Positions 1 through 64,000 of a stretch of DNA of 64,000 nt are shown piece after piece. Source of the stretch: Marinobacter sp. HL-58. Its GTDB lineage: Bacteria; Pseudomonadota; Gammaproteobacteria; Pseudomonadales; Oleiphilaceae. Made by a program: the position numbers and the translations under genes. The stretch is taken from positions 124,001 to 188,000 of the forward strand of contig NZ_LIHP01000021.1 in the NCBI RefSeq assembly GCF_001314605.1. Direction: 5' to 3'. How positions within the stretch are numbered: position 1 is the first letter of the stretch; each line of letters starts with the position of its first letter. The notes below the pieces were generated by a model. The model saw nothing but the letters and a program-made list of their open reading frames with translations. It searched no databases and was not told the origin of the DNA.

Positions 1-2
1 TG

Positions 3-503
3 ATCGCCTCGCACCACGAAACCGGTGAGCCACTGCCGGACGACCTGCTGCAGAAACTGCTGGCGGCCAAGAACTTCCAGTCCGGCATGGCCATGGTGCG
101 GCAACTGGAGTTCTCCCTGTTCGATTTCCGCCTGCACGCGGAATTTACCGACGAGGCTCCCACCAACCCGCTGGACATGCACCGCCAGGTGCGCAGCGAA
201 ATCGCGGTGGTGGAAGCACCGGCGTTCAACCGCTTCCCCAACAGCTTCTCGCACATCTTCGCGGGTGGCTACGCGGCCGGTTACTACAGCTACAAGTGGG
301 CGGAAGTGCTGGCGGCGGATGCCTTCTCATTGTTCGAGGAGAACGGCATCTTCGACCCGGAAACTGGCAAGGCCTTCCTGCACAACATCCTGGAAAAAGG
401 TGGCTCCCAGGAACCGATGGAACTGTTCAAGGCCTTCCGTGGCCGCGAGCCGGAGGTGGATGCGTTGTTGAAACAGAGCGGTATAACGGAAGATGCTGCG
501 TGA
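3..503 (+). CDS. prlC: Oligopeptidase A, C-terminal part (5' end outside the window)
   Basis: The frame is open from base 3 and encodes the last 166 residues of an M3-family zinc metallopeptidase. The stretch around HIFAGGYAAGYYSY is the characteristic C-terminal signature of oligopeptidase A (PrlC) and related enzymes. The zinc-binding HExxH motif would lie upstream, outside the window. The family is cytoplasmic and degrades short peptides, including cleaved signal peptides. The stop codon is followed by REP repeats and then a YheV-like gene, an order also known downstream of prlC in pseudomonads. The family call is firm, but catalytic integrity cannot be judged from this fragment. Confidence 0.93.
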   Translation: MASHHETGEPLPDDLLQKLLAAKNFQSGMAMVRQLEFSLFDFRLHAEFTDEAPTNPLDMHRQVRSEIAVVEAPAFNRFPNSFSHIFAGGYAAGYYSYKWAEVLAADAFSLFEENGIFDPETGKAFLHNILEKGGSQEPMELFKAFRGREPEVDALLKQSGITEDAA

Positions 504-520
504 GTTAACCGGGAAACGGG

Positions 521-667
521 TTGTCGGGTTACGGCTTCGCCTAACCCGACCTACGAAGGACCGATTTCACGGTAGGTCGGATTAGGCCAAAGGCCGTAAT
601 CCGACAACCTACGAAAGGCTCGAGTTTGCGGTAGGTCGAATTAGGCGAAGCCGTAATCCGACAACCC
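521..667. repeat. REP cluster, three units
   Basis: Three imperfect palindromic units of about 35-45 bp lie at 521-555, 572-615 and 631-667. Each reads GTAGGTCGGATTAGGC followed by a short loop and the complementary arm ending CCGTAATCCGACA. The first unit is in inverse orientation to the other two. A GTAG head followed by a hairpin is the hallmark of REP elements. The same units recur at 40669-40794. They may form hairpins in the mRNA 3' end of prlC. Confidence 0.8.
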
Positions 668-689
668 AAACAGACTGCGGAGTAATTCC

Positions 690-944
690 ATGCCAACCCC
701 CAAACGCTTCATCGCCGGCGCCGTCTGCCCCCGCTGCGCGGAGATGGACAAGATCATGATGTACACCACCGACGACGATGATCAGGTTCGCGAGTGCGTG
801 GCCTGCGGCTTCACCGACGCGGTGTCCGATACCCCGGAGCCCCCTGCCAATCCTGAGCTGCAAACCAGGGTGAATAAACGCAGCAACAAGGACGACCATA
901 CGGTCAAACAGGTGGTGTTCTTCAAGTCCGGTGAGGATGAGTAA
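690..944 (+). CDS. YheV-family putative zinc-ribbon protein
   Basis: An 84-residue protein with two cysteine pairs, CPRC at residues 13-16 and CVAC at 36-39. These are spaced as in a small zinc ribbon, with an acidic, polar C-terminal half. It matches the YheV (DUF2387) family, whose function is not established. Position downstream of prlC supports the call, because this linkage is seen in related bacteria. No operon is evident because the REP cluster separates it from prlC. Confidence 0.8.
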   Translation: MPTPKRFIAGAVCPRCAEMDKIMMYTTDDDDQVRECVACGFTDAVSDTPEPPANPELQTRVNKRSNKDDHTVKQVVFFKSGEDE

Positions 945-993
945 GGCTTTTGGCGGTTGCCCTCCTTTGTAGCCTGCCTGGATTGGGGGCTGC

Positions 994-1082
994 GAGGGGG
1001 CAGGGGGAGTTTTTGCTCTTGAAATGGAACTCGCTGCGCTCAGACACCCATTTCTGGCGAGCAAAAATCCCCCTACCCCCTC
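994..1082. repeat. Long palindromic repeat, copy 1 (orientation A)
   Basis: An inverted repeat of about 89 bp whose outer arms are G-rich (GAGGGGG...) and C-rich (...CCCCCTC). The core contains CTCGCTGCGCTCAGACACC. It is one of seven related palindromes in this window, here in the orientation opposite to copy 2, which lies 77 bp downstream. No gene lies in 945-1294. That stretch is filled by copies 1 and 2. Confidence 0.85.
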
Positions 1083-1159
1083 ACGATCACACGATGCCAA
1101 TATCGCCTGAAGACAATGGAGTCGGTGGCCCGCAAGGCGGTCTTCCCATGGTTCAAACC

Positions 1160-1247
1160 GGAGGGTGTTGGGGTGCTTTCTGCCGGGAAAAAGGTGTCTG
1201 AGCGCAGCGAGTTCTTTTTCCCAGAAGAAAGCATCACGACGCCCTCC
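1160..1247. repeat. Long palindromic repeat, copy 2 (orientation B)
   Basis: Arms GGAGGG...TTTCT and AGAAA...CCCTCC surround a core GGTGTCTGAGCGCAGCGAG, the reverse complement of the core of copy 1. Copies 1 and 2 form a head-to-head pair. Copy 2 is the most diverged from the other six. Confidence 0.8.
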
Positions 1248-1294
1248 AGGCCCCCCCATCCAGGCAGGCTACAAGAAGCCGGCACCCCCCAAGC

Positions 1295-2617
1295 TCAAAG
1301 AACCATCGCAGCCAACCAACCAAAGCCCAACAACGGCAGATTGTAGTGCAGGAACGTAGGTACCACGGTATCCCAGATGTGGTTGTGCTGGCCGTCGACG
1401 TTGAGGCCGGCGGTGGGGCCGAGGGTGGAGTCTGAGGCCGGGGAGCCGGCATCGCCCAGGGCGCCGGCGGTGCCTACCAGGGCCACGATGGCCAGGGGGC
1501 TGAAGCCCAGTTCCAGGGCCAGGGGCACGTACAGGGCCGCGATGATGGGGATGGTGGAGAACGACGAGCCGATGCCCATGGTGATCAGCAGGCCTACCAC
1601 CAGCATCAGCAATGCCGCCAGGGCCTTGTTGTCGCCGATGGCGGATACGGAGCCCTCCACAAGTGTGGTAATTTCACCGGTTTCGCGCATGACTTCCGCG
1701 AAGCCCGAGGCAGCAATCATGATGAAACCGATCATGGCGAGCATTTTCATGCCTTCGGTGAACAGGTCATCGGCTTCTTTCCACTTCACCACGCCGGACA
1801 GGTTGAACAGAACGAAGCCCGCCAGCGCCCCGAGAATCATTGAACCCAGCCAGAGCTGCACTGCGAACGCCGCCACAATTGCGACCAGAGCCATGATCAG
1901 TGTGCCGGCGTTGTACTTTACATCCACCCGCTCGGTGCGGGTGATGGCGTCGAGGTTGTAGCGACGCTCACTGCGGTAGCTGAAGAACACTGCCACCAGC
2001 AGGCCGCAAAGCATGCCCAGGGCGGGCAGGGCCATGGCGGCCATGACGTTGAGGCCGGTGGCGTCGATGCCGTTTTCGCCGACATTGGCCAGCAGGATTT
2101 CGTTCAGGTAGATACCGCCAAAACCCACCGGCAGGAACATGTACGGGGTGATCAGGCCGAAGGTCAGCACACAGGCTACCAGCCTGCGGTCCATGTTCAG
2201 CTTTGCCATCACGTACAGCAACGGAGGCACCACCAGAGGTATGAATGCGATGTGAATCGGCAGAATGTTCTGGGATGACATGGCGATGGCCAGCAACAGG
2301 CCGATAATCAGCAACCGTATTCCACCGGTGGCCTTGCCCTCATCCTGCCTGCCCACCAGCCCCAGGGCCTTGTCAGCCAGGGCATGGGCGAGGCCGGATT
2401 TGCCGATAGCAACGGCAAATGCACCGAGTGTGGCGTAGGACAGGGCAACGGTTGCCCCGCCTCCCAGGCCTTCGTTGAAGGCGTCAATGGTGGCCTCCAG
2501 TGACAGGCCGCTGATCAGGCCGCCGGCAACGGCTCCGATAATAAGGGCAACAACAACGTGGATGCGGCACAAACTCAGGACGAGCATGATGGCTACCGCG
2601 GCGACAACGGCATTCAT
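1295..2617 (-). CDS. Na+/H+ antiporter family protein (NhaC-like superfamily)
   Basis: A 440-residue, almost wholly hydrophobic protein with about eleven or twelve membrane segments. It belongs to the Na_H_antiporter / Na_H_antiport_2 type of inner-membrane transporter (the HI0325/YuiF-like group). Polar breaks such as [19 protein letters not shown] in the C-terminal half resemble the ion-binding region of this group. The transported ion is inferred from the family only. Some relatives have been proposed to carry amino acids. The gene is monocistronic, convergent with the repeat-filled region and followed at its 5' side by a DUF1653 gene on the same strand. Confidence 0.8.
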
Positions 2618-2728
2618 GGTGAACTCCGGATTTCGGGAGTGGCTTTCAGCGCCCTGAAGCAGGGGGCCGTTCAGGAAAGCGCGCTAATGTGCAGGAAACG
2701 GGTGCTGCAGTCAAAACCGTGATTACCG

Positions 2729-2959
2729 TTACTCATCACCCACGAAGGCAAACCTGGGAACCTGCTCTCCGGCCAGTTCCACGGTTTCACGGAACATGGT
2801 CAGCGGCCTGACCCAGAGGCTGTAATCCCCGTAAAGGCAGCGATAGACCACCATCTGTTCCTCGGTTTCGCTGTGCCGGGCCACGCCGATCACCTCGTAA
2901 TCCATTCCCTTGTAATGGCGATAACGTCCCGGGCGGATTTCCGGTTTCTTGTCAGGCAT
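2729..2959 (-). CDS. DUF1653 domain protein
   Basis: The 76-residue product begins MPDKKPEIRPGRYRHYKG, with the typical core KGMDYEVIGVARHSET followed by YRCLYGDYSLWVRP. This is the conserved pattern of the DUF1653 family, a small SH3-like fold of unknown function. An upstream in-frame start at 2983 exists, but the ATG at 2959 has a GGAG Shine-Dalgarno nine bases before it and matches the family length, so I chose it. The protein is cytoplasmic with no membrane segment. Confidence 0.8.
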   Translation of the reverse strand: MPDKKPEIRPGRYRHYKGMDYEVIGVARHSETEEQMVVYRCLYGDYSLWVRPLTMFRETVELAGEQVPRFAFVGDE

Positions 2960-3123
2960 TGTATTCTTCTCCACGCGTAGCATAACGCTACGTATTTGTG
3001 TGGGGCGGACGTATTCCCCGCAAACGTATAAACTTGTATCGACTGAGTGCAGGGAAGCTATGGGACTGACTGTCGGCTTCGTCAGTTTAGTTTACTTTTC
3101 CGGTTCCGGGTAAAGCGGCCATC

Positions 3124-4923
3124 ATGACATTTCCTGCAAGCTGCAAATTGGTGCGGATACTGCTCCTGGCCCTGTTGCTGGTGCCCGGGCTCGCCCACAG
3201 TGATGGTGCCTCGATAGCCTGGCTGGAAGCCCCGTCTGCGGAAAGCGATGTGGAGGATATCCGGGCGTTGCCCGAGGCGCAATGGCGAACGACACCCGGT
3301 GACGAAACCCTGAATTTTGGCTTCAGTGACAGCAGCTTCTGGCTCAGGGTCGAGGTGCCGGCGCAACCTTTCAATCGCCTGCTGGAAATCGGCTATCCCC
3401 TGCTGGACGACGTCCGGGTCTACTGGTTCGTGGGTGACGAAGAGGTGGAGCGCCACGTCACAGGCGACCGTCAGGTGTTCGATTCCCGCCCGATTCACCA
3501 CCGTAACTTTGTCTTCCTGGTACCGTCCAACAACGAGACTGCCACGGCGTACATCCGTGTCCACAGCGAAGGGTCGGTACAGATACCGGTGCGGGTGATA
3601 GCGTCGGCGGACTTCCTGGCCGGTGAACAGCTGGATTTTGGCTGGCAGGCGCTGTTTCTGGGCATCATGATTGCCATGGCCCTGTACAACCTGTTTGTTT
3701 TCGTGATCGTCAGGCACCTGGCGTACTTGTGGTACGTGCTCACGGTGACAGCCTCGGCGCTGGTGTTGTTGAACTTCAACGGCCTGGTTTTCCAGTGGTT
3801 GTGGCCGGACCTGCCGGTGATGAACCGGTATTTCACGGCTCCGGCCATCTCCGCCAACATCTTCTTCGCAGCCATGTTCACCCTGAGCTTTCTGGCGGTG
3901 CGCCGGTACAGTCCTGTTTCCTACCGGTTGCTGCAGATGATTGTGGCGATCAGCGTCGGTTGTTTTGTGTATGGTCTGTTCGGAAGTTATCAGACATCGG
4001 TAGCCATCATCAGCGTGCTGGCCGCCATCATCACCCCCCTGACCTGGATTCTGGGCCTGGTTGTCTGGTTCCGGGGGCAGGTACTGGCCGGCTTTTACGT
4101 GGTGGCATGGACCCCGCTGCTTCTGGGCCACATGGTTATGGCGGTCAGCAAGATTGGCCTGATTCCCACCAATACCCTGACTGAAATAGCGCCGCAGATT
4201 GGCGTTGCCCTGGAGGTGATTCTGCTGTCATTTGCCCTGGCATACCGCATCAGCCTTGAGCGTCAGCGCCGGCTTGAGGCCCAGGAGCATACCCTGGAAG
4301 TCCAGCGCCAGGCCAACCAGAATCTGGAGGCCCGGGTTCAGGCACGAACGGAGGAGCTGGAGGCAGCCTACGAGAAGCTCAAGGCGGTTTCCATAACCGA
4401 TGGCCTGACCCAGGTCGCCAACCGCCGCCGCTTTGACGAAAAACTGGAAATCGAATGGAACCGGGCCCTACGCCATGGCCATCCCTTGGGCCTTGTGCTG
4501 CTGGATATCGATCATTTCAAGCGGGTAAATGATGAATTCGGACATCTGGCTGGGGATGACTGCCTGGTCAGTGTTGCCCGGGTGTGTGCCGGTGAGATCC
4601 AGCGTTCAGGGGATCTGCTGGCGCGATACGGCGGCGAGGAGTTCTGTGTGTTGTTACCTGCCACACCGGAAGCCGGAGCCATCAGTGTGGCCGAGCGCCT
4701 GCGTGCCGCCGTGGCGGGAACACCCGTTGATGTCGGAGAGCATGTCAGCCCGGTCAACCTGTCGGTCAGCGCAGGGGTCGCGATCATGGTTCCCGGCCCG
4801 GGCATGGCCCCGTCCGATCTCGTCAGTCGCGCCGACGAGGCGCTCTACGCCGCAAAGGCGGCGGGCCGTAACCGGGTGATGGTATTCCGGGAATCCGGTG
4901 CCCGGGCGATTGCCGATTCCTGA
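3124..4923 (+). CDS. 7TMR-DISM diguanylate cyclase
   Basis: A 599-residue membrane sensor that should make cyclic di-GMP. It has a signal peptide (residues 1-25), then an extracytoplasmic 7TMR-DISM ligand-binding domain (about 40-155), a seven-helix 7TMR-DISM membrane domain (about 170-375), a coiled coil (about 380-420) and a C-terminal GGDEF domain. The active-site motif is GGEEF at 503-507. An inhibitory I-site, R494-x-x-D497, sits the canonical five residues before it, so product inhibition is likely. The ligand is unknown; family members are thought to sense small carbohydrates or other solutes. It ends 2 bp from the convergent DoxX gene. Confidence 0.92.
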   Translation: MTFPASCKLVRILLLALLLVPGLAHSDGASIAWLEAPSAESDVEDIRALPEAQWRTTPGDETLNFGFSDSSFWLRVEVPAQPFNRLLEIGYPLLDDVRVYWFVGDEEVERHVTGDRQVFDSRPIHHRNFVFLVPSNNETATAYIRVHSEGSVQIPVRVIASADFLAGEQLDFGWQALFLGIMIAMALYNLFVFVIVRHLAYLWYVLTVTASALVLLNFNGLVFQWLWPDLPVMNRYFTAPAISANIFFAAMFTLSFLAVRRYSPVSYRLLQMIVAISVGCFVYGLFGSYQTSVAIISVLAAIITPLTWILGLVVWFRGQVLAGFYVVAWTPLLLGHMVMAVSKIGLIPTNTLTEIAPQIGVALEVILLSFALAYRISLERQRRLEAQEHTLEVQRQANQNLEARVQARTEELEAAYEKLKAVSITDGLTQVANRRRFDEKLEIEWNRALRHGHPLGLVLLDIDHFKRVNDEFGHLAGDDCLVSVARVCAGEIQRSGDLLARYGGEEFCVLLPATPEAGAISVAERLRAAVAGTPVDVGEHVSPVNLSVSAGVAIMVPGPGMAPSDLVSRADEALYAAKAAGRNRVMVFRESGARAIADS

Positions 4924-4925
4924 TA

Positions 4926-5312
4926 TCAGTTCTTCAGCTTGTACCGGCCCGGCCCCAGGAAAACCACGGCAACGGCGATAAACAGGAAGAAACCCTGCAG
5001 TTCCAGTGCCCAACCACCATTATTACCCAGCGCCATGAGTTCGTGGCCGTGTACCAGGGCAATGGCCACCAGCATGTTGAAGACGATCAGCAGTGCGCCG
5101 ATCCGGGTCTGGTAGCCAAGTATCACCATCAGTGGCGCCAGCAACTCACCGATAAAAACACCCCAGGCAAAGAACGCCGGAATGCCATGGCTGGCCAGTT
5201 GGCCTTCAATGAAACCCACGCCATGGAACAGTTTCGCGACGCCATGAAACAGCAACAGGCCACCAAGGGTGAGACGAACGATCAGTTTTCCAAGGTCAGC
5301 ATTTTCCAGCAA
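4926..5312 (-). CDS. DoxX family membrane protein
   Basis: A 128-residue protein with four predicted membrane helices and the DoxX pattern GKLIVRLTLGGLLLFHGVAK at its start. Family members are small inner-membrane proteins, sometimes linked to redox or thiosulfate metabolism, but the role here is unknown. The open frame starts at a TTG at 5333. I chose the second TTG at 5312 because AGGAGA stands six bases before it and the protein then starts as relatives do. It is convergent with the diguanylate cyclase gene. Confidence 0.8.
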   Translation of the reverse strand: MLENADLGKLIVRLTLGGLLLFHGVAKLFHGVGFIEGQLASHGIPAFFAWGVFIGELLAPLMVILGYQTRIGALLIVFNMLVAIALVHGHELMALGNNGGWALELQGFFLFIAVAVVFLGPGRYKLKN

Positions 5313-5384
5313 CTTACATCTCCTGCAGGGCAAGGGTTCAGGAATAAGCTGGCAAGCTTAACCGGTTTGCTGGCGGGGGCAAAG

Positions 5385-6032
5385 CTACAGGCCGGTTCCC
5401 AGGGAGAGACGTATATGATTGCGGATCAACAGGTTTTCCCAGTAGTGCTTCATCCAGTCCCAGGCGGCATTGCGCGTCTGTTCGACGAAGGGATCCAGGT
5501 TGAGTTCGTAGTAATCAGGGGTGCCGGCAATCTGCAGGACGGTCACTGTGATTGACTGGTCAAGTTCATTGGCAAAGGGCTCGCCAATGAGCTGATGTGC
5601 AAGCAGATTGGCCCTGGTTGCCTCCACATCCACCAGTTCACTGGCCCGTGTAGAGCGGTTGTTTTCGTACATCTCCTCCATCAGGCGATGGCAGAGATAG
5701 GCCCGGATCAGCAGGCCGTCAAGGCCATCGTAACGCACCAGCAGGACGGAGGGCTGCGTGAAATAACCGATGGCGGCATTTACGAAGGGCGCAAACAGCT
5801 CCGCTTTACCGGCTTCCCTGGCGCAGGCTTCGACACATTCGATCAGCCGCGGTGCCATTTCTATGTATTCGATGGCGAACTGGAACAGGCAGGTGGCTGG
5901 CTGATAGCCGTCAATGGTTATTGTGGCAGGCAAGGATGCTGCCCTCTCCCGCATCTGCTCGAGGAAGGTGCCGGAGCGGGCTTCCTGCCTGCGTGCCTGA
6001 TCAATGATGTCGAGAACTACCTTTGGTGTCAT
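5385..6032 (-). CDS. Conserved hypothetical protein
   Basis: A soluble protein of about 215 residues, rich in alpha-helical and acidic segments, with no signal peptide, membrane segment or catalytic motif that I recognise. The stretch QLIGEPFANELDQSITVTVL and a tryptophan-rich C-terminus (AWDWMKHYWENLL) are its clearest landmarks. The start is uncertain. The ATG at 6032 (MTPKVV) has no good Shine-Dalgarno, while a TTG at 6071 is preceded by GGGAGG. It lies downstream of the MATE transporter on the same strand with a gap of about 200 bp, so co-transcription is possible but not shown. Confidence 0.65.
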   Translation of the reverse strand: MTPKVVLDIIDQARRQEARSGTFLEQMRERAASLPATITIDGYQPATCLFQFAIEYIEMAPRLIECVEACAREAGKAELFAPFVNAAIGYFTQPSVLLVRYDGLDGLLIRAYLCHRLMEEMYENNRSTRASELVDVEATRANLLAHQLIGEPFANELDQSITVTVLQIAGTPDYYELNLDPFVEQTRNAAWDWMKHYWENLLIRNHIRLSLGTGL

Positions 6033-6234
6033 TTCAGGAGATGCCGGTCTCTGAACGGAATGGGGTCGCAAGGCGCCTCCCGTTATACGCAAGGGGTCGT
6101 CAGGGGCACTGGGAAGCGGCTGGCCACCGCAACATGCCTGCCTTTTCCCACAAGTGTAGACGAGTTTTGGCAGGCTGCTTTGGTGTCCACATTAAAACTG
6201 AGAAGGATGTTCGTTCAAAGCCATGCGGCGTCGC

Positions 6235-7668
6235 CTATTGTTCTGAGAACCAGCGATCGTGTCGCGAATGGCTTCGAAAAAGTAAACCCATGGTAGCGGC
6301 GCGGGCCAGCATCAGACAGATCAGGGAAAACCAGAGGCCATGATTTCCCCACCCGGTGGTCAGCCACCAGACCGGCAGGAAAACCGCCACTGCCGAAAAC
6401 AGCATGGTGTTCTGCATGTCCCGCGTGCGGGTGGCGCCAATGAAAACGCCGTCCAGCAGAAATCCCCAGACCGAAGCCAGCGGCAGCATCCACAACCAGG
6501 GCAGATAGAGCCAGGCGGTGGCCCGCACTTCATCGATGCCGGTCAGCAGGGTGATCAGCAAGCGACCGCCAAGCACAAAGGCCACCGTAAACAGTATCGA
6601 GCCCCAGAGGGCCCAGCGGAAAGCCACCCGGAACACCTGCCGGAACTGCCGCCGACTGTTCTTGCCAACCGCCTCGCCGATCAGCGCCTCGGCGGCATTG
6701 GCAAAGCCATCAAGGCCGTTGGAGATCACCAGCAAAAATGTGATCAGTACCGCGTTGGCTGCCAGTATGACGTCCCCCTGCCTTGCGCCCTGGGCGGTAA
6801 AGAATGCCAGTACCAGCAGCAGGGCGATGGTGCGCACCATGATGTAACGGTTGACCCGCAGAATTTTCAGGTAGTCGTGCAACTGGCCGAACAATGCGCG
6901 GCTGAACCCCTGGCCGGCGGGCATCCTTAGCAGCACCATGCGGAAACCGATGGCCGCGGCGGAATATTCCGCCAGCACGGTGGCCATGGCAACACCACGG
7001 CTGTTCCACCCGAAGCCGGTGACAAACAGGATATCCAGGATGATATTGAGCCCATTGGCCACGATCAGCATTACCATGGGGCCCTTGGGTAATTGAGTGC
7101 CGATCAGCCAGCCCACCAGCGTGTACTGACAAAGCACGGCGGGGGCGCTCCAGATACGGATGCTGGCATATTCCGCAGCAAGGGCCGCAACCCGCTCGCT
7201 GGGGTTCATCAGCTCAAGGCCCAGGTGGATAAGGGGTTGGTGGAACAGGATCAGCAACAGGCCGATGCCGGTGGCCAGGAGCACCGAGCGCAACAGCAGG
7301 GCTATCTGGGCGAACTGATCCCGTTTACCCCAGGCCTGGGCCGCTAGGCCGGTAGTACCCATGCGCATGAAGCCGAAGGTCCAGTAGAGAATGCTGAACA
7401 GGTTTGCGCCCACGGCAACGGCACCCAGGTATTCCGGGCTCTCGAGATGGCCAAGCACGGCGGTGTCCACCAGCCCGAGAAGCGGCACGGTAAGGTTTGT
7501 GAGCATCAGGGGCCAGGCCAGCGCCCAGAGGCGTCGGTCGGTGGTCGTCAGTAGCAGAGGTGATTTCACGGAGCTGGAAAAAGTTCCCCCTTTAGTTAGT
7601 TGATTTATGTCGTCCCGGACTTTCGCATTTTTTTGATCTGTGTCTATACTGTTTTCTGAAATATCCAT
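6235..7668 (-). CDS. MATE-family multidrug exporter, DinF-like
   Basis: A 477-residue polytopic membrane protein with twelve predicted helices. The segment LWALAWPLMLTNLTVPLLGLVDTAVLGHL is diagnostic of the DinF branch of the MATE transporters, which export organic cations or oxidised lipids using Na+ or H+ gradients. The second half repeats the same fold. The ATG at 7668 has GGAAG six bases upstream. An upstream start at 7737 would overlap the coxB promoter region. The gene is divergent from coxB, with about 107 bp between the two starts. Confidence 0.88.
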   Translation of the reverse strand: MDISENSIDTDQKNAKVRDDINQLTKGGTFSSSVKSPLLLTTTDRRLWALAWPLMLTNLTVPLLGLVDTAVLGHLESPEYLGAVAVGANLFSILYWTFGFMRMGTTGLAAQAWGKRDQFAQIALLLRSVLLATGIGLLLILFHQPLIHLGLELMNPSERVAALAAEYASIRIWSAPAVLCQYTLVGWLIGTQLPKGPMVMLIVANGLNIILDILFVTGFGWNSRGVAMATVLAEYSAAAIGFRMVLLRMPAGQGFSRALFGQLHDYLKILRVNRYIMVRTIALLLVLAFFTAQGARQGDVILAANAVLITFLLVISNGLDGFANAAEALIGEAVGKNSRRQFRQVFRVAFRWALWGSILFTVAFVLGGRLLITLLTGIDEVRATAWLYLPWLWMLPLASVWGFLLDGVFIGATRTRDMQNTMLFSAVAVFLPVWWLTTGWGNHGLWFSLICLMLARAATMGLLFRSHSRHDRWFSEQ

Positions 7669-7775
7669 AGCAGACTTCCACTCTGGCTTCGAATGGTGTG
7701 TGCGAGCACTGTCCGTTAACAGAGGGATTGGACGCAAAATCCGACAAGAATAACACTCTGTGGAGACACAGTATT

Positions 7776-8900
7776 ATGCGCGTGCACGCTAAGCGGGCAG
7801 GTGTCCTCTTGGGCGGACTTATGACGCCAGCGTTGTCCATGGCAGACTGGACGCTGAACATGAGTCCCGGGGTCACCGGTACCAGTAACGATATTTTCAG
7901 CCTTCACATGACTATCCTCTGGATCTGCGTCGTCATCGGCGTGGTGGTCTTCGGTGTCATGTTCTGGTCGATATTTGCTCACCGCAAATCGTCGGGCCGG
8001 AAACCTGCCAACTTCCATGAAAACACGCTGGTAGAAATTCTCTGGACCATCATACCGCTGGTTATTCTGGTGGTAATGGCCATTCCCGCCACCGCCACCC
8101 TCGTGGACATGTATGACACCAGCGAAGCCGAAGTCGACATCAAGGTCACCGGTTACCAGTGGCGCTGGAAATACGACTACGTCGATGAAGAATTCGGTTA
8201 CTTCTCCAGCATGTCTACCAGTAAAGACGAGATATACAACCGCATCGGCAAGAACGAAAACTACCTGCTGGACGTGGACAATCCGATGGTTGTGCCCGTG
8301 GGTGCGAAAGTCCGCCTGTTGCTTACCGCCAACGACGTGATTCACTCCTGGTGGGTGCCTGAGTTTGGTGTCAAGAAAGATGCGATCCCGGGCTTCATCA
8401 ATGAAACCTGGACCCGTGTGGACGAGCCGGGAATCTACCGTGGCCAGTGTACCGAGCTGTGCGGCAAGGACCATGGGTTCATGCCGGTGGTCGTCAAGGC
8501 CGTTCCCCAGGACGAGTACGATGAATGGGTGGCCGGGAAGAAAGAAGAGGCCGAGCGGGAACGTGAGTTGACCGAGAAGGACTGGACCATGGAGGAGCTG
8601 ATGGAGCGGGGCGAAAAGACCTATGCCAGCGCCTGTGCTTCATGCCACCAGGAAGACGGCAGCGGCTCGCCGCCCGCATTCCCGGCACTCCAGGGCAGCG
8701 AGATGGTTCTGGAAGATATGGAGGGTCACCTGGATGTTGTGGTGAACGGTGTATCCGGAACGGCCATGCAGGCTTTCGGGGACCAGCTTAATGAGGTCGA
8801 TCTTGCCGCGGTCATCACCTACGAGCGTAATGCCTGGGGTAACGACACCGGCGACATGATCACGCCAAAAGAAGTCTTTGAATACAAGAACCAGGACTGA
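7776..8900 (+). CDS. coxB: Cytochrome c oxidase subunit II with C-terminal cytochrome c domain
   Basis: The product is 374 residues. It has a signal peptide (1-23), two membrane helices (about 43-65 and 88-110), then the CuA cupredoxin domain with ligands H190, C225, C229, H233 and M236. A fused cytochrome c domain carries the haem motif CASCH at 287-291. The subunit takes electrons from cytochrome c and passes them through CuA to subunit I at the periplasmic face of the inner membrane. The frame is open upstream, but the ATG at 7776 has GGAG ten bases before it and gives a proper signal peptide. It is the first gene of the oxidase operon. Confidence 0.95.
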   Translation: MRVHAKRAGVLLGGLMTPALSMADWTLNMSPGVTGTSNDIFSLHMTILWICVVIGVVVFGVMFWSIFAHRKSSGRKPANFHENTLVEILWTIIPLVILVVMAIPATATLVDMYDTSEAEVDIKVTGYQWRWKYDYVDEEFGYFSSMSTSKDEIYNRIGKNENYLLDVDNPMVVPVGAKVRLLLTANDVIHSWWVPEFGVKKDAIPGFINETWTRVDEPGIYRGQCTELCGKDHGFMPVVVKAVPQDEYDEWVAGKKEEAERERELTEKDWTMEELMERGEKTYASACASCHQEDGSGSPPAFPALQGSEMVLEDMEGHLDVVVNGVSGTAMQAFGDQLNEVDLAAVITYERNAWGNDTGDMITPKEVFEYKNQD

Positions 8901-8948
8901 TTAACAACATCACCAGCCAGAACAACACGGCGGTAACGGGGGTTTTTC

Positions 8949-10535
8949 ATGAGTGCGGTTGCAGATACCCACGCCCAGGACGATCATCACCACGGCCCTG
9001 CCAAGGGCATTACACGGTGGCTGTTGACGACCAATCACAAGGATATCGGGTCCATGTACCTGATATTCAGTTTCACCATGTTCCTGCTCGGCGGGGCCAT
9101 GGCCATGGTTATCCGGGCCGAGCTGTTCCAGCCGGGCCTGCAGATTGTAGAGCCGGAATTCTTCAACCAGATGACCACCATGCATGGTCTGATCATGGTG
9201 TTCGGCGCTGTCATGCCGGCCTTTGTCGGCCTGGCTAACTGGATGTTGCCGCTGATGGTAGGGGCGCCTGATATGGCCCTGCCACGGATGAACAACTGGA
9301 GCTTCTGGCTGCTGCCCTGCGCTTTCCTGATTCTGGTATCCACCCTGTTCATGGAAGGGGGCGCACCCAACTTCGGCTGGACCTTCTACGCACCGCTGTC
9401 GACGACCTACGGCCCGCCAAGCACCACCTTCTTTATTTTCGCGGTTCACATCATGGGTGTGTCCTCGATCATGGGCGCTATTAACGTTATCGCCACCATC
9501 CTGAACATGCGGGCGCCGGGCATGACCCTGATGAAGATGCCCCTGTTCGTCTGGACCTGGCTGATCACCGCCTTCCTGCTGATCGCGGTCATGCCGGTGC
9601 TGGCTGGCGTGGTCACCATGATGCTGATGGACATCAACTTCGGCACCAGCTTCTTTGACGCCTCCGGCGGTGGTGACCCGGTGCTGTTCCAGCATGTGTT
9701 CTGGTTCTTCGGCCACCCCGAGGTGTACATCATGATCCTGCCGGCCTTCGGCGCGGTATCCCACATCATTCCGGCGTTCTCCCGCAAACCCCTGTTCGGC
9801 TACGCCTCCATGGTTTATGCGGTGGGCGCCATTGCGCTGCTGTCGTTCGTGGTCTGGGCGCACCACATGTTCACCGTGGGCATTCCCATCGCCGGCCAGC
9901 TGTTCTTCATGTATGCCACCATGCTGATTGCGGTGCCCACCGGGGTGAAGGTCTTCAACTGGGTGGCCACCATGTTCCGTGGCTCGCTGACGTTCGAGGC
10001 TCCGATGCTGTTTGCGGTGGCTTTCGTCATCCTGTTCACCATCGGTGGTTTCTCCGGCCTGATGCTGGCCATTGCACCGGCTGACTTCCAGTATCATGAC
10101 ACTTACTTCGTGGTTGCCCACTTCCACTACGTTCTGGTTCCGGGTGCTATCTTCGGCATCTTCGCATCGGCCTACTTCTGGCTGCCCAAGTGGACGGGGC
10201 ACATGTACGACGAGACGCTTGCCAAGACCCATTTCTGGTTGTCGTTCGTGGGTATGAACCTGGCGTTCTTCCCCATGCACTTCCTCGGGCTGGCAGGCAT
10301 GCCGCGCCGGATTCCGGACTACGCACTGCAGTTTGCCGACTTCAACATGGTGTCCAGTATCGGTGCCTTCATGTTCGGGGCTACCCAGATCCTGTTCCTG
10401 GTGATTGTGGTCAAGTGTGTCAGGGGTGGCGAAAAAGCATCCGCCAAGCCCTGGGATGGAGCGGAAGGCCTTGAGTGGACTGTGCCCTCACCGGCGCCTT
10501 ACCACACCTTCTCCACCCCGCCGGAAGTCAAATGA
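8949..10535 (+). CDS. ctaD: Cytochrome c oxidase subunit I
   Basis: A 528-residue catalytic subunit with twelve membrane helices, holding haem a, haem a3 and CuB. Visible family marks are TMHGLIMVF near the first haem ligand, HPEVYIMILPAFG (CuB histidine and cross-linked tyrosine), the WAHHMFTVG pair of CuB histidines, and HDTYFVVAHFHYV with the haem histidines. It reduces O2 to water and pumps protons. It starts 48 bp after coxB. The next gene is ctaE after only 49 bp, with no cox11 between them. Confidence 0.96.
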   Translation: MSAVADTHAQDDHHHGPAKGITRWLLTTNHKDIGSMYLIFSFTMFLLGGAMAMVIRAELFQPGLQIVEPEFFNQMTTMHGLIMVFGAVMPAFVGLANWMLPLMVGAPDMALPRMNNWSFWLLPCAFLILVSTLFMEGGAPNFGWTFYAPLSTTYGPPSTTFFIFAVHIMGVSSIMGAINVIATILNMRAPGMTLMKMPLFVWTWLITAFLLIAVMPVLAGVVTMMLMDINFGTSFFDASGGGDPVLFQHVFWFFGHPEVYIMILPAFGAVSHIIPAFSRKPLFGYASMVYAVGAIALLSFVVWAHHMFTVGIPIAGQLFFMYATMLIAVPTGVKVFNWVATMFRGSLTFEAPMLFAVAFVILFTIGGFSGLMLAIAPADFQYHDTYFVVAHFHYVLVPGAIFGIFASAYFWLPKWTGHMYDETLAKTHFWLSFVGMNLAFFPMHFLGLAGMPRRIPDYALQFADFNMVSSIGAFMFGATQILFLVIVVKCVRGGEKASAKPWDGAEGLEWTVPSPAPYHTFSTPPEVK

Positions 10536-10584
10536 ACGGCCGGGAAAATAACAAACGATAACGGATAAGCCATCGGAGATTGTC

Positions 10585-11472
10585 ATGGCGGAGAACCAGA
10601 CGTATTACGTTCCGGAACAGAGTAAGTGGCCAATTGTAGCGACGGTTGGCCTTGGGGTGATGCTCTATGGCGTAGCGGCCATTATGGTGAATGGCAAGGA
10701 AGGCAATAGTACGACCGGGTCCTGGATCATGTTCTGGGTGGGGTCGGCCATCATGGTTTACATGCTGTTCGGCTGGTTTGGCAATGTGATCAAGGAAAGT
10801 CGTTCAGGACTTTACAGCCCGCAGATGGACCGGTCGTTCCGCTGGGGCATGAGCTGGTTCATCTTCTCGGAAGTCATGTTCTTCGCGGCCTTTTTCGGCG
10901 CATTGTTCTATGCCAGGGTGTTCGCGATACCCTGGCTTGGTGGCGAGGGGGATCGTGGCAGCTCCAACATGCTCTGGGAAGGTTTCCAGGCCACCTGGCC
11001 GTTGATCAACACTCCGGACCCTGATTCCTATCCGGCGCCGGAAGGCGTGATCGGGCCCTGGGGTCTGCCGCTGATCAATACCATACTGCTGGTAACGTCC
11101 TCTTTCACCGTAACCGTTGCTCACCATGCCCTGAAGGAAAATAACCGTCAGAAGGTCAAGACCTGGCTGACCGCCACCATTGCCCTGGCACTGGTCTTCG
11201 TCTGCGTTCAGGGCTATGAATACGTTCATGCCTATCGCGACCTGGGGCTGACGCTCGAGTCGGGAATCTATGGCAGTACTTTCTTCATGCTGACCGGTTT
11301 TCACGGGGCACATGTAATACTGGGTACGTTGATGCTATTCATCATGCTGCTTCGTATCCGTAAGGGCCACTTCACGGCCGATAACCATTTCGGGTTTGAA
11401 GCCGCTGCCTGGTACTGGCACTTTGTCGATGTGGTGTGGCTCGGCCTGTTCGTGTTTGTCTACGTGATCTGA
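10585..11472 (+). CDS. ctaE: Cytochrome c oxidase subunit III
   Basis: A 295-residue protein with seven membrane helices, including GFHGAHVILGTLML and a C-terminal AAWYWHFVDVVWLGLFVFVYV, both classic for subunit III. It stabilises the aa3 core and supports proton uptake in the inner membrane. GGAG stands six bases before the ATG. It follows ctaD in the same operon and is convergent with a small DUF2909-type gene whose end lies 9 bp away. Confidence 0.95.
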   Translation: MAENQTYYVPEQSKWPIVATVGLGVMLYGVAAIMVNGKEGNSTTGSWIMFWVGSAIMVYMLFGWFGNVIKESRSGLYSPQMDRSFRWGMSWFIFSEVMFFAAFFGALFYARVFAIPWLGGEGDRGSSNMLWEGFQATWPLINTPDPDSYPAPEGVIGPWGLPLINTILLVTSSFTVTVAHHALKENNRQKVKTWLTATIALALVFVCVQGYEYVHAYRDLGLTLESGIYGSTFFMLTGFHGAHVILGTLMLFIMLLRIRKGHFTADNHFGFEAAAWYWHFVDVVWLGLFVFVYVI

Positions 11473-11481
11473 GTGGAGTCA

Positions 11482-11685
11482 TCAGGGGGTCGGATTCAGC
11501 GTCAGGCCCCCTTGCCATAAAGAAAGCAGAATGACAGCCAGCAGCATGACGCTCAGCGCAACCCGCAATGCCAGGGAATTCAGGACACGGTTCGTTTTCC
11601 CGCCATCCCTGATCAGGAAAAACAACCCGCTGAACAGGCTCACCACAACGGCCAGCATCAGTACGACAATGAGAAACTTCAGCAT
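11482..11685 (-). CDS. DUF2909-type twin-transmembrane protein
   Basis: A 67-residue protein with two hydrophobic helices, LKFLIVVLMLAVVVSLFSG and ALSVMLLAVILLSLW, joined by a basic loop containing RDGGKTNR. This is the form of the DUF2909 family, which is repeatedly found inside cytochrome oxidase clusters of pseudomonads and relatives, on the strand opposite to the structural genes. The function is unknown; an assembly or stability role is an inference from context. The ATG at 11685 is preceded by AGGA at good spacing, so I prefer it to the start at 11709. Confidence 0.8.
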   Translation of the reverse strand: MLKFLIVVLMLAVVVSLFSGLFFLIRDGGKTNRVLNSLALRVALSVMLLAVILLSLWQGGLTLNPTP

Positions 11686-11735
11686 GAAAATTCCTGTTAA
11701 CGGAAACATGGGTCAAAAAACCACTATAGCAGAGC

Positions 11736-12476
11736 ATGCCTGATTCGGTGGATCAATCCCGCCGGCAGTGGCACTTTGATTGGCGGCTTATGGTGTTTGC
11801 AGGACTGTTCCTGCCTTTGCTTGTGGGCCTGGGGGTCTGGCAACTAGAACGGGCCCAGGAGAAAAAGGCGCAGCTGGCCCAGTGGCAGGAGGAGGCAGGC
11901 AGTCTCAGCTGGCAGGAGTTACAGGCTTCGGGCCTGGACGCAGGCCAGCCAGTCAGCATTGGCGGGCGTTTTGGCGACAGGTCCTGGTTACTGGATAACC
12001 GTACCCGTGATGGTGCCCCCGGCTATGAAGTGCTGACGGTATTCTATCCGGAACAGGGCAGCCCGGTACTGGTGAACCGTGGCTGGATTCAGGCGCCACG
12101 GCGCCGCGATGAACTGCCGGACATCAACGCGCCGCGCGGAGAGGTCCGTCTGCAGGGGCGCCTGAGTGAATTCCCCGAGCCACCGGTTTTGAAAGAGGTG
12201 TCCGGGAACAATGATGGATGGCCGCGGCGAACACAGTCGCTGTCTTATCAGCAGGCACGGGAAGTGGAGCCTGACATTGCGGCCCTTGTATTACGGCTCT
12301 CCGGCCCGGAGCAACCCGGCGCCTACCGCGCCGACTGGGCGCCGGACATGATGGGGCCCCAGACCCATTACGGATATGCGCTGCAATGGTTTTCACTGGC
12401 CGCAGCACTGGTTATATTGACGGTGGTCGCGAGTTATCGCAAAACAGGAGCCAACGACGACAATGACAACGGCTGA
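11736..12476 (+). CDS. SURF1 family cytochrome oxidase assembly protein
   Basis: A 246-residue protein with the SURF1 topology: an N-terminal helix (about 17-37) containing LGVWQLERAQ, a periplasmic domain with LVNRGWIQAPRRR, and a second helix near residues 218-235 preceded by HYGYALQWF. SURF1 proteins help insert haem a into subunit I. It lies in the oxidase operon downstream of ctaE. Its last 14 bases overlap the start of the next gene, which implies translational coupling. Confidence 0.9.
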   Translation: MPDSVDQSRRQWHFDWRLMVFAGLFLPLLVGLGVWQLERAQEKKAQLAQWQEEAGSLSWQELQASGLDAGQPVSIGGRFGDRSWLLDNRTRDGAPGYEVLTVFYPEQGSPVLVNRGWIQAPRRRDELPDINAPRGEVRLQGRLSEFPEPPVLKEVSGNNDGWPRRTQSLSYQQAREVEPDIAALVLRLSGPEQPGAYRADWAPDMMGPQTHYGYALQWFSLAAALVILTVVASYRKTGANDDNDNG

Positions 12477-13107
12477 GAAAACCGACCAGAACGACCAGGA
12501 AGATGCAGTGTCTCCCGAGCAGGTCCGACGCGGCAGAAGAACAGCATTGCTGCTGTTCACCCTGGGTTTTGGCCCGATGATCGTTGCCACGATCATGTTC
12601 TACACCGGTTGGCTGAATCCGACCGACCACAGCAATAACGGCGAGTTGATCCAGCCACCGGCACCTCTGGGCCAGATGCAACTGGAAGGCGCCAACGGTA
12701 AGCCCCTGGCAGACCGTTTTGGCCCCGAGGCCGCGGACCCGGAATGGATGATGATGGTGGTATCCGGTGATTGCGGTGGTGATTGCGAAGAGCTGCTGTA
12801 TCGCGCCCGACAGGTCAATATTGCCCTCGGCAAGAATGCGAACCGGGTCAACCGGTCTGCCTGGCTGGGTACGGTTCCCGAGGATCTGTCTGCACGCTGG
12901 AAGGACGAATACGGCTCAATGGAACGGCTGACTGTTTCCGACGGTGAATCGCCCCGGTGGCCGGCTGGCGTCAGCCCCGACCAGGAACCGCGTATTCTGT
13001 TGGTGGATCCTTTCGGTAACGTCATCCTGCATTACGGCACCGAGCATACCGGCAAGGACATGCTCAAAGACCTCAAGCACCTGTTGAAACTGTCACAGAT
13101 TGGTTAA
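12463..13107 (+). CDS. Oxidase-cluster membrane protein with thioredoxin-like C-terminus
   Basis: A 214-residue protein with one N-terminal membrane helix (about 28-48) and a periplasmic domain. The segment WMMMVVSGDCGGDCEELLYRA contains a CxxxC pair, and the end DPFGNVILHYG resembles the SCO/thioredoxin fold. Equivalent genes sit between SURF1 and ctaA in pseudomonad oxidase clusters and are listed as hypothetical. A role in copper or thiol handling during oxidase assembly is an inference from the cysteines and the location. It overlaps the SURF1 gene by 14 bp. Confidence 0.75.
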   Translation: MTTAEKTDQNDQEDAVSPEQVRRGRRTALLLFTLGFGPMIVATIMFYTGWLNPTDHSNNGELIQPPAPLGQMQLEGANGKPLADRFGPEAADPEWMMMVVSGDCGGDCEELLYRARQVNIALGKNANRVNRSAWLGTVPEDLSARWKDEYGSMERLTVSDGESPRWPAGVSPDQEPRILLVDPFGNVILHYGTEHTGKDMLKDLKHLLKLSQIG

Positions 13108-13131
13108 TCACACTTGCCGGGAGATCCAGCG

Positions 13132-14238
13132 TTGAACGAAATCCGCGACAATTCATCCCGCCATGCCCGGACTCTGGCGCGTTGGTCCTTGCTGGCAAGT
13201 CTGCTGGCGGTAGTGGTGATCATGCTGGGTGCCTGGACACGCCTGGTGGATGCCGGGCTCGGGTGCCCTGACTGGCCGGGCTGTTATGGATTTCTGACCG
13301 TACCCCAGGACGAGGCGCGGATGGCCATCGCCAATGCACGGTTCCCGGATACCCCGGTTGATGTGGAGAAAGGCTGGCCGGAAATGATCCACCGATACGC
13401 CGCCGGGGCGCTTGGGCTGGTGGTGTTCGGGCTGGCGGCGTTCGCTTTCCGGCATCGCCGGGAAGGGCTGCCTTACCGTTTGCCCCTGTTTATTGCTCTT
13501 TTCATTGTGCTCCAGGGTGCCTTCGGCATGTGGACGGTTACCCTGAAGCTATGGCCCCAGGTGGTTGCCCTGCATCTGCTGGGCGGGTTTACCACGTTGA
13601 GCCTGCTGACTCTGCTGACACTGCGTCTGCGCGGCAAGCAGCAGCAGGCTGAAAAAGTGCGGCGGGAAACGGAACCGGCCCGGAGCAACCGTTTCCGCCC
13701 CTGGCTCTACGGGGGCCTGGCTCTGGTTGTGATGCAGATTGCCCTGGGTGCCTGGACGGCAGCCAATTATGCTGCCGTGGCCTGTACCGACCTGCCTACC
13801 TGTCAGGGCGAATGGTGGCCTGCTGAGATGGACTTCCGGCACGGGTTCGATGTCACCCAGCATGTAGGGCCAAACTACCTTGGGGGGCAACTGACAGCCG
13901 ATGGGCGGGTAGCCATCCACGTGACCCATCGCCTGGGCGCCGTGATAGTGCTTGCGTACTTCACGGTATTTCTGGCATTACTGTGGCGCAGGACAAAACA
14001 TACGCCCATGGTACGACACGTGGAACTGGTGGCTGTGGTGCTGGCGGCGCAGATTGCATTGGGCCTGGCGAACATCGTGTTTCATATTCCCCTGTCGGTT
14101 GCCGTGGCGCACAATGCCATGGGCGCGGGGCTGCTGCTGGCCGTTATCAACCTGATCTGGCGCTTCCACCAGCAGGGTCTGCCGCAGCCAGAGGACACAA
14201 AACATACAACAACAATTGAACGAGAGGTGACGGCATGA
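13132..14238 (+). CDS. ctaA: Haem A synthase
   Basis: A 368-residue membrane protein of the COX15/CtaA family with about eight helices. It shows the marks LGAWTRLVDAGLGCPDWPGCYG near the first helices, EMIHRYAAG, VALHLLGG, HVTHRLGA and AHNAMGAG, which hold the haem-ligating histidines. It oxidises the C8 methyl of haem O to give haem A. The frame opens with a TTG at 13114, but a second TTG at 13132 has GGGAG eight bases before it and is the better start. It overlaps cyoE by 4 bp (ATGA). Confidence 0.93.
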   Translation: MNEIRDNSSRHARTLARWSLLASLLAVVVIMLGAWTRLVDAGLGCPDWPGCYGFLTVPQDEARMAIANARFPDTPVDVEKGWPEMIHRYAAGALGLVVFGLAAFAFRHRREGLPYRLPLFIALFIVLQGAFGMWTVTLKLWPQVVALHLLGGFTTLSLLTLLTLRLRGKQQQAEKVRRETEPARSNRFRPWLYGGLALVVMQIALGAWTAANYAAVACTDLPTCQGEWWPAEMDFRHGFDVTQHVGPNYLGGQLTADGRVAIHVTHRLGAVIVLAYFTVFLALLWRRTKHTPMVRHVELVAVVLAAQIALGLANIVFHIPLSVAVAHNAMGAGLLLAVINLIWRFHQQGLPQPEDTKHTTTIEREVTA

Positions 14239-15158
14239 GCGAGCATGTTGAGGGATTGCCGGCGCAAGGCACCACCAGCGGATCCGTTTCCGTGCATATT
14301 TCCTGGCGCGATTTTCTGGAGCTGACCAAGCCCAGAGTCGTGGCGATGATGATTCTGACCTCGGTGATTGGCATGTTGCTGGCCACCCCGGGGATACCGG
14401 GCTGGGAAGTACTGCTCTACGGTAACCTTGGTATTGCCCTGCTGGCCGGCGCCGCGGCCGTGGTTAACCATGTGGTTGACCAGAAGATTGACACCGTCAT
14501 GGCCCGCACCCGAAAGCGGCCCGTCGCCACCGGAAAAATCTCTCCCCTTGATGCGCTGATGTTTGCCGCTGTGCTGGCCGTATCGGGAATGATCATTCTG
14601 GTGTGGCAGGTCAATGCCCTTACCGCCTGGCTCACGCTGGCCTCACTGGTGGGATACGCCGGCGTCTACACCCTGTTCCTCAAGCGTATGACACCCCAGA
14701 ACATCGTCATTGGTGGCCTTGCCGGCGCCATGCCACCCTTGCTGGGCTGGACGGCAGTGACCGGCCAGGTGGAAGGCCATGGCCTCCTGCTGGTGCTCAT
14801 TATTTTTGCCTGGACACCGCCGCATTTCTGGGCACTGGCCATTCACCGCAAGGAAGAATACGCCAAGGCGGGTATCCCCATGCTGCCGGTTACCCATGGC
14901 AACAAGTACACCGAACTGCATATTCTGCTGTATACCCTGATGTTACTGGCAGTCAGCCTGTTGCCATTCGTTACCGGCATGTCGGGCCTGATCTACCTGG
15001 TGGGTGCCCTGGTTTTGGGCCTGCGCTTTTTGCAGTATGCTGTCCGGCTGCTCAAGGGCGATGATCGCCGGGTGGCACTGAACACCTTCAAATATTCCAT
15101 CACCTACCTTATGGCACTGTTTGTGGTGTTGCTGGTCGACCATTTTGTATTTTTCTGA
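14235..15158 (+). CDS. cyoE: Haem O synthase (protohaem IX farnesyltransferase)
   Basis: A 307-residue UbiA-type prenyltransferase with about nine membrane helices. The allylic diphosphate-binding motif is in NHVVDQKIDTVMARTRKRP. A second conserved region around WTPPHFWALAIHRKEEYAKAG is typical of the CtaB/CyoE group. It adds a farnesyl chain to haem B. The product is the substrate of the ctaA enzyme encoded just upstream, and the genes overlap by ATGA. Confidence 0.95.
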   Translation: MSEHVEGLPAQGTTSGSVSVHISWRDFLELTKPRVVAMMILTSVIGMLLATPGIPGWEVLLYGNLGIALLAGAAAVVNHVVDQKIDTVMARTRKRPVATGKISPLDALMFAAVLAVSGMIILVWQVNALTAWLTLASLVGYAGVYTLFLKRMTPQNIVIGGLAGAMPPLLGWTAVTGQVEGHGLLLVLIIFAWTPPHFWALAIHRKEEYAKAGIPMLPVTHGNKYTELHILLYTLMLLAVSLLPFVTGMSGLIYLVGALVLGLRFLQYAVRLLKGDDRRVALNTFKYSITYLMALFVVLLVDHFVFF

Positions 15159-15180
15159 TTACTGATTTGCCGGAGACTTC

Positions 15181-15849
15181 ATGGACCGTTCGATTCGCCT
15201 GACGCTGATCATTCTGCTGTTGGTTGTTGTACTGATCTTCGGTTTGGTGGTCGGACGGCAGGTATTGATGGTGGGCGATGAGGAGCCTGCTCCCGCACCT
15301 GAACTCAGTGAAATCAATGCCTACGTGTATGACCAGGGTCGCGAACTCGCCGATTTCGAACTGGTCAACGAAGAGGGGGAGGCTGTCACCCGGGAAAGCC
15401 TCCGGGGAAAATGGACTTTTGCCTTCGTGGGCTACACCAATTGCCCGGACATCTGCCCGGCCGCCATGGCAAACCTGCGCAGTACCGACAAGCTGCTGCC
15501 GGACGACCTGCCTCAGCCCGACTTCCTGTTGATCACCGCAGATCCGGAACACGATACCCCGGAAAAACTGAAGGACTACGTTGGCTTCTTCGGGGAAAAC
15601 TTTCATGGCCTTACCGGTGACCTGGAAACCCTGAGGGAACTGGCCAAGAGCATGAACGCGGCATTTACGCACCGCGAGGTGGATGACGAACTGCTGGTGG
15701 ACCACAGTGGCCACTTTGCGCTGATCAATCCCGAGGGCGAAATGGCCGCCGTGCTGCAACCACCTCACGACCCGGACGATCTGGTGAAAGCCTACCGAGA
15801 GATCTATGAGTGGGCCCGGGCCAACCATCCGAGAGCCTCCCGGTCCTGA
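15181..15849 (+). CDS. SCO1/SenC family copper chaperone
   Basis: A 222-residue protein with an N-terminal membrane anchor (about 5-25) and a periplasmic thioredoxin-like domain. The copper ligands are present: the CPDICP motif after FVGYTNC, and the distal histidine in VDHSGHFALINP. SCO proteins deliver copper to the CuA site of subunit II or reduce its cysteines. It is the last gene of the oxidase operon, 22 bp after cyoE. No obvious terminator follows. With cox11 missing, this is the only classical copper chaperone in the cluster. Confidence 0.93.
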   Translation: MDRSIRLTLIILLLVVVLIFGLVVGRQVLMVGDEEPAPAPELSEINAYVYDQGRELADFELVNEEGEAVTRESLRGKWTFAFVGYTNCPDICPAAMANLRSTDKLLPDDLPQPDFLLITADPEHDTPEKLKDYVGFFGENFHGLTGDLETLRELAKSMNAAFTHREVDDELLVDHSGHFALINPEGEMAAVLQPPHDPDDLVKAYREIYEWARANHPRASRS

Positions 15850-15936
15850 TAAGTCCTGCGGTTGCGCCTTAAGTCACACTGACTTTCTGCTGCTGCTGGC
15901 TTAGACTGCCCACCGGTTTTTATCAGAGGCCCTGTT

Positions 15937-17157
15937 ATGCCGAATTCCCGTCAGTCATCCACCAACCCCCGGGAACTGTTTGCGGTACTGGCCGCCGGCG
16001 CCATTCTGTTACTGGTCACCCACGGTCTTGGCCGGTTTATCTACACCCCCTTGCTACCTTATCTCGTTGGCGACGGTCAGATCAGTGCCGGACAGGGTGC
16101 GGCGGTGGCCACCTGGAATTACCTCGGTTACCTCATCGGTGCCCTGCTGGCGATCCGCTGGCACCAGATCAGCCAGATTCGCCGGCTGCTGCCACTGGCT
16201 CTGGCAGTGCACACCGTCACCACCCTGGTCATGGCCCTGAGCGATCACCTGACAGCCATGACACTGGCGCGCCTATTCAATGGCATTGCCAACGGTATTG
16301 TCTTCGTCCAGGTTCCCGCCCTGATCCTGGAATGGCTGGTGCTGCGTAACCGTGCGTCGATGAGTGGCCATCTGTACATCGGTGTCGGGTTGGGGCTGCT
16401 GGTGTCCAGCGGGCTGGTCACCTTCACCGCCCCCTGGCTGGCCGGCAACGAACGCTGGTGGCCTGCCTTTATCCTCTCCATTCCCCTGGCCTGGTGGGCG
16501 ACCCTGCGGTTACTCCAGCTGAAGGTGGATGTGCGCGAGCAGGGCGGTGACAAACCGGCAGCCGGCAAGTCCCCCCTGCTGGACCGGGCCAGTGTACCCC
16601 TGTTCCTTTCCTACGCCGGTGCCGGCCTCGGCTATATCCTGCCCATGACCTTCCTGCCGCTGCTGGCCAAGGACCAGCTGCCAGCCCAGCACTGGCTCCT
16701 CGATGGTGCCTGGCTGGTGGCGGCGGTAGTGACCCTGTTTTCGCCCTGGCTCTGGAACACACTGGGCGCCAGACTGGGTGACCTGAACGCCTTGAGGCTG
16801 AACTTCGTCGTCCAGCTTGCCGGAGTGCTGGCGGCAGTCATCCTTCCCGGCGCTATCGGCCTGGTACTGTGCGCCGCTCTGGTGGGCATCACCTTTGTGG
16901 GAACCGTCATGCTCACCCAGCGCATCGGCCGTGCCCTTCACCCGCACCAGGGCCCGCGTCTGTCCGCAGCCATGGTCTCGGTTTACGGCTTCACCCAGAT
17001 GGCGGGCCCCTGGCTCACCAAGCAATGGCTGGACGCGGGGGGTAGCCTGACGTCGGCCTTTGGTATTGGTGTGGCGGCGTTGGCTTTCGGGGTTCTGTTC
17101 GCGTTCTTTGTGCCCTGGCCGGAGAAGTGGCATCGGGCTCAGAGTTCTCCCTCTTAG
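15937..17157 (+). CDS. YbfB/YjiJ-type MFS transporter
   Basis: A 406-residue membrane protein with twelve helices. The N-terminus, THGLGRFIYTPLLPYL followed by ATWNYLGYLIGALLA, is diagnostic for the YbfB/YjiJ branch of the major facilitator superfamily, whose substrates are unknown. GAGG stands seven bases before the ATG. It starts 87 bp after the SCO gene on the same strand, which is too far for clear operon membership. Downstream lies the first pair of near-perfect palindromes. Confidence 0.85.
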   Translation: MPNSRQSSTNPRELFAVLAAGAILLLVTHGLGRFIYTPLLPYLVGDGQISAGQGAAVATWNYLGYLIGALLAIRWHQISQIRRLLPLALAVHTVTTLVMALSDHLTAMTLARLFNGIANGIVFVQVPALILEWLVLRNRASMSGHLYIGVGLGLLVSSGLVTFTAPWLAGNERWWPAFILSIPLAWWATLRLLQLKVDVREQGGDKPAAGKSPLLDRASVPLFLSYAGAGLGYILPMTFLPLLAKDQLPAQHWLLDGAWLVAAVVTLFSPWLWNTLGARLGDLNALRLNFVVQLAGVLAAVILPGAIGLVLCAALVGITFVGTVMLTQRIGRALHPHQGPRLSAAMVSVYGFTQMAGPWLTKQWLDAGGSLTSAFGIGVAALAFGVLFAFFVPWPEKWHRAQSSPS

Positions 17158-17180
17158 GACTGATAGCTGGGGGCAGGAGC

Positions 17181-17263
17181 GGGGTGGTGGGGTATTTTTC
17201 CTTGGGAATGGAACTCGCTTCGCTCAGACACCCATTCCTGGCGGAAAAATACCCCACCACCCC
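17181..17263. repeat. Long palindromic repeat, copy 3 (orientation A)
   Basis: Perfect 20-bp arms, GGGGTGGTGGGGTATTTTTC at 17181-17200 and its complement at 17244-17263. Inside are a second stem (GGAATGG/CCATTCC) and the core CTCGCTTCGCTCAGACACC. It is nearly identical to copy 5. Together with copy 4 it fills the gene-free stretch 17158-17509. Copies 3 and 4 are head to head, 117 bp apart. Confidence 0.9.
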
Positions 17264-17380
17264 ACTCTCAGGTAACTGGCAGTTATCGCCGTTTTCGATA
17301 CAGACTGGGTAAGGAATCATTGCCTCGTGCAAGGCAAAGCCTGACCATAGTACCCTCTGGCGAATTACCCGAGTTACCTG

Positions 17381-17473
17381 AGGGTGTGGGGGTGTTTATT
17401 TTTCAAACAGAAAATGGTGTCTGAGCGAAGCGAGTTCATTTTCCACTTGAAAAATAAACACCCCCACGCCCCT
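17381..17473. repeat. Long palindromic repeat, copy 4 (orientation B)
   Basis: Arms AGGGTGTGGGGGTGTTTATT... and its near-complement ending at 17473. The core is GGTGTCTGAGCGAAGCGAG, inverse to copy 3. It is very close in sequence to copy 6, and both are preceded by GTTACCTGAGGGT. It ends 36 bp before the hrpB start codon, so it would sit in or next to the hrpB leader. Confidence 0.9.
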
Positions 17474-17509
17474 CCCCCAACACAAGCAGTCTTAAGAAAA
17501 GCCAGACAG

Positions 17510-19987
17510 ATGCTCCCGATAAACCACATAATCCCGGACCTCTTCAAAACCCTGCAAGAGGAAACCACGGTCCTGCTGCAGGCCCCACCCGGCGCCGGCA
17601 AAACCACCCGGGTGCCCCTGGCCCTGCTGGATGCCCCCTGGCGGGAAGGCCGGAAGATACTGATGCTGGAGCCCAGGCGGCTGGCGGCCCGGTCGGCGGC
17701 GCGGTATATGGCGGGGCAGATGGGAGAGCAGGCTGGCCAGACCGTGGGCTACCGCACCCGGCTGGACACCCGGGTGTCATCCGCCACCGTGATCGAAGTG
17801 GTGACCGAAGGCATTCTTACCAGGCTGATCCAGAGTGACCCGGCCCTGGAAGACTACGCAGCAGTGATTTTCGACGAATTTCACGAACGTTCCCTGCAGG
17901 CCGACCTGGGCCTGGCGCTGGTGCGGGAGTCGCGGCAGGCGCTTCGGGAGGATCTGCGGGTCATCGTGATGTCCGCCACTCTTGATACCGCCCCTATCGC
18001 CCGTTTGCTGGGTGACGTGCCGGTATTGACCAGTGAGGGCCGGGCCTTCCCCGTGGAGGTGGATTACCGGCCGCTTCCCCGCAATGGCCGGGTGGTTGAC
18101 CAGGTGGTTGCCGTCATTCGCGAAGCCTTGGCGGAACAGGGCGGGTCCCTGCTGGTGTTCCTGCCGGGTGCCGGTGAAATCCGGAGGGCGGAGCGGCAGC
18201 TTCAGGGACTGGTTACCCCCGACGTTATCGTCGCGCCGTTATACGGCAACCTGAAAAACGAGGAACAGGACAGGGCCATTGCGCCGGCGCCGGAAGGCTA
18301 TCGCAAGGTGGTTCTGGCCACCGCCATTGCAGAATCAAGCCTGACCATCGAGGGCATACGGGTGGTGGTCGACAGTGGCCAGCAGCGCCGGGCCGTGTTC
18401 GATGCCAACAGCGGTATGACCCGCCTGGTGACCGGCCGGGTATCCAGGGCTTCGGCGGAGCAGCGCAAGGGTCGGGCGGGCCGGCTCGAGCCCGGTTACT
18501 GCTATCGGCTGTGGAGCGAGTCGGCCCAGTTTGGCCTGGCCGAATTCACGCCACCGGAAATACAGGAGGCGGATCTGGCGCCTCTGGTGCTGGAGCTGGC
18601 CCAGTGGGGCGCGCGATCACCGGACCAGCTGGAGTGGATTGATCCGCCCCCTCCGGCGCACTGGCAGCAGGCAGCGGAATTGCTGCAATGGCTGGACATG
18701 CTGGATCAACAGGGCGCCATTACCGACCATGGCAAGGCCTGCCGCAACATGGGGGTACATCCACGGCTGGCCCACATGATGATCCGGGGCCGGGAACTGG
18801 GGCACGGCTACCTGGCGGCGGAACTGGCCGCACTGCTTGAGGAGCGGGACATCGCCGGGCGGTCGGCAGGGGCGGACATGCAGGAGCGTGTCCGGATACT
18901 GCGGGGCCAGGCACCGCGCCATGGTGTTGATATCGCCAGAGTGAAAGCCATTGGCAAATCCGTGTCTCGGTTGGCCGGTAATCTGGATCGTCCGCGGGAT
19001 CTGCCTGCCGGTGATGAGGTGGGCCGGCTGCTTGCCCTGGCCTACCCTGACCGTGTGGCACGCAAGCGTCATGGCGACCTGCCCCGCTATCAGCTCAGCA
19101 ACGGTCGCGGCGCGGCCCTCCGGGATGACGACCCGCTGGCCCGATTCCCATGGCTGGCCACGGCGGAGCTGGATGGCAAGGCCCGGGAAGCGACGATCTA
19201 TCTTGCGGCGCCGGTTAACCCCGCGCTCCTGGAACAGGACCTGGCCCCTCATATCCACGAACGGGAGGAAGCGATCTGGGACGACACCCGTGGCACGGTG
19301 GTGGCCCGCCGGGTCCGGACCCTGGGGCAACTGGTGCTGGAAGAAACGGTCCTGCCGGCCCCATCTGCTGAACTGATCCAGCAGGGCCTGCTGACAGCCA
19401 TCCGCAAAAAGGGCCTGGGAACTCTGCCCTGGACACCTGCGGCGGAACAGTGGCTTGCCCGGGTTCGCCTGCTTGCCCGTTGTTTTCCCGGAGACTGGCC
19501 GGATGTCAGCGAGAGCTGGCTGAGCGACAACCTGGAAGCCTGGCTGGGGCCGTTCCTGGCGGGAATGAACCGCTGGCGTGACCTGGAGAAGCTCAACCTG
19601 AACCAGGCCCTTGCCAGCCTGCTGGATTACCGGCAACAACAGGCCCTGGATGCCCTGGCGCCAACCCGCCTGACCATCCCTGCGGGCCAGTCGGTAACAC
19701 TGGACTACAAGGCTGAAAACGGACCGGTGCTGGCGGCCAAGCTCCAGGCCCTGTTTGGCTGGACCAGAACACCGACCGTCGCTGATGGTCGTGTGCCCGT
19801 TGTGATCCACCTGCTCTCCCCGGCGCAACGCCCCCTGGCGGTGACGGCTGACCTGGAAAGCTTCTGGCGCAATGCCTATCCCGAGGTGCGAAAGGATATG
19901 CGCGGGCGTTACCCGAAACACCCCTGGCCGGAAGACCCGTTTACGGCTGAGGCCAGTCAGGGAACGAAAAAACGCCCTGTTCGTTGA
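17510..19987 (+). CDS. hrpB: ATP-dependent RNA helicase HrpB
   Basis: An 825-residue DEAH-box protein. Walker A is QAPPGAGKTTRVPLALL near residue 25. The DEAH-like box reads DEFHERSLQADLGLAL, followed by VMSATLD (motif III), and motif VI is around QRKGRAGRLEPGYCYRLW. The C-terminal HrpB domain ends with FWRNAYPEVRKDMRGRYPKHPWPEDP, a family signature. The biological role is not well defined; it is probably RNA remodelling. The frame is open upstream through palindrome copy 4. I chose the ATG at 17510 because the protein then starts where the family does. The last 47 bases overlap the convergent eIF-2B-like gene. Confidence 0.93.
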   Translation: MLPINHIIPDLFKTLQEETTVLLQAPPGAGKTTRVPLALLDAPWREGRKILMLEPRRLAARSAARYMAGQMGEQAGQTVGYRTRLDTRVSSATVIEVVTEGILTRLIQSDPALEDYAAVIFDEFHERSLQADLGLALVRESRQALREDLRVIVMSATLDTAPIARLLGDVPVLTSEGRAFPVEVDYRPLPRNGRVVDQVVAVIREALAEQGGSLLVFLPGAGEIRRAERQLQGLVTPDVIVAPLYGNLKNEEQDRAIAPAPEGYRKVVLATAIAESSLTIEGIRVVVDSGQQRRAVFDANSGMTRLVTGRVSRASAEQRKGRAGRLEPGYCYRLWSESAQFGLAEFTPPEIQEADLAPLVLELAQWGARSPDQLEWIDPPPPAHWQQAAELLQWLDMLDQQGAITDHGKACRNMGVHPRLAHMMIRGRELGHGYLAAELAALLEERDIAGRSAGADMQERVRILRGQAPRHGVDIARVKAIGKSVSRLAGNLDRPRDLPAGDEVGRLLALAYPDRVARKRHGDLPRYQLSNGRGAALRDDDPLARFPWLATAELDGKAREATIYLAAPVNPALLEQDLAPHIHEREEAIWDDTRGTVVARRVRTLGQLVLEETVLPAPSAELIQQGLLTAIRKKGLGTLPWTPAAEQWLARVRLLARCFPGDWPDVSESWLSDNLEAWLGPFLAGMNRWRDLEKLNLNQALASLLDYRQQQALDALAPTRLTIPAGQSVTLDYKAENGPVLAAKLQALFGWTRTPTVADGRVPVVIHLLSPAQRPLAVTADLESFWRNAYPEVRKDMRGRYPKHPWPEDPFTAEASQGTKKRPVR

Positions 19988-20792
19988 TCCCGCCGGACAC
20001 CAGGGACTGCGGAATGGTTTCGAAATAGATATTCCGCGGTGTAATCCAGTGTCCTTCGGGCGCATTCAGCTCGCTGACCGGCATTTCTTCCAGGGAGGCC
20101 TCATCGCTGGTCTGACTGCTGTGCCTGAAGCTGTCTCCAAGAACCCAGAACGGCTTGTTGCGGGCGTGGGCGGCCAGGGCCAGCAGGCGGGTTCCACTCT
20201 TGTTGATGAAATGGCCGTCCGCCAGCCAGGTATCGCACCCGGTAACCACCACATCCGCCCGGGGAATGAACAGGCCCATCTGGGCATCGGTAATCAGGGT
20301 CACCGGCACGCTCATATCATTCAGAATTCGAGCCAGCTCATGCCCTTCCAGTCCGGGACTGCTCTGGGTGCAGATAACGGAAAAGTTGTGTTGCCCTCTG
20401 CGCAGTAACCGGAACAACCCCAGCACCACCGAGCTGAAACTGTGGGTCATAATCACCGCGTCGGGTGGAATCTGCCTGCGGGCATGCTGTGCTATGGCAG
20501 CGCTGGCATTTTCCAGTTCACTGGTAACCTGTTGGACCGCAGCCAGCGGTGAATCGCCCTCTGCCATTCGCGACGCCACTTTTGTCATGGCGTTGCCAAT
20601 CACGATCATACTGGGGCGGGCTCTGCGCAATTCCTCGAGCCAGTGCGCCAGCTCGCCGGAGTGTGGCTTCGTTGCCTCCACACCGGCCGCCATGTCCCTG
20701 AGAGTCCTCAGCGTCAGTGCGGTAGCCCCGGACTCGTAATCTTTCCTGAGCCTGTCCAGTAATTCCTGAGCTCTTTCCTCAAAACCGGGCAT
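19941..20792 (-). CDS. eIF-2B alpha/beta/delta-related protein
   Basis: A 283-residue soluble protein of the family that includes eIF-2B regulatory subunits, methylthioribose-1-phosphate isomerase and ribose-1,5-bisphosphate isomerase. The conserved middle and end are visible: VIMTHSFSSVVLGLF, SSPGLEGHELARIL, TLITDAQMGLFIPRADVVVTGCDTW and FINKSGTRLLALAAHARNKPFWVL. A bacterial copy without other eIF-2B parts is probably a sugar-phosphate isomerase or regulator, but the substrate is unknown. AGGTGG stands five bases before the ATG at 20792; a GTG nine bases upstream is less likely. It overlaps the end of hrpB by 47 bp, tail to tail. Confidence 0.8.
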   Translation of the reverse strand: MPGFEERAQELLDRLRKDYESGATALTLRTLRDMAAGVEATKPHSGELAHWLEELRRARPSMIVIGNAMTKVASRMAEGDSPLAAVQQVTSELENASAAIAQHARRQIPPDAVIMTHSFSSVVLGLFRLLRRGQHNFSVICTQSSPGLEGHELARILNDMSVPVTLITDAQMGLFIPRADVVVTGCDTWLADGHFINKSGTRLLALAAHARNKPFWVLGDSFRHSSQTSDEASLEEMPVSELNAPEGHWITPRNIYFETIPQSLVSGGINEQGVFSFPDWPQP

Positions 20793-20856
20793 CGCTGCCA
20801 CCTGTTGTCATACCAGACTCAAGAGTAGCAGCGAGAGCAGTCGTTGTCCGCGACCT

Positions 20857-21225
20857 TTATTCAATCACCGTACGGCTGGTTTCCAGGTAGGATTTACCGT
20901 TGGAGGCCACACCTTCTGCATCGGCCCGCTCGGAGCCCAGATGGATCTCTTCCAGAGTTACCGCCAGGCCGTCGAACTCTTCATTGATCTTGCCGAGGGC
21001 GTTTTCCAGGGTATAAGTAAGCTGATGAATCTCGTTCATGGCTTCCGCATCCAGTTCTCCGGAGAGAATGTTTTCCAATTTTTCGTTGTACTCAGAAAAG
21101 TTGGCCACGGCTTCTTTCAGGGTGGCGGATTCCTTACCTTCGTAGTGCTCCACCTCATCAGCCAATGAAGATATGGGCAGCGTCAGGGCAGCACAGGTCA
21201 GCAGCGCCAGAGTTTGTTTTCTCAT
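20857..21225 (-). CDS. Small periplasmic protein, DUF6746-like
   Basis: A 122-residue protein with a clear signal peptide (residues 1-22, cleavage after SLA) and a mature helical, acidic part: DEVEHYEGKESATLKEAVANF and IHQLTYTLENALGKINEE. It resembles the DUF6746 family, whose function is unknown; the family name is from memory. GGGAG stands eight bases before the ATG. A 15/19 match to the Fur box lies 24 bp upstream of the start, so iron control is likely. The open frame extends upstream through palindrome copy 5, but that part is not coding. Confidence 0.7.
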   Translation of the reverse strand: MRKQTLALLTCAALTLPISSLADEVEHYEGKESATLKEAVANFSEYNEKLENILSGELDAEAMNEIHQLTYTLENALGKINEEFDGLAVTLEEIHLGSERADAEGVASNGKSYLETSRTVIE

Positions 21226-21248
21226 GTCAAAATCTCCCTTTTGATATC

Positions 21249-21267
21249 GATAATGATAATAGTTCGC
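21249..21267 (-). promoter_or_regulatory. Fur-box-like operator
   Basis: The sequence GATAATGATAATAGTTCGC matches the 19-bp Fur consensus (GATAATGATAATCATTATC) at 15 positions when read on the minus strand. The unbroken matched part is the half with alternating ATTATC triplets. It lies 24 bp upstream of the start codon of the DUF6746-like gene, where a bound repressor would cover the promoter. It reads well by eye, but no score was computed. Confidence 0.6.
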
Positions 21268-21353
21268 ATTAGATATTAGGGTAAGTTCTGGGTGGTGGCA
21301 ATGATTTGCGTCAGTTTTTATGCCCTGGTAAGACTGATGATTTTGTGGGGATC

Positions 21354-21438
21354 GGGATGGTGGGGGTATTTTTCCTTGGGAATGGAACTCGCTTCGCTCA
21401 GACACCCATTCCTGGCGGAAAAATACCCCCACCACCCC
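21354..21438. repeat. Long palindromic repeat, copy 5 (orientation A)
   Basis: Nearly identical to copy 3, including GGTATTTTTCCTTGGGAATG and the core CTCGCTTCGCTCAGACACC. The 22-bp arms have one mismatch. It forms a head-to-head pair with copy 6, 158 bp downstream. The gene-free interval 21226-21784 contains the Fur-like site, copies 5 and 6, and nothing else that I recognise. Confidence 0.9.
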
Positions 21439-21596
21439 AATCTGCCGGAAAATGGTGATGTCGTTACGGAATGCTTCGGTTTGGCAGCGCTTTAATGTCG
21501 GACTTATCTCACAGGTTCGCTTCCAGTGAGGTCTATATTTTCAGGCAAAGCCAAGTAAAACCCTGGTATATCGTCGCGACAACTGGCGTTACCTGA

Positions 21597-21688
21597 GGGT
21601 ATGGGGGTGTTTTATTTTTCAATAAAGAAAATGGTGTCTGAGCGAAGCGAGTTCATTTTCATTTGAAAAATAAAACACCCCCGTACCC
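21597..21688. repeat. Long palindromic repeat, copy 6 (orientation B)
   Basis: Arms GGGTATGGGGGTGTTTTATT... with a single mismatch to the complementary arm ending at 21688. The core is GGTGTCTGAGCGAAGCGAG. It is the twin of copy 4, and both are preceded by GTTACCTGAGGGT, so the repeated unit extends beyond the palindrome itself. Confidence 0.9.
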
Positions 21689-21784
21689 CACCCCCAACCC
21701 AACCAGTCCTGCCAAAAGAATAACCATTGCACCCAATCAAAACCTGTATAAAATGCGACCAACTCAACCACACACCCGACCTCC

Positions 21785-22603
21785 ATGAAACTGGTTTCCT
21801 TCGACATATTCCGCACCCTGGGCTTCCCGGACACCACAAACCTCAAGCCCGAACAGTTCCTGGCCCACAAGGCACTGCTCAAAGAGGCAGACTGGGTTCT
21901 GTTCCCGGAATACTGGCAGCTCAATGCCCTGGTTCACGGCCTGAAGTGCCGGGTGTTTCCCAGCGTTGCCAGCTACCGCATCGGCCACGACAAGGTCGAG
22001 ATGACCCGCGCCTTCCAGGCCGTGGCGCCGGAGCATACGCCCTGGACGTTGATTGAAGCCAATGGCCCCCACGAGCAACAAGCCGTGTGGGACGCCATGG
22101 CGCTGCCATTTGTGGCCAAGCTGCCAAAGGCCAGCATGGGTGAAGGGGTATGGTTGATCGAGAACCGGGAACACTGGCGCCGTTACTGCGAACAGACCAG
22201 TGTGCTCTATGCCCAGGAGTATCTTCCGATTGATCGGGACGTGAGGGTGGTAATCGTCGGCGACAGGGTGGTCTCCGCCTATTGGCGAACCCAGTCTGAC
22301 CAGGGCTTTTACAATAACGTATCGCGGGGCGGACGCATCGACAGGGGCCCGGTTCCGTCCGTGGTGACGGATCTGGCGTTACGGCTGGCGCGGGAGCTGG
22401 AAGTTGACCATGCCGGTTTTGATATTGCGCTGGTGGAGGGCTTTCCCTATGTGCTCGAGTTCAACCGGCTGTTCGGGAACCAGGGACTGGCCCGGGGCGA
22501 TGAGCTGAAAACGGCCATCCTGGATTACCTGCAGCGGCAGGCCGAACCCGAGGATCCGGACGGACCCACCGGGCCGGCACCGTTGTGGCCAGTGGCGGTG
22601 TAA
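21785..22603 (+). CDS. RimK-type ATP-grasp protein
   Basis: A 272-residue protein with the ATP-grasp fold of the RimK group: PFVAKLPKASMGEGVWLIE (ATP-binding lysine loop), LYAQEYLPIDRDVRVVIVGD, and the metal-binding end VEGFPYVLEFNRLFGNQG. Such enzymes join an amino acid, often glutamate, to a carboxylate using ATP. The acceptor is unknown here because no substrate or partner gene is adjacent. The first 100 residues are a divergent pre-ATP-grasp domain. No clear Shine-Dalgarno precedes the ATG. It lies alone between repeat copy 6 and the convergent yjfB-like gene. Confidence 0.78.
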   Translation: MKLVSFDIFRTLGFPDTTNLKPEQFLAHKALLKEADWVLFPEYWQLNALVHGLKCRVFPSVASYRIGHDKVEMTRAFQAVAPEHTPWTLIEANGPHEQQAVWDAMALPFVAKLPKASMGEGVWLIENREHWRRYCEQTSVLYAQEYLPIDRDVRVVIVGDRVVSAYWRTQSDQGFYNNVSRGGRIDRGPVPSVVTDLALRLARELEVDHAGFDIALVEGFPYVLEFNRLFGNQGLARGDELKTAILDYLQRQAEPEDPDGPTGPAPLWPVAV

Positions 22604-22611
22604 TATCCGGC

Positions 22612-22824
22612 TCAGGCTCTTACGTCGATGGTGGTGCCTACCTGTTCCGAGGGATTGGCGCCGGTGGTGGCGACAGCGGTTTCAGTAACACCTTCCAACA
22701 GCTGCACGGCACCCTGCTGGGCCATATCCTGTGATTGCTTCATGACTGCAATCTGGGCCTGTTCCCGGACATTCTGCTGGCTCATCTGGGTGCTGCTGGC
22801 GGCCATGGATGCGATATCAGACAT
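22612..22824 (-). CDS. YjfB-family putative motility protein
   Basis: A 70-residue protein rich in Ala, Gln, Ser and Met, with MSDIASMAASSTQMSQQNVRE at the start and MKQSQDMAQQGAVQLLEG in the middle. This matches the YjfB (putative motility protein) family of short helical proteins of unknown action. GGAG stands five bases before the ATG. It is convergent with the ATP-grasp gene, 8 bp apart, and divergent from ornithine decarboxylase. Confidence 0.75.
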   Translation of the reverse strand: MSDIASMAASSTQMSQQNVREQAQIAVMKQSQDMAQQGAVQLLEGVTETAVATTGANPSEQVGTTIDVRA

Positions 22825-22973
22825 ACAGACTCCACATGTCTGGTGAATTTATAATCACCCTACCATACCCGTCCACTCCTTCCAGCAGCTGTTAGCAGAC
22901 TGTAACAAATCTCTTTGCCGATCCCCTGTGCGGAAATGCCCGCGGAAGGTGTACCGGTGAACACCCTAAAAGC

Positions 22974-23018
22974 ATGGGTAGATATGCTCATATCCGGTCC
23001 AGCGAAAAAGCCCCATGA
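22974..23018 (+). other. Possible leader peptide ORF before the decarboxylase
   Basis: A 14-codon frame, MGRYAHIRSSEKAP then TGA, ends 15 bases before a terminator-like hairpin in the leader of the ornithine decarboxylase gene. The layout resembles the ornithine-sensing speFL leader of enterobacteria, and HIR recalls part of its sensor motif. No convincing ribosome binding site precedes it and the resemblance is short, so this is a weak call. Confidence 0.25.
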
Positions 23019-23032
23019 TCGCGCCATTAACG

Positions 23033-23066
23033 GGTACTGCAGCGTTGCTGTGGTGCCTATTTTTTT
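23033..23066 (+). terminator. Intrinsic-terminator-like attenuator in the decarboxylase leader
   Basis: The stem GGTACTGCAGC pairs with GCTGTGGTGCC (11 pairs with three G-T wobbles, loop GTT) and is followed by TATTTTTTT. It ends 33 bases before the ornithine decarboxylase start codon, inside the probable leader, with no gene upstream on this strand that it would need to terminate. That makes transcription attenuation the simplest reading. Confidence 0.55.
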
Positions 23067-23098
23067 GCCTGTTTGCCCCCTGGAGGGAAACACTATCC

Positions 23099-24274
23099 AT
23101 GACCGAGTCTGCCAACGCTATCATCGCTGATTACTACGACGCCGAAACCTTTGCCCGTATCAAGGCCTTTGCCGACACAAAGGACACGCCCTGCGTAGTG
23201 ATCGACACCGCCACCATCGACCGTCAGTACGACGAACTGGTGGAAGGCTTTCCCTATGCCAACGTTTACTATGCGGTCAAAGCCAACCCGGCTCCGCAGG
23301 TTCTGACCATGCTGCGTGACAAGGGTGCCAGCTTTGATATCGCGTCTGTGTATGAACTCGAAAAAGTCATGGGCCTTGGCGTAACCGGCGACCGTATCAG
23401 TTACGGCAATACCATCAAGAAGGCAAAAGACATACGCACCTTCTACGAGAAGGGCGTGCGTCTGTTTGCAACCGACTCCGAAGCCGACCTGCGCAACATC
23501 GCCAAGGCGGCTCCGGGTTCGAAGGTGTACGTACGCATCCTCACCGAAGGCACCCTGACGGCTGACTGGCCATTGTCCCGCAAGTTCGGCTGCCAGACCG
23601 ACATGGCCATGGACCTGCTGATCCTGGCCCGTGATCTGGGCCTGGTGCCTTACGGCGTATCCTTCCACGTGGGTTCCCAGCAACGGGAAATCGGCGCATG
23701 GGATGCGGCGCTGGGCAAGGTGAAGGTGATTTTCGAGCGCCTGAAGGAAGAGGACGGCATCGAACTGAAAATGATCAACATGGGCGGTGGTTTCCCGGCC
23801 AACTACATCACCCGTACCAACGATCTGAAAACCTACGCCGGGGAAATCAAGCGTTTCCTGGATGAGGATTTCGGCGATGAGCTGCCTGAGATCATCATCG
23901 AGCCTGGTCGTTCGTTGATTTCCAATGCTGGCGTGCTGGTCAGTGAAGTGGTGCTGATTTCAAGAAAGTCACGCACGGCCCTTCACCGCTGGGTATTCAC
24001 CGATGTCGGCAAGTTTGGCGGCCTGATCGAAACACTTGATGAGTCCATCAAGTTCCCGATCTACACCGAGAAATCCGGTGAGGGCGAAGACTGTGTGATC
24101 GCTGGCCCGACCTGCGACAGTGCGGACATTATGTACGAGCACCACAAGTATCCGCTGCCACTGAATCTGGCGATTGGTGACAGGATGTACTGGTTGTCCA
24201 CGGGCGCCTACACGACTACCTACAGTGCTATAGAATTTAACGGTTTCCCTCCGCTCAAAGACTATTACATCTAG
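23099..24274 (+). CDS. speC: Ornithine/lysine decarboxylase, fold-type III PLP enzyme
   Basis: A 391-residue alanine-racemase-fold decarboxylase. The PLP lysine is in NVYYAVKANPAPQVL. Further marks are SFHVGSQQREIGAW, the phosphate-binding EPGRSLISNAG, and the active-site cysteine in GPTCDSADIMYEH at the dimer interface. It should convert ornithine to putrescine (possibly lysine to cadaverine), the first step of polyamine synthesis. Length and motifs match the pseudomonad SpeC type rather than the large inducible fold-I enzymes. The ATG at 23099 follows GGAGGG at 11 bases. An attenuator-like hairpin lies just upstream. Confidence 0.9.
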   Translation: MTESANAIIADYYDAETFARIKAFADTKDTPCVVIDTATIDRQYDELVEGFPYANVYYAVKANPAPQVLTMLRDKGASFDIASVYELEKVMGLGVTGDRISYGNTIKKAKDIRTFYEKGVRLFATDSEADLRNIAKAAPGSKVYVRILTEGTLTADWPLSRKFGCQTDMAMDLLILARDLGLVPYGVSFHVGSQQREIGAWDAALGKVKVIFERLKEEDGIELKMINMGGGFPANYITRTNDLKTYAGEIKRFLDEDFGDELPEIIIEPGRSLISNAGVLVSEVVLISRKSRTALHRWVFTDVGKFGGLIETLDESIKFPIYTEKSGEGEDCVIAGPTCDSADIMYEHHKYPLPLNLAIGDRMYWLSTGAYTTTYSAIEFNGFPPLKDYYI

Positions 24275-24288
24275 GTCAGAGGTAAGGA

Positions 24289-24375
24289 CGTGGGGTGGGG
24301 GTATATTTTCCGCCAGAAATGGGTGTCTGAGCGAAGCGAGTTCCATTTCCAAGGAAAAAATACCCCCACCCCGCG
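24289..24375. repeat. Long palindromic repeat, copy 7 (orientation B, unpaired)
   Basis: Arms TGGGGTGGGGGTATATTTTCC and GGAAAAAATACCCCCACCCC around the core GGTGTCTGAGCGAAGCGAG. It is the only copy without a nearby partner. It lies 15 bp after the decarboxylase stop and 39 bp before the end of the convergent MFS gene, so it could act as a bidirectional 3' hairpin for both. Confidence 0.85.
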
Positions 24376-24413
24376 GCCCGGTAAAGCGCAGATCAATGGC
24401 ACCAATAAAGGGG

Positions 24414-25616
24414 TCAACCTTCAGGTTGGCCCTTTTGTCGTTTCAGGTCCAGGGTGAAGGTCAGGGGAAGAACCAGAACGCAATAAGCAACGATAAAACC
24501 TATGGCGTAGCGGGCATCGTTGCCCCAGTCAGCCAGTAAACCGCCGATCATGGGAACTGAAAAGGCCAGTGTGTAGCCCACCAGGAAGTTACCGGCCGAC
24601 AGTCGGCCGGTTTCCCGCGGTTCCACCAGCATGGGTGGTAAGGCCACCAGAAGAATCAACAGAATACCCGCTGTAAGACTCATAAAGGTTGCACTGGCAA
24701 TGGCCCACCAGCCTGTCAATAACAGCGTGCCGATCGTACCGGTAATGCTGAAGCTGGCGGCTACGATTATGGGGAACTTCCGGCCGACCCAGTACCTCGC
24801 CATTTTCAGCATGACCAGCGATGCCACCACCTGGGCGAAGTTGTACCAGAACAGCGCATCCGCCAGCATGTCGAAGTTGCCCTGCTGTTTCAGCAGGTTG
24901 CCCATGTAGGCGTTGAGGCCGAAGAACAGGGAGCCGGACAGGCCCAGTAGCAGGCCGATCCTGAGGGTCAGCGGGTTTTTCCAGTCAGGCAGCCAGGAGG
25001 GTTTTCGTACCGGCCGGGCCATGTCCCGGCGTGGCAGAAACAGGGTTGCCGCCACCAGCAGGCCGGGTAGTGACCAGGCCAGCAGGGTGGCCCGCCAGCT
25101 GTCGTCCATCAGTGGCATCAGAACAGGCAATGTTATACCCGCACCGATGAATTCGCCCATCAGCATGCCGTTCATGTAAATGGCTGAGCCAATGGCCAGG
25201 TGTTTGGGTTCGAGCCAGCGGGGTAACAGCGCCGGCAAAGAGGGTTGCATCATGGCGATGCCCAGGCCCATGACGGCGCTTGCCAACATCAGTGTGGTGG
25301 TGTCGGGGGACAGGCCGCGCCCGGCGGAGCCAATGACCATGATGACCATGGCCATCGCCAGGGTGTTTCGGGGGCCCAGTTTTGCAATGGCCAGGGAGCC
25401 GGGCATGGAGCCGACGGCCAGCATCAGGATGGGAAGGGTGGTAAGTGCGCCGGTGAGCGCCTGGCTCAGGCCTAGCTCGTCACTGATGAAAGGTGCAAGG
25501 GGCGGCGCCACCAGAACCGGTATGCGCAGGTAAACACCGGCCAGCCAAAGCAATACCGCCACCGGGAGCAGCTTTGCTGCCGGTGGCGGTATTGTGGACT
25601 CTGAAACATCAGCCAC
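24414..25616 (-). CDS. CynX/NimT-family MFS transporter
   Basis: A 400-residue protein with twelve membrane helices. The N-terminal half, LWLAGVYLRIPVLVAPPLAPF followed by LSQALTGALTTLPILMLAVGS, is typical of the CynX/NimT branch (cyanate and nitroimidazole-related transporters, substrates mostly unproven). The start is a GTG only 11 bases after the ectC stop with a poor Shine-Dalgarno, suggesting translational coupling to ectC. Pairing with a lone ectC suggests that it carries ectoine, a precursor or a related compound, but that is inference. Confidence 0.82.
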   Translation of the reverse strand: MADVSESTIPPPAAKLLPVAVLLWLAGVYLRIPVLVAPPLAPFISDELGLSQALTGALTTLPILMLAVGSMPGSLAIAKLGPRNTLAMAMVIMVIGSAGRGLSPDTTTLMLASAVMGLGIAMMQPSLPALLPRWLEPKHLAIGSAIYMNGMLMGEFIGAGITLPVLMPLMDDSWRATLLAWSLPGLLVAATLFLPRRDMARPVRKPSWLPDWKNPLTLRIGLLLGLSGSLFFGLNAYMGNLLKQQGNFDMLADALFWYNFAQVVASLVMLKMARYWVGRKFPIIVAASFSITGTIGTLLLTGWWAIASATFMSLTAGILLILLVALPPMLVEPRETGRLSAGNFLVGYTLAFSVPMIGGLLADWGNDARYAIGFIVAYCVLVLPLTFTLDLKRQKGQPEG

Positions 25617-25627
25617 TGGGGCCGGGC

Positions 25628-26023
25628 TTAGTTGTCGCCGGTGTCCGGAAGGTAGGCGCCGTCCTCGTCATGAACTTCACGGCCGGTGACAGGCGGGTTG
25701 AAGGCGCAGATCAGGCGCATGTCTTCGGTGCCGCCACGGAGTGTGTGCGGGTCATGCTTGTCCAGTGCGTACAGGGTTCCGTCAGAAATCTCGTGGGTCT
25801 CACCGGTGTTCTTGTCGTAGATGCTGCCGTTTCCGGCCACGCAGTAGACGGCCTCGAGGTGGTGCTTGTACCAGAGGTTCAGCTCGGCCCCGGCGGGGAT
25901 GATGGTTTCGTGGAATGAAAAGCCCATGCCGTCTTTCTTGAGTAGCATGCGACGGCTGGTCCAGCCTGGCCCGCTGACTTCACGCTCGGTGCCAATGATG
26001 TCCTGAACTCGTACAATTTTCAT
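25628..26023 (-). CDS. ectC: Ectoine synthase, solitary copy
   Basis: A 131-residue cupin that closes N-gamma-acetyl-diaminobutyrate to ectoine. The start [16 protein letters not shown] is diagnostic. The iron ligands known from EctC structures are all present at the usual numbers: Glu57, Tyr85 and His93. GAGGG stands about seven bases before the ATG. No ectA or ectB lies in the window. The upstream neighbour is an unrelated GTPase gene and the downstream neighbour is an MFS transporter in the same direction. It may be a second copy of ectC, or an orphan that uses an imported precursor. Confidence 0.93.
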
Positions 26024-26073
26024 ACTTATCCCTCGTTATTTGATGGAGCAGCCTTACAGTATACACATCCCGG

Positions 26074-27501
26074 TCATGTTCGGTTCAACCGCCATTTGTC
26101 GTAGGCGTCCATGGCCTGCTCAATGGCCGAGGCCAATGCCAGCCGGGTCTTGTCGTCAAGGGCTCGCTGTTTGCGGCAGCGTTCAAGGGCCCGGTGAATG
26201 GTCTGCCGGCTGGCCCGGTCCAGGTGCTCCAGCCAGTGATTGTGTGCCGGCGCCAGGTCCAGCAGTTCCCGGCCGGCGTGATTGCGATGGCTGATATGCC
26301 ACCAGTGGTTTATGGCCCGCCCTAATACAACATAGCCGAACTGGCTGTCCTGTACAGGCCCGAAGGTGGCCGTTCTGAGCCCGTTGGTCAGCACCCCGGT
26401 ATTGAGTACCGGCAATGCCAGCCGGTCTCCGTAAAAATAGCTGCCGGCCGCGCCGATCAATCCACCGACCAGTGCGCCTGCGCCAAGTGAGTGGCCCAGG
26501 GCCAGTACGTCCACACCAGCGCCGCTTACAGCGCCGGCTCCGAACCCGGCCGTTGCCAGGTAACGCCGGTTGACCCCCCAGGCCTTGCGGCTGTCCTCGC
26601 TGAACAGGTCATGCTCGCTGTGCCACTCCAGTTCCGCCTCCTGTCGCTCCACACGATGATGTTCATAGAGCTTCTCGATGGCGATACGCAGGTGCTGCTC
26701 GCGCTTTCTCTGATTTCTGTACCAGCTCGTCCGCAACTGCCCGGCCAGATCCGTATCGGAGATTTCACTGGTCTGGAGCGTGGTCAGGGTGCGCTTTTCC
26801 CGAAAGGACATCATGTCTTCGAGGGTGCGGGCAATCAGTGCCGCGGCTTCAGTCCGGCGTTGGCGTCGCTGGGCCAGCAGAAAGGCCGCCGCCTGTTCCA
26901 GGGGCTGTTCCCAGGCCGGTTCCAGTTGCCCGAATGCGCGTAACAGGCTGATATGTTGCTCGAAAGGTGCGCGAACAGCGTCGAATTTCCGTACTACCTG
27001 GAAGAACTGGCCGAGGGCTCGCAACCAGCTATCGCTGTAATCGTCGTCGCCAATGCTGTTGATCAGTGCCAGGCTTGGGCGGCCGGTCCATCGCAGGATG
27101 GTCATTTCCGCTTCGTGCTGGGCGCTGTAGGGCACTGAACCGTCGACGACGTAGATGATGCCGGCACCCTCGGTCAGAGGGGCCAATAACTCGCATTCGT
27201 CAGTGAAACTGCCATCGTCACGATGCTGAATAACAAACGCCTGCACGGTTTCCGCCCGGTCAGACGCGGAGATGCTATGGGCCTCCAGCCACGCCAGTAC
27301 ACGGCGCGGGCGCTGGAAACCCGGGGTGTCTACCAGGGTATAAAGGGTTTTGCCATCCACCGTAAGCGGATATTCCTGGCGTTTTCGGGTGGTGCCCGGT
27401 TCCAGGGCGATGGCAATGGCATCGTTCTGGGACAGGGTGGCCACAATGCTGGATTTTCCCTTGTTGGGATGGCCAACCACGGCGAATACGGGGGCAGTCA
27501 T
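26074..27501 (-). CDS. DUF3482 membrane-associated GTPase
   Basis: A 475-residue protein with an N-terminal Era-like GTPase domain: G1 is GHPNKGKSS near residue 10, the G2 threonine is in EPGTTRKRQ, and G3 is DTPGFQRP. Its G4 is unusual, reading ALINSIGDDD instead of NKxD. The middle is helical and charged. The C-terminal part (DUF3482) has a glycine-rich hydrophobic stretch, GFGAGAVSGAGVDVLALGHSLGAGALVGGLIG. The function is unknown. The gene overlaps the preceding DUF2868 gene by ATGA, and the two families are known to travel together. Confidence 0.85.
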   Translation of the reverse strand: MTAPVFAVVGHPNKGKSSIVATLSQNDAIAIALEPGTTRKRQEYPLTVDGKTLYTLVDTPGFQRPRRVLAWLEAHSISASDRAETVQAFVIQHRDDGSFTDECELLAPLTEGAGIIYVVDGSVPYSAQHEAEMTILRWTGRPSLALINSIGDDDYSDSWLRALGQFFQVVRKFDAVRAPFEQHISLLRAFGQLEPAWEQPLEQAAAFLLAQRRQRRTEAAALIARTLEDMMSFREKRTLTTLQTSEISDTDLAGQLRTSWYRNQRKREQHLRIAIEKLYEHHRVERQEAELEWHSEHDLFSEDSRKAWGVNRRYLATAGFGAGAVSGAGVDVLALGHSLGAGALVGGLIGAAGSYFYGDRLALPVLNTGVLTNGLRTATFGPVQDSQFGYVVLGRAINHWWHISHRNHAGRELLDLAPAHNHWLEHLDRASRQTIHRALERCRKQRALDDKTRLALASAIEQAMDAYDKWRLNRT

Positions 27502-28907
27502 TCTCTGTACTCATCCTGCAGTGCACGGTGTATGCGGGATTCCGGCGAGATCATGTCCGGGGTGCTGACAATGATCCGGCTGTCTCCGGTCCTCTCCGCG
27601 AACCGCAACCACTGGTTTACCTGGTGGTCTGGTGGCGGCTGGTCCGGTTGTGCCGCCAGGGGCACCAGGGCAATGACCGTGGTCGCCGGCCAGGATTTAC
27701 GGGCCAGCTGAAGGAAATCCGCCAATTCACCCGTTGGGGGTTCCCAGCTTCGGGTGATCACTGCCACTGCGGGGCTCCGGGCTTCTGCCAGGGTTTTTCC
27801 GGCCGTTTCAATGATCTCGTTGTCATGGGCAAGGGCTGCGTTTCCCCCGGCCGCAAGAATCAGGTGGTAACCCGCTGCAAGAGTGTCCGGGAGTTCGGGT
27901 TCGCCGGCCCCTGCCCAGCGGATCAGAACCTGGCCGGCGGGCAGGGGGTGCAATTGCCCGGAGGTGTTGATGTCCGGCTGGTCCGCCGCGTCATTGTGGC
28001 GGTTACCGGTATCCAGGGCCGGAGTTTCCATGCGGTACTGCAGGGCAATCATGCCGGGATGCCGGGCCAGCTCCCTGCGGGCCCTTATTCCGGGATGGAT
28101 CGTTGCCAGTGCCAGAAGCACCAGCCGCGGGATGATCACATAGGTGGTCCACACCATGGCAACAAACGGCCACCAGCGGCCCCATAACGCGGGGTTGGCG
28201 GTGCCTCCACTGTTACTGCGGAAAAAGCGGGTCGCCTCCACCAGTTCCCGGTCGGGGAACGCCGCAGGCCACAGGCTCTGCCATGGCGCGGCCACGGTTG
28301 CCAGCAACTGATAGTAACGATCGGGGCCCGTATCGAGGGTTGTGCTCCAGCCAAAGGCAAGATCCTGCACCACCACAAGCACCAGCAAAGTGGCCAGCCC
28401 CGCCAGACCGAACACCAGTCCACCGGTGTGGGCGGCACGGGCCATCAGCATGGGCTGCAGTGGCCTGAGTGCGCTGGCAGTGCCGGTCCCTTTAAGCTTG
28501 CGCAACAGCCAGCGCCACGGCTGCCAGCCGGCAAATGCCTGGACGGTGGTGATGACCGCCAGCAGGCAGTGGAGCATGACAAACGCCAGGATAACCGTCA
28601 GGTTGATTCTCTGGCCGCCATCGTAGAACAGCAGCCCCAGCATGGCGATGACGCCGGTGATCAGGCCTGCCAGGGCGAAGCCTGTGGTCAGTCGCCGCCA
28701 TGGGCGCAGGGGGTCATCTGCAGGAAGCGGTGGGCGCAGTCGACGAACGTGTTCCAGCCAGCGTTGCGGGGTGGGTGACAGGCCCCTGTCGCGGCAGTCC
28801 AGGGCAAAACGGCGGTCCCGCCGGTGCAGGAATGCCGGCGACTGGTCGCTGTCGCGCTTTACCTGGCTGTCAAACTCCAGTAATTGTCGGATCCCGCTGT
28901 CTGGCAT
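27498..28907 (-). CDS. DUF2868 membrane protein
   Basis: A 469-residue protein with about four membrane helices in the middle: ALAGLITGVIAMLGLLFY, LTVILAFVMLHCLLAVITT, LVFGLAGLATLLVLVVVQDL and VAMVWTTYVIIPRLVLLALA. These are followed by a soluble C-terminal domain of about 170 residues. It matches DUF2868, whose members are encoded immediately before a DUF3482 GTPase as here (4-bp overlap). The pair probably acts as one membrane complex, with the GTPase docking on the C-terminal domain, but no function is established. Confidence 0.83.
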   Translation of the reverse strand: MPDSGIRQLLEFDSQVKRDSDQSPAFLHRRDRRFALDCRDRGLSPTPQRWLEHVRRLRPPLPADDPLRPWRRLTTGFALAGLITGVIAMLGLLFYDGGQRINLTVILAFVMLHCLLAVITTVQAFAGWQPWRWLLRKLKGTGTASALRPLQPMLMARAAHTGGLVFGLAGLATLLVLVVVQDLAFGWSTTLDTGPDRYYQLLATVAAPWQSLWPAAFPDRELVEATRFFRSNSGGTANPALWGRWWPFVAMVWTTYVIIPRLVLLALATIHPGIRARRELARHPGMIALQYRMETPALDTGNRHNDAADQPDINTSGQLHPLPAGQVLIRWAGAGEPELPDTLAAGYHLILAAGGNAALAHDNEIIETAGKTLAEARSPAVAVITRSWEPPTGELADFLQLARKSWPATTVIALVPLAAQPDQPPPDHQVNQWLRFAERTGDSRIIVSTPDMISPESRIHRALQDEYRE

Positions 28908-28989
28908 TGACTGTCCTGTGAACTGGGCGGTGAGAACCTTCCCGGAATGCTAGGATAAGGGTATCCCATAACCCGGTGCCAGACATACC

Positions 28990-29349
28990 ATGACCAACCA
29001 CCTCATGAACCTGCGTCACGTTCCCGATGACGAAGCGGATGAAATCCGAGAGTTGTTCGAGGCCCATGACGTGCCCTATTACGAAACCCCTCCCAGCCGT
29101 TGGGGTATCAGCATGGGCGGCTTCTGGGTTCACGATGACGATGAGGCCCGGCGGGCCAGGGAGCTGCTGGAGGATTACCAGCGGGAGCGCCTGCAACGTC
29201 AACGCCAAGCCTATGAGAAGGATCTGGCCGAAGGGCGGACAGGGGGATTCTGGCACCGGTTAAGACACAAACCGGTCACTACGTTTGCAGCGTGCCTTGC
29301 CATTGTGGTGATTCTGGTGCTGACCGTGGCTCCTTTTGTCACGCTCTAG
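28990..29349 (+). CDS. DUF6164-like protein with C-terminal membrane anchor
   Basis: A 119-residue protein. The first 60 residues, MNLRHVPDDEADEIRELFEAH and YYETPPSRWGISMGGFWVHDD, form a small putative signal-transducing-type (DUF2007/DUF6164-like) domain. A basic helix and one C-terminal membrane segment (about 97-116) follow. The function is unknown. It is divergent from the DUF2868 gene (82 bp) and overlaps the end of the convergent hydrolase gene by 4 bp. Confidence 0.72.
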   Translation: MTNHLMNLRHVPDDEADEIRELFEAHDVPYYETPPSRWGISMGGFWVHDDDEARRARELLEDYQRERLQRQRQAYEKDLAEGRTGGFWHRLRHKPVTTFAACLAIVVILVLTVAPFVTL

Positions 29350-30239
29350 GGTAACTGGCTGGCGGTGAGGGTGTGCCTTACCAGAAAGTCCGTGGCCTTT
29401 TCCACGGCATTTCCGGCGGTGAGGAAGCTGGTGACATGGCCCCGCAGGTACATCAGGTACAGCTCGTGCTCGACCCCGTGCTCCGCCAGTCGTGCCTGGA
29501 AATCCTTCGCCTGGCTGGCGGGGACGAGCATGTCCTGGGCACCATGAAACAGGAAAAACGGCGGCGCACCGGCAGTGATGTGGGTGATTGGTGAAGCGGC
29601 CTCATAGACACCGGGAATGTCCTTTTGTTCGCCACCGAGGAACTGGCGGATCAATTTGCCGGAACCGAAGGTACGGAGGTCCCCCGGCAGTCCGCCGGCA
29701 ACCACCGCCACGGGTCTGGCATGATCGCCGCCATGGGGTTGGTTCAGGGGGTGCCTGGAATCAGCAACCAGGGCCATCAGGCTGACCAGATGGGCCCCGG
29801 AGGAAAATCCGAACGCACTGATGGCACTCCGGTTCAGATTGTAGCTGTCAGCGTTTTCATGAAGCCAGTTCATCGCTACCTGAAGATCGTATAACTGGGC
29901 CGGGAAGGTATGTTCCGGTGCAAACCGGTAGTCGATGTTCATTACCGCAAAGCCCCGGCTGGCAAGATGTTCCGCGATCCAGGCCATATCTTCCCGAGAG
30001 CGTCGTTCCCAGCCACCCCCGTGGACCAGGAGCACGGCGGGTACGGAATGCCTGCTGTCGGGCAGGTAAATGTCCGCCTGCAATTCCTGCGGCCAGTTGT
30101 CCGGTGAGAAGGTAATACCCATGCGGGTGCTGAAGCCGGTTTCCGGCTCCGGGGCGGTCTGTACCGGTGCGTTCTGGTGAGACGCGCAGGCAGTCAGCAG
30201 GACGCTGGCAACGATGGCCAGCAGACGTGAGGGGTACAT
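29346..30239 (-). CDS. Lipoprotein alpha/beta hydrolase (esterase)
   Basis: A 297-residue hydrolase with a lipoprotein signal (LLTAC lipobox near residue 18), so it should be anchored to a membrane facing the periplasm or the outside. The catalytic parts are readable: oxyanion motif VLLVHGGGWE, nucleophile in FGFSSGAHLV, acid in FHGAQDMLVP, and histidine in LRGHVTSFL. It resembles the HSL/BD-FAE type of carboxylesterases. The ATG at 30239 has GGAG six bases before it; the longer frame to 30551 is not needed. It is divergent from the 3-hydroxybutyrate oligomer hydrolase, and the putative activator sites lie between them. Confidence 0.82.
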   Translation of the reverse strand: MYPSRLLAIVASVLLTACASHQNAPVQTAPEPETGFSTRMGITFSPDNWPQELQADIYLPDSRHSVPAVLLVHGGGWERRSREDMAWIAEHLASRGFAVMNIDYRFAPEHTFPAQLYDLQVAMNWLHENADSYNLNRSAISAFGFSSGAHLVSLMALVADSRHPLNQPHGGDHARPVAVVAGGLPGDLRTFGSGKLIRQFLGGEQKDIPGVYEAASPITHITAGAPPFFLFHGAQDMLVPASQAKDFQARLAEHGVEHELYLMYLRGHVTSFLTAGNAVEKATDFLVRHTLTASQLP

Positions 30240-30365
30240 CAGTTCTCCGTCGGTCGAATCGGTTACAGATACTGATACGCCGGGAACACATCCGTGGATG
30301 CCCTGCAGCAGCCTGCAGAGACCCGTGTCGTGATATTGCTGTTCTGCACAATACCGGGCCATGAG

Positions 30366-30402
30366 TGTCCGGAAGCCAGGACAGTGTCCGGGCATCGGGA
30401 CA
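30366..30402. promoter_or_regulatory. Two tandem activator sites, TGTCC-N8-GGACA
   Basis: Two perfect copies of an 18-bp dyad, TGTCC then eight bases then GGACA, lie at 30366-30383 and 30385-30402. They start 181 and 162 bp upstream of the GG of the sigma-54 promoter at 30546. The same dyad precedes the TRAP operon promoter. They are read here as binding sites of the sigma-54 activator encoded at 32828-34273. The sequence match is direct observation. The protein that binds is inference. Confidence 0.7.
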
Positions 30403-30466
30403 TCTGTTCCATAGGGCTCCCAAGCGAAGTGAAACCTGCTTTTTTTATCCTTTTTCTTGACCTGAT

Positions 30467-30484
30467 TGTCCGGTAATCCGGAAA
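30467..30484. promoter_or_regulatory. Promoter-proximal activator half-match, TGTCC-N8-GGAAA
   Basis: A third site in the same region fits the 18-bp dyad with one mismatch (GGAAA for GGACA). It starts 80 bp upstream of the -24 GG. The proximal site of the TRAP promoter starts 83 bp upstream of its -24 GG, so the two promoters share the same arrangement. Confidence 0.5.
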
Positions 30485-30545
30485 TGGTTATTCCAGTTAA
30501 CCATACTGGTTTTAAAATATTTTTGTTTTCAATGGGTTGCCTTAT

Positions 30546-30561
30546 TGGCACAGGATGCGCA
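30546..30561 (+). promoter_or_regulatory. Sigma-54 promoter of the oligomer hydrolase gene
   Basis: TGGCACAGGATGCGCA matches the -24/-12 consensus (TGGCACG-N4-TTGCW), with GG at 30547-30548 and GC at 30559-30560 separated by exactly 10 bases. Transcription should begin near 30572, giving a leader of about 67 bases before the ATG at 30639. Putative activator sites lie 80-181 bp upstream. Confidence 0.75.
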
Positions 30562-30638
30562 TGGACGCACCTGTGGTGCCTGGTGTTTCTCTATGTGCGC
30601 CGGGTTCCCTTGTCTAACAAAAACAACAGGGAAAGATC

Positions 30639-32744
30639 ATGAAAACACTACTGCAATGCACATTGATCGGGGCAGTAACGTTAACCGTTTCTGCCTGCAA
30701 AGATTCCGACCTGCCTTTCAATCAGCTCCCGGACTTCGTTCAGGGCGACATCCACTCCGCCCAGTACGATGGCACAACCAATGACCTCCTTACCGGTGGT
30801 CTCGGAGCGAGCGGCCTGGCCGGCGGCGCGCCGGCCTTTGATGACCCCCTCAACCCGACACCCGAAGAGCTGCGAACCCTGGCTATCTACAATAATTACC
30901 GGGCCCTTGTGGATACCGCTGCCGGCGGTGGCTATGGCGAGTTCTTCGGGCCCCAGGTGGGAAGCGGAGGTGAAGGCCTGATCCCCGGGGAGGAGCATCT
31001 GGCCTACATGTCTGTTGAAGGCAGTGATGTGCCGGTTACCGTGATGGTACAGGTACCGGACAGTTTCGACCCTGCCGAGGCTTGCATGATAACCGCACCC
31101 TCGTCGGGCTCCCGGGGAATCTATGGCGCCATTGGCACTGCCGGTGAGTGGGGCCTGAAGAAAGGCTGTGCGGTAGTCTACACCGACAAAGGCACCGGTA
31201 CCGGTTCACACAACCTGGCCACCAATGCCGCCCAGCGCATCGACGGTACCCTGACCCGGGGTGACGAGCCGGTACAGTTCCGGGCCGATCTGGACGACCA
31301 GACAAGGGCAGATTTCAACGCCGACTGGCCGGACCGTTTTGCCTACAAGCATGCCCACTCGAAAGCCAACCCTGAGGCCGACTGGGGCCGCCATGTGCTT
31401 CAGTCCATTGAATTTGGTTTCTACATACTGAACGAGAAGTTCGGTCAGGAAACCGGTAACGGCCGCAAGGTGGTCAAGGTGAAGCCAAAGAATACCCTGG
31501 TGATTGCTTCCAGCGTTTCCAACGGCGGCGGGGCTTCTGTCCGTGCCGCGGAGCTGGATGACAGTGGCCTGATCGACGGTGTTGCGGTGTCGGAACCCAA
31601 CGTTAACCCGCAGGTGGATACCAGCTTCACGATCCGCCAGGGCGATGGCCCGGAGATTGTTGAGCACAGTCGCAGCCTGCTGGATTATACGACCGCTCTG
31701 GCGGTGTACCAGGGGTGTGCCAATATTGCCCCCGAGGTTCGGGATGAGGCGCCGTTGAACGCGGCTTTCAATGATGCCACGGTTGCCGGGAATATCTGTC
31801 ACTCCCTGGCCAACAAGGGCCTGATTTCCGGCGCCACGGTTGACGACCAGGCGTCCGATGCCCTGCGCATACTGGAAGAGGACTTTGGCATCCAGCCGGA
31901 GCAGAATCTGCTGGCCCCGGTGCACTTTGGCCTGGCCGTTGCCCAGAGCATTTCCATGACCTATTCCAATGCTTATGGCAGGGCGGGCGTCGAAGACCGG
32001 CTGTGTGGTATCAGCCTGGCTGCGACCGACGACGCGGGTGCGGTCATGCCGCTGTCGGCTGCCCAGGAAGCCGCCCTGTTCTCGTTCAGTAACGGTATTC
32101 CCCCCAGCGCCGGTGTGAACCTGGTTTATGACGGGGCCGAGGGGCAGCCCGTCAACCTGGCCGTGAGTGCATCGCCCAGTACCAGCCAACAGGATTATGG
32201 CCTGGATGCACTCCTGTGCCTGAGAAGTCTTGCCAGCGGCGCCGATGCGGTGACCGGTGCGCCACTTCCGGAGGATGCGGCTGAAGTAGCGGACCGGATC
32301 GCAGGCAGCATCGAGCAGATTCGCGCTTCAGGCAACCTGCAGGGCAAACCCGCGGTGTTCGTAACCGGTCGCGCTGACGCCATACTGCCCATCAACCACA
32401 CCTCGCGCCCTTATTTCGGGCTGAACCGGAGAGTCGAGGGTGACGCCAGTAACCTTCAGTACTACGAAATTCTCAATGCCCACCATCTGGATGTGCTCAA
32501 CGGTTTCAACGGGGTAAAGGAACGCTACATACCGTTGCATCACTACTACTTCCAGGCGCTGGATCTGGTCTGGAATGCCCTTGACGACGGCGAACCCCTG
32601 CCACCGAGTCAGGTGGTCAGAACGGTGCCCAGGGGCGAAGGCGCACCGGCGCTGACAGAGGCCAATCTCCCTGCCATCGCAAATACTCCCGCCGAGGAAG
32701 ACCGGATTGTGTTTGTGGAAGACCAGGTGCGGATTCCGGACTGA
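30639..32744 (+). CDS. 3-Hydroxybutyrate oligomer hydrolase family lipoprotein
   Basis: A 701-residue secreted hydrolase of the D-(-)-3-hydroxybutyrate oligomer hydrolase family, which splits soluble oligomers of 3-hydroxybutyrate into monomers. The signal peptide ends in a lipobox (VSAC, cysteine near residue 20), so it is probably an outer-membrane lipoprotein. Family landmarks are [33 protein letters not shown] and the nucleophile region [15 protein letters not shown]; the conserved end is around [20 protein letters not shown] sigma-54 promoter and activator sites lie upstream. It is followed by the activator gene after 83 bp. Confidence 0.88.
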
Positions 32745-32753
32745 ATCCCGTTT

Positions 32754-32769
32754 GCCCCGTTCGCGGGGC
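32754..32769 (+). terminator. GC hairpin after the oligomer hydrolase gene
   Basis: GCCCCG-TTCG-CGGGGC, a six-pair stem with a stable TTCG loop, starts 10 bases after the stop codon. There is no T run after it, so it may protect the mRNA end or reduce read-through rather than terminate fully. Confidence 0.4.
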
Positions 32770-32788
32770 ACCCATATACTTTGACGAT

Positions 32789-32814
32789 CGCTATCCGGCA
32801 CAGGCCGGGTAGCG
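32789..32814. promoter_or_regulatory. Inverted repeat just before the sigma-54 activator gene
   Basis: CGCTATCCGG and CCGGGTAGCG, nearly perfect 10-bp arms six bases apart, end 14 bases before the activator start codon. It could be an operator for autoregulation or a leader hairpin. It does not match the TGTCC-N8-GGACA dyad. Confidence 0.35.
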
Positions 32815-32827
32815 ACAGGGTATAACC

Positions 32828-34273
32828 ATGCAAGACACTCTTCCCGGCGGTAAGCAGTTCATGACACAGCTTTTTACCAAGAACAATAAAAGCGGGCTGA
32901 CGCGGGACCTGATCGAAGCCCTGTTCCCCATGTTCGAACAGGCCAGCGCCGGGGCCATTGTTGTGGATCTCGACAGCAGGATTACCTGGATCAATGCCAG
33001 CTATGCCACCTTGCTCGGGGTGTCTGACCCGGCAGCGGTTATCGGCAAACCCATCCGCCAGGTGATTCCCCACACCCGTATGCCGGAGGTGGTGGAGACC
33101 GGACGCCCGCTGTTGCTGGATATCATGGAACACCAGAAGCAACAGCTGGTGGTTACCCGGCTGCCTTTTTTTGACGATGCCGGTGCCGTTGTCGGGGCGG
33201 TTGCCTTTGTTCTCTATGACGACCTTCAGCCACTGACGCCATTGGTCAGCAAATACCGGCGCCTGCATCAGGATCTGGTTGCGGCCCGCAAGGCATTGGC
33301 CAAAAAATCCCGGGGCACACGCTACAGCCTCGGTGACTTTGTCGGAGCCAGTCCGGCAGCCCTGGAGGTCAAGCGCAGGGCCCGTCTGGCTGCGGGGCGT
33401 GACATGCCCGTGCTGATTCTGGGTGAAACCGGTACCGGCAAGGAGGTGCTTGCCCAGGCGATCCATTCGGTATCCGGCCGGGCGGAGCGGCCTTTCGTAG
33501 GTGTGAATGTGGCCGCCATACCGGAGAATCTGCTGGAGGCCGAATTCTTCGGAGTGGCTCCGGGAGCCTATACCGGTGCCGACCGTCGCACACGGGAGGG
33601 AAAATTCCAGTTGGCCAATACCGGCACGCTGTTCCTGGACGAGGTCGGCGACATGCCGCTGGCCCTTCAGGCCAAGCTGTTGCGGGCCCTGCAGGAGGGT
33701 GAAATTGAACCTCTGGGCTCCAACAAGGTGGTGTCAGTGGACGTGCGGGTTATTGCAGCCACCAGCCGAAATCTCGAGGCCATGATGGCGGAGGGAAGCT
33801 TCCGTTCGGATCTCTATTACCGGCTGAATGTACTGGAAATACCCATTCCGCCACTGCGGGATCGCATGCCGGACCTGGGTGTATTGTGTGAGGCCATTCT
33901 GGAGGATATCTGTGAAGGTCTCGAAATGCGCGGCGAGATCACGGATACAGCCATCGCCGCCCTTTCCAGCTATGACTGGCCAGGTAACATTCGCGAGCTG
34001 CGCAATGTGCTTGAACGGGCGCTGACCATGGGTGAGGATTCAGGCATTCTGGACTCCGATGCCATTTTCAAAGTGCTTCCCCGAAGTGGCAACCGTGTTC
34101 AGGCTTCGTCCATTGCCCAGCCCGTCCGTCCCCTTGCCCAGGTGCTGGCGGAAGCTGAGTCCCACGCCATCGAAGCGGCACTGGTGGCAAGCAGGGGAAA
34201 CCGGACCCGTGCAGCCAGAATACTGGGGATATCCCGATCCGTGCTCTATGAGAAGCTTGCGAAAATGTCCTGA
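32828..34273 (+). CDS. Sigma-54-dependent activator with PAS sensor domain (HbcR-like)
   Basis: A 481-residue enhancer-binding protein. It has an N-terminal PAS domain (about 30-135), then the AAA+ sigma-54 domain (about 168-400) with Walker A GETGTGKE at 199-206, the sigma-54 contact loop GAYTGA at 246-251 (a permitted variant of GAFTGA) and Walker B LFLDEV at 268-273. A Fis-type helix-turn-helix closes it (RGNRTRAARILGISRSVLY). It should drive open-complex formation by RpoN polymerase in response to a ligand of the PAS domain. The setting matches HbcR (PA2005) of Pseudomonas aeruginosa, which controls 3-hydroxybutyrate use. Its stop codon lies inside one of the putative upstream sites. Confidence 0.9.
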   Translation: MQDTLPGGKQFMTQLFTKNNKSGLTRDLIEALFPMFEQASAGAIVVDLDSRITWINASYATLLGVSDPAAVIGKPIRQVIPHTRMPEVVETGRPLLLDIMEHQKQQLVVTRLPFFDDAGAVVGAVAFVLYDDLQPLTPLVSKYRRLHQDLVAARKALAKKSRGTRYSLGDFVGASPAALEVKRRARLAAGRDMPVLILGETGTGKEVLAQAIHSVSGRAERPFVGVNVAAIPENLLEAEFFGVAPGAYTGADRRTREGKFQLANTGTLFLDEVGDMPLALQAKLLRALQEGEIEPLGSNKVVSVDVRVIAATSRNLEAMMAEGSFRSDLYYRLNVLEIPIPPLRDRMPDLGVLCEAILEDICEGLEMRGEITDTAIAALSSYDWPGNIRELRNVLERALTMGEDSGILDSDAIFKVLPRSGNRVQASSIAQPVRPLAQVLAEAESHAIEAALVASRGNRTRAARILGISRSVLYEKLAKMS

Positions 34274-34283
34274 TTTCAGGACA
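34266..34283. promoter_or_regulatory. Distal activator site before the TRAP operon, TGTCC-N8-GGACA
   Basis: TGTCCTGA-TT-TCAGGACA is a perfect 18-bp inverted repeat that includes the stop codon of the activator gene. It starts 146 bp upstream of the -24 GG of the TRAP operon promoter and exactly 63 bp, six helical turns, from the proximal site. Confidence 0.7.
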
Positions 34284-34328
34284 CCTGTCTTAATATCCGT
34301 ACAAACCCCTACCACCTTTGTCTATAAC

Positions 34329-34346
34329 TGTCTTTTTTTCCGGACA
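34329..34346. promoter_or_regulatory. Proximal activator site before the TRAP operon, TGTCT-N8-GGACA
   Basis: This 18-bp dyad shares TGTC, the central TTTC and GGACACC with the distal site. It starts 83 bp upstream of the -24 GG. The 63-bp distance puts both sites on the same face of the DNA, as expected for cooperative binding of enhancer-binding proteins. Confidence 0.6.
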
Positions 34347-34410
34347 CCCACCTGTTTGTCATTATTGGTCTAAACTCATAGAAGACTGATTCAAGGCACT
34401 TTTCAGGCGC

Positions 34411-34426
34411 TGGCACGGTGTCTGCT
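34411..34426 (+). promoter_or_regulatory. Sigma-54 promoter of the TRAP/3-hydroxybutyrate operon
   Basis: TGGCACGGTGTCTGCT is an almost perfect -24/-12 element: TGGCACG then four bases then CTGCT, with GG at 34412-34413 and GC at 34424-34425. Transcription should start near 34437, leaving a leader of about 160 bases before dctP. The gene-free stretch 34274-34596 holds this promoter and the proximal activator site. Confidence 0.82.
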
Positions 34427-34596
34427 ATAACAATCAGTGCAGGATGTCAGAATAACCGGGATAACAAGACTGACACTCACGTTGGACCCACCGATAAGTC
34501 CGTTTTGTTACCTGCGGGATCTGACTGAATTTCAGACCCGGTCTGCTGAGGCTGACCCCTGGCGGGCCGAACACAACAACAAGAAGGATCATCTTC

Positions 34597-35679
34597 ATGT
34601 CAATCAAACACAAGATTTCACGCCTGAGCTATGGCGTTGCAGCCGCAGCAGTCATCTCTGGCACTATGTTCAGCAGTAACGTGGCTGCTGAAAAAATTCG
34701 CTGGCAGTTGCCACTGGCATTTCCCTCTCATCTGGTTGGTCTGTCCACACCGGTGAAGCACCTTTCTGAAAACCTCAAGGCCATCTCCGGTGGTGATATC
34801 GAGTTTCGCTATTACGAGCCGGGTGAACTGGTTCCCCCGTTTGAAATCATGGATTCCGTGAGCGACGGCAAGTATCCGGCCGGCTACACCTGGGTTGGCT
34901 ATGATCAGGGCACTATTGCCGCGCTGCCGCTGTATTCGGGTGCCCCATTCAATATGGAACCTCCGGCTTACCTGGCGTGGTACTACGAGGGTGAAGGCAA
35001 GGAGCTGCTCGAGGAAATCTACGATGAGCGCAATATTCACCCGATGCTGTGCAGCATCATCGGTCCCGAAGGTGCCGGCTGGTTTGCGGACCCCATCGAG
35101 AGCCTGGATGACTTTGACGGGCTGAAGATCCGCTTCGCCGGTATTGGCGGCAAGGTGCTTGAGGAACTGGGTGCCTCGGTTACCATGATTCCGGGTGGCG
35201 AGATCTACCAAGCCCTGGAGCGCGGCACTATTGATGCGACCGAGTTCTCGCAGCCGGCCATCGACAAGATGCTGGGCCTGGACCAGATCATCAAGAATTA
35301 CATCATGCCGGGCTGGCACCAGACCCTGACCACCTCACACCTGCTGGTAAACAAGGACGTCTGGAACGATCTTGAGCCGCAGAGCCGTGCCCTGATCGAG
35401 ATGGGTTGTGAATCGGCCACCCTGAAGGGCCTTGCTGAGAGCGAGTTTGCCCAGCCGACCGCCCTGCGTGATTACGAGAGCGAAGGCGTGAATGCCCAGA
35501 CCCTGCCAGAGCCGGTACTTCGTGAACTCGAAAAAGCCACTAACAAGGTGCTTGATGACATTGCCGAAGAGGATGAAATGTTCGGACGTGTGCTCGAGAG
35601 TCAGCGTGAGTTCATGGAGCATCACTCCATCTGGCACAACAAGGGCTACCTGCCACGGGATTTCTATCAGTACGACTGA
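34597..35679 (+). CDS. dctP: TRAP transporter substrate-binding protein (DctP family)
   Basis: A 360-residue periplasmic binding protein with a signal peptide (about 1-31, ending NVAA). The mature part begins EKIRWQLPLAFPSHLVGLSTPVKHLSENL, then GGDIEFRYYEPGELVPP and the ligand-carboxylate arginine region GLKIRFAGIGGKVLEELG. It is closest in style to TakP-like proteins that bind 2-oxo or hydroxy monocarboxylates. Together with the downstream dehydrogenase this makes 3-hydroxybutyrate or acetoacetate the probable ligand (inference). It is the first gene of the operon under the sigma-54 promoter. A stable hairpin follows the stop codon, which could raise its mRNA level over the membrane subunits. 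Confidence 0.9.
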   Translation: MSIKHKISRLSYGVAAAAVISGTMFSSNVAAEKIRWQLPLAFPSHLVGLSTPVKHLSENLKAISGGDIEFRYYEPGELVPPFEIMDSVSDGKYPAGYTWVGYDQGTIAALPLYSGAPFNMEPPAYLAWYYEGEGKELLEEIYDERNIHPMLCSIIGPEGAGWFADPIESLDDFDGLKIRFAGIGGKVLEELGASVTMIPGGEIYQALERGTIDATEFSQPAIDKMLGLDQIIKNYIMPGWHQTLTTSHLLVNKDVWNDLEPQSRALIEMGCESATLKGLAESEFAQPTALRDYESEGVNAQTLPEPVLRELEKATNKVLDDIAEEDEMFGRVLESQREFMEHHSIWHNKGYLPRDFYQYD

Positions 35680-35700
35680 TCGGAGCCCGCTAGTGTAAGG

Positions 35701-35724
35701 CAGGCACCGCTGCGGCGGTGCCTG
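35701..35724 (+). other. Intercistronic hairpin between dctP and dctQ
   Basis: CAGGCACCGC and GCGGTGCCTG form a perfect 10-pair stem with a TGCG loop, 21 bases after the dctP stop. It lacks a T run. Such hairpins after binding-protein genes often stabilise the upstream mRNA and lower expression of the membrane subunits. Confidence 0.5.
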
Positions 35725-35756
35725 TTGTCCCATCCCGTTCTGTATCCGAGGTTCCC

Positions 35757-36371
35757 GTGACTGAAAAGCACGATTCCCCTGAAGCCGCCGTGCCACATAC
35801 CGAGGCTGAACCGCTGCCGTACAACCGGCTGTCCTGGAAGCTGGACAGGTTCATTGTCACCATTGGCAAGGCCAGCTCCTGGCTCTGGATTGGCGTTTTG
35901 CTGGTCGTACTGGCGAATGTGTTCGCCCGTTTCATCCTCAATGCCGGCTCCGTGGCCCTGGAAGAAATGTCGTGGCATCTGTTTGGTGCTGCCATGATGC
36001 TGACACTCAGCTTTGCCGTGGTGAGGGATGACCATGTCCGGGTCGATGTGCTGCATGAAAAATTCTCCCTGAAAACACAGGCTGTTATCGAGCTTGCAGG
36101 GATTCTGGTTCTGGCGCTGCCGATCATCTATCTGATGATTGATGTACTGATTCCCTATGCCTACAAAGCCTTTGAGCTTAATGAGCGCTCCCAGGCGCCG
36201 AGTGGGTTGCCTTATCGGTTTATCTTCAAAAGCGTGTTGCCACTGTCGCTGATACTGGTCTGGATTGCATTGTTCTCCCGGGCCCTGCGCTGTTCCACGC
36301 TGTTGTTCCGCTTCCCGCGGGAAATCCAAATTCCTCGTGATGACCGCAATGGCGGCCATCCGCATCCCTGA
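35757..36371 (+). CDS. dctQ: TRAP transporter small membrane subunit (DctQ family)
   Basis: A 204-residue protein with four membrane helices, including LWIGVLLVVLANVFARFIL and MSWHLFGAAMMLTLSFAVVRDDHVRVD. The end of the latter is the DctQ signature. It pairs with DctM to form the ion-coupled permease. I chose the GTG at 35757 because CGAGG stands five bases before it; the upstream GTG at 35718 falls within the intercistronic hairpin. It starts 77 bp after dctP and ends 18 bp before dctM. Confidence 0.88.
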   Translation: MTEKHDSPEAAVPHTEAEPLPYNRLSWKLDRFIVTIGKASSWLWIGVLLVVLANVFARFILNAGSVALEEMSWHLFGAAMMLTLSFAVVRDDHVRVDVLHEKFSLKTQAVIELAGILVLALPIIYLMIDVLIPYAYKAFELNERSQAPSGLPYRFIFKSVLPLSLILVWIALFSRALRCSTLLFRFPREIQIPRDDRNGGHPHP

Positions 36372-36389
36372 TCAAGAGGCAAAGACGTC

Positions 36390-37760
36390 ATGGGTCTGGA
36401 AGAAATTCTTGTAATCGCCATGTTTGCCAGCTTTATGCTGCTGTTGATGCTGGGTTTTCCGGTGGCATGGTCGCTGGCCGGTATTGGCCTTGTTTTCGGG
36501 GTAACGGGTTTTATTCTGGTTGAATATTTCGACGCGGATACCTGGTTTACCTGGAACGGCACCATTGGTGCCCTGGACTCCCGTATCTACGGGATAGTCG
36601 CCAATGAGTTGATGGTGGCGCTGCCGCTGTTCATATTCATGGGTATCATGCTGGACCGCTCCGGCATTGCTGAAAAACTGATGCACAGCCTGGTCCGGGT
36701 GTTGGGCCCGCTGCGGGGTGGTTACGCCGTTACGGTGGTCATTGTCGGCGTGTTGCTGGCAGCGTCCACGGGAATTGTCGGTGCCTCTGTGGTGTTGCTG
36801 GGTATGTTGTCACTGGGGCCGATGATGCAGGCCAACTACAACAAGCCGTTGGCTGTGGGTACGGCATGCTCGGTCGGTACGCTGGGCATCCTGGTGCCGC
36901 CGAGCATCATGCTGGTGCTGATGGCAGACAGGCTTGGCACCTCCGATGCGTCTGTGGGCAAGTTGTTCATGGGTGCCCTGATTCCGGGCGTCATGCTGGG
37001 GGTTATGTACATCCTCTACATCCTGATTGCGTCTTATATCAAAAAAGACCTGGCGCCGGCGCCCAGAAATCGCGAACCGCTGACGGCCAGGGCGCTTCTG
37101 GATGTTTTTATTGCTGTAGTGCCTCCGCTGGTGCTTATCATGGCGGTGCTCGGCTCCATTTTCTTCGGCATAGCCACCACCACCGAAGCATCAGCCGTAG
37201 GTGCTGCGGGCGCAATGCTGATGGCCTTTACCAGTCGTCGGCTTGATCTGGAAGTACTGAAAGACTCGCTCTACCAGACCAGCCGTACCACGGCCTTTAT
37301 CTTCGGGATTTTCATTGGGGCGACGGTGTTCGCTGCGGTACTGAGGGGGCTTGGAGGTGACGATGTTATCCGGGCGGCCATCAACGGCCTGCCATTCGGT
37401 ACAACCGGTGTATTGCTGACCATACTCTTCATTACCTTCCTGCTGGGCTTCTTCCTGGACTGGGTGGAGATCACTCTGATCATCCTGCCTCTGGTTGCGC
37501 CGGTTGTCTTCTCGCTGGGTGTGGAGCCGGTTTGGTTCGCCATCATGTTTGCCATGTGTCTGCAGACATCCTTCCTGACACCGCCGGTGGGATTCTCGCT
37601 GTTCTATATCAAGGGCGTGTGTCCACCGGGAATTACCACCCGCCATATCTACCTGGGCGTAATGCCGTTTATTGCACTGCAATTACTGGGTCTGGCACTC
37701 GTTTTCTGGTTTGAACCCCTGGCCACCTGGTTGCCCAATGAGGTTTACGGGGGGCCCTGA
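36390..37760 (+). CDS. dctM: TRAP transporter large membrane subunit (DctM family)
   Basis: A 456-residue protein with about twelve membrane helices, the Na+-coupled translocation subunit. Typical stretches are LPLFIFMGIMLDRSGIAEKL, STGIVGASVVLLGMLSLGPM, GTLGILVPPSIMLVLMAD and LQTSFLTPPVGFSLFYIKGV. It works with DctQ and the periplasmic DctP to import an organic acid. AGAGG stands ten bases before the ATG. A strong hairpin follows before the dehydrogenase gene, which is in the same direction and probably in the same operon. Confidence 0.92.
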   Translation: MGLEEILVIAMFASFMLLLMLGFPVAWSLAGIGLVFGVTGFILVEYFDADTWFTWNGTIGALDSRIYGIVANELMVALPLFIFMGIMLDRSGIAEKLMHSLVRVLGPLRGGYAVTVVIVGVLLAASTGIVGASVVLLGMLSLGPMMQANYNKPLAVGTACSVGTLGILVPPSIMLVLMADRLGTSDASVGKLFMGALIPGVMLGVMYILYILIASYIKKDLAPAPRNREPLTARALLDVFIAVVPPLVLIMAVLGSIFFGIATTTEASAVGAAGAMLMAFTSRRLDLEVLKDSLYQTSRTTAFIFGIFIGATVFAAVLRGLGGDDVIRAAINGLPFGTTGVLLTILFITFLLGFFLDWVEITLIILPLVAPVVFSLGVEPVWFAIMFAMCLQTSFLTPPVGFSLFYIKGVCPPGITTRHIYLGVMPFIALQLLGLALVFWFEPLATWLPNEVYGGP

Positions 37761-37787
37761 CAGCCTGCCAATAAAGTAGCCAGCCTT

Positions 37788-37820
37788 GCAGGCCGGGTTC
37801 GTGATCTTCGCCCGGCCTGC
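37788..37820 (+). other. Intercistronic hairpin between dctM and the dehydrogenase gene
   Basis: GCAGGCCGGG and CCCGGCCTGC are perfect 10-pair arms with a 13-base loop. No T run follows, so it is more likely a processing or stability element, or a partial stop between the transport and enzyme halves of the operon, than a full terminator. Confidence 0.5.
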
Positions 37821-37862
37821 CATTTCGAGACTGAATTGATACAACAACAAGGAGATGACGCC

Positions 37863-38642
37863 ATGCGTCTCAAAGACCAAGTTGCGCTTATAACCGGCGC
37901 TGGCCGCGGTATCGGCCGTGCAGTTGCAGAGCATTATGCCCGTGAGGGTGCCAAAGTGGCTGTTGCCGACCTGGACCTGGCCGGCGCCCAACAGGTTGTG
38001 GACGCCATCGAAGCCAGCGGCGGTTCTGCCATGGCCCTGGCCATGGATGTGACCGATGAAAAGGCCGTTGATGACGGGGTAGCTGCCATTGTCGAGCGCT
38101 GGGGCAGGCTGGATATTGCCCTGGCCAACGCGGGTATTCAGCATATAGATCCAGTCCACAAGCTGTCATTCAGTAACTGGAGCAAGGTGATGAGTGTGCA
38201 CCTGGACGGTGCTTTTCTGGTCACCCGGGCTGCCCTCAATCAGATGTATGCCGGCAACGGTGGTACCATGCTTTACATGGGCTCGGTACACTCCCTTGAG
38301 GCATCGCCACTGAAAGCACCCTACGTGGCGGCCAAGCACGGCATGCTCGGCCTCTGCCGTGCGGTCGCTAAAGAGGGGGCGGAACATGGCGTGCGCAGTA
38401 ACATCATCTGCCCCGGCTTCGTGCGGACACCATTGGTGGACAAGCAGATTCCCGAGCAGGCGAAGGAACTGGGTATTTCAGAAGAGGAAGTCATCAGCAA
38501 GGTCATGTTGAAAAATACCGTGGACGGAAAGTTCACCACTCTGGAAGATGTATCGGAGCTGGCAGTGCATCTGGCCGCCTTCCCTTCGGCCGCCATGACC
38601 GGCCAGTCCATTGTGGTCAGCCACGGCTGGCATATGCAGTAA
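37863..38642 (+). CDS. bdhA: 3-Hydroxybutyrate dehydrogenase (short-chain dehydrogenase)
   Basis: A 259-residue SDR that oxidises (R)-3-hydroxybutyrate to acetoacetate with NAD+. The cofactor loop is TGAGRGIG at 11-18. The catalytic residues are S141, Y154 and K158 in YMGSVHS and YVAAKHG. The end, [22 protein letters not shown] then [13 protein letters not shown], is specific to 3-hydroxybutyrate dehydrogenases. Position 113, where most SDRs have the catalytic Asn, is His (SVHLDG), as I recall for one branch of this family. AAGGAG stands before the ATG at 37863, which is preferred over the frame start at 37836. It is 16 bp from the next gene. Confidence 0.9.
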
Positions 38643-38658
38643 GCAACAGGAGAGACGG

Positions 38659-40650
<1,992 letters not shown>

Positions 40651-40668
40651 GTTCGCCGTTGGGCTGGG

Positions 40669-40794
40669 TGTCGGATTACGCTTCGCTAATCCGACCTACG
40701 TTTATTTGTAGGTCGTATAGAGCGGAGCGAAATGCGACGGAGGTGCCGTGTAGACCTGTTGTCGGATTACGGCTACGCCTAATCCGACCTACGG
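40669..40794. repeat. REP cluster after the acetoacetyl-CoA synthetase gene
   Basis: Two units of the same REP family as at 521-667 lie at 40669-40700 and 40758-40794. Both read TGTCGGATTACG...CTAATCCGACCTACG. Between them, at 40708-40738, is a related unit GTAGGTCGTATAGAGCGGAG. The gene-free stretch 40651-41174 is made of this cluster, the large inverted repeat that follows, and the promoter region of the isocitrate dehydrogenase gene. Confidence 0.8.
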
Positions 40795-40824
40795 TCAGGG
40801 TAGGCGCGCAAGGGGGTACGTTGA

Positions 40825-40930
40825 GTGGTGGAGAGGCTGTCTCCCGAAACTGTGCGGAGCCAGGGATGGCGGAGCTCAAGCCGCACAGGGATGTCTTGAG
40901 GCGTGTTTCGGGAGACAGCCTCTCCACCAC
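40825..40930. repeat. Large inverted repeat with 26-bp perfect arms
   Basis: The arms at 40825-40850 and 40905-40930 are exact complements (starting GTGGTGGAGAGGCTGTCTCC). The 54-bp interior has a second stem TGTGCGG/CCGCACA, a mini-hairpin GCCAGGGATGGC and a repeat of CAGGGATG. It would fold into a multi-stem RNA or cruciform. It differs from both the REP units and the palindrome family described above. No protein-coding frame is convincing. Confidence 0.8.
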
Positions 40931-41174
40931 GAACACTCCACAGCCAAAATGTCCGAAAGTTTCGTAAATTCCTGCCTTTTCATCGTCCTGTAACGGGTTT
41001 TAGCGCATTTTTAGACGGTTCTTATACTAAGATCGTAACCAGAATTATCAAAAAAATGCTATCTTAGTAGGTCTATCAAAAGTTCCCAATCAGTCATTGC
41101 TCAGGTCGGGCGTTCACAAGACACCTGACCCTGCCATGACCGTCCTGAACTCACCCATTAGCCTGAGGACGAAA

Positions 41175-43418
<2,244 letters not shown>

Positions 43419-43465
43419 TCCGGAGCCAGATCAGCCGGGTGATTCTCCCGGTTGTCTGACCCGAG

Positions 43466-43503
43466 AAAAACCGGACAGTCCGAAAGGGCTCTCCGGTTTT
43501 TTT
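43466..43503 (+). terminator. Rho-independent terminator of the isocitrate dehydrogenase gene
   Basis: AAAAACCGGA pairs with TCCGGTTTTT, and an inner stem AGTCC-GAAA-GGGCT extends it. The stem is followed by TTTTTTT. It lies 48 bases after the stop codon. The A run on the other side means it may also work for the convergent GGDEF-EAL gene. Confidence 0.85.
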
Positions 43504-43519
43504 GTGCCCGTTTTACTCG

Positions 43520-45586
43520 CTACACCTTCGATCGGTTATTCAGGGCCCGGGTGAAGGTCTGAAGGTCTTCCAGAGGCAATGCCCGGGCGTACCAGAAGCC
43601 CTGGTAGGCGGTACACCCGAACTGCTTCAGCAGTCTGAACTGTTCCTCGGTTTCCACACCTTCGGCCACCACACTCATGCCCAGCTCCCGGGCCATGGAC
43701 AGGGTTCCACGGGTGATGGCAGCATCCCGTTCGTTGGAGACAATGCCGTTGACGAAGGTGCGGTCAATCTTGATCTTGTCCACGGGCATGTCGCGCATGT
43801 AACTGAGGCTCGAAAATCCGGTGCCGAAGTCGTCAATGGCCACTTCCATACCCATGTTCCGGATTTCCCGCAATTGCCTGATCACGTCTTTCGGATCATT
43901 GAGGAACACGTTCTCGGTAATTTCAACACAGAGCTGCCCGGGCCTGAGTTGGTACTGATCGTTAAGGCGAGCCAGCAGTTCCACCAGGTTGTGGCGATGG
44001 AACTGAAGCGGTGAAAGGTTGATGGAGATACTGTCCACGCCGATGTCAGCCAGCTGTGCTGCCCGGGCACAGGCTTCCCGCATTACCCACTCGCTGACCT
44101 GCAGAATCTGGCCGGTGCGTTCAGCCAGAGGAACATACTCTGCCGGTGAAATGTAGCCGCGATCAGGATGTTGCCAGCGGATCAGCGCTTCAACCCCGAC
44201 GATGGCAAGCTCATTGTTGAACATGGGCTGGTAAAAGAGTTCGAACTGTTCCCTGGCCAGTGCCTGCTGGAGTTGCTGGCGTAATGCCACCTCATGCTGG
44301 ACGCGACGGTCGAGGGTCTGGTTGAACCATTGCCAGTTGTTACCCCCCAGTTTCTTGGCTTCATACATTGCCATGTCGGCCTGCTGGATCAGCCGCATCG
44401 AATTGTCAGTTGAAGTGTCGACGGTACTGATACCGATGGCGGCTGACAGGGTAATCTCCACATCCTCGTTCAGAAAAGGCTGTGAGAACTGGGCTAGCAC
44501 CTGGTCAGCAATAGGATTGACGGCCTGACGTTCCGGCGCGCCGGGCACAAGGGCTACGAATTCGTCGCCCCCGAACCTGATCAGGGTGGCATCATCCGGA
44601 AGGGCAAGCTGCAGTCGCCGGGCGGTCTGGGCCAGTATTTCATCACCAAAGGCGTGGCCAAGACTGTCATTAATGGGTTTGAAACCATCCAGGTCGATGA
44701 ACAGGGCATGTATGGCAAGCTGCCGGTCGAAAGCCTGGCGACAGATGCCCAGCAGGTGAGATTCCAGATAGGTGCGGTTGGGGAGTCCGGTCAGGGAATC
44801 ATGGCTGGCCTGAAAGGTGAGGACCTCTTCCTGCTGGATACGGTCGCTGATATCGGTCTGGATACCGATAAAATGAGTGACCTCATTATGGATGTTCCGC
44901 ACCGGGGCAATGTAAAGGTCATTCCAGAAGCAGCTGCCGTCCTTGCGATAGTTGAGCAAAGAGGTATGAACTTCACGCAGGTCGGCCAGGCCGGCGCGGA
45001 TGCTGGCGACAGCCGTGGGGCTGGTGTCCGGTCCCTGCAGCATATTGCAACTGCGACCCACCATTTCGTCCGAACGGTAGCCGGTCATCCGTTCGAACGC
45101 CGGATTCACGTATACCAGCGGGTGCCCGGGCAGCCCCGCATCGGCAATAGTGACCCCGCTTGAGGAGGCTTCCACACTGCGCTCCAGTACCCGCAGGCGG
45201 GCTTCTGTCTGGCGTTCGCGGGTCCGGTCCCTGGCCTGCCCGTGCACGCCGGTTATACGGCCATTCACGATGATGGGAATATTGAGAATATCCAGTTGCA
45301 GGATCTCACCATGCATATTCCGGATGCGGATTTCGTAGCGCTGATGCTGTCCCGCCAGGGTTGCCTCAAAATGCCGACGGGTGCGTTCCAGGTCGTCCTT
45401 CACTACCAGCAATTCATAATGCTGGCCGACAATATCCTCTTCCACCGCGCAAACAAGATCACAACCCGCCTGGTTGATCTGCACGAATTCCCCTGCGGGA
45501 TTCAGTGAGAAAACCGCATCGGGGTTATAGGTAAACAGCGAACGGTAGTGTTGTTCGTTGTATTCGTGAGAATGGGAGCGTGACAA
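43520..45586 (-). CDS. PAS-LOV-like-GGDEF-EAL cyclic di-GMP protein
   Basis: A 688-residue soluble protein: PAS (about 12-120), a second PAS (about 132-250) that reads like a LOV blue-light domain, GGDEF (about 260-425, motif GGDEF at 339-343, no I-site), and EAL (about 435-685, EAL at 465-467). The LOV reading rests on GRSCNMLQG with the photo-adduct Cys180, the flavin-binding Asn212 (LLNYRKDG), Asn222 (FWN) and Gln243 (FIGIQ). The usual motif is GxNCRFLQ, so two of its residues differ. The EAL domain keeps DDFGTGFSS, KIDRTFV and EGVET, so it should be an active phosphodiesterase. The start is a TTG with GAGG six bases upstream. Confidence 0.9.
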   Translation of the reverse strand: MSRSHSHEYNEQHYRSLFTYNPDAVFSLNPAGEFVQINQAGCDLVCAVEEDIVGQHYELLVVKDDLERTRRHFEATLAGQHQRYEIRIRNMHGEILQLDILNIPIIVNGRITGVHGQARDRTRERQTEARLRVLERSVEASSSGVTIADAGLPGHPLVYVNPAFERMTGYRSDEMVGRSCNMLQGPDTSPTAVASIRAGLADLREVHTSLLNYRKDGSCFWNDLYIAPVRNIHNEVTHFIGIQTDISDRIQQEEVLTFQASHDSLTGLPNRTYLESHLLGICRQAFDRQLAIHALFIDLDGFKPINDSLGHAFGDEILAQTARRLQLALPDDATLIRFGGDEFVALVPGAPERQAVNPIADQVLAQFSQPFLNEDVEITLSAAIGISTVDTSTDNSMRLIQQADMAMYEAKKLGGNNWQWFNQTLDRRVQHEVALRQQLQQALAREQFELFYQPMFNNELAIVGVEALIRWQHPDRGYISPAEYVPLAERTGQILQVSEWVMREACARAAQLADIGVDSISINLSPLQFHRHNLVELLARLNDQYQLRPGQLCVEITENVFLNDPKDVIRQLREIRNMGMEVAIDDFGTGFSSLSYMRDMPVDKIKIDRTFVNGIVSNERDAAITRGTLSMARELGMSVVAEGVETEEQFRLLKQFGCTAYQGFWYARALPLEDLQTFTRALNNRSKV

Positions 45587-45832
45587 CCTTTACCTCGTGG
45601 GCCGCTGGCAACGAAAACTGACAAAACATTCTGTTAACCATACAGTAGGCCAGTTCACATTGGATAGCATCCCGGGACAGTCATTGTCTGTTGCCTGCGC
45701 GTAATCATTTGCAACAAACTCTCGACGCACCGGCACTCAGTGATCTAACTTCAGTTCAGATGACAGATGTTATTCGGTTCCTTGGGGTGCGAGCCATCAG
45801 GGATACAGCAGGAACCCGGGGATATGGTTTGA

Positions 45833-47407
45833 ATGGACAAGCTTAAAGGGCGCCACACACCACTGCGACGCTCGCTGTGGGTTGTTGGTGTGTATCTGCT
45901 GGCCGGCTGGCTGTGGATAACATTTTCGGATTATCTGGCGGGGCAATGGTTCCCTGATCCGGAGGCGCTGAGCCGTGTGCAGACCTACAAGGGCGCCCTG
46001 TTTGTTCTGGTGACGGCCCTGGCGCTGTTTCTGGCACTGATGCGCCAGTTCACCAGAGACCGGAGCATGTTGTCCCTGCACCACCACCAGCGGGAAGAAA
46101 TCCGGGAACTGAACCAGTTCCGTGAAAGCGTTATCGAGCGGGCAAATGTGTGGATTAATGTGCTCGATCCCATGGGCAGGGTTTTGCTCTGGAACAGGGC
46201 TGCGGAGGAAATCAGCGGATACCGCCGTGATGAGGTTCTGGGCTCCGATCAGATCTGGCAGTGGCTCTATCCGGACGAAGACGAACGGGCACGGATCCGG
46301 AGCCGGGCTGAGGAAATTCTGCGGGATGAAGGCGAAGTGGTTGGTTACGAGACCCGCATTACCACCAGAGAGGGTGAAGAACGACTGATATCCTGGAACT
46401 CCCGCAGCCTGAGGAGCGAAGAGGATGAGATAGTCGGCTCGATCGCCATTGGTCATGACATTACCGATATCCGCAGGGCGGAAATCACCATTCGACAACG
46501 TGAACGGCAGCTGTCCACGCTCATGGACAACCTGCCCGGCATGGCTTACCGATGCCGCTATGACGAGCACTGGACCATGTTGTTCGTGTCCAGCGGTTGC
46601 CGTGAGCTGACCGGGTATGAGCCTGAAGAACTGCTGAATAACCATCGGGTCAGTTATGCCGAACTGATTGCTGCTGATAATAATGAAAATATCCTGCGGG
46701 CTGTTGAAACTGCCATTGGTAACGCTGAACCTTTCTCTCTCGAGTACCCCGTGGTTCGCAAGGACGGCCGCCGTATCTGGGTCTGGGAGCGGGGCCGGGC
46801 GGTCGAGGGTAATGGCGATGTCCTGCTCGAGGGTATCATTCTGGATATTTCCGATCGCAAGACACTTGAGGATGAACTGTCTGAACTGGCTACCCGGGAT
46901 CCGCTGACCGGCCTGTTCAACCGCCGCGAAATGACGCGGTTACTGGATGAGGAAATTGCCCGGGCCAAACGCTACGGGCGAGCGCTGTCGCTGCTGTGGA
47001 TCGATTTTGATCACTTCAAGGCCATCAACGATGAGCATGGTCATGCGGCCGGAGACTCCGTGTTGAAAGCCACCAGTGCGCTGCTGGCGGACAGCGTACG
47101 CAGTGTTGATCTGATCGGCCGTTTCGGAGGGGAGGAGTTCGTTATCCTGTTGCCGGAGATGGACCGCTCCGAGGCAGGCGAAATGGCCGAGCGATTGCGC
47201 AGGCTGATCAGTGAAACGCCCCAGCCGCTGGGCAATGGCCGCACCGTGCCGTTGACCATCAGCATCGGGGTGTCGGTGTTCCCGGATAATGGCACCGACT
47301 CCCAGGCTCTTTGTGCCGCCGCTGACAGGGCGATGTATCAGGCCAAATCCAGCGGTCGCAACCGGGTGGTTCTGGCACCTCTGGCTCAACAAGCCCATAA
47401 TCCGTAA
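45833..47407 (+). CDS. Membrane PAS-PAS-GGDEF diguanylate cyclase
   Basis: A 524-residue protein with two N-terminal membrane helices (about 13-35 and 52-70), two PAS domains (about 95-215 and 228-345) and a C-terminal GGDEF domain. The active site is GGEEF at 432-436. An I-site R423-x-x-D426 is present at the proper spacing, so it should make cyclic di-GMP with product inhibition. It is divergent from the LOV-like GGDEF-EAL gene. The 246-bp gap between them should hold both promoters, but no clear element was read. It is 27 bp from the following hydrolase gene and probably co-transcribed. Confidence 0.9.
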   Translation: MDKLKGRHTPLRRSLWVVGVYLLAGWLWITFSDYLAGQWFPDPEALSRVQTYKGALFVLVTALALFLALMRQFTRDRSMLSLHHHQREEIRELNQFRESVIERANVWINVLDPMGRVLLWNRAAEEISGYRRDEVLGSDQIWQWLYPDEDERARIRSRAEEILRDEGEVVGYETRITTREGEERLISWNSRSLRSEEDEIVGSIAIGHDITDIRRAEITIRQRERQLSTLMDNLPGMAYRCRYDEHWTMLFVSSGCRELTGYEPEELLNNHRVSYAELIAADNNENILRAVETAIGNAEPFSLEYPVVRKDGRRIWVWERGRAVEGNGDVLLEGIILDISDRKTLEDELSELATRDPLTGLFNRREMTRLLDEEIARAKRYGRALSLLWIDFDHFKAINDEHGHAAGDSVLKATSALLADSVRSVDLIGRFGGEEFVILLPEMDRSEAGEMAERLRRLISETPQPLGNGRTVPLTISIGVSVFPDNGTDSQALCAAADRAMYQAKSSGRNRVVLAPLAQQAHNP

Positions 47408-47434
47408 ACAAATAACATAACCAGAGGTTAAGCG

Positions 47435-48721
47435 ATGAACCGACTTGCCCGCCGTGCCCTTCATACCTGTGCTGTCCCGGATGATCTGGCGTCTGTTACC
47501 TGCCGCGATGCGCAGGGTGAGAATCCGGAACGGGCAGGCGTAAGCCAGGAGGTTGTTGAGGATATCTGGCACAGCGTCGAGAAGCTGTATCGCACCGGAG
47601 TCCACCCCGGGTTGCAGTTGTCCATCCGGCACCGGGGTGAGCAGATACTGCATCGCGCCATCGGCCACGCCACAGGCAATGGCCCAGGTGATGGGCCTGG
47701 TACCATAAAGGTACCCATGACCACGGACACACCCATCTGTTATTTCTCCGCCTCCAAGGCCGTAACAGCTTTGCTGATGCACATCCTTGCGGAACAGGGG
47801 CTGGTGAACCTGATGGATCCTGTGTCCTACTATTGCCCGGAGTTTGCCGGCGGCGGCAAACGCACCATCACGGTCCACCAGATTCTGTCCCACCGGGGCG
47901 GTATTCCCGCGATTCCCCGGGAGACGCCCATCGATGTGCTCTGGGACAAGGACGAAATCTGGCGATTATTGTGTGAGGCGAAACCGGTGGAGGTGGATGG
48001 CGCCAAGGTGGCTTACCATGCCATCACCGGGGGCTTTGTGTTGCAGCGGGTACTGGAAAAGGTAACCGGTGATTCCATTGAAGCCTTTATCGACCGTTAC
48101 ATCCGCAAGCCCATGGGCATGCGCTGGTTTACCTACGGGATTGACCCCCAGCATGTCTCACAGCTTGCCAGCAATTATGCCACCGGCCCGACACCGCGTT
48201 TTCCAGTGTCGTGGATCGTCAACCGTGCTCTCGGCGGTGACATCCGTACCGTGGAGCGGGTGGTGAATGATCCACGCTTCCAGGAAGCCGTGATTCCTGC
48301 GGGCAATCTGTGTGGAACCGCGGAGGAGATGAGCCGGTTTTTCCAGATGATGCTCAACGGCGGCGTCTGGAAGGGGCGCCGGATCTGCAGTGAGATGACC
48401 GTCAGGCGGTCCATTCAGCAGTTCGGGTCCCTGCAGATTGACCGCACCATGATGATCCCCATGCGTTTCAGTGCAGGCATGATGCTCGGCGGTAATCCCA
48501 TGGGGTTGTGGGGACAGCGAAGCCGCTATGCCTTTGGCCATGTGGGGCTGATCAACAAGTTGTGCTGGGCTGATGCGGCCAGGGATATTTCGGTCAGCCT
48601 GCTCAATACCGGCATACCGATTGTCGGCCACCATATTCCTGCGCTGGCGCGGTTTATCTACACCGTGTGCGACCGGTTCCCGCTGGTCCCTGAAAACCAG
48701 AGGCCGCTGGTTGCGGCGTAA
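47435..48721 (+). CDS. Beta-lactamase-fold serine hydrolase
   Basis: A 428-residue protein of the class C beta-lactamase/esterase family. The nucleophile motif SxxK is SASK at 105-108 and the third motif is HVG in FGHVGLINK. The usual YxN appears as YHA, which fits esterases (EstB-like) better than lactamases. No signal peptide is evident, so it is probably cytoplasmic. AGAGG stands seven bases before the ATG. The gene follows a diguanylate cyclase by 27 bp, but a functional link is not established. Confidence 0.82.
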   Translation: MNRLARRALHTCAVPDDLASVTCRDAQGENPERAGVSQEVVEDIWHSVEKLYRTGVHPGLQLSIRHRGEQILHRAIGHATGNGPGDGPGTIKVPMTTDTPICYFSASKAVTALLMHILAEQGLVNLMDPVSYYCPEFAGGGKRTITVHQILSHRGGIPAIPRETPIDVLWDKDEIWRLLCEAKPVEVDGAKVAYHAITGGFVLQRVLEKVTGDSIEAFIDRYIRKPMGMRWFTYGIDPQHVSQLASNYATGPTPRFPVSWIVNRALGGDIRTVERVVNDPRFQEAVIPAGNLCGTAEEMSRFFQMMLNGGVWKGRRICSEMTVRRSIQQFGSLQIDRTMMIPMRFSAGMMLGGNPMGLWGQRSRYAFGHVGLINKLCWADAARDISVSLLNTGIPIVGHHIPALARFIYTVCDRFPLVPENQRPLVAA

Positions 48722-48726
48722 CCGGC

Positions 48727-49071
48727 TTACATGGTTGCCAGTTGTGCTTCGAGGATACCCAGGACCGATGACAGGATGTCACGGAAGTCTGTCAGGGTCT
48801 GGGTTCTCTGAATCACGTCTTCCCGGTTTTCATCCAGCCGCTCCAGCTTTGGTACCACCCGCCGTATGCCCTCGGTGATTACTTCATAAGGGTAGTGGTG
48901 GTCCATGATGCTGAGCTTGTTCATCTCCGCCACTTCCTGGCTGAAAATGCTGATAATGTCATACAGCATGTCCTTGTGATGAATGGTGCTGGCTTCCCAG
49001 TAGGCATCGTCAAGCAGTTCAAGCAGAGAGAGATATTCCCGCAGTGTATCGGCGACGGATGTCTGGCTCAT
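48727..49071 (-). CDS. Hypothetical helical protein
   Basis: A 114-residue acidic, all-helical protein beginning MSQTSVADTLREYLSLLELLDDAYWEAS, with no membrane segment and no motif that I recognise. The ATG at 49071 follows GGGAAG at seven bases and is preferred to the frame start at 49107. It is convergent with the serine hydrolase gene, 5 bp apart. Confidence 0.65.
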   Translation of the reverse strand: MSQTSVADTLREYLSLLELLDDAYWEASTIHHKDMLYDIISIFSQEVAEMNKLSIMDHHYPYEVITEGIRRVVPKLERLDENREDVIQRTQTLTDFRDILSSVLGILEAQLATM

Positions 49072-49407
49072 AAGTAATCTTCCCGGCCCTTGTATAATTC
49101 TTTGCATTGAGTGGAACTATAGCAGGGGTTTTTGCGTGTGGTTCCAGAGACGGCGACGTTTTGACGGACCAATATATGAAACTCTATTCATTTTTATTGA
49201 AGTTTGTCTGACAGTTGTGCAGTATTGACCCGGATCATGCACGGTAGGTGAAGCCTGCCAGAGTATGTGCAGGAGCCGGGAAAAGCTCCGCGAAACAAAA
49301 GGATTAACAACCATTCTGCCGCGGCCCCGAGCCAGAATTACAGAATAAAGAGCGGAATGGGTGGTTTCGGCGTATTGATCATTAATGCTCAGTGGAAGAG
49401 GACGATC
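49072..49407. other. Gene-free interval between two divergent small genes
   Basis: About 336 bases. I see a TATAAT-like hexamer at 49092-49097, A/T-rich sequence around 49170-49200 and no stable hairpin, repeat or RNA gene. It probably holds the promoters of the two flanking genes. Confidence 0.4.
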
Positions 49408-49662
49408 ATGGATAAAAGCACCCAGTCACAGCCCCGACCGGAGCAGCCACGCCCGGTAAAGCTCGACCATCACGATAGCGTTCGCTCTCATGTCTGCCAG
49501 CAGATCAGCACGGAAGTGGAGCGCCTGGAACGTCGCATCGAGTCCCTGCGGCTGACCAAAGCCCCTCATGCAGCCATCATGATTTCCACCTATGAACGGA
49601 TGATCGACCGCAAGAAAGGCTTTCTCAGGAACTGGAATATGAACGACAGCGCCAGTTACTGA
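49408..49662 (+). CDS. Hypothetical basic small protein
   Basis: An 84-residue protein with a polar, proline-rich N-terminus and a helical second half (VCQQISTEVERLERRIESLRL, then YERMIDRKKGFLRNW). The heptad spacing suggests a coiled coil. AGAGGA before the ATG at 49408 decides the start. No family recognised. Its last 7 bases overlap the end of the convergent lipoprotein gene. Confidence 0.6.
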   Translation: MDKSTQSQPRPEQPRPVKLDHHDSVRSHVCQQISTEVERLERRIESLRLTKAPHAAIMISTYERMIDRKKGFLRNWNMNDSASY

Positions 49663-50681
49663 CGCTGTTCGATGACCTCAGCCTGATAAAAAATGGCCTC
49701 GTCATCATTCTGCTGATTGCCACAGTGCGCCGGATTCGGAGATGACTCGTCCGTTTCCTCGTCCACATTGTTGGGCTCTTCGTCCCTGGACGTAAAAATC
49801 CGCACCTCGGCATTTTTGTAGTTCACTACGATACGGATACAATCCGGTTCTTCGTCGTCGATGGTAATGCCCGACGTACCGGTCAGTGACAGTGTGTCAT
49901 TCTGGTCGCCGATGAATTCCTGTCTCAGTTCCGCATCGCCCAGCTCCCGGCCGGTGAGGCTGGTGGCTGAAAATTCCGGCCGGTTGTAGCCACTGACTGA
50001 AAAATCCGGGCCATTAAAACGGCCACTCCACAGGGCGCTGCTGACTTCCGGCGGATTGCTGTCGTCATCTTCCGGTTCTCTGGCAACAAACTGCGCAGCA
50101 CGGAAGACCTTGTTCACCTGGGGGTTGCTGGTCCAGTCCAGCAGTGTGTAGACCCAGCGCTGGTCCGGCCCCGGCTCGGCTCCCTCCTCAACGTCTCCGG
50201 TTTCGGTAAAGCGGATCAGCGCGTCCTTGTCGGGCGTATTGTATCGTGAACCCTCCCCTGCGGTGATGCTGTCCCGCATCAGCTGGCGCCCCTGATTGAA
50301 GTTGTCCACCTGATTGGACGTTATCACCTCGTGCAGAAAATCCAGCGGGTTACGTGCGTGGGTATAGCGTTTACCGTCGTCACTGGGCGTCAGCCCCATT
50401 AACAGATTCATGCGTTCGCGAAGTTTCCCGACAACCTCGTCGATGTCTTCGTCGTCCTCGCCCTCCGCCGGTTCAATTCCACGGTAGAAGTCGTAGAAAA
50501 TGGTCCGGGGCAATGTCTCTGGCAAGCCGGACTCGTTGCGAAGGGTGAAGCTTTCGAACGACAGCGATACGTTTTCTGCCGGGTTCCGGAAATTGCTATC
50601 GGACGAGGTGGATTCCGGCCCGCAACCGGCCAGCGCCATTGCAAGCAGGGAAACGGTGGCGAAAATGCAGGAATGTCTCAT
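49656..50681 (-). CDS. Hypothetical lipoprotein
   Basis: A 341-residue protein with a lipoprotein signal peptide (LALAGC, cysteine at residue 20). The mature part is strongly acidic with runs of Asp and Glu, and contains no domain that I know. Landmarks are RTIFYDFYRGIEP, NPLDFLHEVITSNQVDNFNQGRQ and YTLLDWTSNPQVNKVF. It should sit in the inner or outer membrane facing the periplasm. It is divergent from the hybrid kinase gene with 137 bp between the starts, so it could share regulation with it. Confidence 0.72.
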   Translation of the reverse strand: MRHSCIFATVSLLAMALAGCGPESTSSDSNFRNPAENVSLSFESFTLRNESGLPETLPRTIFYDFYRGIEPAEGEDDEDIDEVVGKLRERMNLLMGLTPSDDGKRYTHARNPLDFLHEVITSNQVDNFNQGRQLMRDSITAGEGSRYNTPDKDALIRFTETGDVEEGAEPGPDQRWVYTLLDWTSNPQVNKVFRAAQFVAREPEDDDSNPPEVSSALWSGRFNGPDFSVSGYNRPEFSATSLTGRELGDAELRQEFIGDQNDTLSLTGTSGITIDDEEPDCIRIVVNYKNAEVRIFTSRDEEPNNVDEETDESSPNPAHCGNQQNDDEAIFYQAEVIEQRQ

Positions 50682-50818
50682 TTCATGTGACCCCGAGATG
50701 CGTCATCGCAAGTAAAACGCTAAAGTGGTGGACTGTGGTGCCGTTGAACCCCCGGCTCCTCGCAAGACAGCTGACAATAAATCAAATAAAAGGCATCTGC
50801 CCTCGCGGAGATCACATT

Positions 50819-53800
50819 TTGCAGCAATGGCAATGGCACATCCGGTGGCTCAGGAGTCTGATCCTTGCGGTAATGGCTATCGTCATCCCGGCTTCGGCGA
50901 TGGCGCAGGAACGCTGCCAGGATGGTGAAATCCGGCTGAGCGACGCTACCACCAGTGTGCGGGACCTCGGCAGTTGTATCTGGTACCTGGAAGATCCGGA
51001 GCACCAGCTCGGTTTCAGCGACATTCTGGAAGGCAACGCGGCGCCGTTTACCCGCCACGAGGGTGGGGTTCTGAATTTTGGCTACACCGAGTCTGCCTAC
51101 TGGACCCGGTTCGATGTGCAGGTAGGTGCCGGCGCGGCGCTCACCGACTGGATCCTGGAACTTGCCCTGCCGCTGGTGGATGAAGTGGTGCTCTACGTGG
51201 TACAGGACGGCGAACTGGTGGATCAGCGCCGTGCCGGTTATGAGGGCGACTGGTCCGGGCGTGACCTGGCCGTGCCCAACCCGACCTTCCGGCTGTCACT
51301 GGAGCCGGGCACGTCCACCCGTATCTATCTGCGCATTACCAATACCAACACCTTCCGCCTGCCGATTACCCTCTGGCATCCGGACGCCTATATCGAAAAA
51401 GTATCGGTGGACGAAGCCGTGCGCGGCATCCTGCTGGGCAGCATCCTGGCGATTCTGGCCTATAACCTGTTTGTCGCGGTCGCTGTCCGGGAGCGCAGCA
51501 ATATCTACTATGTGCTCTATCTGGTCTCGGCCACGGTGTTTATTGCCACCGAGCAGGTACACGGTATCCAGTTGCTGGAAAGCCGCCCCGCCCTGCTGAA
51601 CAAGGAGTACCTGCATTACCAGATCATCATGACCTGGTTCTGGGGTCTGCTGATGGCCCGTTCCCTGCTCGAAACCAGAGAACGTTCGGCGGACCTGGAC
51701 AAGGTGATCCAGCTTTGTCTGTACTCCATCGTGGTGACGTTTGTCCTTTCCCTGTTCCTGCCCTATCACACGGCAATGGAGTGGATTGTGCTGGCCTCGA
51801 TCCTGCTCAGCATGATCCTGATCGTGGTCAGTTATCTGTCCTGGCGTTACTACAATCCGGCGGCCCGTTCCTACTTCTTTGCCTGGACGCTGGCGCTGAT
51901 CGGTTTCGGTATTTATGGCCTGACGGTCATGGGCTATCTGCCGCTGAACATGTTCACCACCTATGCTCCGCAGTTCGGTCTGACAGCCCAGATCATCCTG
52001 TTTTCCTTTGCCCTGGCGGATCGCATCAAACAGGTCCAGGGCGAAGCGCTGGGCTGGAGCCAGCGGGCACTGGCCAACCTGCGCCGTTACCAGTCGCTGT
52101 TCGATAATGCCATTGAGGGGGTGTTCCAGATGTCCCTGGACCGGCGTTTTGTCACCGCCAACCCCGCCATGGCCAGGTTGATGGGTTACAGCAGCAGCCG
52201 GGAACTGCTGGATCAGAATCCGGACGCACTGGAAACCTGTTTTGCCGATGAGCGGGTTCGCCGGTGGGTGATCGGGCAGCTGGAGTCCCGGGGCACGGTC
52301 AAGGGTATTGAGGCACGGTACTACACCCGTTCCGGGGACGAGCGCTGGGCCACCATTTCCCTTCACACCGTCTATGACACCGACGGTGAACCGGCGCACC
52401 TTGAAGGTACCTGCATTGATGCCACCGAGCGGCATCAGCGCCAGCGTATCGAGCGCGAGCGGGAACAGGAGCGACTGGAGAAGGAGCTGGCCCGCAATTC
52501 CGCCGAGGCCAAGAGCCAGTTCCTGGCGAACATGAGCCACGAAATCCGCACCCCGCTGGCAGCCATTATTGGCTATGGCGAGACATTGCTTGATCCGGAC
52601 CTGACTGAAAAAGAGAAACACAGCAGCGCGGAAACCGTGGTGCGCAGTGGCCGGCATCTGCTGGACCTGATCAACGACATCCTGGATCACTCGAAAATTG
52701 ACGCCAACAAGCTGGATGTGGATGTGGTTTCGGTGACCCTGCCGGAGCTGCTGGAAGAAATCCGCGCCTTTTTTGCGCCGAGAGCCCGGGAAAAAGGGCT
52801 GGACTTCAATGTAATCTGCGAGTTCCCCTTGCCGGAAATCATCGCTACAGACCCCACCCGTTTCCGGCAGATTATTATTAATCTGTGTGGAAATGCGCTG
52901 AAATTTACTGAAAAGGGCTCAATTTCCCTGAATATCCGATGTGATCGCCAGCATCACAAGCTGGTAGCCAGGGTGGTGGATACCGGTATCGGCATGAAAC
53001 CGGAGCAGCTGGGCCGGCTGTTCGACCCGTTTGCCCAGGGCAGTGCAGCGATTGCGCGACAATACGGTGGCACGGGCCTGGGGCTGAGTATTTCCCGTCG
53101 GCTGGCGGAACTGCTGGGGGGCGACATCTCGGTGACCAGTACCTATGGCGAAGGCAGTGAGTTTGAACTTTCCATTGATACCGGCCCCCTGGACGGTGTC
53201 CACTTCCTGCGGGATGCCTCGGAGCTGTCCCAGCGCCGGCGCAGTATTCCCATGGTGGTGGCGCCACAGCTGTCCGGGCGCATTCTGCTGGCGGAAGACA
53301 ACGATGTGAATCGTCGCCTGGTGTCCCTGCTGGTAAGCCGAACTGGCGCCGAGCTGGTGCATGTCAGTAATGGTGCGGAAGCCCTGGAGCTGGCCCTCAG
53401 GGAGACTTTTGATCTGATCCTGATGGATATCCAGATGCCGGTCATGAATGGCCGGGATGCAACCGCGGCGATGCGGGAGGCGGGCCTCAATACCCCGGTG
53501 ATTGCCCTGACAGCAAATGTCATGGCCGAGGACATCGCTGACTATCGCCTGGCGGGCTGTAACGATCACCTGGCAAAGCCCATCGACAAGCAGCGGTTCT
53601 ACGAGGTACTGGCACGTTACCTGGTGGTGAGACCGGAAAGTGAGCAGGGCGGAGCCCGCCGCTATTCCGGCACCGTGCTGGTAGCCGAGGACAACGAAGA
53701 CAATTGCCGGTTGGTGGAGCGTATGTTGCGGGCCCAGGGGCTGGAAGTCATTACCGTTGCCAGTGGTGACCAGGCGGTGCGCAGGGCACTGTCGGACTCG

Positions 53801-54340
53801 GTGCAGCTGGTGTTGATGGATCGCCACATGCCGGAACTGGACGGAGTGGAGGCAACCCGGTTGCTGCGCCAGACGGGTTTCCGGCGCCCGGTGATCGCCT
53901 TTACTGCCGGCGACCAGTCCGAGAACGAGGCCCTGCTGGAAGCAGGATGCGATGGTGTGCTAAGTAAACCCATCGATCGGGATCACCTGCTGGCTACCCT
54001 GAACCGGTATCTTGTTGAGGCGGACGACGGAGAGAACGCTGCCATCAGTGACGAAGACATCGCCCATCTGGTTGAGCGTTTTCTGGACGGGCTTGAAAGC
54101 AGGAAGGAGGTGATGCGTCATGCAGCCAGTGCCCGCCATCGGGAGCGTCTGAAAACCGAGGCTCATCAGATCAAGGGTACTGCCGGAGCGATGGGGTACC
54201 CCGAGATGACCCGCCAGGCAGGTATACTCGAAGCCTGCATGAGGGCCGAACACCCGGATTGGGACCGGGTTCACAGTGAACTGCAAACTCTCAGTGACAT
54301 GATCGATATGGCCTTACAGGCCAGGAAAATACAGTCATGA
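50819..54340 (+). CDS. 7TMR-DISM hybrid sensor histidine kinase with two receivers and HPt
   Basis: A 1173-residue membrane kinase that carries a whole phosphorelay. In order: signal peptide (about 1-29), periplasmic 7TMR-DISM ligand domain, seven-helix membrane domain (about 195-400), PAS (about 425-540), HisKA with the phospho-acceptor H574 in NMSHEIRTPL, HATPase_c (INLCGNALKF, then GTGLGLSISRRL), receiver 1 (D870 in LMDIQMPVM), receiver 2 (D1001 in LMDRHMPELDG) and a C-terminal HPt (H1116 in AHQIKGTAGAMG). The start is a TTG at 50819, with GCGGAG eight bases upstream; the longer frame from 50639 would overlap the divergent lipoprotein gene. A free receiver protein is encoded two genes downstream. 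Confidence 0.92.
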   Translation: MQQWQWHIRWLRSLILAVMAIVIPASAMAQERCQDGEIRLSDATTSVRDLGSCIWYLEDPEHQLGFSDILEGNAAPFTRHEGGVLNFGYTESAYWTRFDVQVGAGAALTDWILELALPLVDEVVLYVVQDGELVDQRRAGYEGDWSGRDLAVPNPTFRLSLEPGTSTRIYLRITNTNTFRLPITLWHPDAYIEKVSVDEAVRGILLGSILAILAYNLFVAVAVRERSNIYYVLYLVSATVFIATEQVHGIQLLESRPALLNKEYLHYQIIMTWFWGLLMARSLLETRERSADLDKVIQLCLYSIVVTFVLSLFLPYHTAMEWIVLASILLSMILIVVSYLSWRYYNPAARSYFFAWTLALIGFGIYGLTVMGYLPLNMFTTYAPQFGLTAQIILFSFALADRIKQVQGEALGWSQRALANLRRYQSLFDNAIEGVFQMSLDRRFVTANPAMARLMGYSSSRELLDQNPDALETCFADERVRRWVIGQLESRGTVKGIEARYYTRSGDERWATISLHTVYDTDGEPAHLEGTCIDATERHQRQRIEREREQERLEKELARNSAEAKSQFLANMSHEIRTPLAAIIGYGETLLDPDLTEKEKHSSAETVVRSGRHLLDLINDILDHSKIDANKLDVDVVSVTLPELLEEIRAFFAPRAREKGLDFNVICEFPLPEIIATDPTRFRQIIINLCGNALKFTEKGSISLNIRCDRQHHKLVARVVDTGIGMKPEQLGRLFDPFAQGSAAIARQYGGTGLGLSISRRLAELLGGDISVTSTYGEGSEFELSIDTGPLDGVHFLRDASELSQRRRSIPMVVAPQLSGRILLAEDNDVNRRLVSLLVSRTGAELVHVSNGAEALELALRETFDLILMDIQMPVMNGRDATAAMREAGLNTPVIALTANVMAEDIADYRLAGCNDHLAKPIDKQRFYEVLARYLVVRPESEQGGARRYSGTVLVAEDNEDNCRLVERMLRAQGLEVITVASGDQAVRRALSDSVQLVLMDRHMPELDGVEATRLLRQTGFRRPVIAFTAGDQSENEALLEAGCDGVLSKPIDRDHLLATLNRYLVEADDGENAAISDEDIAHLVERFLDGLESRKEVMRHAASARHRERLKTEAHQIKGTAGAMGYPEMTRQAGILEACMRAEHPDWDRVHSELQTLSDMIDMALQARKIQS

Positions 54341-54384
54341 CAGCCGGCACCGCCACTGCCAACAACAGGAAGTACGAGCGATGA
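54337..54384 (+). other. 15-codon bridging ORF between kinase and next gene
   Basis: The ATG overlaps the kinase stop codon (ATGA) and the TGA overlaps the start of the next gene (ATGA). AGGA stands ten bases before it. The peptide would be MTAGTATANNRKYER. It may simply carry terminating ribosomes to the downstream start. Confidence 0.35.
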
Positions 54385-54932
54385 GTGAAAACCAGCAGCC
54401 TAATGAACAGTATTCGTTGAGCATGATGTACGGCACTTATGCCGACATCCTGTTCGTGCTTTTTCCGTTTCTGGTCATCAGCATGCAACGGCTGTGGGAT
54501 GGCCAGCTATACGAAACACTGCTGCGACCGGACCTGAGCATTGCTGCGGCAATACTGGCGGGCCTGGCCATCGGCAAGTTTGTGCTGGGTCTGGTCAGCA
54601 ACCGGGATCTCGGTCGCTACAAGGAGCGCATTGTCTTCTTCATTGCCCTGACACTGTTTCTGGTCCTCGGGCCGGCCATCATTCTGATGCTCAGTATCAC
54701 CGGGAATACGGAAGTGCCCGGATTCGTGGCGTTTGTGCAGCCGGTTCTGCTGATCATTGCCATATCCCTCTACACGACGGCGGTGAGTATCAGTAATATC
54801 CTTACCCGGTCCGGGTCGGATGTGGCCGGTCATGACAGTGCGCGCCCGGACAACGGTCAGGAGCAGACACAGGCTGCCGCAAAGCACGAGCCGCTGGCGA
54901 TCCCACGGCGCACTGGTGGTGAATCCCTTTGA
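54381..54932 (+). CDS. Hypothetical four-helix membrane protein
   Basis: A 183-residue protein with four membrane helices, beginning YGTYADILFVLFPFLVISMQRLW, then AAAILAGLAIGKFVLGLV, IVFFIALTLFLVLGPAIILML and PVLLIIAISLYTTAVSI, plus a polar, Gln-rich C-terminal tail of about 45 residues. No family recognised. GGAAG stands eight bases before the ATG. It lies between the hybrid kinase and a free receiver gene with short gaps, so it probably belongs to the same signalling operon. Confidence 0.7.
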   Translation: MSENQQPNEQYSLSMMYGTYADILFVLFPFLVISMQRLWDGQLYETLLRPDLSIAAAILAGLAIGKFVLGLVSNRDLGRYKERIVFFIALTLFLVLGPAIILMLSITGNTEVPGFVAFVQPVLLIIAISLYTTAVSISNILTRSGSDVAGHDSARPDNGQEQTQAAAKHEPLAIPRRTGGESL

Positions 54933-54978
54933 GGCACAGGGCAGTGCCCGGGTATGAAACAGAATCAGGAGACAGGGT

Positions 54979-55392
54979 ATGAGTGATCTGAAAATACTGG
55001 TGGTGGAAGATGAGCCGGTGATGAGGGCGCGGCTGGTGGAGATGCTTTACAAGGCCGGTGCAACAGCTGTGGTCGAGCGTGAGGATGTCGCCGGTGCCAG
55101 GGCTGCATTCGGTGATGAGAATTTTCAGATCATATTGCTGGACCTGGGGCTTCCCGATGGCAATGGTCACCAGTTGATGGAAGAGTTCAAGGCAACGAAG
55201 AAAGACCAGCATATTGTGCTGGTAACCGCGGATGATTCTATCGACAGTATCCAGAAGGCCATCAGTGCCGGTGCCAATGGTTACGTGGTGAAGCCCTATT
55301 CCCAGGAAAAGATCTGCGATGTGGTCAATAACTATGCGATGGTGCATGGTGGCGATGCCGCCATGCTTCAGGGCCTGAACCGCCAGCACTGA
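54979..55392 (+). CDS. Single-domain response regulator
   Basis: A 137-residue CheY-like receiver without an output domain. The phospho-acceptor is D55 in ILLDLGLPDG. The acidic pair is in VEDEP, the switch threonine in VLVTADD and the lysine in VVKPYS. It probably receives phosphate from the HPt or receivers of the hybrid kinase encoded upstream, acting by protein contact. GGAG stands seven bases before the ATG. A 46-bp gap separates it from the preceding membrane protein gene. Confidence 0.9.
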   Translation: MSDLKILVVEDEPVMRARLVEMLYKAGATAVVEREDVAGARAAFGDENFQIILLDLGLPDGNGHQLMEEFKATKKDQHIVLVTADDSIDSIQKAISAGANGYVVKPYSQEKICDVVNNYAMVHGGDAAMLQGLNRQH

Positions 55393-55415
55393 CGGTTCGG
55401 GCCTGAAAATGCTGG

Positions 55416-55685
55416 TCAGGCGACCTGCCTTGCGATCCACGAATTGTAACGGGTGGCAAGTGCCCTCACGTACCGGGCTTCGGTATCATTCATGTTGCCC
55501 AGCACCCCCTTGAAGATCCAGCCCCGTTCATAGACTCCGAGCACCCGCTGCTCGTCATCCAGGTTGACGCGCTGGTTCAGTTTCTTGCAGATCGCATCCA
55601 GCAGTGGCAGCTTTTCCGGGCGTCTGATCGGGCCCATGCGGCTGCTTGCCGGCTGGTTTGCTGCTTTTGTTGGATGTCTTTTCAT
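55416..55685 (-). CDS. Hypothetical small basic protein
   Basis: An 89-residue soluble, basic protein (MKRHPTKAANQPASSRMGP, then DAICKKLNQRVNLDDEQRVLGVYERGW). No family recognised. AAGGAG six bases before the ATG at 55685 is a strong ribosome binding site. A terminator-like hairpin stands 29 bases upstream of the ATG in its leader, which suggests attenuation. It is convergent with the receiver gene. Confidence 0.65.
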   Translation of the reverse strand: MKRHPTKAANQPASSRMGPIRRPEKLPLLDAICKKLNQRVNLDDEQRVLGVYERGWIFKGVLGNMNDTEARYVRALATRYNSWIARQVA

Positions 55686-55713
55686 GATCTTCTCCTTGTC
55701 GTTTTGCGGCTGC

Positions 55714-55749
55714 AAAAACAAAACCCCGGTGCCTTGGGGCAACCGGGGT
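55714..55749 (-). terminator. Terminator-like hairpin in the leader of the 55685 gene
   Basis: Read on the minus strand: ACCCCGGT-GCC pairs with GGC-ACCGGGGT (one bulged base, loop CCAA), followed by TTTGTTTTT. It lies just before the ribosome binding site of the small basic protein gene, so a transcript coming from 55750 or beyond must pass it to express that gene. Confidence 0.6.
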
Positions 55750-56121
55750 CTGGCGGAGAAGCTCGCCCGGTCGCGCCAATGGCTCCCGGGACTGACCGAA
55801 AGCCGTTAGGTGTCTTTCACCATGATCTGCGTGCACGCTCCGTTTGTTCGGCGTGTAATGGTTTCAATCACTGTATGATCCTGATTATTCCGCATATCTT
55901 CTGGCTCTTTGCCGGTGTAACGCACCGGGCATTCTGGCTTCGGTACTGATCCCAGTGTATCGCTTACCCGAGGCTTTGCAAGAGGTAAACTGCTTCGGCA
56001 AACCCCTACAGACGCCGCCGGAAGAACTGATCATAATTTGCGCCGTCACGTGTTTTACGTTGTGCAATCCTTCGGTGCCCACCTTTTATCTGTGGTGTAC
56101 TGCATGGATCTCTCCTTTGTA

Positions 56122-56149
56122 CGCAGCCCACCGGGCTGCGTTTTTTTTT
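56122..56149 (+). terminator. Strong orphan rho-independent terminator
   Basis: CGCAGCCC-ACC-GGGCTGCG, a perfect eight-pair GC-rich stem with a three-base loop, followed by nine T. The nearest upstream plus-strand gene ends 730 bp away at 55392, and a minus-strand gene lies between. The terminator therefore probably belongs to an unannotated transcript or a leader. Confidence 0.85.
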
Positions 56150-56325
56150 GCCCGTTTGGAACCCTTGTGCCCGAAACCCGTTGCGCCCGACAAACGGCGC
56201 GCAGTGGGCCATCGTGGAAACCTCGTAGCCACTAGTTCGTACAGACCCGAGACGGTTTTCTGGCGATAATTCGCACACTAATCAATGTTCACGATTGCCA
56301 GACCCAGAGGTTGAAACCGAAGAAA

Positions 56326-56565
56326 ATGTCCGACGAAAACGGATCAGCACAAGCCAGATTCCAGAACCACGCTATTGTAGAAGTTGTATTACTGTTGGTG
56401 CTGTTTGCCTATATGGCGCTGGCCCAAAGCAGAATGGTAGGAGATGATTTTTCCTTTACCGTGGCAGGGGCCGGCCTGATGGCGCTGGTTACCTACTGGA
56501 CGCTATATACGCTGCGGGACGGACTGGAACTGATCGCCCTGAGAAGCGGGCGCTCGAGGCACTGA
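56326..56565 (+). CDS. Hypothetical two-helix membrane protein
   Basis: A 79-residue protein with two membrane helices, VEVVLLLVLFAYMALAQ and FTVAGAGLMALVTYWTLYTL, and a basic C-terminus. No family recognised. The start is uncertain: the ATG at 56326 has only a weak GAAG before it, and a TTG at 56311 is too close to its GAGG. It is convergent with the exonuclease gene, 28 bp apart. Confidence 0.55.
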   Translation: MSDENGSAQARFQNHAIVEVVLLLVLFAYMALAQSRMVGDDFSFTVAGAGLMALVTYWTLYTLRDGLELIALRSGRSRH

Positions 56566-56593
56566 ACCGGGAAGCCAGACAGGTTCCGATGGT

Positions 56594-57199
56594 TCAGAAC
56601 TGGCGTGACTCGTTGGCGGCCGAGGCAGGCTGCAGTGCCAGTAGCTGTATGTCTTCCCAGGTTTTGTGCAGGATCAGCGCGTCGTTGGCGGCCCGATGTA
56701 CCGGCAGCCCGAGGCGTTTTATCACTTGCTGGCGGGATGATGGCCAGAGCCTGACCTGATCTGCATCCAGCAGGGTGGAAACGGATTCGAGCTGAAATTC
56801 CGCACGAATGTTGGCGGCACGGAACAGACGATGCAGCCAGAAGCTGTCGAATGTCCAGGCGTCACAGAACACATGCCCGGAAAGCAGTCGGTTGAGACTG
56901 GCTGCGACTTCAGAAACCGGGGTACCTTCCTGTTCCAGGGTTCGCCGGGTAATACCGTGAATCTTTTCCGCACTTTCCGACCAGTCCTGCCAGAGCACAT
57001 GGGGTTGAATCAGCCAGCTATGCAGGGTGCAGTCAGGCAGGCAGATACCGACTTCAATAGGGTAACTTGCGATCAGATCAAGACTGGAAGCCTCGAAGTC
57101 AATAAATGCTGGGCTGGTTTCGGTTATCATTCCGTCAGATTTTTTGTTGGTGAGCCGTGTAATGAGTTTACCCGTCCACTCCCGCAGACGCGAACCCAT
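56594..57199 (-). CDS. DEDDh-type 3'-5' exonuclease
   Basis: A 201-residue protein with the DnaQ-like exonuclease fold. Exo I is FIDFEASSLD (Asp and Glu). Exo II is around CDAWTFDSFWLHRL. Exo III has the DEDDh pair H and D in VHRAANDALI. It should trim DNA or RNA 3' ends with two metal ions. The partner is unknown, and no polymerase gene is near. The ATG at 57199 gives a basic 23-residue extension; an inner ATG at 57130 just before the fold is an equally possible start. It is divergent from queC. Confidence 0.8.
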   Translation of the reverse strand: MGSRLREWTGKLITRLTNKKSDGMITETSPAFIDFEASSLDLIASYPIEVGICLPDCTLHSWLIQPHVLWQDWSESAEKIHGITRRTLEQEGTPVSEVAASLNRLLSGHVFCDAWTFDSFWLHRLFRAANIRAEFQLESVSTLLDADQVRLWPSSRQQVIKRLGLPVHRAANDALILHKTWEDIQLLALQPASAANESRQF

Positions 57200-57303
57200 G
57201 ATGGCATTCCACTGTTACAATATGTCCACGGATGTTAGTCCACTCATGTTAAATCCCCTTTAAAGGCCCTGTGTGCCGCGGGGGCCAGGACTGGAATTCC
57301 CTG

Positions 57304-57969
57304 ATGACCGATACTGTTGTTGTGATTTATTCCGGGGGAATGGACTCATTCACCCTGCTTCATCTTGCCCGTGCCCGTGGGTACAGGGTTCATGCCCTGT
57401 CGTTTGACTATGGCCAGCGCCATGTCCGTGAGCTGGATTGTGCGCAGCGTGTCTGCGCTGAGCTGGCGATTCCCCACAAGGTTATTGATATCCGTGCCCT
57501 TGCCGGCGTCATGGCCGGATCAGCACTCACCGATGATGTGGCGGTTCCGGAAGGCCATTACGAAGAAGAGAGCATGAAAGCCACGGTTGTGCCCAATCGC
57601 AACATGATTCTGCTGTCGCTGGCCACGGGTTACGCTGTGACTGCCGGGGCGGGGGCTGTCTGGTATGGCGCCCATGGGGGCGACCATGCCATTTATCCCG
57701 ACTGTCGCCCGGAGTTTGTGGAGAAAATGGACGCGGTATGCCGTGTGGCCAACTATGAACCGGTTGGTATTGAGGCACCGTTCATGAGCTATGACAAGAG
57801 TGACATTCTCGCTGAAGGGGTGAAGCTCGGTCTGGATTACAGCAAGACCTGGACCTGTTACAACGGCCGTGAAAAAGCCTGCGGCCGCTGTGGTTCCTGC
57901 GTTGAGCGCCTGGAAGCGTTTGCCGCAAACGGACTGACCGACCCGCTGCCTTACGAGGTGAAATACTGA
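57304..57969 (+). CDS. queC: 7-Cyano-7-deazaguanine synthase
   Basis: A 221-residue ATP-dependent enzyme that converts 7-carboxy-7-deazaguanine to preQ0 for queuosine. The pyrophosphatase loop is [13 protein letters not shown], and FDYGQRH and the zinc cysteines in CGRCGSC near the end are all typical. The ATG at 57304 gives the normal start; the frame opens at 57271. The stop codon shares its last base with the queE start, so the two are one operon. I searched the leader for a preQ1 riboswitch and saw none. Confidence 0.94.
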
Positions 57970-58625
57970 TGTATCGGGTTAAGGAGGCCTTTTATACCCT
58001 TCAGGGGGAAGGTGCCCAGGCCGGCAGGGCAGCTGTGTTCTGCCGCTTCAGCAAGTGCAATCTCTGGACGGGTCGGGAAAAGGACCGGGCCAGTGCGGTG
58101 TGCAATTTTTGCGATACCGATTTCGTGGGTACCGACGGCCAGAACGGTGGACGCTTCGAGTCCGCAGAGGCACTGGCGGCCCATATACGCAAGCTCTGGC
58201 CCGACGCACCGGGGCGACCCTATGTGGTCTGCACCGGGGGTGAGCCGCTGCTGCAACTGGATGAGAAACTGATTGCCGCCTTCCACCGGGCCGGTTTTGA
58301 AGTGGGGGTCGAGACCAATGGAACACTGCCGGCACCAGCGGGAATTGACTGGCTCTGTGTCAGCCCCAAGGCGGATGCGCCGGTGGTACTGACGCAATGC
58401 GATGAACTGAAGCTGGTCTATCCGCAGCCGCTGGCCATGCCCGAGCGTTTTACCGACATCCGGGCCAGCCACTATTTCCTGTCACCCATGGCTTCGCCGT
58501 CGTCGCCGGATGGCGGGCCTGACCCGGTCAAACAGAGCAATACACGAAAGGCCACCGATTACTGTCTGGCCCATCCCCTTTGGCGCCTGACCCTGCAGAT
58601 GCACAAGATTATCGGCATTGACTGA
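57969..58625 (+). CDS. queE: 7-Carboxy-7-deazaguanine synthase (radical SAM)
   Basis: A 218-residue radical SAM enzyme that makes 7-carboxy-7-deazaguanine, the substrate of the QueC enzyme encoded just before it. It has the CX14CX2C iron-sulfur cluster loop known for one QueE group, starting at C31, instead of the plain CX3CX2C. Other marks are VVCTGGEPLLQLD, GVETNGTLPAP and a C-terminal HKIIGID. Translation is coupled to queC through the TGATG junction. Confidence 0.92.
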   Translation: MYRVKEAFYTLQGEGAQAGRAAVFCRFSKCNLWTGREKDRASAVCNFCDTDFVGTDGQNGGRFESAEALAAHIRKLWPDAPGRPYVVCTGGEPLLQLDEKLIAAFHRAGFEVGVETNGTLPAPAGIDWLCVSPKADAPVVLTQCDELKLVYPQPLAMPERFTDIRASHYFLSPMASPSSPDGGPDPVKQSNTRKATDYCLAHPLWRLTLQMHKIIGID

Positions 58626-58630
58626 GCCTC

Positions 58631-59704
58631 TCAGGCCATTGCACCGACCGATCCGGGGCCGGCTGCTGTCACCGGCGGCGTGGATTCCCGATGACGGTAC
58701 TGGCTGGGACTCTGGCCGGTCCAGCGCTTGAAGGCGCGGGTAAAGTTGGCGGCATCGGCATAGCCCAGTGCGTCGGCAATCTGGCTCAGATTCATGGTGG
58801 TTTTCTCCAGCAGTTCTCCGGCCCGCTCCAGCCTTACCTGGTCAACCAGATTCTGGAAGCTGGCTTCTTCCGCCTGTAACCGGCGCTTCAGGGTTCGTTC
58901 GGAGACAAACAGCGTGGCAGCAACCCGCGCCAGTTTGGGGGGAAAGGGATGGCTGGTTTCAATCACCCGCCGTACCCGGCAGGCGAAACCGGCGTCTTCC
59001 GTCAGCAGTCTCAGTGCCTCCTCACATTGAGCCTTCGACCTGGCCGCCAGCTGGTCGTTGGTAAAACGTATCGGCAGCGCCAGTTGCTGGCGTGGAATCA
59101 CAAGGGCGTCGGCGGTGGCACCGTAAACCACGGGTACCGGAATCTGATCGCGGAATCGGTAGAAATACGCCGGTTCCGGGCCACGGCGGTGGATCGATGA
59201 ACCGGCCACCGGAGCGCCCGTCAGTTGGGCGCCCATGGAGGCACATCCGAAGAGCATGGCGTCCATGATAAAGCCCTGGAGGGGGCCCAGGTCGATATCG
59301 CAGGAGATGGTGAACACCGCCTGATCATCGTGCTGACGGCGGCTCACCTTCAGATGCGGTGCCCTCAGGGTCAGGTAGCGGGTCATCAGTTCGAGGGCAT
59401 CTTCCAGGGTGCGGCTGCTCATCACGGCTGTTCCCAAGGCACCATGCAGCGGCAGCCGCAGTTCCCTCGCCAGCATGATGCCCAGCCCCGGCTCGCCACT
59501 CTCGATAATGGCCCGGGTAACAAATTCACTGGCCTGGGACTGGCTCACCCGCAGATCGGTGGATTGCAGCCGCACCGGGTCAAGCCCGACGCGCTTGAGC
59601 AGCGCTTTCTCGTCAACGCCGATGGTGCGTAACAACTCTGCCAGCAAATGCAGGTAAATGGCCGGCATGCCCAGATCCTGGAGTGTCGATACTGAGGCGC
59701 GCAT
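58631..59704 (-). CDS. AraC-family transcriptional regulator
   Basis: A 357-residue regulator with an N-terminal Arabinose_bd-type ligand domain (about 20-205) and a C-terminal AraC double helix-turn-helix (about 235-335). The latter reads LARVAATLFVSERTLKRRLQ, then LSQIADALGYADAANFTRAFKRWTG. Regulators of this layout often control lipid, alkane or alcohol degradation genes. GAGGAAAC stands before the ATG. It lies 121 bp downstream of an alpha/beta hydrolase on the same strand, a pairing that suggests control of that hydrolase. Confidence 0.88.
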   Translation of the reverse strand: MRASVSTLQDLGMPAIYLHLLAELLRTIGVDEKALLKRVGLDPVRLQSTDLRVSQSQASEFVTRAIIESGEPGLGIMLARELRLPLHGALGTAVMSSRTLEDALELMTRYLTLRAPHLKVSRRQHDDQAVFTISCDIDLGPLQGFIMDAMLFGCASMGAQLTGAPVAGSSIHRRGPEPAYFYRFRDQIPVPVVYGATADALVIPRQQLALPIRFTNDQLAARSKAQCEEALRLLTEDAGFACRVRRVIETSHPFPPKLARVAATLFVSERTLKRRLQAEEASFQNLVDQVRLERAGELLEKTTMNLSQIADALGYADAANFTRAFKRWTGQSPSQYRHRESTPPVTAAGPGSVGAMA

Positions 59705-59825
59705 GGTGTTTCCTCATGTTTCCTGTTGTTGTTATGTCAGGGATCAAACTTCTTGCATGATTATGCCCCGTAGCGCCTCCGCACCCCATGACTTCGCTGA
59801 CGGGTCAACGGGATATGCAGGCCAA

Positions 59826-60731
59826 TTAACAGCGGGCGTAGCTGTCGTCATACCCGGAGTGACGCGCCACGAACCCGGCCATGGCTCGGGCTGAAAGGCC
59901 CGGGCATTCCAGCATCGGAAGGTGCCCCACGTTACGGAACAGGCGGATATCCGCCTCGGGGGTGGCGTTGTGGAACCATTCAATACACCGTGTGGGGGTA
60001 ATGGCATCGCGGTCGCCCCATTGCACCTGCAATGGCGGGGTTTGGGGCCCCAGATAGCGTGCCGGTGCCAGGGCATCGGCCAGCATGTCATCAAAAATAT
60101 GGCGCAGCGCCTCGCGGCGCCCGAGCAGGTCCGGCCCAAGCAGTCCGGTCATGGCAACGCCCATGGCAGTGGGTTTGCCATTACCCACGCTGTTGAACAT
60201 GCGGTAGACGCCCGCCCAGTCGCGGGGGATCAGCAGTTGATCCCGATCGGATGCGAACGGAGCGTTGATATCCACCTCCGGATGTTCGGGAATGCCGGCA
60301 CTGTTCAGGAGGGTCAGGGATGCCGGTGTCATCTTATGGGCGAGGACGGCGGCTATGGCACCACCCATGGAGCTGCCGGCAATGTGCACATTGTCGGCGG
60401 CCAGGGAAGCGAGCCAGTTATTGAGCCGCATAGCCTGGTCTTCGTAGCGGTAACTGGCGGAGGCGTGGTAATCGCTCTCCCCGAATCCCGGCAGATCCGG
60501 GACCAGAATGTGCCAGTGTGAGGGAAGATGCTGCAGCCAGAAAGCCCAGTTTTCCTTCATCGCGGCAAAGCCATGAAGGAGCAGCACGGTGGGGCGGCCA
60601 GCGGCCTGAGTGCCCTTTTCCAGGTATACGAGCCGGTGTCCGTCGATAACGGTTTGCCGCCGTTTTGCCTTAACCAGCCAGCGTTGACCGGTTCTGGCTG
60701 CGGGCCATAGATTGGGGGTGGGTATTTTCAC
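59826..60731 (-). CDS. Alpha/beta-fold hydrolase (lipase/esterase type)
   Basis: A 301-residue hydrolase. The oxyanion motif is LLLHGFAAMKENW, the nucleophile elbow is GSSMGG, the acid is in WGDRDAITP and the histidine in NVGHLPMLE. The layout is that of monoacylglycerol lipases and meta-cleavage hydrolases. A basic hydrophobic N-terminus suggests membrane association, but no cleavable signal is clear. The start is a GTG with a weak ribosome binding site. The adjacent AraC regulator is probably its controller. Confidence 0.82.
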   Translation of the reverse strand: MKIPTPNLWPAARTGQRWLVKAKRRQTVIDGHRLVYLEKGTQAAGRPTVLLLHGFAAMKENWAFWLQHLPSHWHILVPDLPGFGESDYHASASYRYEDQAMRLNNWLASLAADNVHIAGSSMGGAIAAVLAHKMTPASLTLLNSAGIPEHPEVDINAPFASDRDQLLIPRDWAGVYRMFNSVGNGKPTAMGVAMTGLLGPDLLGRREALRHIFDDMLADALAPARYLGPQTPPLQVQWGDRDAITPTRCIEWFHNATPEADIRLFRNVGHLPMLECPGLSARAMAGFVARHSGYDDSYARC

Positions 60732-60833
60732 AGGTTGCGTCCGCTCAGGTCAGATCACACCAGTGTACCGGTTATCCGGTGCCGGGCTTTGGCCTGTCTG
60801 CCCCGGCGCTGCGGCAGCGGAGCAAGGTCACGG

Positions 60834-62603
60834 TCAGAAGGAGAAATCTGTAATGACAGGATTGTGGTCCGAAGAGCGCCAGGGTTGGTGTTCCGGTACC
60901 GGAACCGGACCCCGGTAGTCCAGCGCCCGGGGTTCCTCGGCGTTGACAGGCCATACGGTAGCGCCCGTGAGCCGCCCGACGAGCCCCTCCGACACCAGGC
61001 TGTAATCGAGGGTGCCCCGGCGTCCGCGATAGCGATAGCTGGTCTGGCTGCATGTGCTCTCGCTACAGGTATGGAATTGCCTGACGGCGTTGGTAAAGCC
61101 TGCCTCAGCCAGTAATTGAAGGGGTGTTTCCCGGGCATAACTGTTCATGTCGCCGGTGATCATGGTGCCGGCCATATTGGCGGGCCGGGGGAGTGAATCC
61201 GCCCAGCCGAGCAGGGCCCGCGTGGCCTGTTCACGGCTGTGGTTATAACAGCCCTGGCCGTCCTTCTGGTCACGGTTCGGGCCTTCCGCACCACGGCAGG
61301 CCTTGGATTTCAGGTGGACAACGATAATTCTCAGTGTGTTGTCACTTTCCAGGGGGCTGAATAATTGTGCTACCGGTGGCCTGCCAAGCCTCGGGAAAGA
61401 CGCTGCCTCGGGGCGTCGGCTCCGGCCTTCGGTTCTGACCCGGTCGCTGCGGTACAGGAGGTCGGTTCGAATGGCATCGCTGCCGGTTCTGCCGTCAGCC
61501 TCAACGTAGTGCCACTGCTCCCCCAGCGCATTGGCGAGATCTGCTATGGCACTGTCGGCGCCGTAGCCATCGTTTTCCACTTCGGTCACGGCAATGATGT
61601 CCGGGTCAGGTGCGGTCAGCGTCGCCACCAGCCTGGATAGCTGGCGTTGGTATGCGGTTGCCGAGCCTGCGCCGCGGGCAGCAGGAAATCCCTCGCCATT
61701 GCCGTCGCCGTTAAAGAAATTGCCCAGGTTCAGGGTAACCACCCTGAGGGTGGAGGATTCAGGCTTTGGCGGCACCCCGGGGCGAGGATTGCGCGGCCTG
61801 AAATCCGGTGGCGATTCCGGCTGCAGGCGCCAGGCACCGAACCGGAAATCCAGAATGCCGGACAGATTGCCAACACGATCCCCTGCCCGTACGGTGTTGT
61901 CTGCTGACAAAGCAGGCTCCGGCCAAGGGATCGGGCGGGGATCACGAGTGCCTCTGCCATCGTCAAGAAGCAGGCGGTTTCGATCCTGTCTCTGGTGGCG
62001 GGCCCGGGCTGCTTTTCCGGGCGCCATGACTTCCGTGGCGATGAGCTGATCGCGGGCTGCCAGGGTGAGTTCGCCATATCGGGCAAGGTTGTAGTGGTCG
62101 ATAACCGTCAATTCGCCGGAGACCTCAACCCGCATGTTTTCCAGGTGTTCCGGTGGCAGGTTTCCGGGCCAGGGCAATGTCACCGGAATCGGTTCAGGCA
62201 GATCACCCGTACCGCAGCGATCAAGGGCGGAAACATCCGTGAGTTCCGTCAGACCGTGAAACTCTTTCACCCGGCCGGACACGCGCACCCTGTCCCCGAC
62301 GCTACCCGCGGAGCGGTTGGTATAGACAAACAGGGCTTCGGAGGTATCGGGATTGTTGTCGGTTTCGTGGTCCGGCTGCTGCAGGTAAAAACCACGAAAC
62401 CCGCCCTTCTGGCGGGCATCCATGGTGATCACGCCTTCCACGGTGACGGTCTTTCCGGCCAGGGGTGAGCTGGATTTCTCACCCTGGACGTCTGAGATAG
62501 CCGTGGCGGCAGCGCCACAGCCCCCTGCCACTGCAATGACAGGCAGCAAGAGCAACAGTGTGGGGGCCAGAAGCCTTTTGGCGAAAACGCGGAATGTGGT
62601 CAC
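60834..62603 (-). CDS. Extracellular nuclease of the ExeM/NucH type
   Basis: A 589-residue secreted protein with a hydrophobic signal (about 1-27), an OB-fold region (about 45-260) with VTVEGVITMDARQ and FYLQQPDHETDNNPDTSEALFVY, and a C-terminal endonuclease/exonuclease/phosphatase domain (about 285-589). Catalytic marks are LRVVTLNLGNFFN, IIAVTEVENDGYG, MITGDMNSYARETP and SSDHNPVITDF. It probably degrades extracellular DNA for nutrients or biofilm control. The start is a GTG with no clear ribosome binding site. It lies 9 bp after the WYL regulator gene on the same strand, so the two could be co-transcribed. Confidence 0.87.
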   Translation of the reverse strand: MTTFRVFAKRLLAPTLLLLLPVIAVAGGCGAAATAISDVQGEKSSSPLAGKTVTVEGVITMDARQKGGFRGFYLQQPDHETDNNPDTSEALFVYTNRSAGSVGDRVRVSGRVKEFHGLTELTDVSALDRCGTGDLPEPIPVTLPWPGNLPPEHLENMRVEVSGELTVIDHYNLARYGELTLAARDQLIATEVMAPGKAARARHQRQDRNRLLLDDGRGTRDPRPIPWPEPALSADNTVRAGDRVGNLSGILDFRFGAWRLQPESPPDFRPRNPRPGVPPKPESSTLRVVTLNLGNFFNGDGNGEGFPAARGAGSATAYQRQLSRLVATLTAPDPDIIAVTEVENDGYGADSAIADLANALGEQWHYVEADGRTGSDAIRTDLLYRSDRVRTEGRSRRPEAASFPRLGRPPVAQLFSPLESDNTLRIIVVHLKSKACRGAEGPNRDQKDGQGCYNHSREQATRALLGWADSLPRPANMAGTMITGDMNSYARETPLQLLAEAGFTNAVRQFHTCSESTCSQTSYRYRGRRGTLDYSLVSEGLVGRLTGATVWPVNAEEPRALDYRGPVPVPEHQPWRSSDHNPVITDFSF

Positions 62604-62612
62604 CCGGGCAGT

Positions 62613-63518
62613 CTAGCAGAGCCCGGCAACCGCTTTAATAGCCCGCTCGCGGGCGGATTCGGCAATGCCCAGCTGTTCCTCGTTGGCCAGTTCCAGTTGT
62701 TGCACCATCGGATCAGGATGCCGGCTATCGTTGCCAAGGCCCAGGCGCGAAAGCACATAAGGCGCCAGGGCCGCCCGGGTGGTCAGCTCCAGGTAGTTGT
62801 CATTCATGCCATAATCGGCAGCAATGATTTCCTGTTGCGCCTTGTTCAGCCGGCTGTCCGGCACCATCACCAGGGAAATCTGGCGGTTCCAGTCATCATC
62901 CTGGTGGCTGGTGTGGCGGCTGCGCTGGCGGAGAGTTTCCGGTTTGCCCCGGAAGCGGCTCAGGGCAAAATCGCGAAATTCGCGATTGGAGTCGCACCAG
63001 GCCCGCAGGTGCCAGCTCTGGCCAACGCAAACCAGGGTGTGAGGTTCAAGGGTACGCTGTGAAACGCCCGCCGGGCTGAGAGAGGCGTATTCTGCCTTCA
63101 TAACCCTGCCATATCGTGTGGCTGCCACTGCCGCTCGCATGACCTCCGGTTTGATGACACGTTGCGGCCCCCGCACAAAGGTGCTGTCCGGCAGGCTGAT
63201 GTTCAGCGACTCGAAGGTATTGCTGAGGCTTTCCTGCCGTGCCAGCAAATCCTGATACTCGCTGGCATGGCCGGTTGTGACAACCGGGCTGAAGTTCTGC
63301 GAAGGTACATATCCCTTCAGGTGGCGGTCGTAGACGAGGTTGTCTGGCGCCAGTTCCCGCAGGTAGGTATTGATATCCTTGGAAGCCTGCTGACGCCCTA
63401 TGCCGAAACTGTGGCAAATGTGATTGGTGGTGAGCCGTCCTTCCCACAGGGCGATGATTTCAATCAGCCGGTAGCGAAGCAACAGATCCCACCGAATGGG
63501 CCAGTCCGTTTTTTTCAT
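62613..63518 (-). CDS. WYL-domain regulator, BrxR/CapW-like
   Basis: A 301-residue DNA-binding protein with a winged helix at the N-terminus (LIEIIALWEGRLTTNHICHSFGIGRQQASKDINTYLREL), a WYL domain in the middle (LEPHTLVCVGQSWHLRAWCDSN, then REFRDFALSRF) and a C-terminal WCX-like part. This layout, with the ELAPDNLVYDRHLKGYVPS link, is that of the BrxR/CapW repressors found beside phage-defence systems. No defence gene is visible in the window. A nested inverted repeat upstream is a likely operator. The ligand is unknown; a nucleic-acid end product is possible. Confidence 0.8.
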   Translation of the reverse strand: MKKTDWPIRWDLLLRYRLIEIIALWEGRLTTNHICHSFGIGRQQASKDINTYLRELAPDNLVYDRHLKGYVPSQNFSPVVTTGHASEYQDLLARQESLSNTFESLNISLPDSTFVRGPQRVIKPEVMRAAVAATRYGRVMKAEYASLSPAGVSQRTLEPHTLVCVGQSWHLRAWCDSNREFRDFALSRFRGKPETLRQRSRHTSHQDDDWNRQISLVMVPDSRLNKAQQEIIAADYGMNDNYLELTTRAALAPYVLSRLGLGNDSRHPDPMVQQLELANEEQLGIAESARERAIKAVAGLC

Positions 63519-63563
63519 AACCAGGCGCTCATGGTTAGCGTGGGTTGCATGAGTTGAGAGACT

Positions 63564-63623
63564 CGTGGGTTAATATTGGCAGCAATATAAGCTTCCTCAT
63601 GTTAACCCCTCCTGCTACCCACG
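63564..63623. promoter_or_regulatory. Nested inverted repeats upstream of the WYL regulator
   Basis: Centre: ATATTG-GCAG-CAATAT at 63573-63588. Around it are GGGTTAA at 63568-63574 with TTAACCC at 63602-63608, and CGTGGGT at 63564-63570 with ACCCACG at 63617-63623. This lies 46-105 bp upstream of the regulator start. Autorepression through it is an inference. The rest of the gene-free stretch 63519-63824 shows nothing I can name. Confidence 0.45.
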
Positions 63624-63824
63624 TGTGTTACGTCACCTTAATGTAAAATAATGTTAAAGCCGGTCATTACAGCGCTGCAAGCGGTATTGCAGGTTTCGGC
63701 AAGTGCGTAGTGGTGTTGGTGACAACGCCCTGTTTTAATTCGTTTTCGGTAATGTTCCGGCGTTACTGCTATCTTTCTGTTACACGCCCTTACTCAACTT
63801 TCCCTGTATGCCGGAGCCTGTCTG

Positions 63825-64000
63825 ATGACCCGTATGGTCACCTCACTGTCAGCACTTATTCTCAGTATAGTTCTGCTGGTCAGCGGCAATGCCTTTTTAA
63901 TGACCCTGCTGGGTGTTCGTCTGAGCATTGAAGCTGTGTCCCCCAATATCATTGGCTGGATTCTGGTGTGTTATTCCATCGGCTTTGTGCTTGGCACTCT
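63825..64000 (+). CDS. MFS transporter, N-terminal part (3' end outside the window)
   Basis: The first 58 codons of a membrane transporter. MTRMVTSLSALILSIVLLVSG forms the first helix, followed by TLLGVRLSIEAVSPNIIGWILVCYSIGFVLGT. The pattern fits YcaD-like major facilitator proteins, but only one and a half helices are visible. GGAG stands nine bases before the ATG. It is divergent from the WYL regulator, so the operator-like repeats between them could serve both. Confidence 0.7.
   Translation, partial: MTRMVTSLSALILSIVLLVSGNAFLMTLLGVRLSIEAVSPNIIGWILVCYSIGFVLGT

Follow-up and report, generated by a model that had tools for sequence, protein, structure and literature searches.

An 18-bp dyad at two sigma-54 promoters as the probable upstream activating sequence of an HbcR-like activator in Marinobacter

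Introduction

Which protein reads a short inverted repeat that recurs ahead of two sigma-54 promoters in Marinobacter sp. HL-58, with a single activator gene between them? The locus lies in the 64,000-nucleotide stretch of DNA analysed here (the window), and an original prediction had described it as a self-contained sigma-54 regulon, with the dyad TGTCC-N8-GGACA as the operator of the HbcR-like activator encoded there. The likely signal, 3-hydroxybutyrate (3HB), is set free from PHB, a polymer that serves as a natural store and as a biodegradable plastic.

Upstream activating sequences of the NtrC type (NtrC, NifA, NorR) are short inverted repeats located 80-200 bp upstream of a -24/-12 promoter; an IHF site frequently lies in between. 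A 2015 paper on HbcR is said, going by its title, to have this protein act with RpoN on (R)-3HB metabolism, and HbcR of Pseudomonas reportedly controls bdhA. In the available parts of two papers, (R)-3HB is described as able to activate HbcR (PMC10482368), and HbcR is listed as a regulator of (R)-3HB catabolism (PMC8694187).

Results

The genes of the locus all lie on the forward strand. A 3HB-oligomer hydrolase gene (30639-32744; PF10605, E = 3.5e-255), in whose product a lipobox-like LTVSAC can be seen by eye, precedes the hbcR-like gene (32828-34273). The latter encodes the PAS domain, sigma-54 AAA+ domain and Fis-type HTH of an HbcR, with GAYTGA replacing GAFTGA in the AAA+ domain (by eye). 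Next come the TRAP genes, identified by domain matches, for the solute-binding protein DctP (34597-35679), the small permease DctQ (35718-36371) and the large permease DctM (36390-37760), and then 3HB dehydrogenase (37836-38642; NF009931) and acetoacetate--CoA ligase (38656-40650; TIGR01217), both above cut-off. Linkage of the activator to a 3HB dehydrogenase gene also occurs at some homologs from other genera. The genome of the window contains rpoN; counting this genome, 93 of 100 same-genus genomes have an hbcR ortholog.

Both sigma-54 promoters, the five dyads of the original prediction with their mismatches, and the two distances from proximal dyad to -24 GG were as that prediction had placed them. 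The promoter of the hydrolase-hbcR unit (30546-30561, forward strand; TGGCACAGGATGCGCA) is preceded by two perfect distal dyads, at 30366-30383 (TGTCCGGAAGCCAGGACA) and, beginning 19 bp past the start of the first, at 30385-30402 (TGTCCGGGCATCGGGACA), and by a proximal dyad with one mismatch at 30467-30484 (TGTCCGGTAATCCGGAAA), 80 bp ahead of the -24 GG. Its -12 part is unusual (GCGCA instead of TTGCW), and a stricter sigma-54 pattern is fitted by the TRAP promoter only. GG-N10-GC is conserved in the alignments of both promoter sets, that of the hydrolase comprising 56 promoters; one of our conserved-dyad searches presupposed this element, and is therefore no independent test of the promoter.

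The TRAP promoter (34411-34426, forward strand; TGGCACGGTGTCTGCT) follows a perfect distal dyad at 34266-34283 (TGTCCTGATTTCAGGACA), a middle dyad with two mismatches at 34286-34303 (TGTCTTAATATCCGTACA), starting 20 bp after the distal start, and a proximal dyad with one mismatch at 34329-34346 (TGTCTTTTTTTCCGGACA), 83 bp ahead of the -24 GG. The predicted spacing of 63 bp between two TRAP dyads was correct, but the middle site had been overlooked. The distal dyad overlaps the final 8 bases of hbcR and covers its TGA stop; its left arm contains the last Ser codon, which is TCC in 76 of the 78 genes that end there, as against 21.7% of 1805 other Ser codons.

Weak IHF-like matches, possible bend sites only, occur at both promoters. 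The one at the hydrolase promoter (30527-30539, forward strand; TTTCAATGGGTTG) differs by one mismatch from WATCAANNNNTTR, which we take to be the IHF consensus, and sites with at most one mismatch are found in 29/56 promoters, 20 of them at the window's offset (shuffles about 10%). At the TRAP promoter the site (34379-34391, reverse strand) has two mismatches in the window; 43/80 promoters have one with at most one mismatch, 34 at this offset (shuffles about 17%).

Matches to the dyad with at most one mismatch number 11 in the window, compared with a mean of 2.74 and a maximum of 7 in 100 shuffles, and 5 of the 11 fall within the two promoter regions. Perfect copies number five, where the prediction had counted three; the additional ones, at 35830 and 46512, both lie in open frames, and we disregarded the one at 35830, which lies in dctQ and is probably coding. 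The predicted expectation of 0.06 perfect copies per 64 kb is tied to the equal base use it assumes; the 4.24-Mb genome holds 12 perfect dyads against 7 for the reversed pattern, so that a lone copy means little, and the weight of the case rests on the clustering, spacing and conservation of the dyads.

Apart from the copies at 35830 and 46512, which were located only, we inspected 17 further genomic dyads, of which 7 are perfect and 10 depart from the longer consensus by one mismatch. Sixteen lie inside frames that run for 120 codons or more without a stop, though this does not prove coding; the remaining one (L124, C8:313138), not in a long frame, is solitary. Within 250 bp of these 17 there is no other dyad with at most one mismatch, and none of them has a sigma-54 match scoring 13 or more. 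Six have sigma-54 matches scoring 12-12.5, a score that does not set them apart since the real hydrolase promoter scores 12.5; it is clustering and spacing that distinguish the real sites. Among the matches listed, dyads with at most one mismatch cluster at a sigma-54 promoter only at this locus, in line with the prediction, and a larger genome-wide regulon was rejected, the further dyads being solitary and nearly all in open frames.

Same-genus relatives retain the dyads at fixed distances, with the consensus TGTCCKG-N4-CMGGACA. All three are present in 76 of 80 TRAP promoters: the distal dyad in 77/80 (at most one mismatch), the middle in 77/80 and the proximal in 80/80 (at most two each), whereas none of 320 control windows within the same promoters has a match with at most two mismatches. 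At one same-genus locus (L106) no TRAP dyad with at most one mismatch was found. The distal-to-middle spacing is 20 bp in all 76 promoters scored and the distal-to-proximal spacing 63 bp in 78 of 79; in these 79 the distance of the proximal site is 81-84 bp. Across the 80 promoters the arms carry 1.59-1.96 bits, compared with 0.83-1.38 for the spacers and 0.48 for the 63 bases between proximal site and promoter. Conservation extends beyond the arms, to the 25 bases from middle to proximal site (0.84 bits) and to 34427-34500 after the promoter (1.14). At least one distal dyad with at most two mismatches is found in 55 of 56 hydrolase promoters (the window included) and two in 40/56, against 2.8% with at least one in shuffles of these stretches; 52/56 have a proximal dyad, again with at most two mismatches, 80-82 bp from the -24 GG. 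Repeated dyads at conserved positions 80-200 bp upstream are thus present.

Scanning 100 same-genus genomes for a strict dyad-plus-promoter pattern gave one match in each of 40, and its reversed control gave none. By eye comparison of coordinates, 39 of these matches lie at the hbcR locus, so the description as a self-contained regulon was largely right; the exception (genome G095) precedes a predicted PHB-depolymerase-type esterase. In that genome the relocated hydrolase gene lies on another contig and keeps a sigma-54 promoter; its two dyads, each with a single mismatch, stand at 80 bp and at 173 bp (counted from coordinates). The strict pattern is absent from the seven genomes without an hbcR ortholog, but since no more than 40 of the other 93 have it, this absence counts for little.

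The hydrolase ends about 1.4 kb ahead of hbcR in 2 of 55 linked loci. Where no hydrolase start was found upstream, 5 of 25 loci have a dyad and sigma-54 promoter directly before hbcR, and the other 20 show no convincing arrangement of this kind within 600 bp upstream, one of them (L035) having a weak two-mismatch match that we judged to be chance. Also among these 20, at L059, L077 and L098 the promoter would fall beyond the scan because a hydrolase fragment lies upstream, and L081 offered only 145 bp for scanning. With 20/25 such loci lacking a convincing arrangement, obligatory autoregulation of hbcR was rejected.

Outside the genus, we scanned 2816 palindromes beside 43 activator genes blindly (L132 and L133 were excluded from the scan, and L294, A. 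ramasamyi, from scan, arm count and tree). The top three, GTCT-N8-AGAC, TCTC-N6-GAGA and TGTC-N10-GACA, all represent one 18-bp dyad in the register found at the window's locus, and the inner arm differs in one HbcR clade. Searching up to 700 bp from the homologous gene gave no dyad with a sigma-54 site at 16 of the 45 loci outside the genus set, and the operator is thus not universal in this wider set, which may include paralogs. Among 20 loci whose recognition helix has Lys, arm base 5 is T in 50/53 half-sites and base 6 is C in 47/53, some sites being counted twice, against two promoter matches. Two of the five Glu loci with a dyad match (L132, L133) are near-copies of the window cassette and two (L271, L288) have only weak, probably chance sites near the gene; L141 and L146 combine Glu with mixed arms. 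Six of 35 plasmid records with a relative were examined: TGTCTC-type sites accompany a sigma-54 promoter in those of Cupriavidus taiwanensis and Burkholderia stagnalis, and the three Azospirillum records and Mariluticola have no convincing site. A contig profile search on two AAA+ motifs alone returned mostly distant activators and was set aside.

Discussion

Our results favor the view, to which we give a probability of roughly 0.87, that the 18-bp dyad is the upstream activating sequence of the HbcR-like, 3HB-sensing activator, which would switch on both the hydrolase-hbcR unit and the operon for TRAP uptake and 3HB catabolism. The comparisons within the genome and among relatives thereby support the operator assignment of the original prediction. 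The dyad sites, their spacing and conservation, the hbcR link and the encoded protein families are established from the sequence itself.

From this arrangement we infer binding, ligand, induction, rpoN dependence, hexamer, IHF role, co-transcription and feedback as follows. When (R)-3HB is present, HbcR dimers would occupy the proximal site, which lies some 80-84 bp ahead of the -24 element, together with the pair of neighboring distal sites, spaced at 19-20 bp, and would assemble into an AAA+ hexamer. Bending of the DNA, possibly by IHF, would let the hexamer open the sigma-54 polymerase complex at both promoters. The first promoter would yield the 3HB-oligomer hydrolase and then, by likely read-through, HbcR itself, a positive feedback; the second would yield the TRAP uptake genes, 3HB dehydrogenase and acetoacetate--CoA ligase.

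That the dyads arose by chance, or as a by-product of coding constraint or local composition, is hardly credible: the excess of perfect dyads over the reversed pattern and the coding left arm of the TRAP distal site would suit such an origin, but it is contradicted by the clusters, the fixed spacing, the conservation of non-coding arms and the blind recovery of the register at distant loci. We also consider it very unlikely that the dyad serves another regulator, a repressor or a second activator, while HbcR binds elsewhere. The binding of HbcR to the dyad is a prediction, and the genome does encode further sigma-54 activators (14 matches to the window activator were scored, itself among them); against this, the register accompanies the hbcR homolog into other families with different gene orders, the inner arm varies with HbcR clade, and the distances from dyad to promoter are typical of an upstream activating sequence.

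A further alternative, which we regard as unlikely, accepts HbcR at the dyad and makes the signal acetoacetate, another short hydroxy acid or a 3HB oligomer instead of (R)-3HB. The top match of DctP among solved structures is a protein named as ketoacid-binding, and the accessible part of one paper assigns the PAS domain of PA2005 to autoinducer binding from conserved residues (PMC8694187). Pointing the other way, overexpression of HbcR with added (R)-3HB restored motility at once in P. fluorescens, as described in the portion available (PMC10482368), and hydrolase, dehydrogenase and ligase together indicate 3HB. A different signal would touch the ligand alone, and fits with the operator assignment.

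The type of switch is already known. NtrC-type sites have the same layout of short inverted repeats, with a different arm sequence; peculiar to the TRAP promoters are the three sites in a 63-bp frame (78/79), the distal one overlapping the activator's stop codon. AtoC, the regulator of acetoacetate metabolism, is likewise a sigma-54 activator for the use of short-chain keto acids and shows NCBIfam similarity; it is a two-component response regulator, whereas the window protein has a PAS domain and reaches 309 bits against the AtoC cut-off of 714. As far as the available parts of the papers go, HbcR of P. aeruginosa (PA2005) and of P. fluorescens are likewise sigma-54 enhancer-binding proteins with an N-terminal PAS domain that are linked to (R)-3HB catabolism (PMC8694187, PMC10482368). 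The window protein is 48-55% identical to homologs of family f20, taken for Pseudomonadaceae from its gene order, and falls in one tree with those f20 homologs. Within the window's genus the activator would target genes for a 3HB-oligomer hydrolase and for a TRAP transporter, whereas the annotated Cupriavidus homolog adjoins a GntP permease, and the arm is TGTCCK, not TGTCTC. The dyad site itself is apparently undescribed: like the original prediction, we found no earlier description in the literature searched, which was of partial scope and had the primary HbcR paper outside it.

More tentatively, at slightly less than even odds, a single old 18-bp frame, TGTC-N10-GACA, may be read by the HbcR family not only in gamma- and betaproteobacteria but in one or more other classes as well, in many cases with a site 80-84 bp from a sigma-54 promoter. 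The inner arm would follow a recognition-helix residue: TGTCC(G/T) goes with Glu, the residue in the window's genus, TGTCTC with Lys and TGTCT(A/T) with Gln. Alphaproteobacteria would fit as the further class of the phylum. The link between residue and operator should be interpreted with some caution and is weaker than the counts imply; all Lys proteins form one clade (21 rows), and the Lys-arm link therefore amounts to one change in the sample.

A known operator allows regulon prediction in many genomes and the design of 3HB biosensors, and the G095 genome links a predicted PHB-depolymerase-type esterase to the same dyad switch. It also lets the joint change of an enhancer-binding protein and its sites be studied under a fixed promoter geometry. 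If the family-wide frame is real, the operator could have been re-coded in evolution with its geometry unchanged, which would yield testable orthogonal 3HB sensors. In the window's genus the distal TRAP site is also written into the stop codon of hbcR, so that gene and switch could move as a cassette.

Results

All five copies of the dyad TGTCC-N8-GGACA listed in the original prediction (30366, 30385 and 30467 before the hydrolase gene; 34266 and 34329 before the TRAP genes) and both sigma-54 promoters (30546-30561 and 34411-34426) were confirmed in the sequence, and the TRAP promoter was also recovered by a separate sigma-54 promoter scan. The list was incomplete, however, having overlooked perfect dyads at 35830-35847 in dctQ and at 46512 within a 524-codon frame, as well as a third, middle TRAP site (34286-34303) that has two mismatches. 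Dyads with at most one mismatch number 11 in the window; 100 dinucleotide shuffles averaged 2.74. The whole genome holds 12 perfect dyads, compared with 7 copies of the reversed pattern, and TGTCCKG-N4-CMGGACA with at most one mismatch occurs in 17 places against 5 for the control; a lone dyad is thus weak evidence, whereas a cluster is not. The dyad in dctQ probably stems from the encoded peptide. A sequence resembling it is found in dctQ of four fetched loci (L132, L133, L143 and L144).

The locus reads, in order, 3-hydroxybutyrate (3HB)-oligomer hydrolase (PF10605), PAS/AAA+/Fis-type activator (hbcR, 32828-34273), TRAP DctP, DctQ and DctM, 3-hydroxybutyrate dehydrogenase and acetoacetate--CoA ligase; rpoN is present in the genome. 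No intrinsic-terminator-like site was reported in the hbcR-dctP interval, and a sigma-70-like match preceding hbcR (32752-32780) is no better than chance, the scanned stretch containing 2 such matches where 1.4 are expected. By eye, a hairpin without a T run (GCCCCG-TTCG-CGGGGC, 32754-32769) lies between hydrolase and hbcR and could tune read-through. A divergent BD-FAE-type esterase gene (PF20434; 29346-30239, minus strand) shares the intergenic region of the hydrolase promoter, and relatives of it lie near hbcR in L234 and L236.

An hbcR ortholog was found in 93 of 100 same-genus genomes, the window's counted; in the other seven the best E-values (about 1e-67 to 1e-76) are at paralog level. 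Loci were fetched from 80 of the 92 other ortholog genomes, and 79 of them (excluding L110, where no dctP was found) formed with the window a set of 80 TRAP promoters, each site being searched for within a preset range of 7 or 8 positions. The original prediction had proposed a comparison of related intergenic regions, and here the dyads proved to be retained at fixed spacing: with at most two mismatches, the distal site is present in 79/80, the middle in 77/80, the proximal in 80/80 and all three in 76/80, the distal-proximal spacing being 63 bp in 78/79 and the distal-middle spacing 20 bp in 76/76. Windows placed at other positions in these promoters as controls contained no such match (0/320). 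Across the 80 promoters, information in the left/right arms was 1.96/1.69 bits (distal), 1.66/1.59 (middle) and 1.67/1.61 (proximal), with 1.38, 0.83 and 0.85 bits in the respective spacers, 0.84 between middle and proximal sites, 0.48 over the 63 bases from proximal site to promoter, 1.42 in the promoter and 1.14 downstream of it. Among 56 hydrolase promoters (window counted), a proximal site with at most two mismatches lies 80-82 bp from the -24 GG in 52. At least one distal site is present in 55, compared with 2.8% of shuffles, and 40 promoters have two.

The distal TRAP site starts inside hbcR, where NTG-TCC-TGA supplies the left arm TGTCC. In genes ending there the final codon is TCC in 76/78 and the stop TGA in 78/78; among other hbcR serine codons, TCC makes up 21.7% of 1805. 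In the other three of 81 loci (L071, L107 and L108) the arm reads TGTCCGG and the hbcR frame continues beyond the usual stop.

A genome scan for coincidence of dyad and sigma-54 promoter had also been suggested in the original prediction; in the window's own genome, among the dyads found with at most one mismatch, those of this locus are the only ones clustered at such a promoter. Across the genus, a strict pattern of TGTCC-N8-GGACR followed after 50-80 bases by TGGCAY-N5-YNGCW has a match in 40 of the 100 genomes, one copy each, by coordinates at the hbcR locus in 39; its reversed form occurs in none. Its absence from the seven hbcR-less genomes (0/7) is weak evidence, since just 40 of the 93 others match. 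The window's own genome does not match, owing to a mismatch in both proximal sites and an unfitting hydrolase -12 element.

A hydrolase was sought in 33 genomes (seven without hbcR, 21 with loci lacking a found hydrolase start and five outside the fetched set) and detected in one, G095, on another contig, behind a sigma-54 promoter and two dyads, each with a single mismatch, whose distances counted from coordinates are 80 and 173 bp. In G095 a dyad and sigma-54 promoter also precede a predicted PHB-depolymerase-type esterase of 588 codons (L233, G095:C36, 1828-3594, minus strand), which carries an Esterase_PHB domain (PF10503) and an Ig-like domain. It is a probable extra regulon member, picked out by the strict pattern in 1 of the 100 genomes of the genus. 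Directly before hbcR, a dyad and sigma-54 promoter were found in 5 of 25 loci without a found upstream hydrolase start (L032, L069, L072, L099 and L105). The other 20 showed no convincing pair within 600 bp, a count that includes three loci with an upstream hydrolase fragment, whose promoter would fall outside the scan, and L081, with 145 bp only. Where a linked hydrolase aligned to its end, the median gap to hbcR was 115 bases; in 2 of 55 linked loci (L062 and L066) it was about 1.4 kb.

Beyond the genus, an order-level search of 293 genomes gave 31 genomes with a match at E <= 1e-100, including ten same-genus genomes besides the window's own, and a phylum-level search of 398 gave 34 with a match at E <= 1e-105; 40 fetched stretches and six annotated plasmid records made 46 loci. 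In 43 of these (minus L132, L133 and L294), which contain close relatives and are not 43 independent cases, we counted 2816 palindromes (all 256 four-base words, spacers 4-14) over about 370 bases each side of the activator gene, with no sigma-54 condition. The top three, GTCT-N8-AGAC (23 loci), TCTC-N6-GAGA (17) and TGTC-N10-GACA (13), all belong to a single dyad, TGTCTC-N6-GAGACA; the background mean was 0.69 loci, the next best palindrome reached 11 and the best direct-repeat control, a GC-rich 4-mer, 13. With the sigma-54 condition, a site lies within 700 bp of the activator gene in 29/45 loci; in 12 of the 27 that remain when L132 and L133 are excluded, one lies 80-84 bp from the -24 GG. 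Named examples are Burkholderia stagnalis and Cupriavidus taiwanensis, whose homolog adjoins a GntP permease and 3-hydroxybutyrate dehydrogenase. No convincing site was seen in the four further named plasmid relatives.

TGTCTC arms accompany Lys-type recognition helices (LYKK/FYKK/MYKK; 20 loci), TGTCC(G/T) arms the LYEK helix of the window's genus, and TGTCT(A/T) arms Gln-type helices (3 loci). All Lys-type proteins form one clade, so this sample records a single arm change, and which residue caused it can only be guessed at.

Discussion

Taken together, our results argue strongly, for evidence of this sequence-based kind, that the dyad is the operator of the HbcR-like activator, a reading to which we assign a probability of about 0.87. 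The type of system is already known: earlier reports place (R)-3HB catabolism in P. aeruginosa under HbcR regulation (PMC8694187; PMC8657755) and indicate that (R)-3HB can activate P. fluorescens HbcR (PMC10482368). The dyad, in five notations, was not found in the literature searched, and no earlier description of the operator was among the matches listed in word searches; the main texts of a P. aeruginosa HT-SELEX atlas (PMC8041468) and a 2026 ChIP-seq study (PMC13086498) mention neither PA2005, the HbcR of that species, nor HbcR. Judged by the literature searched, what appears new is the operator together with its three-site frame and its spread.

Given the linked gaps (median 115 bases) and the loci without a found hydrolase start, positive feedback on hbcR is likely for the majority of linked loci, though not obligatory. 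For this loop, as for the activator's presumed ligand, homology and gene order provide the basis.

The switch may also be mobile. In L132 and L133 (genomes G275 and G177, of f43, a family other than the window's), the activator is 85-86% identical and nests inside the window's genus in a tree containing four rows of that genus, with TRAP operators retained at 144, 124 and 81 bp; because of this, horizontal transfer of the activator/TRAP cassette is probable. DctP (34597-35679; same place in L031-L109) is of two kinds, with identity to the window's of 49-53% in 55 and 78-91% in 24 of 79 same-genus loci, and each kind is preceded by the same operators. It seems that the binding protein has been swapped and the switch retained.
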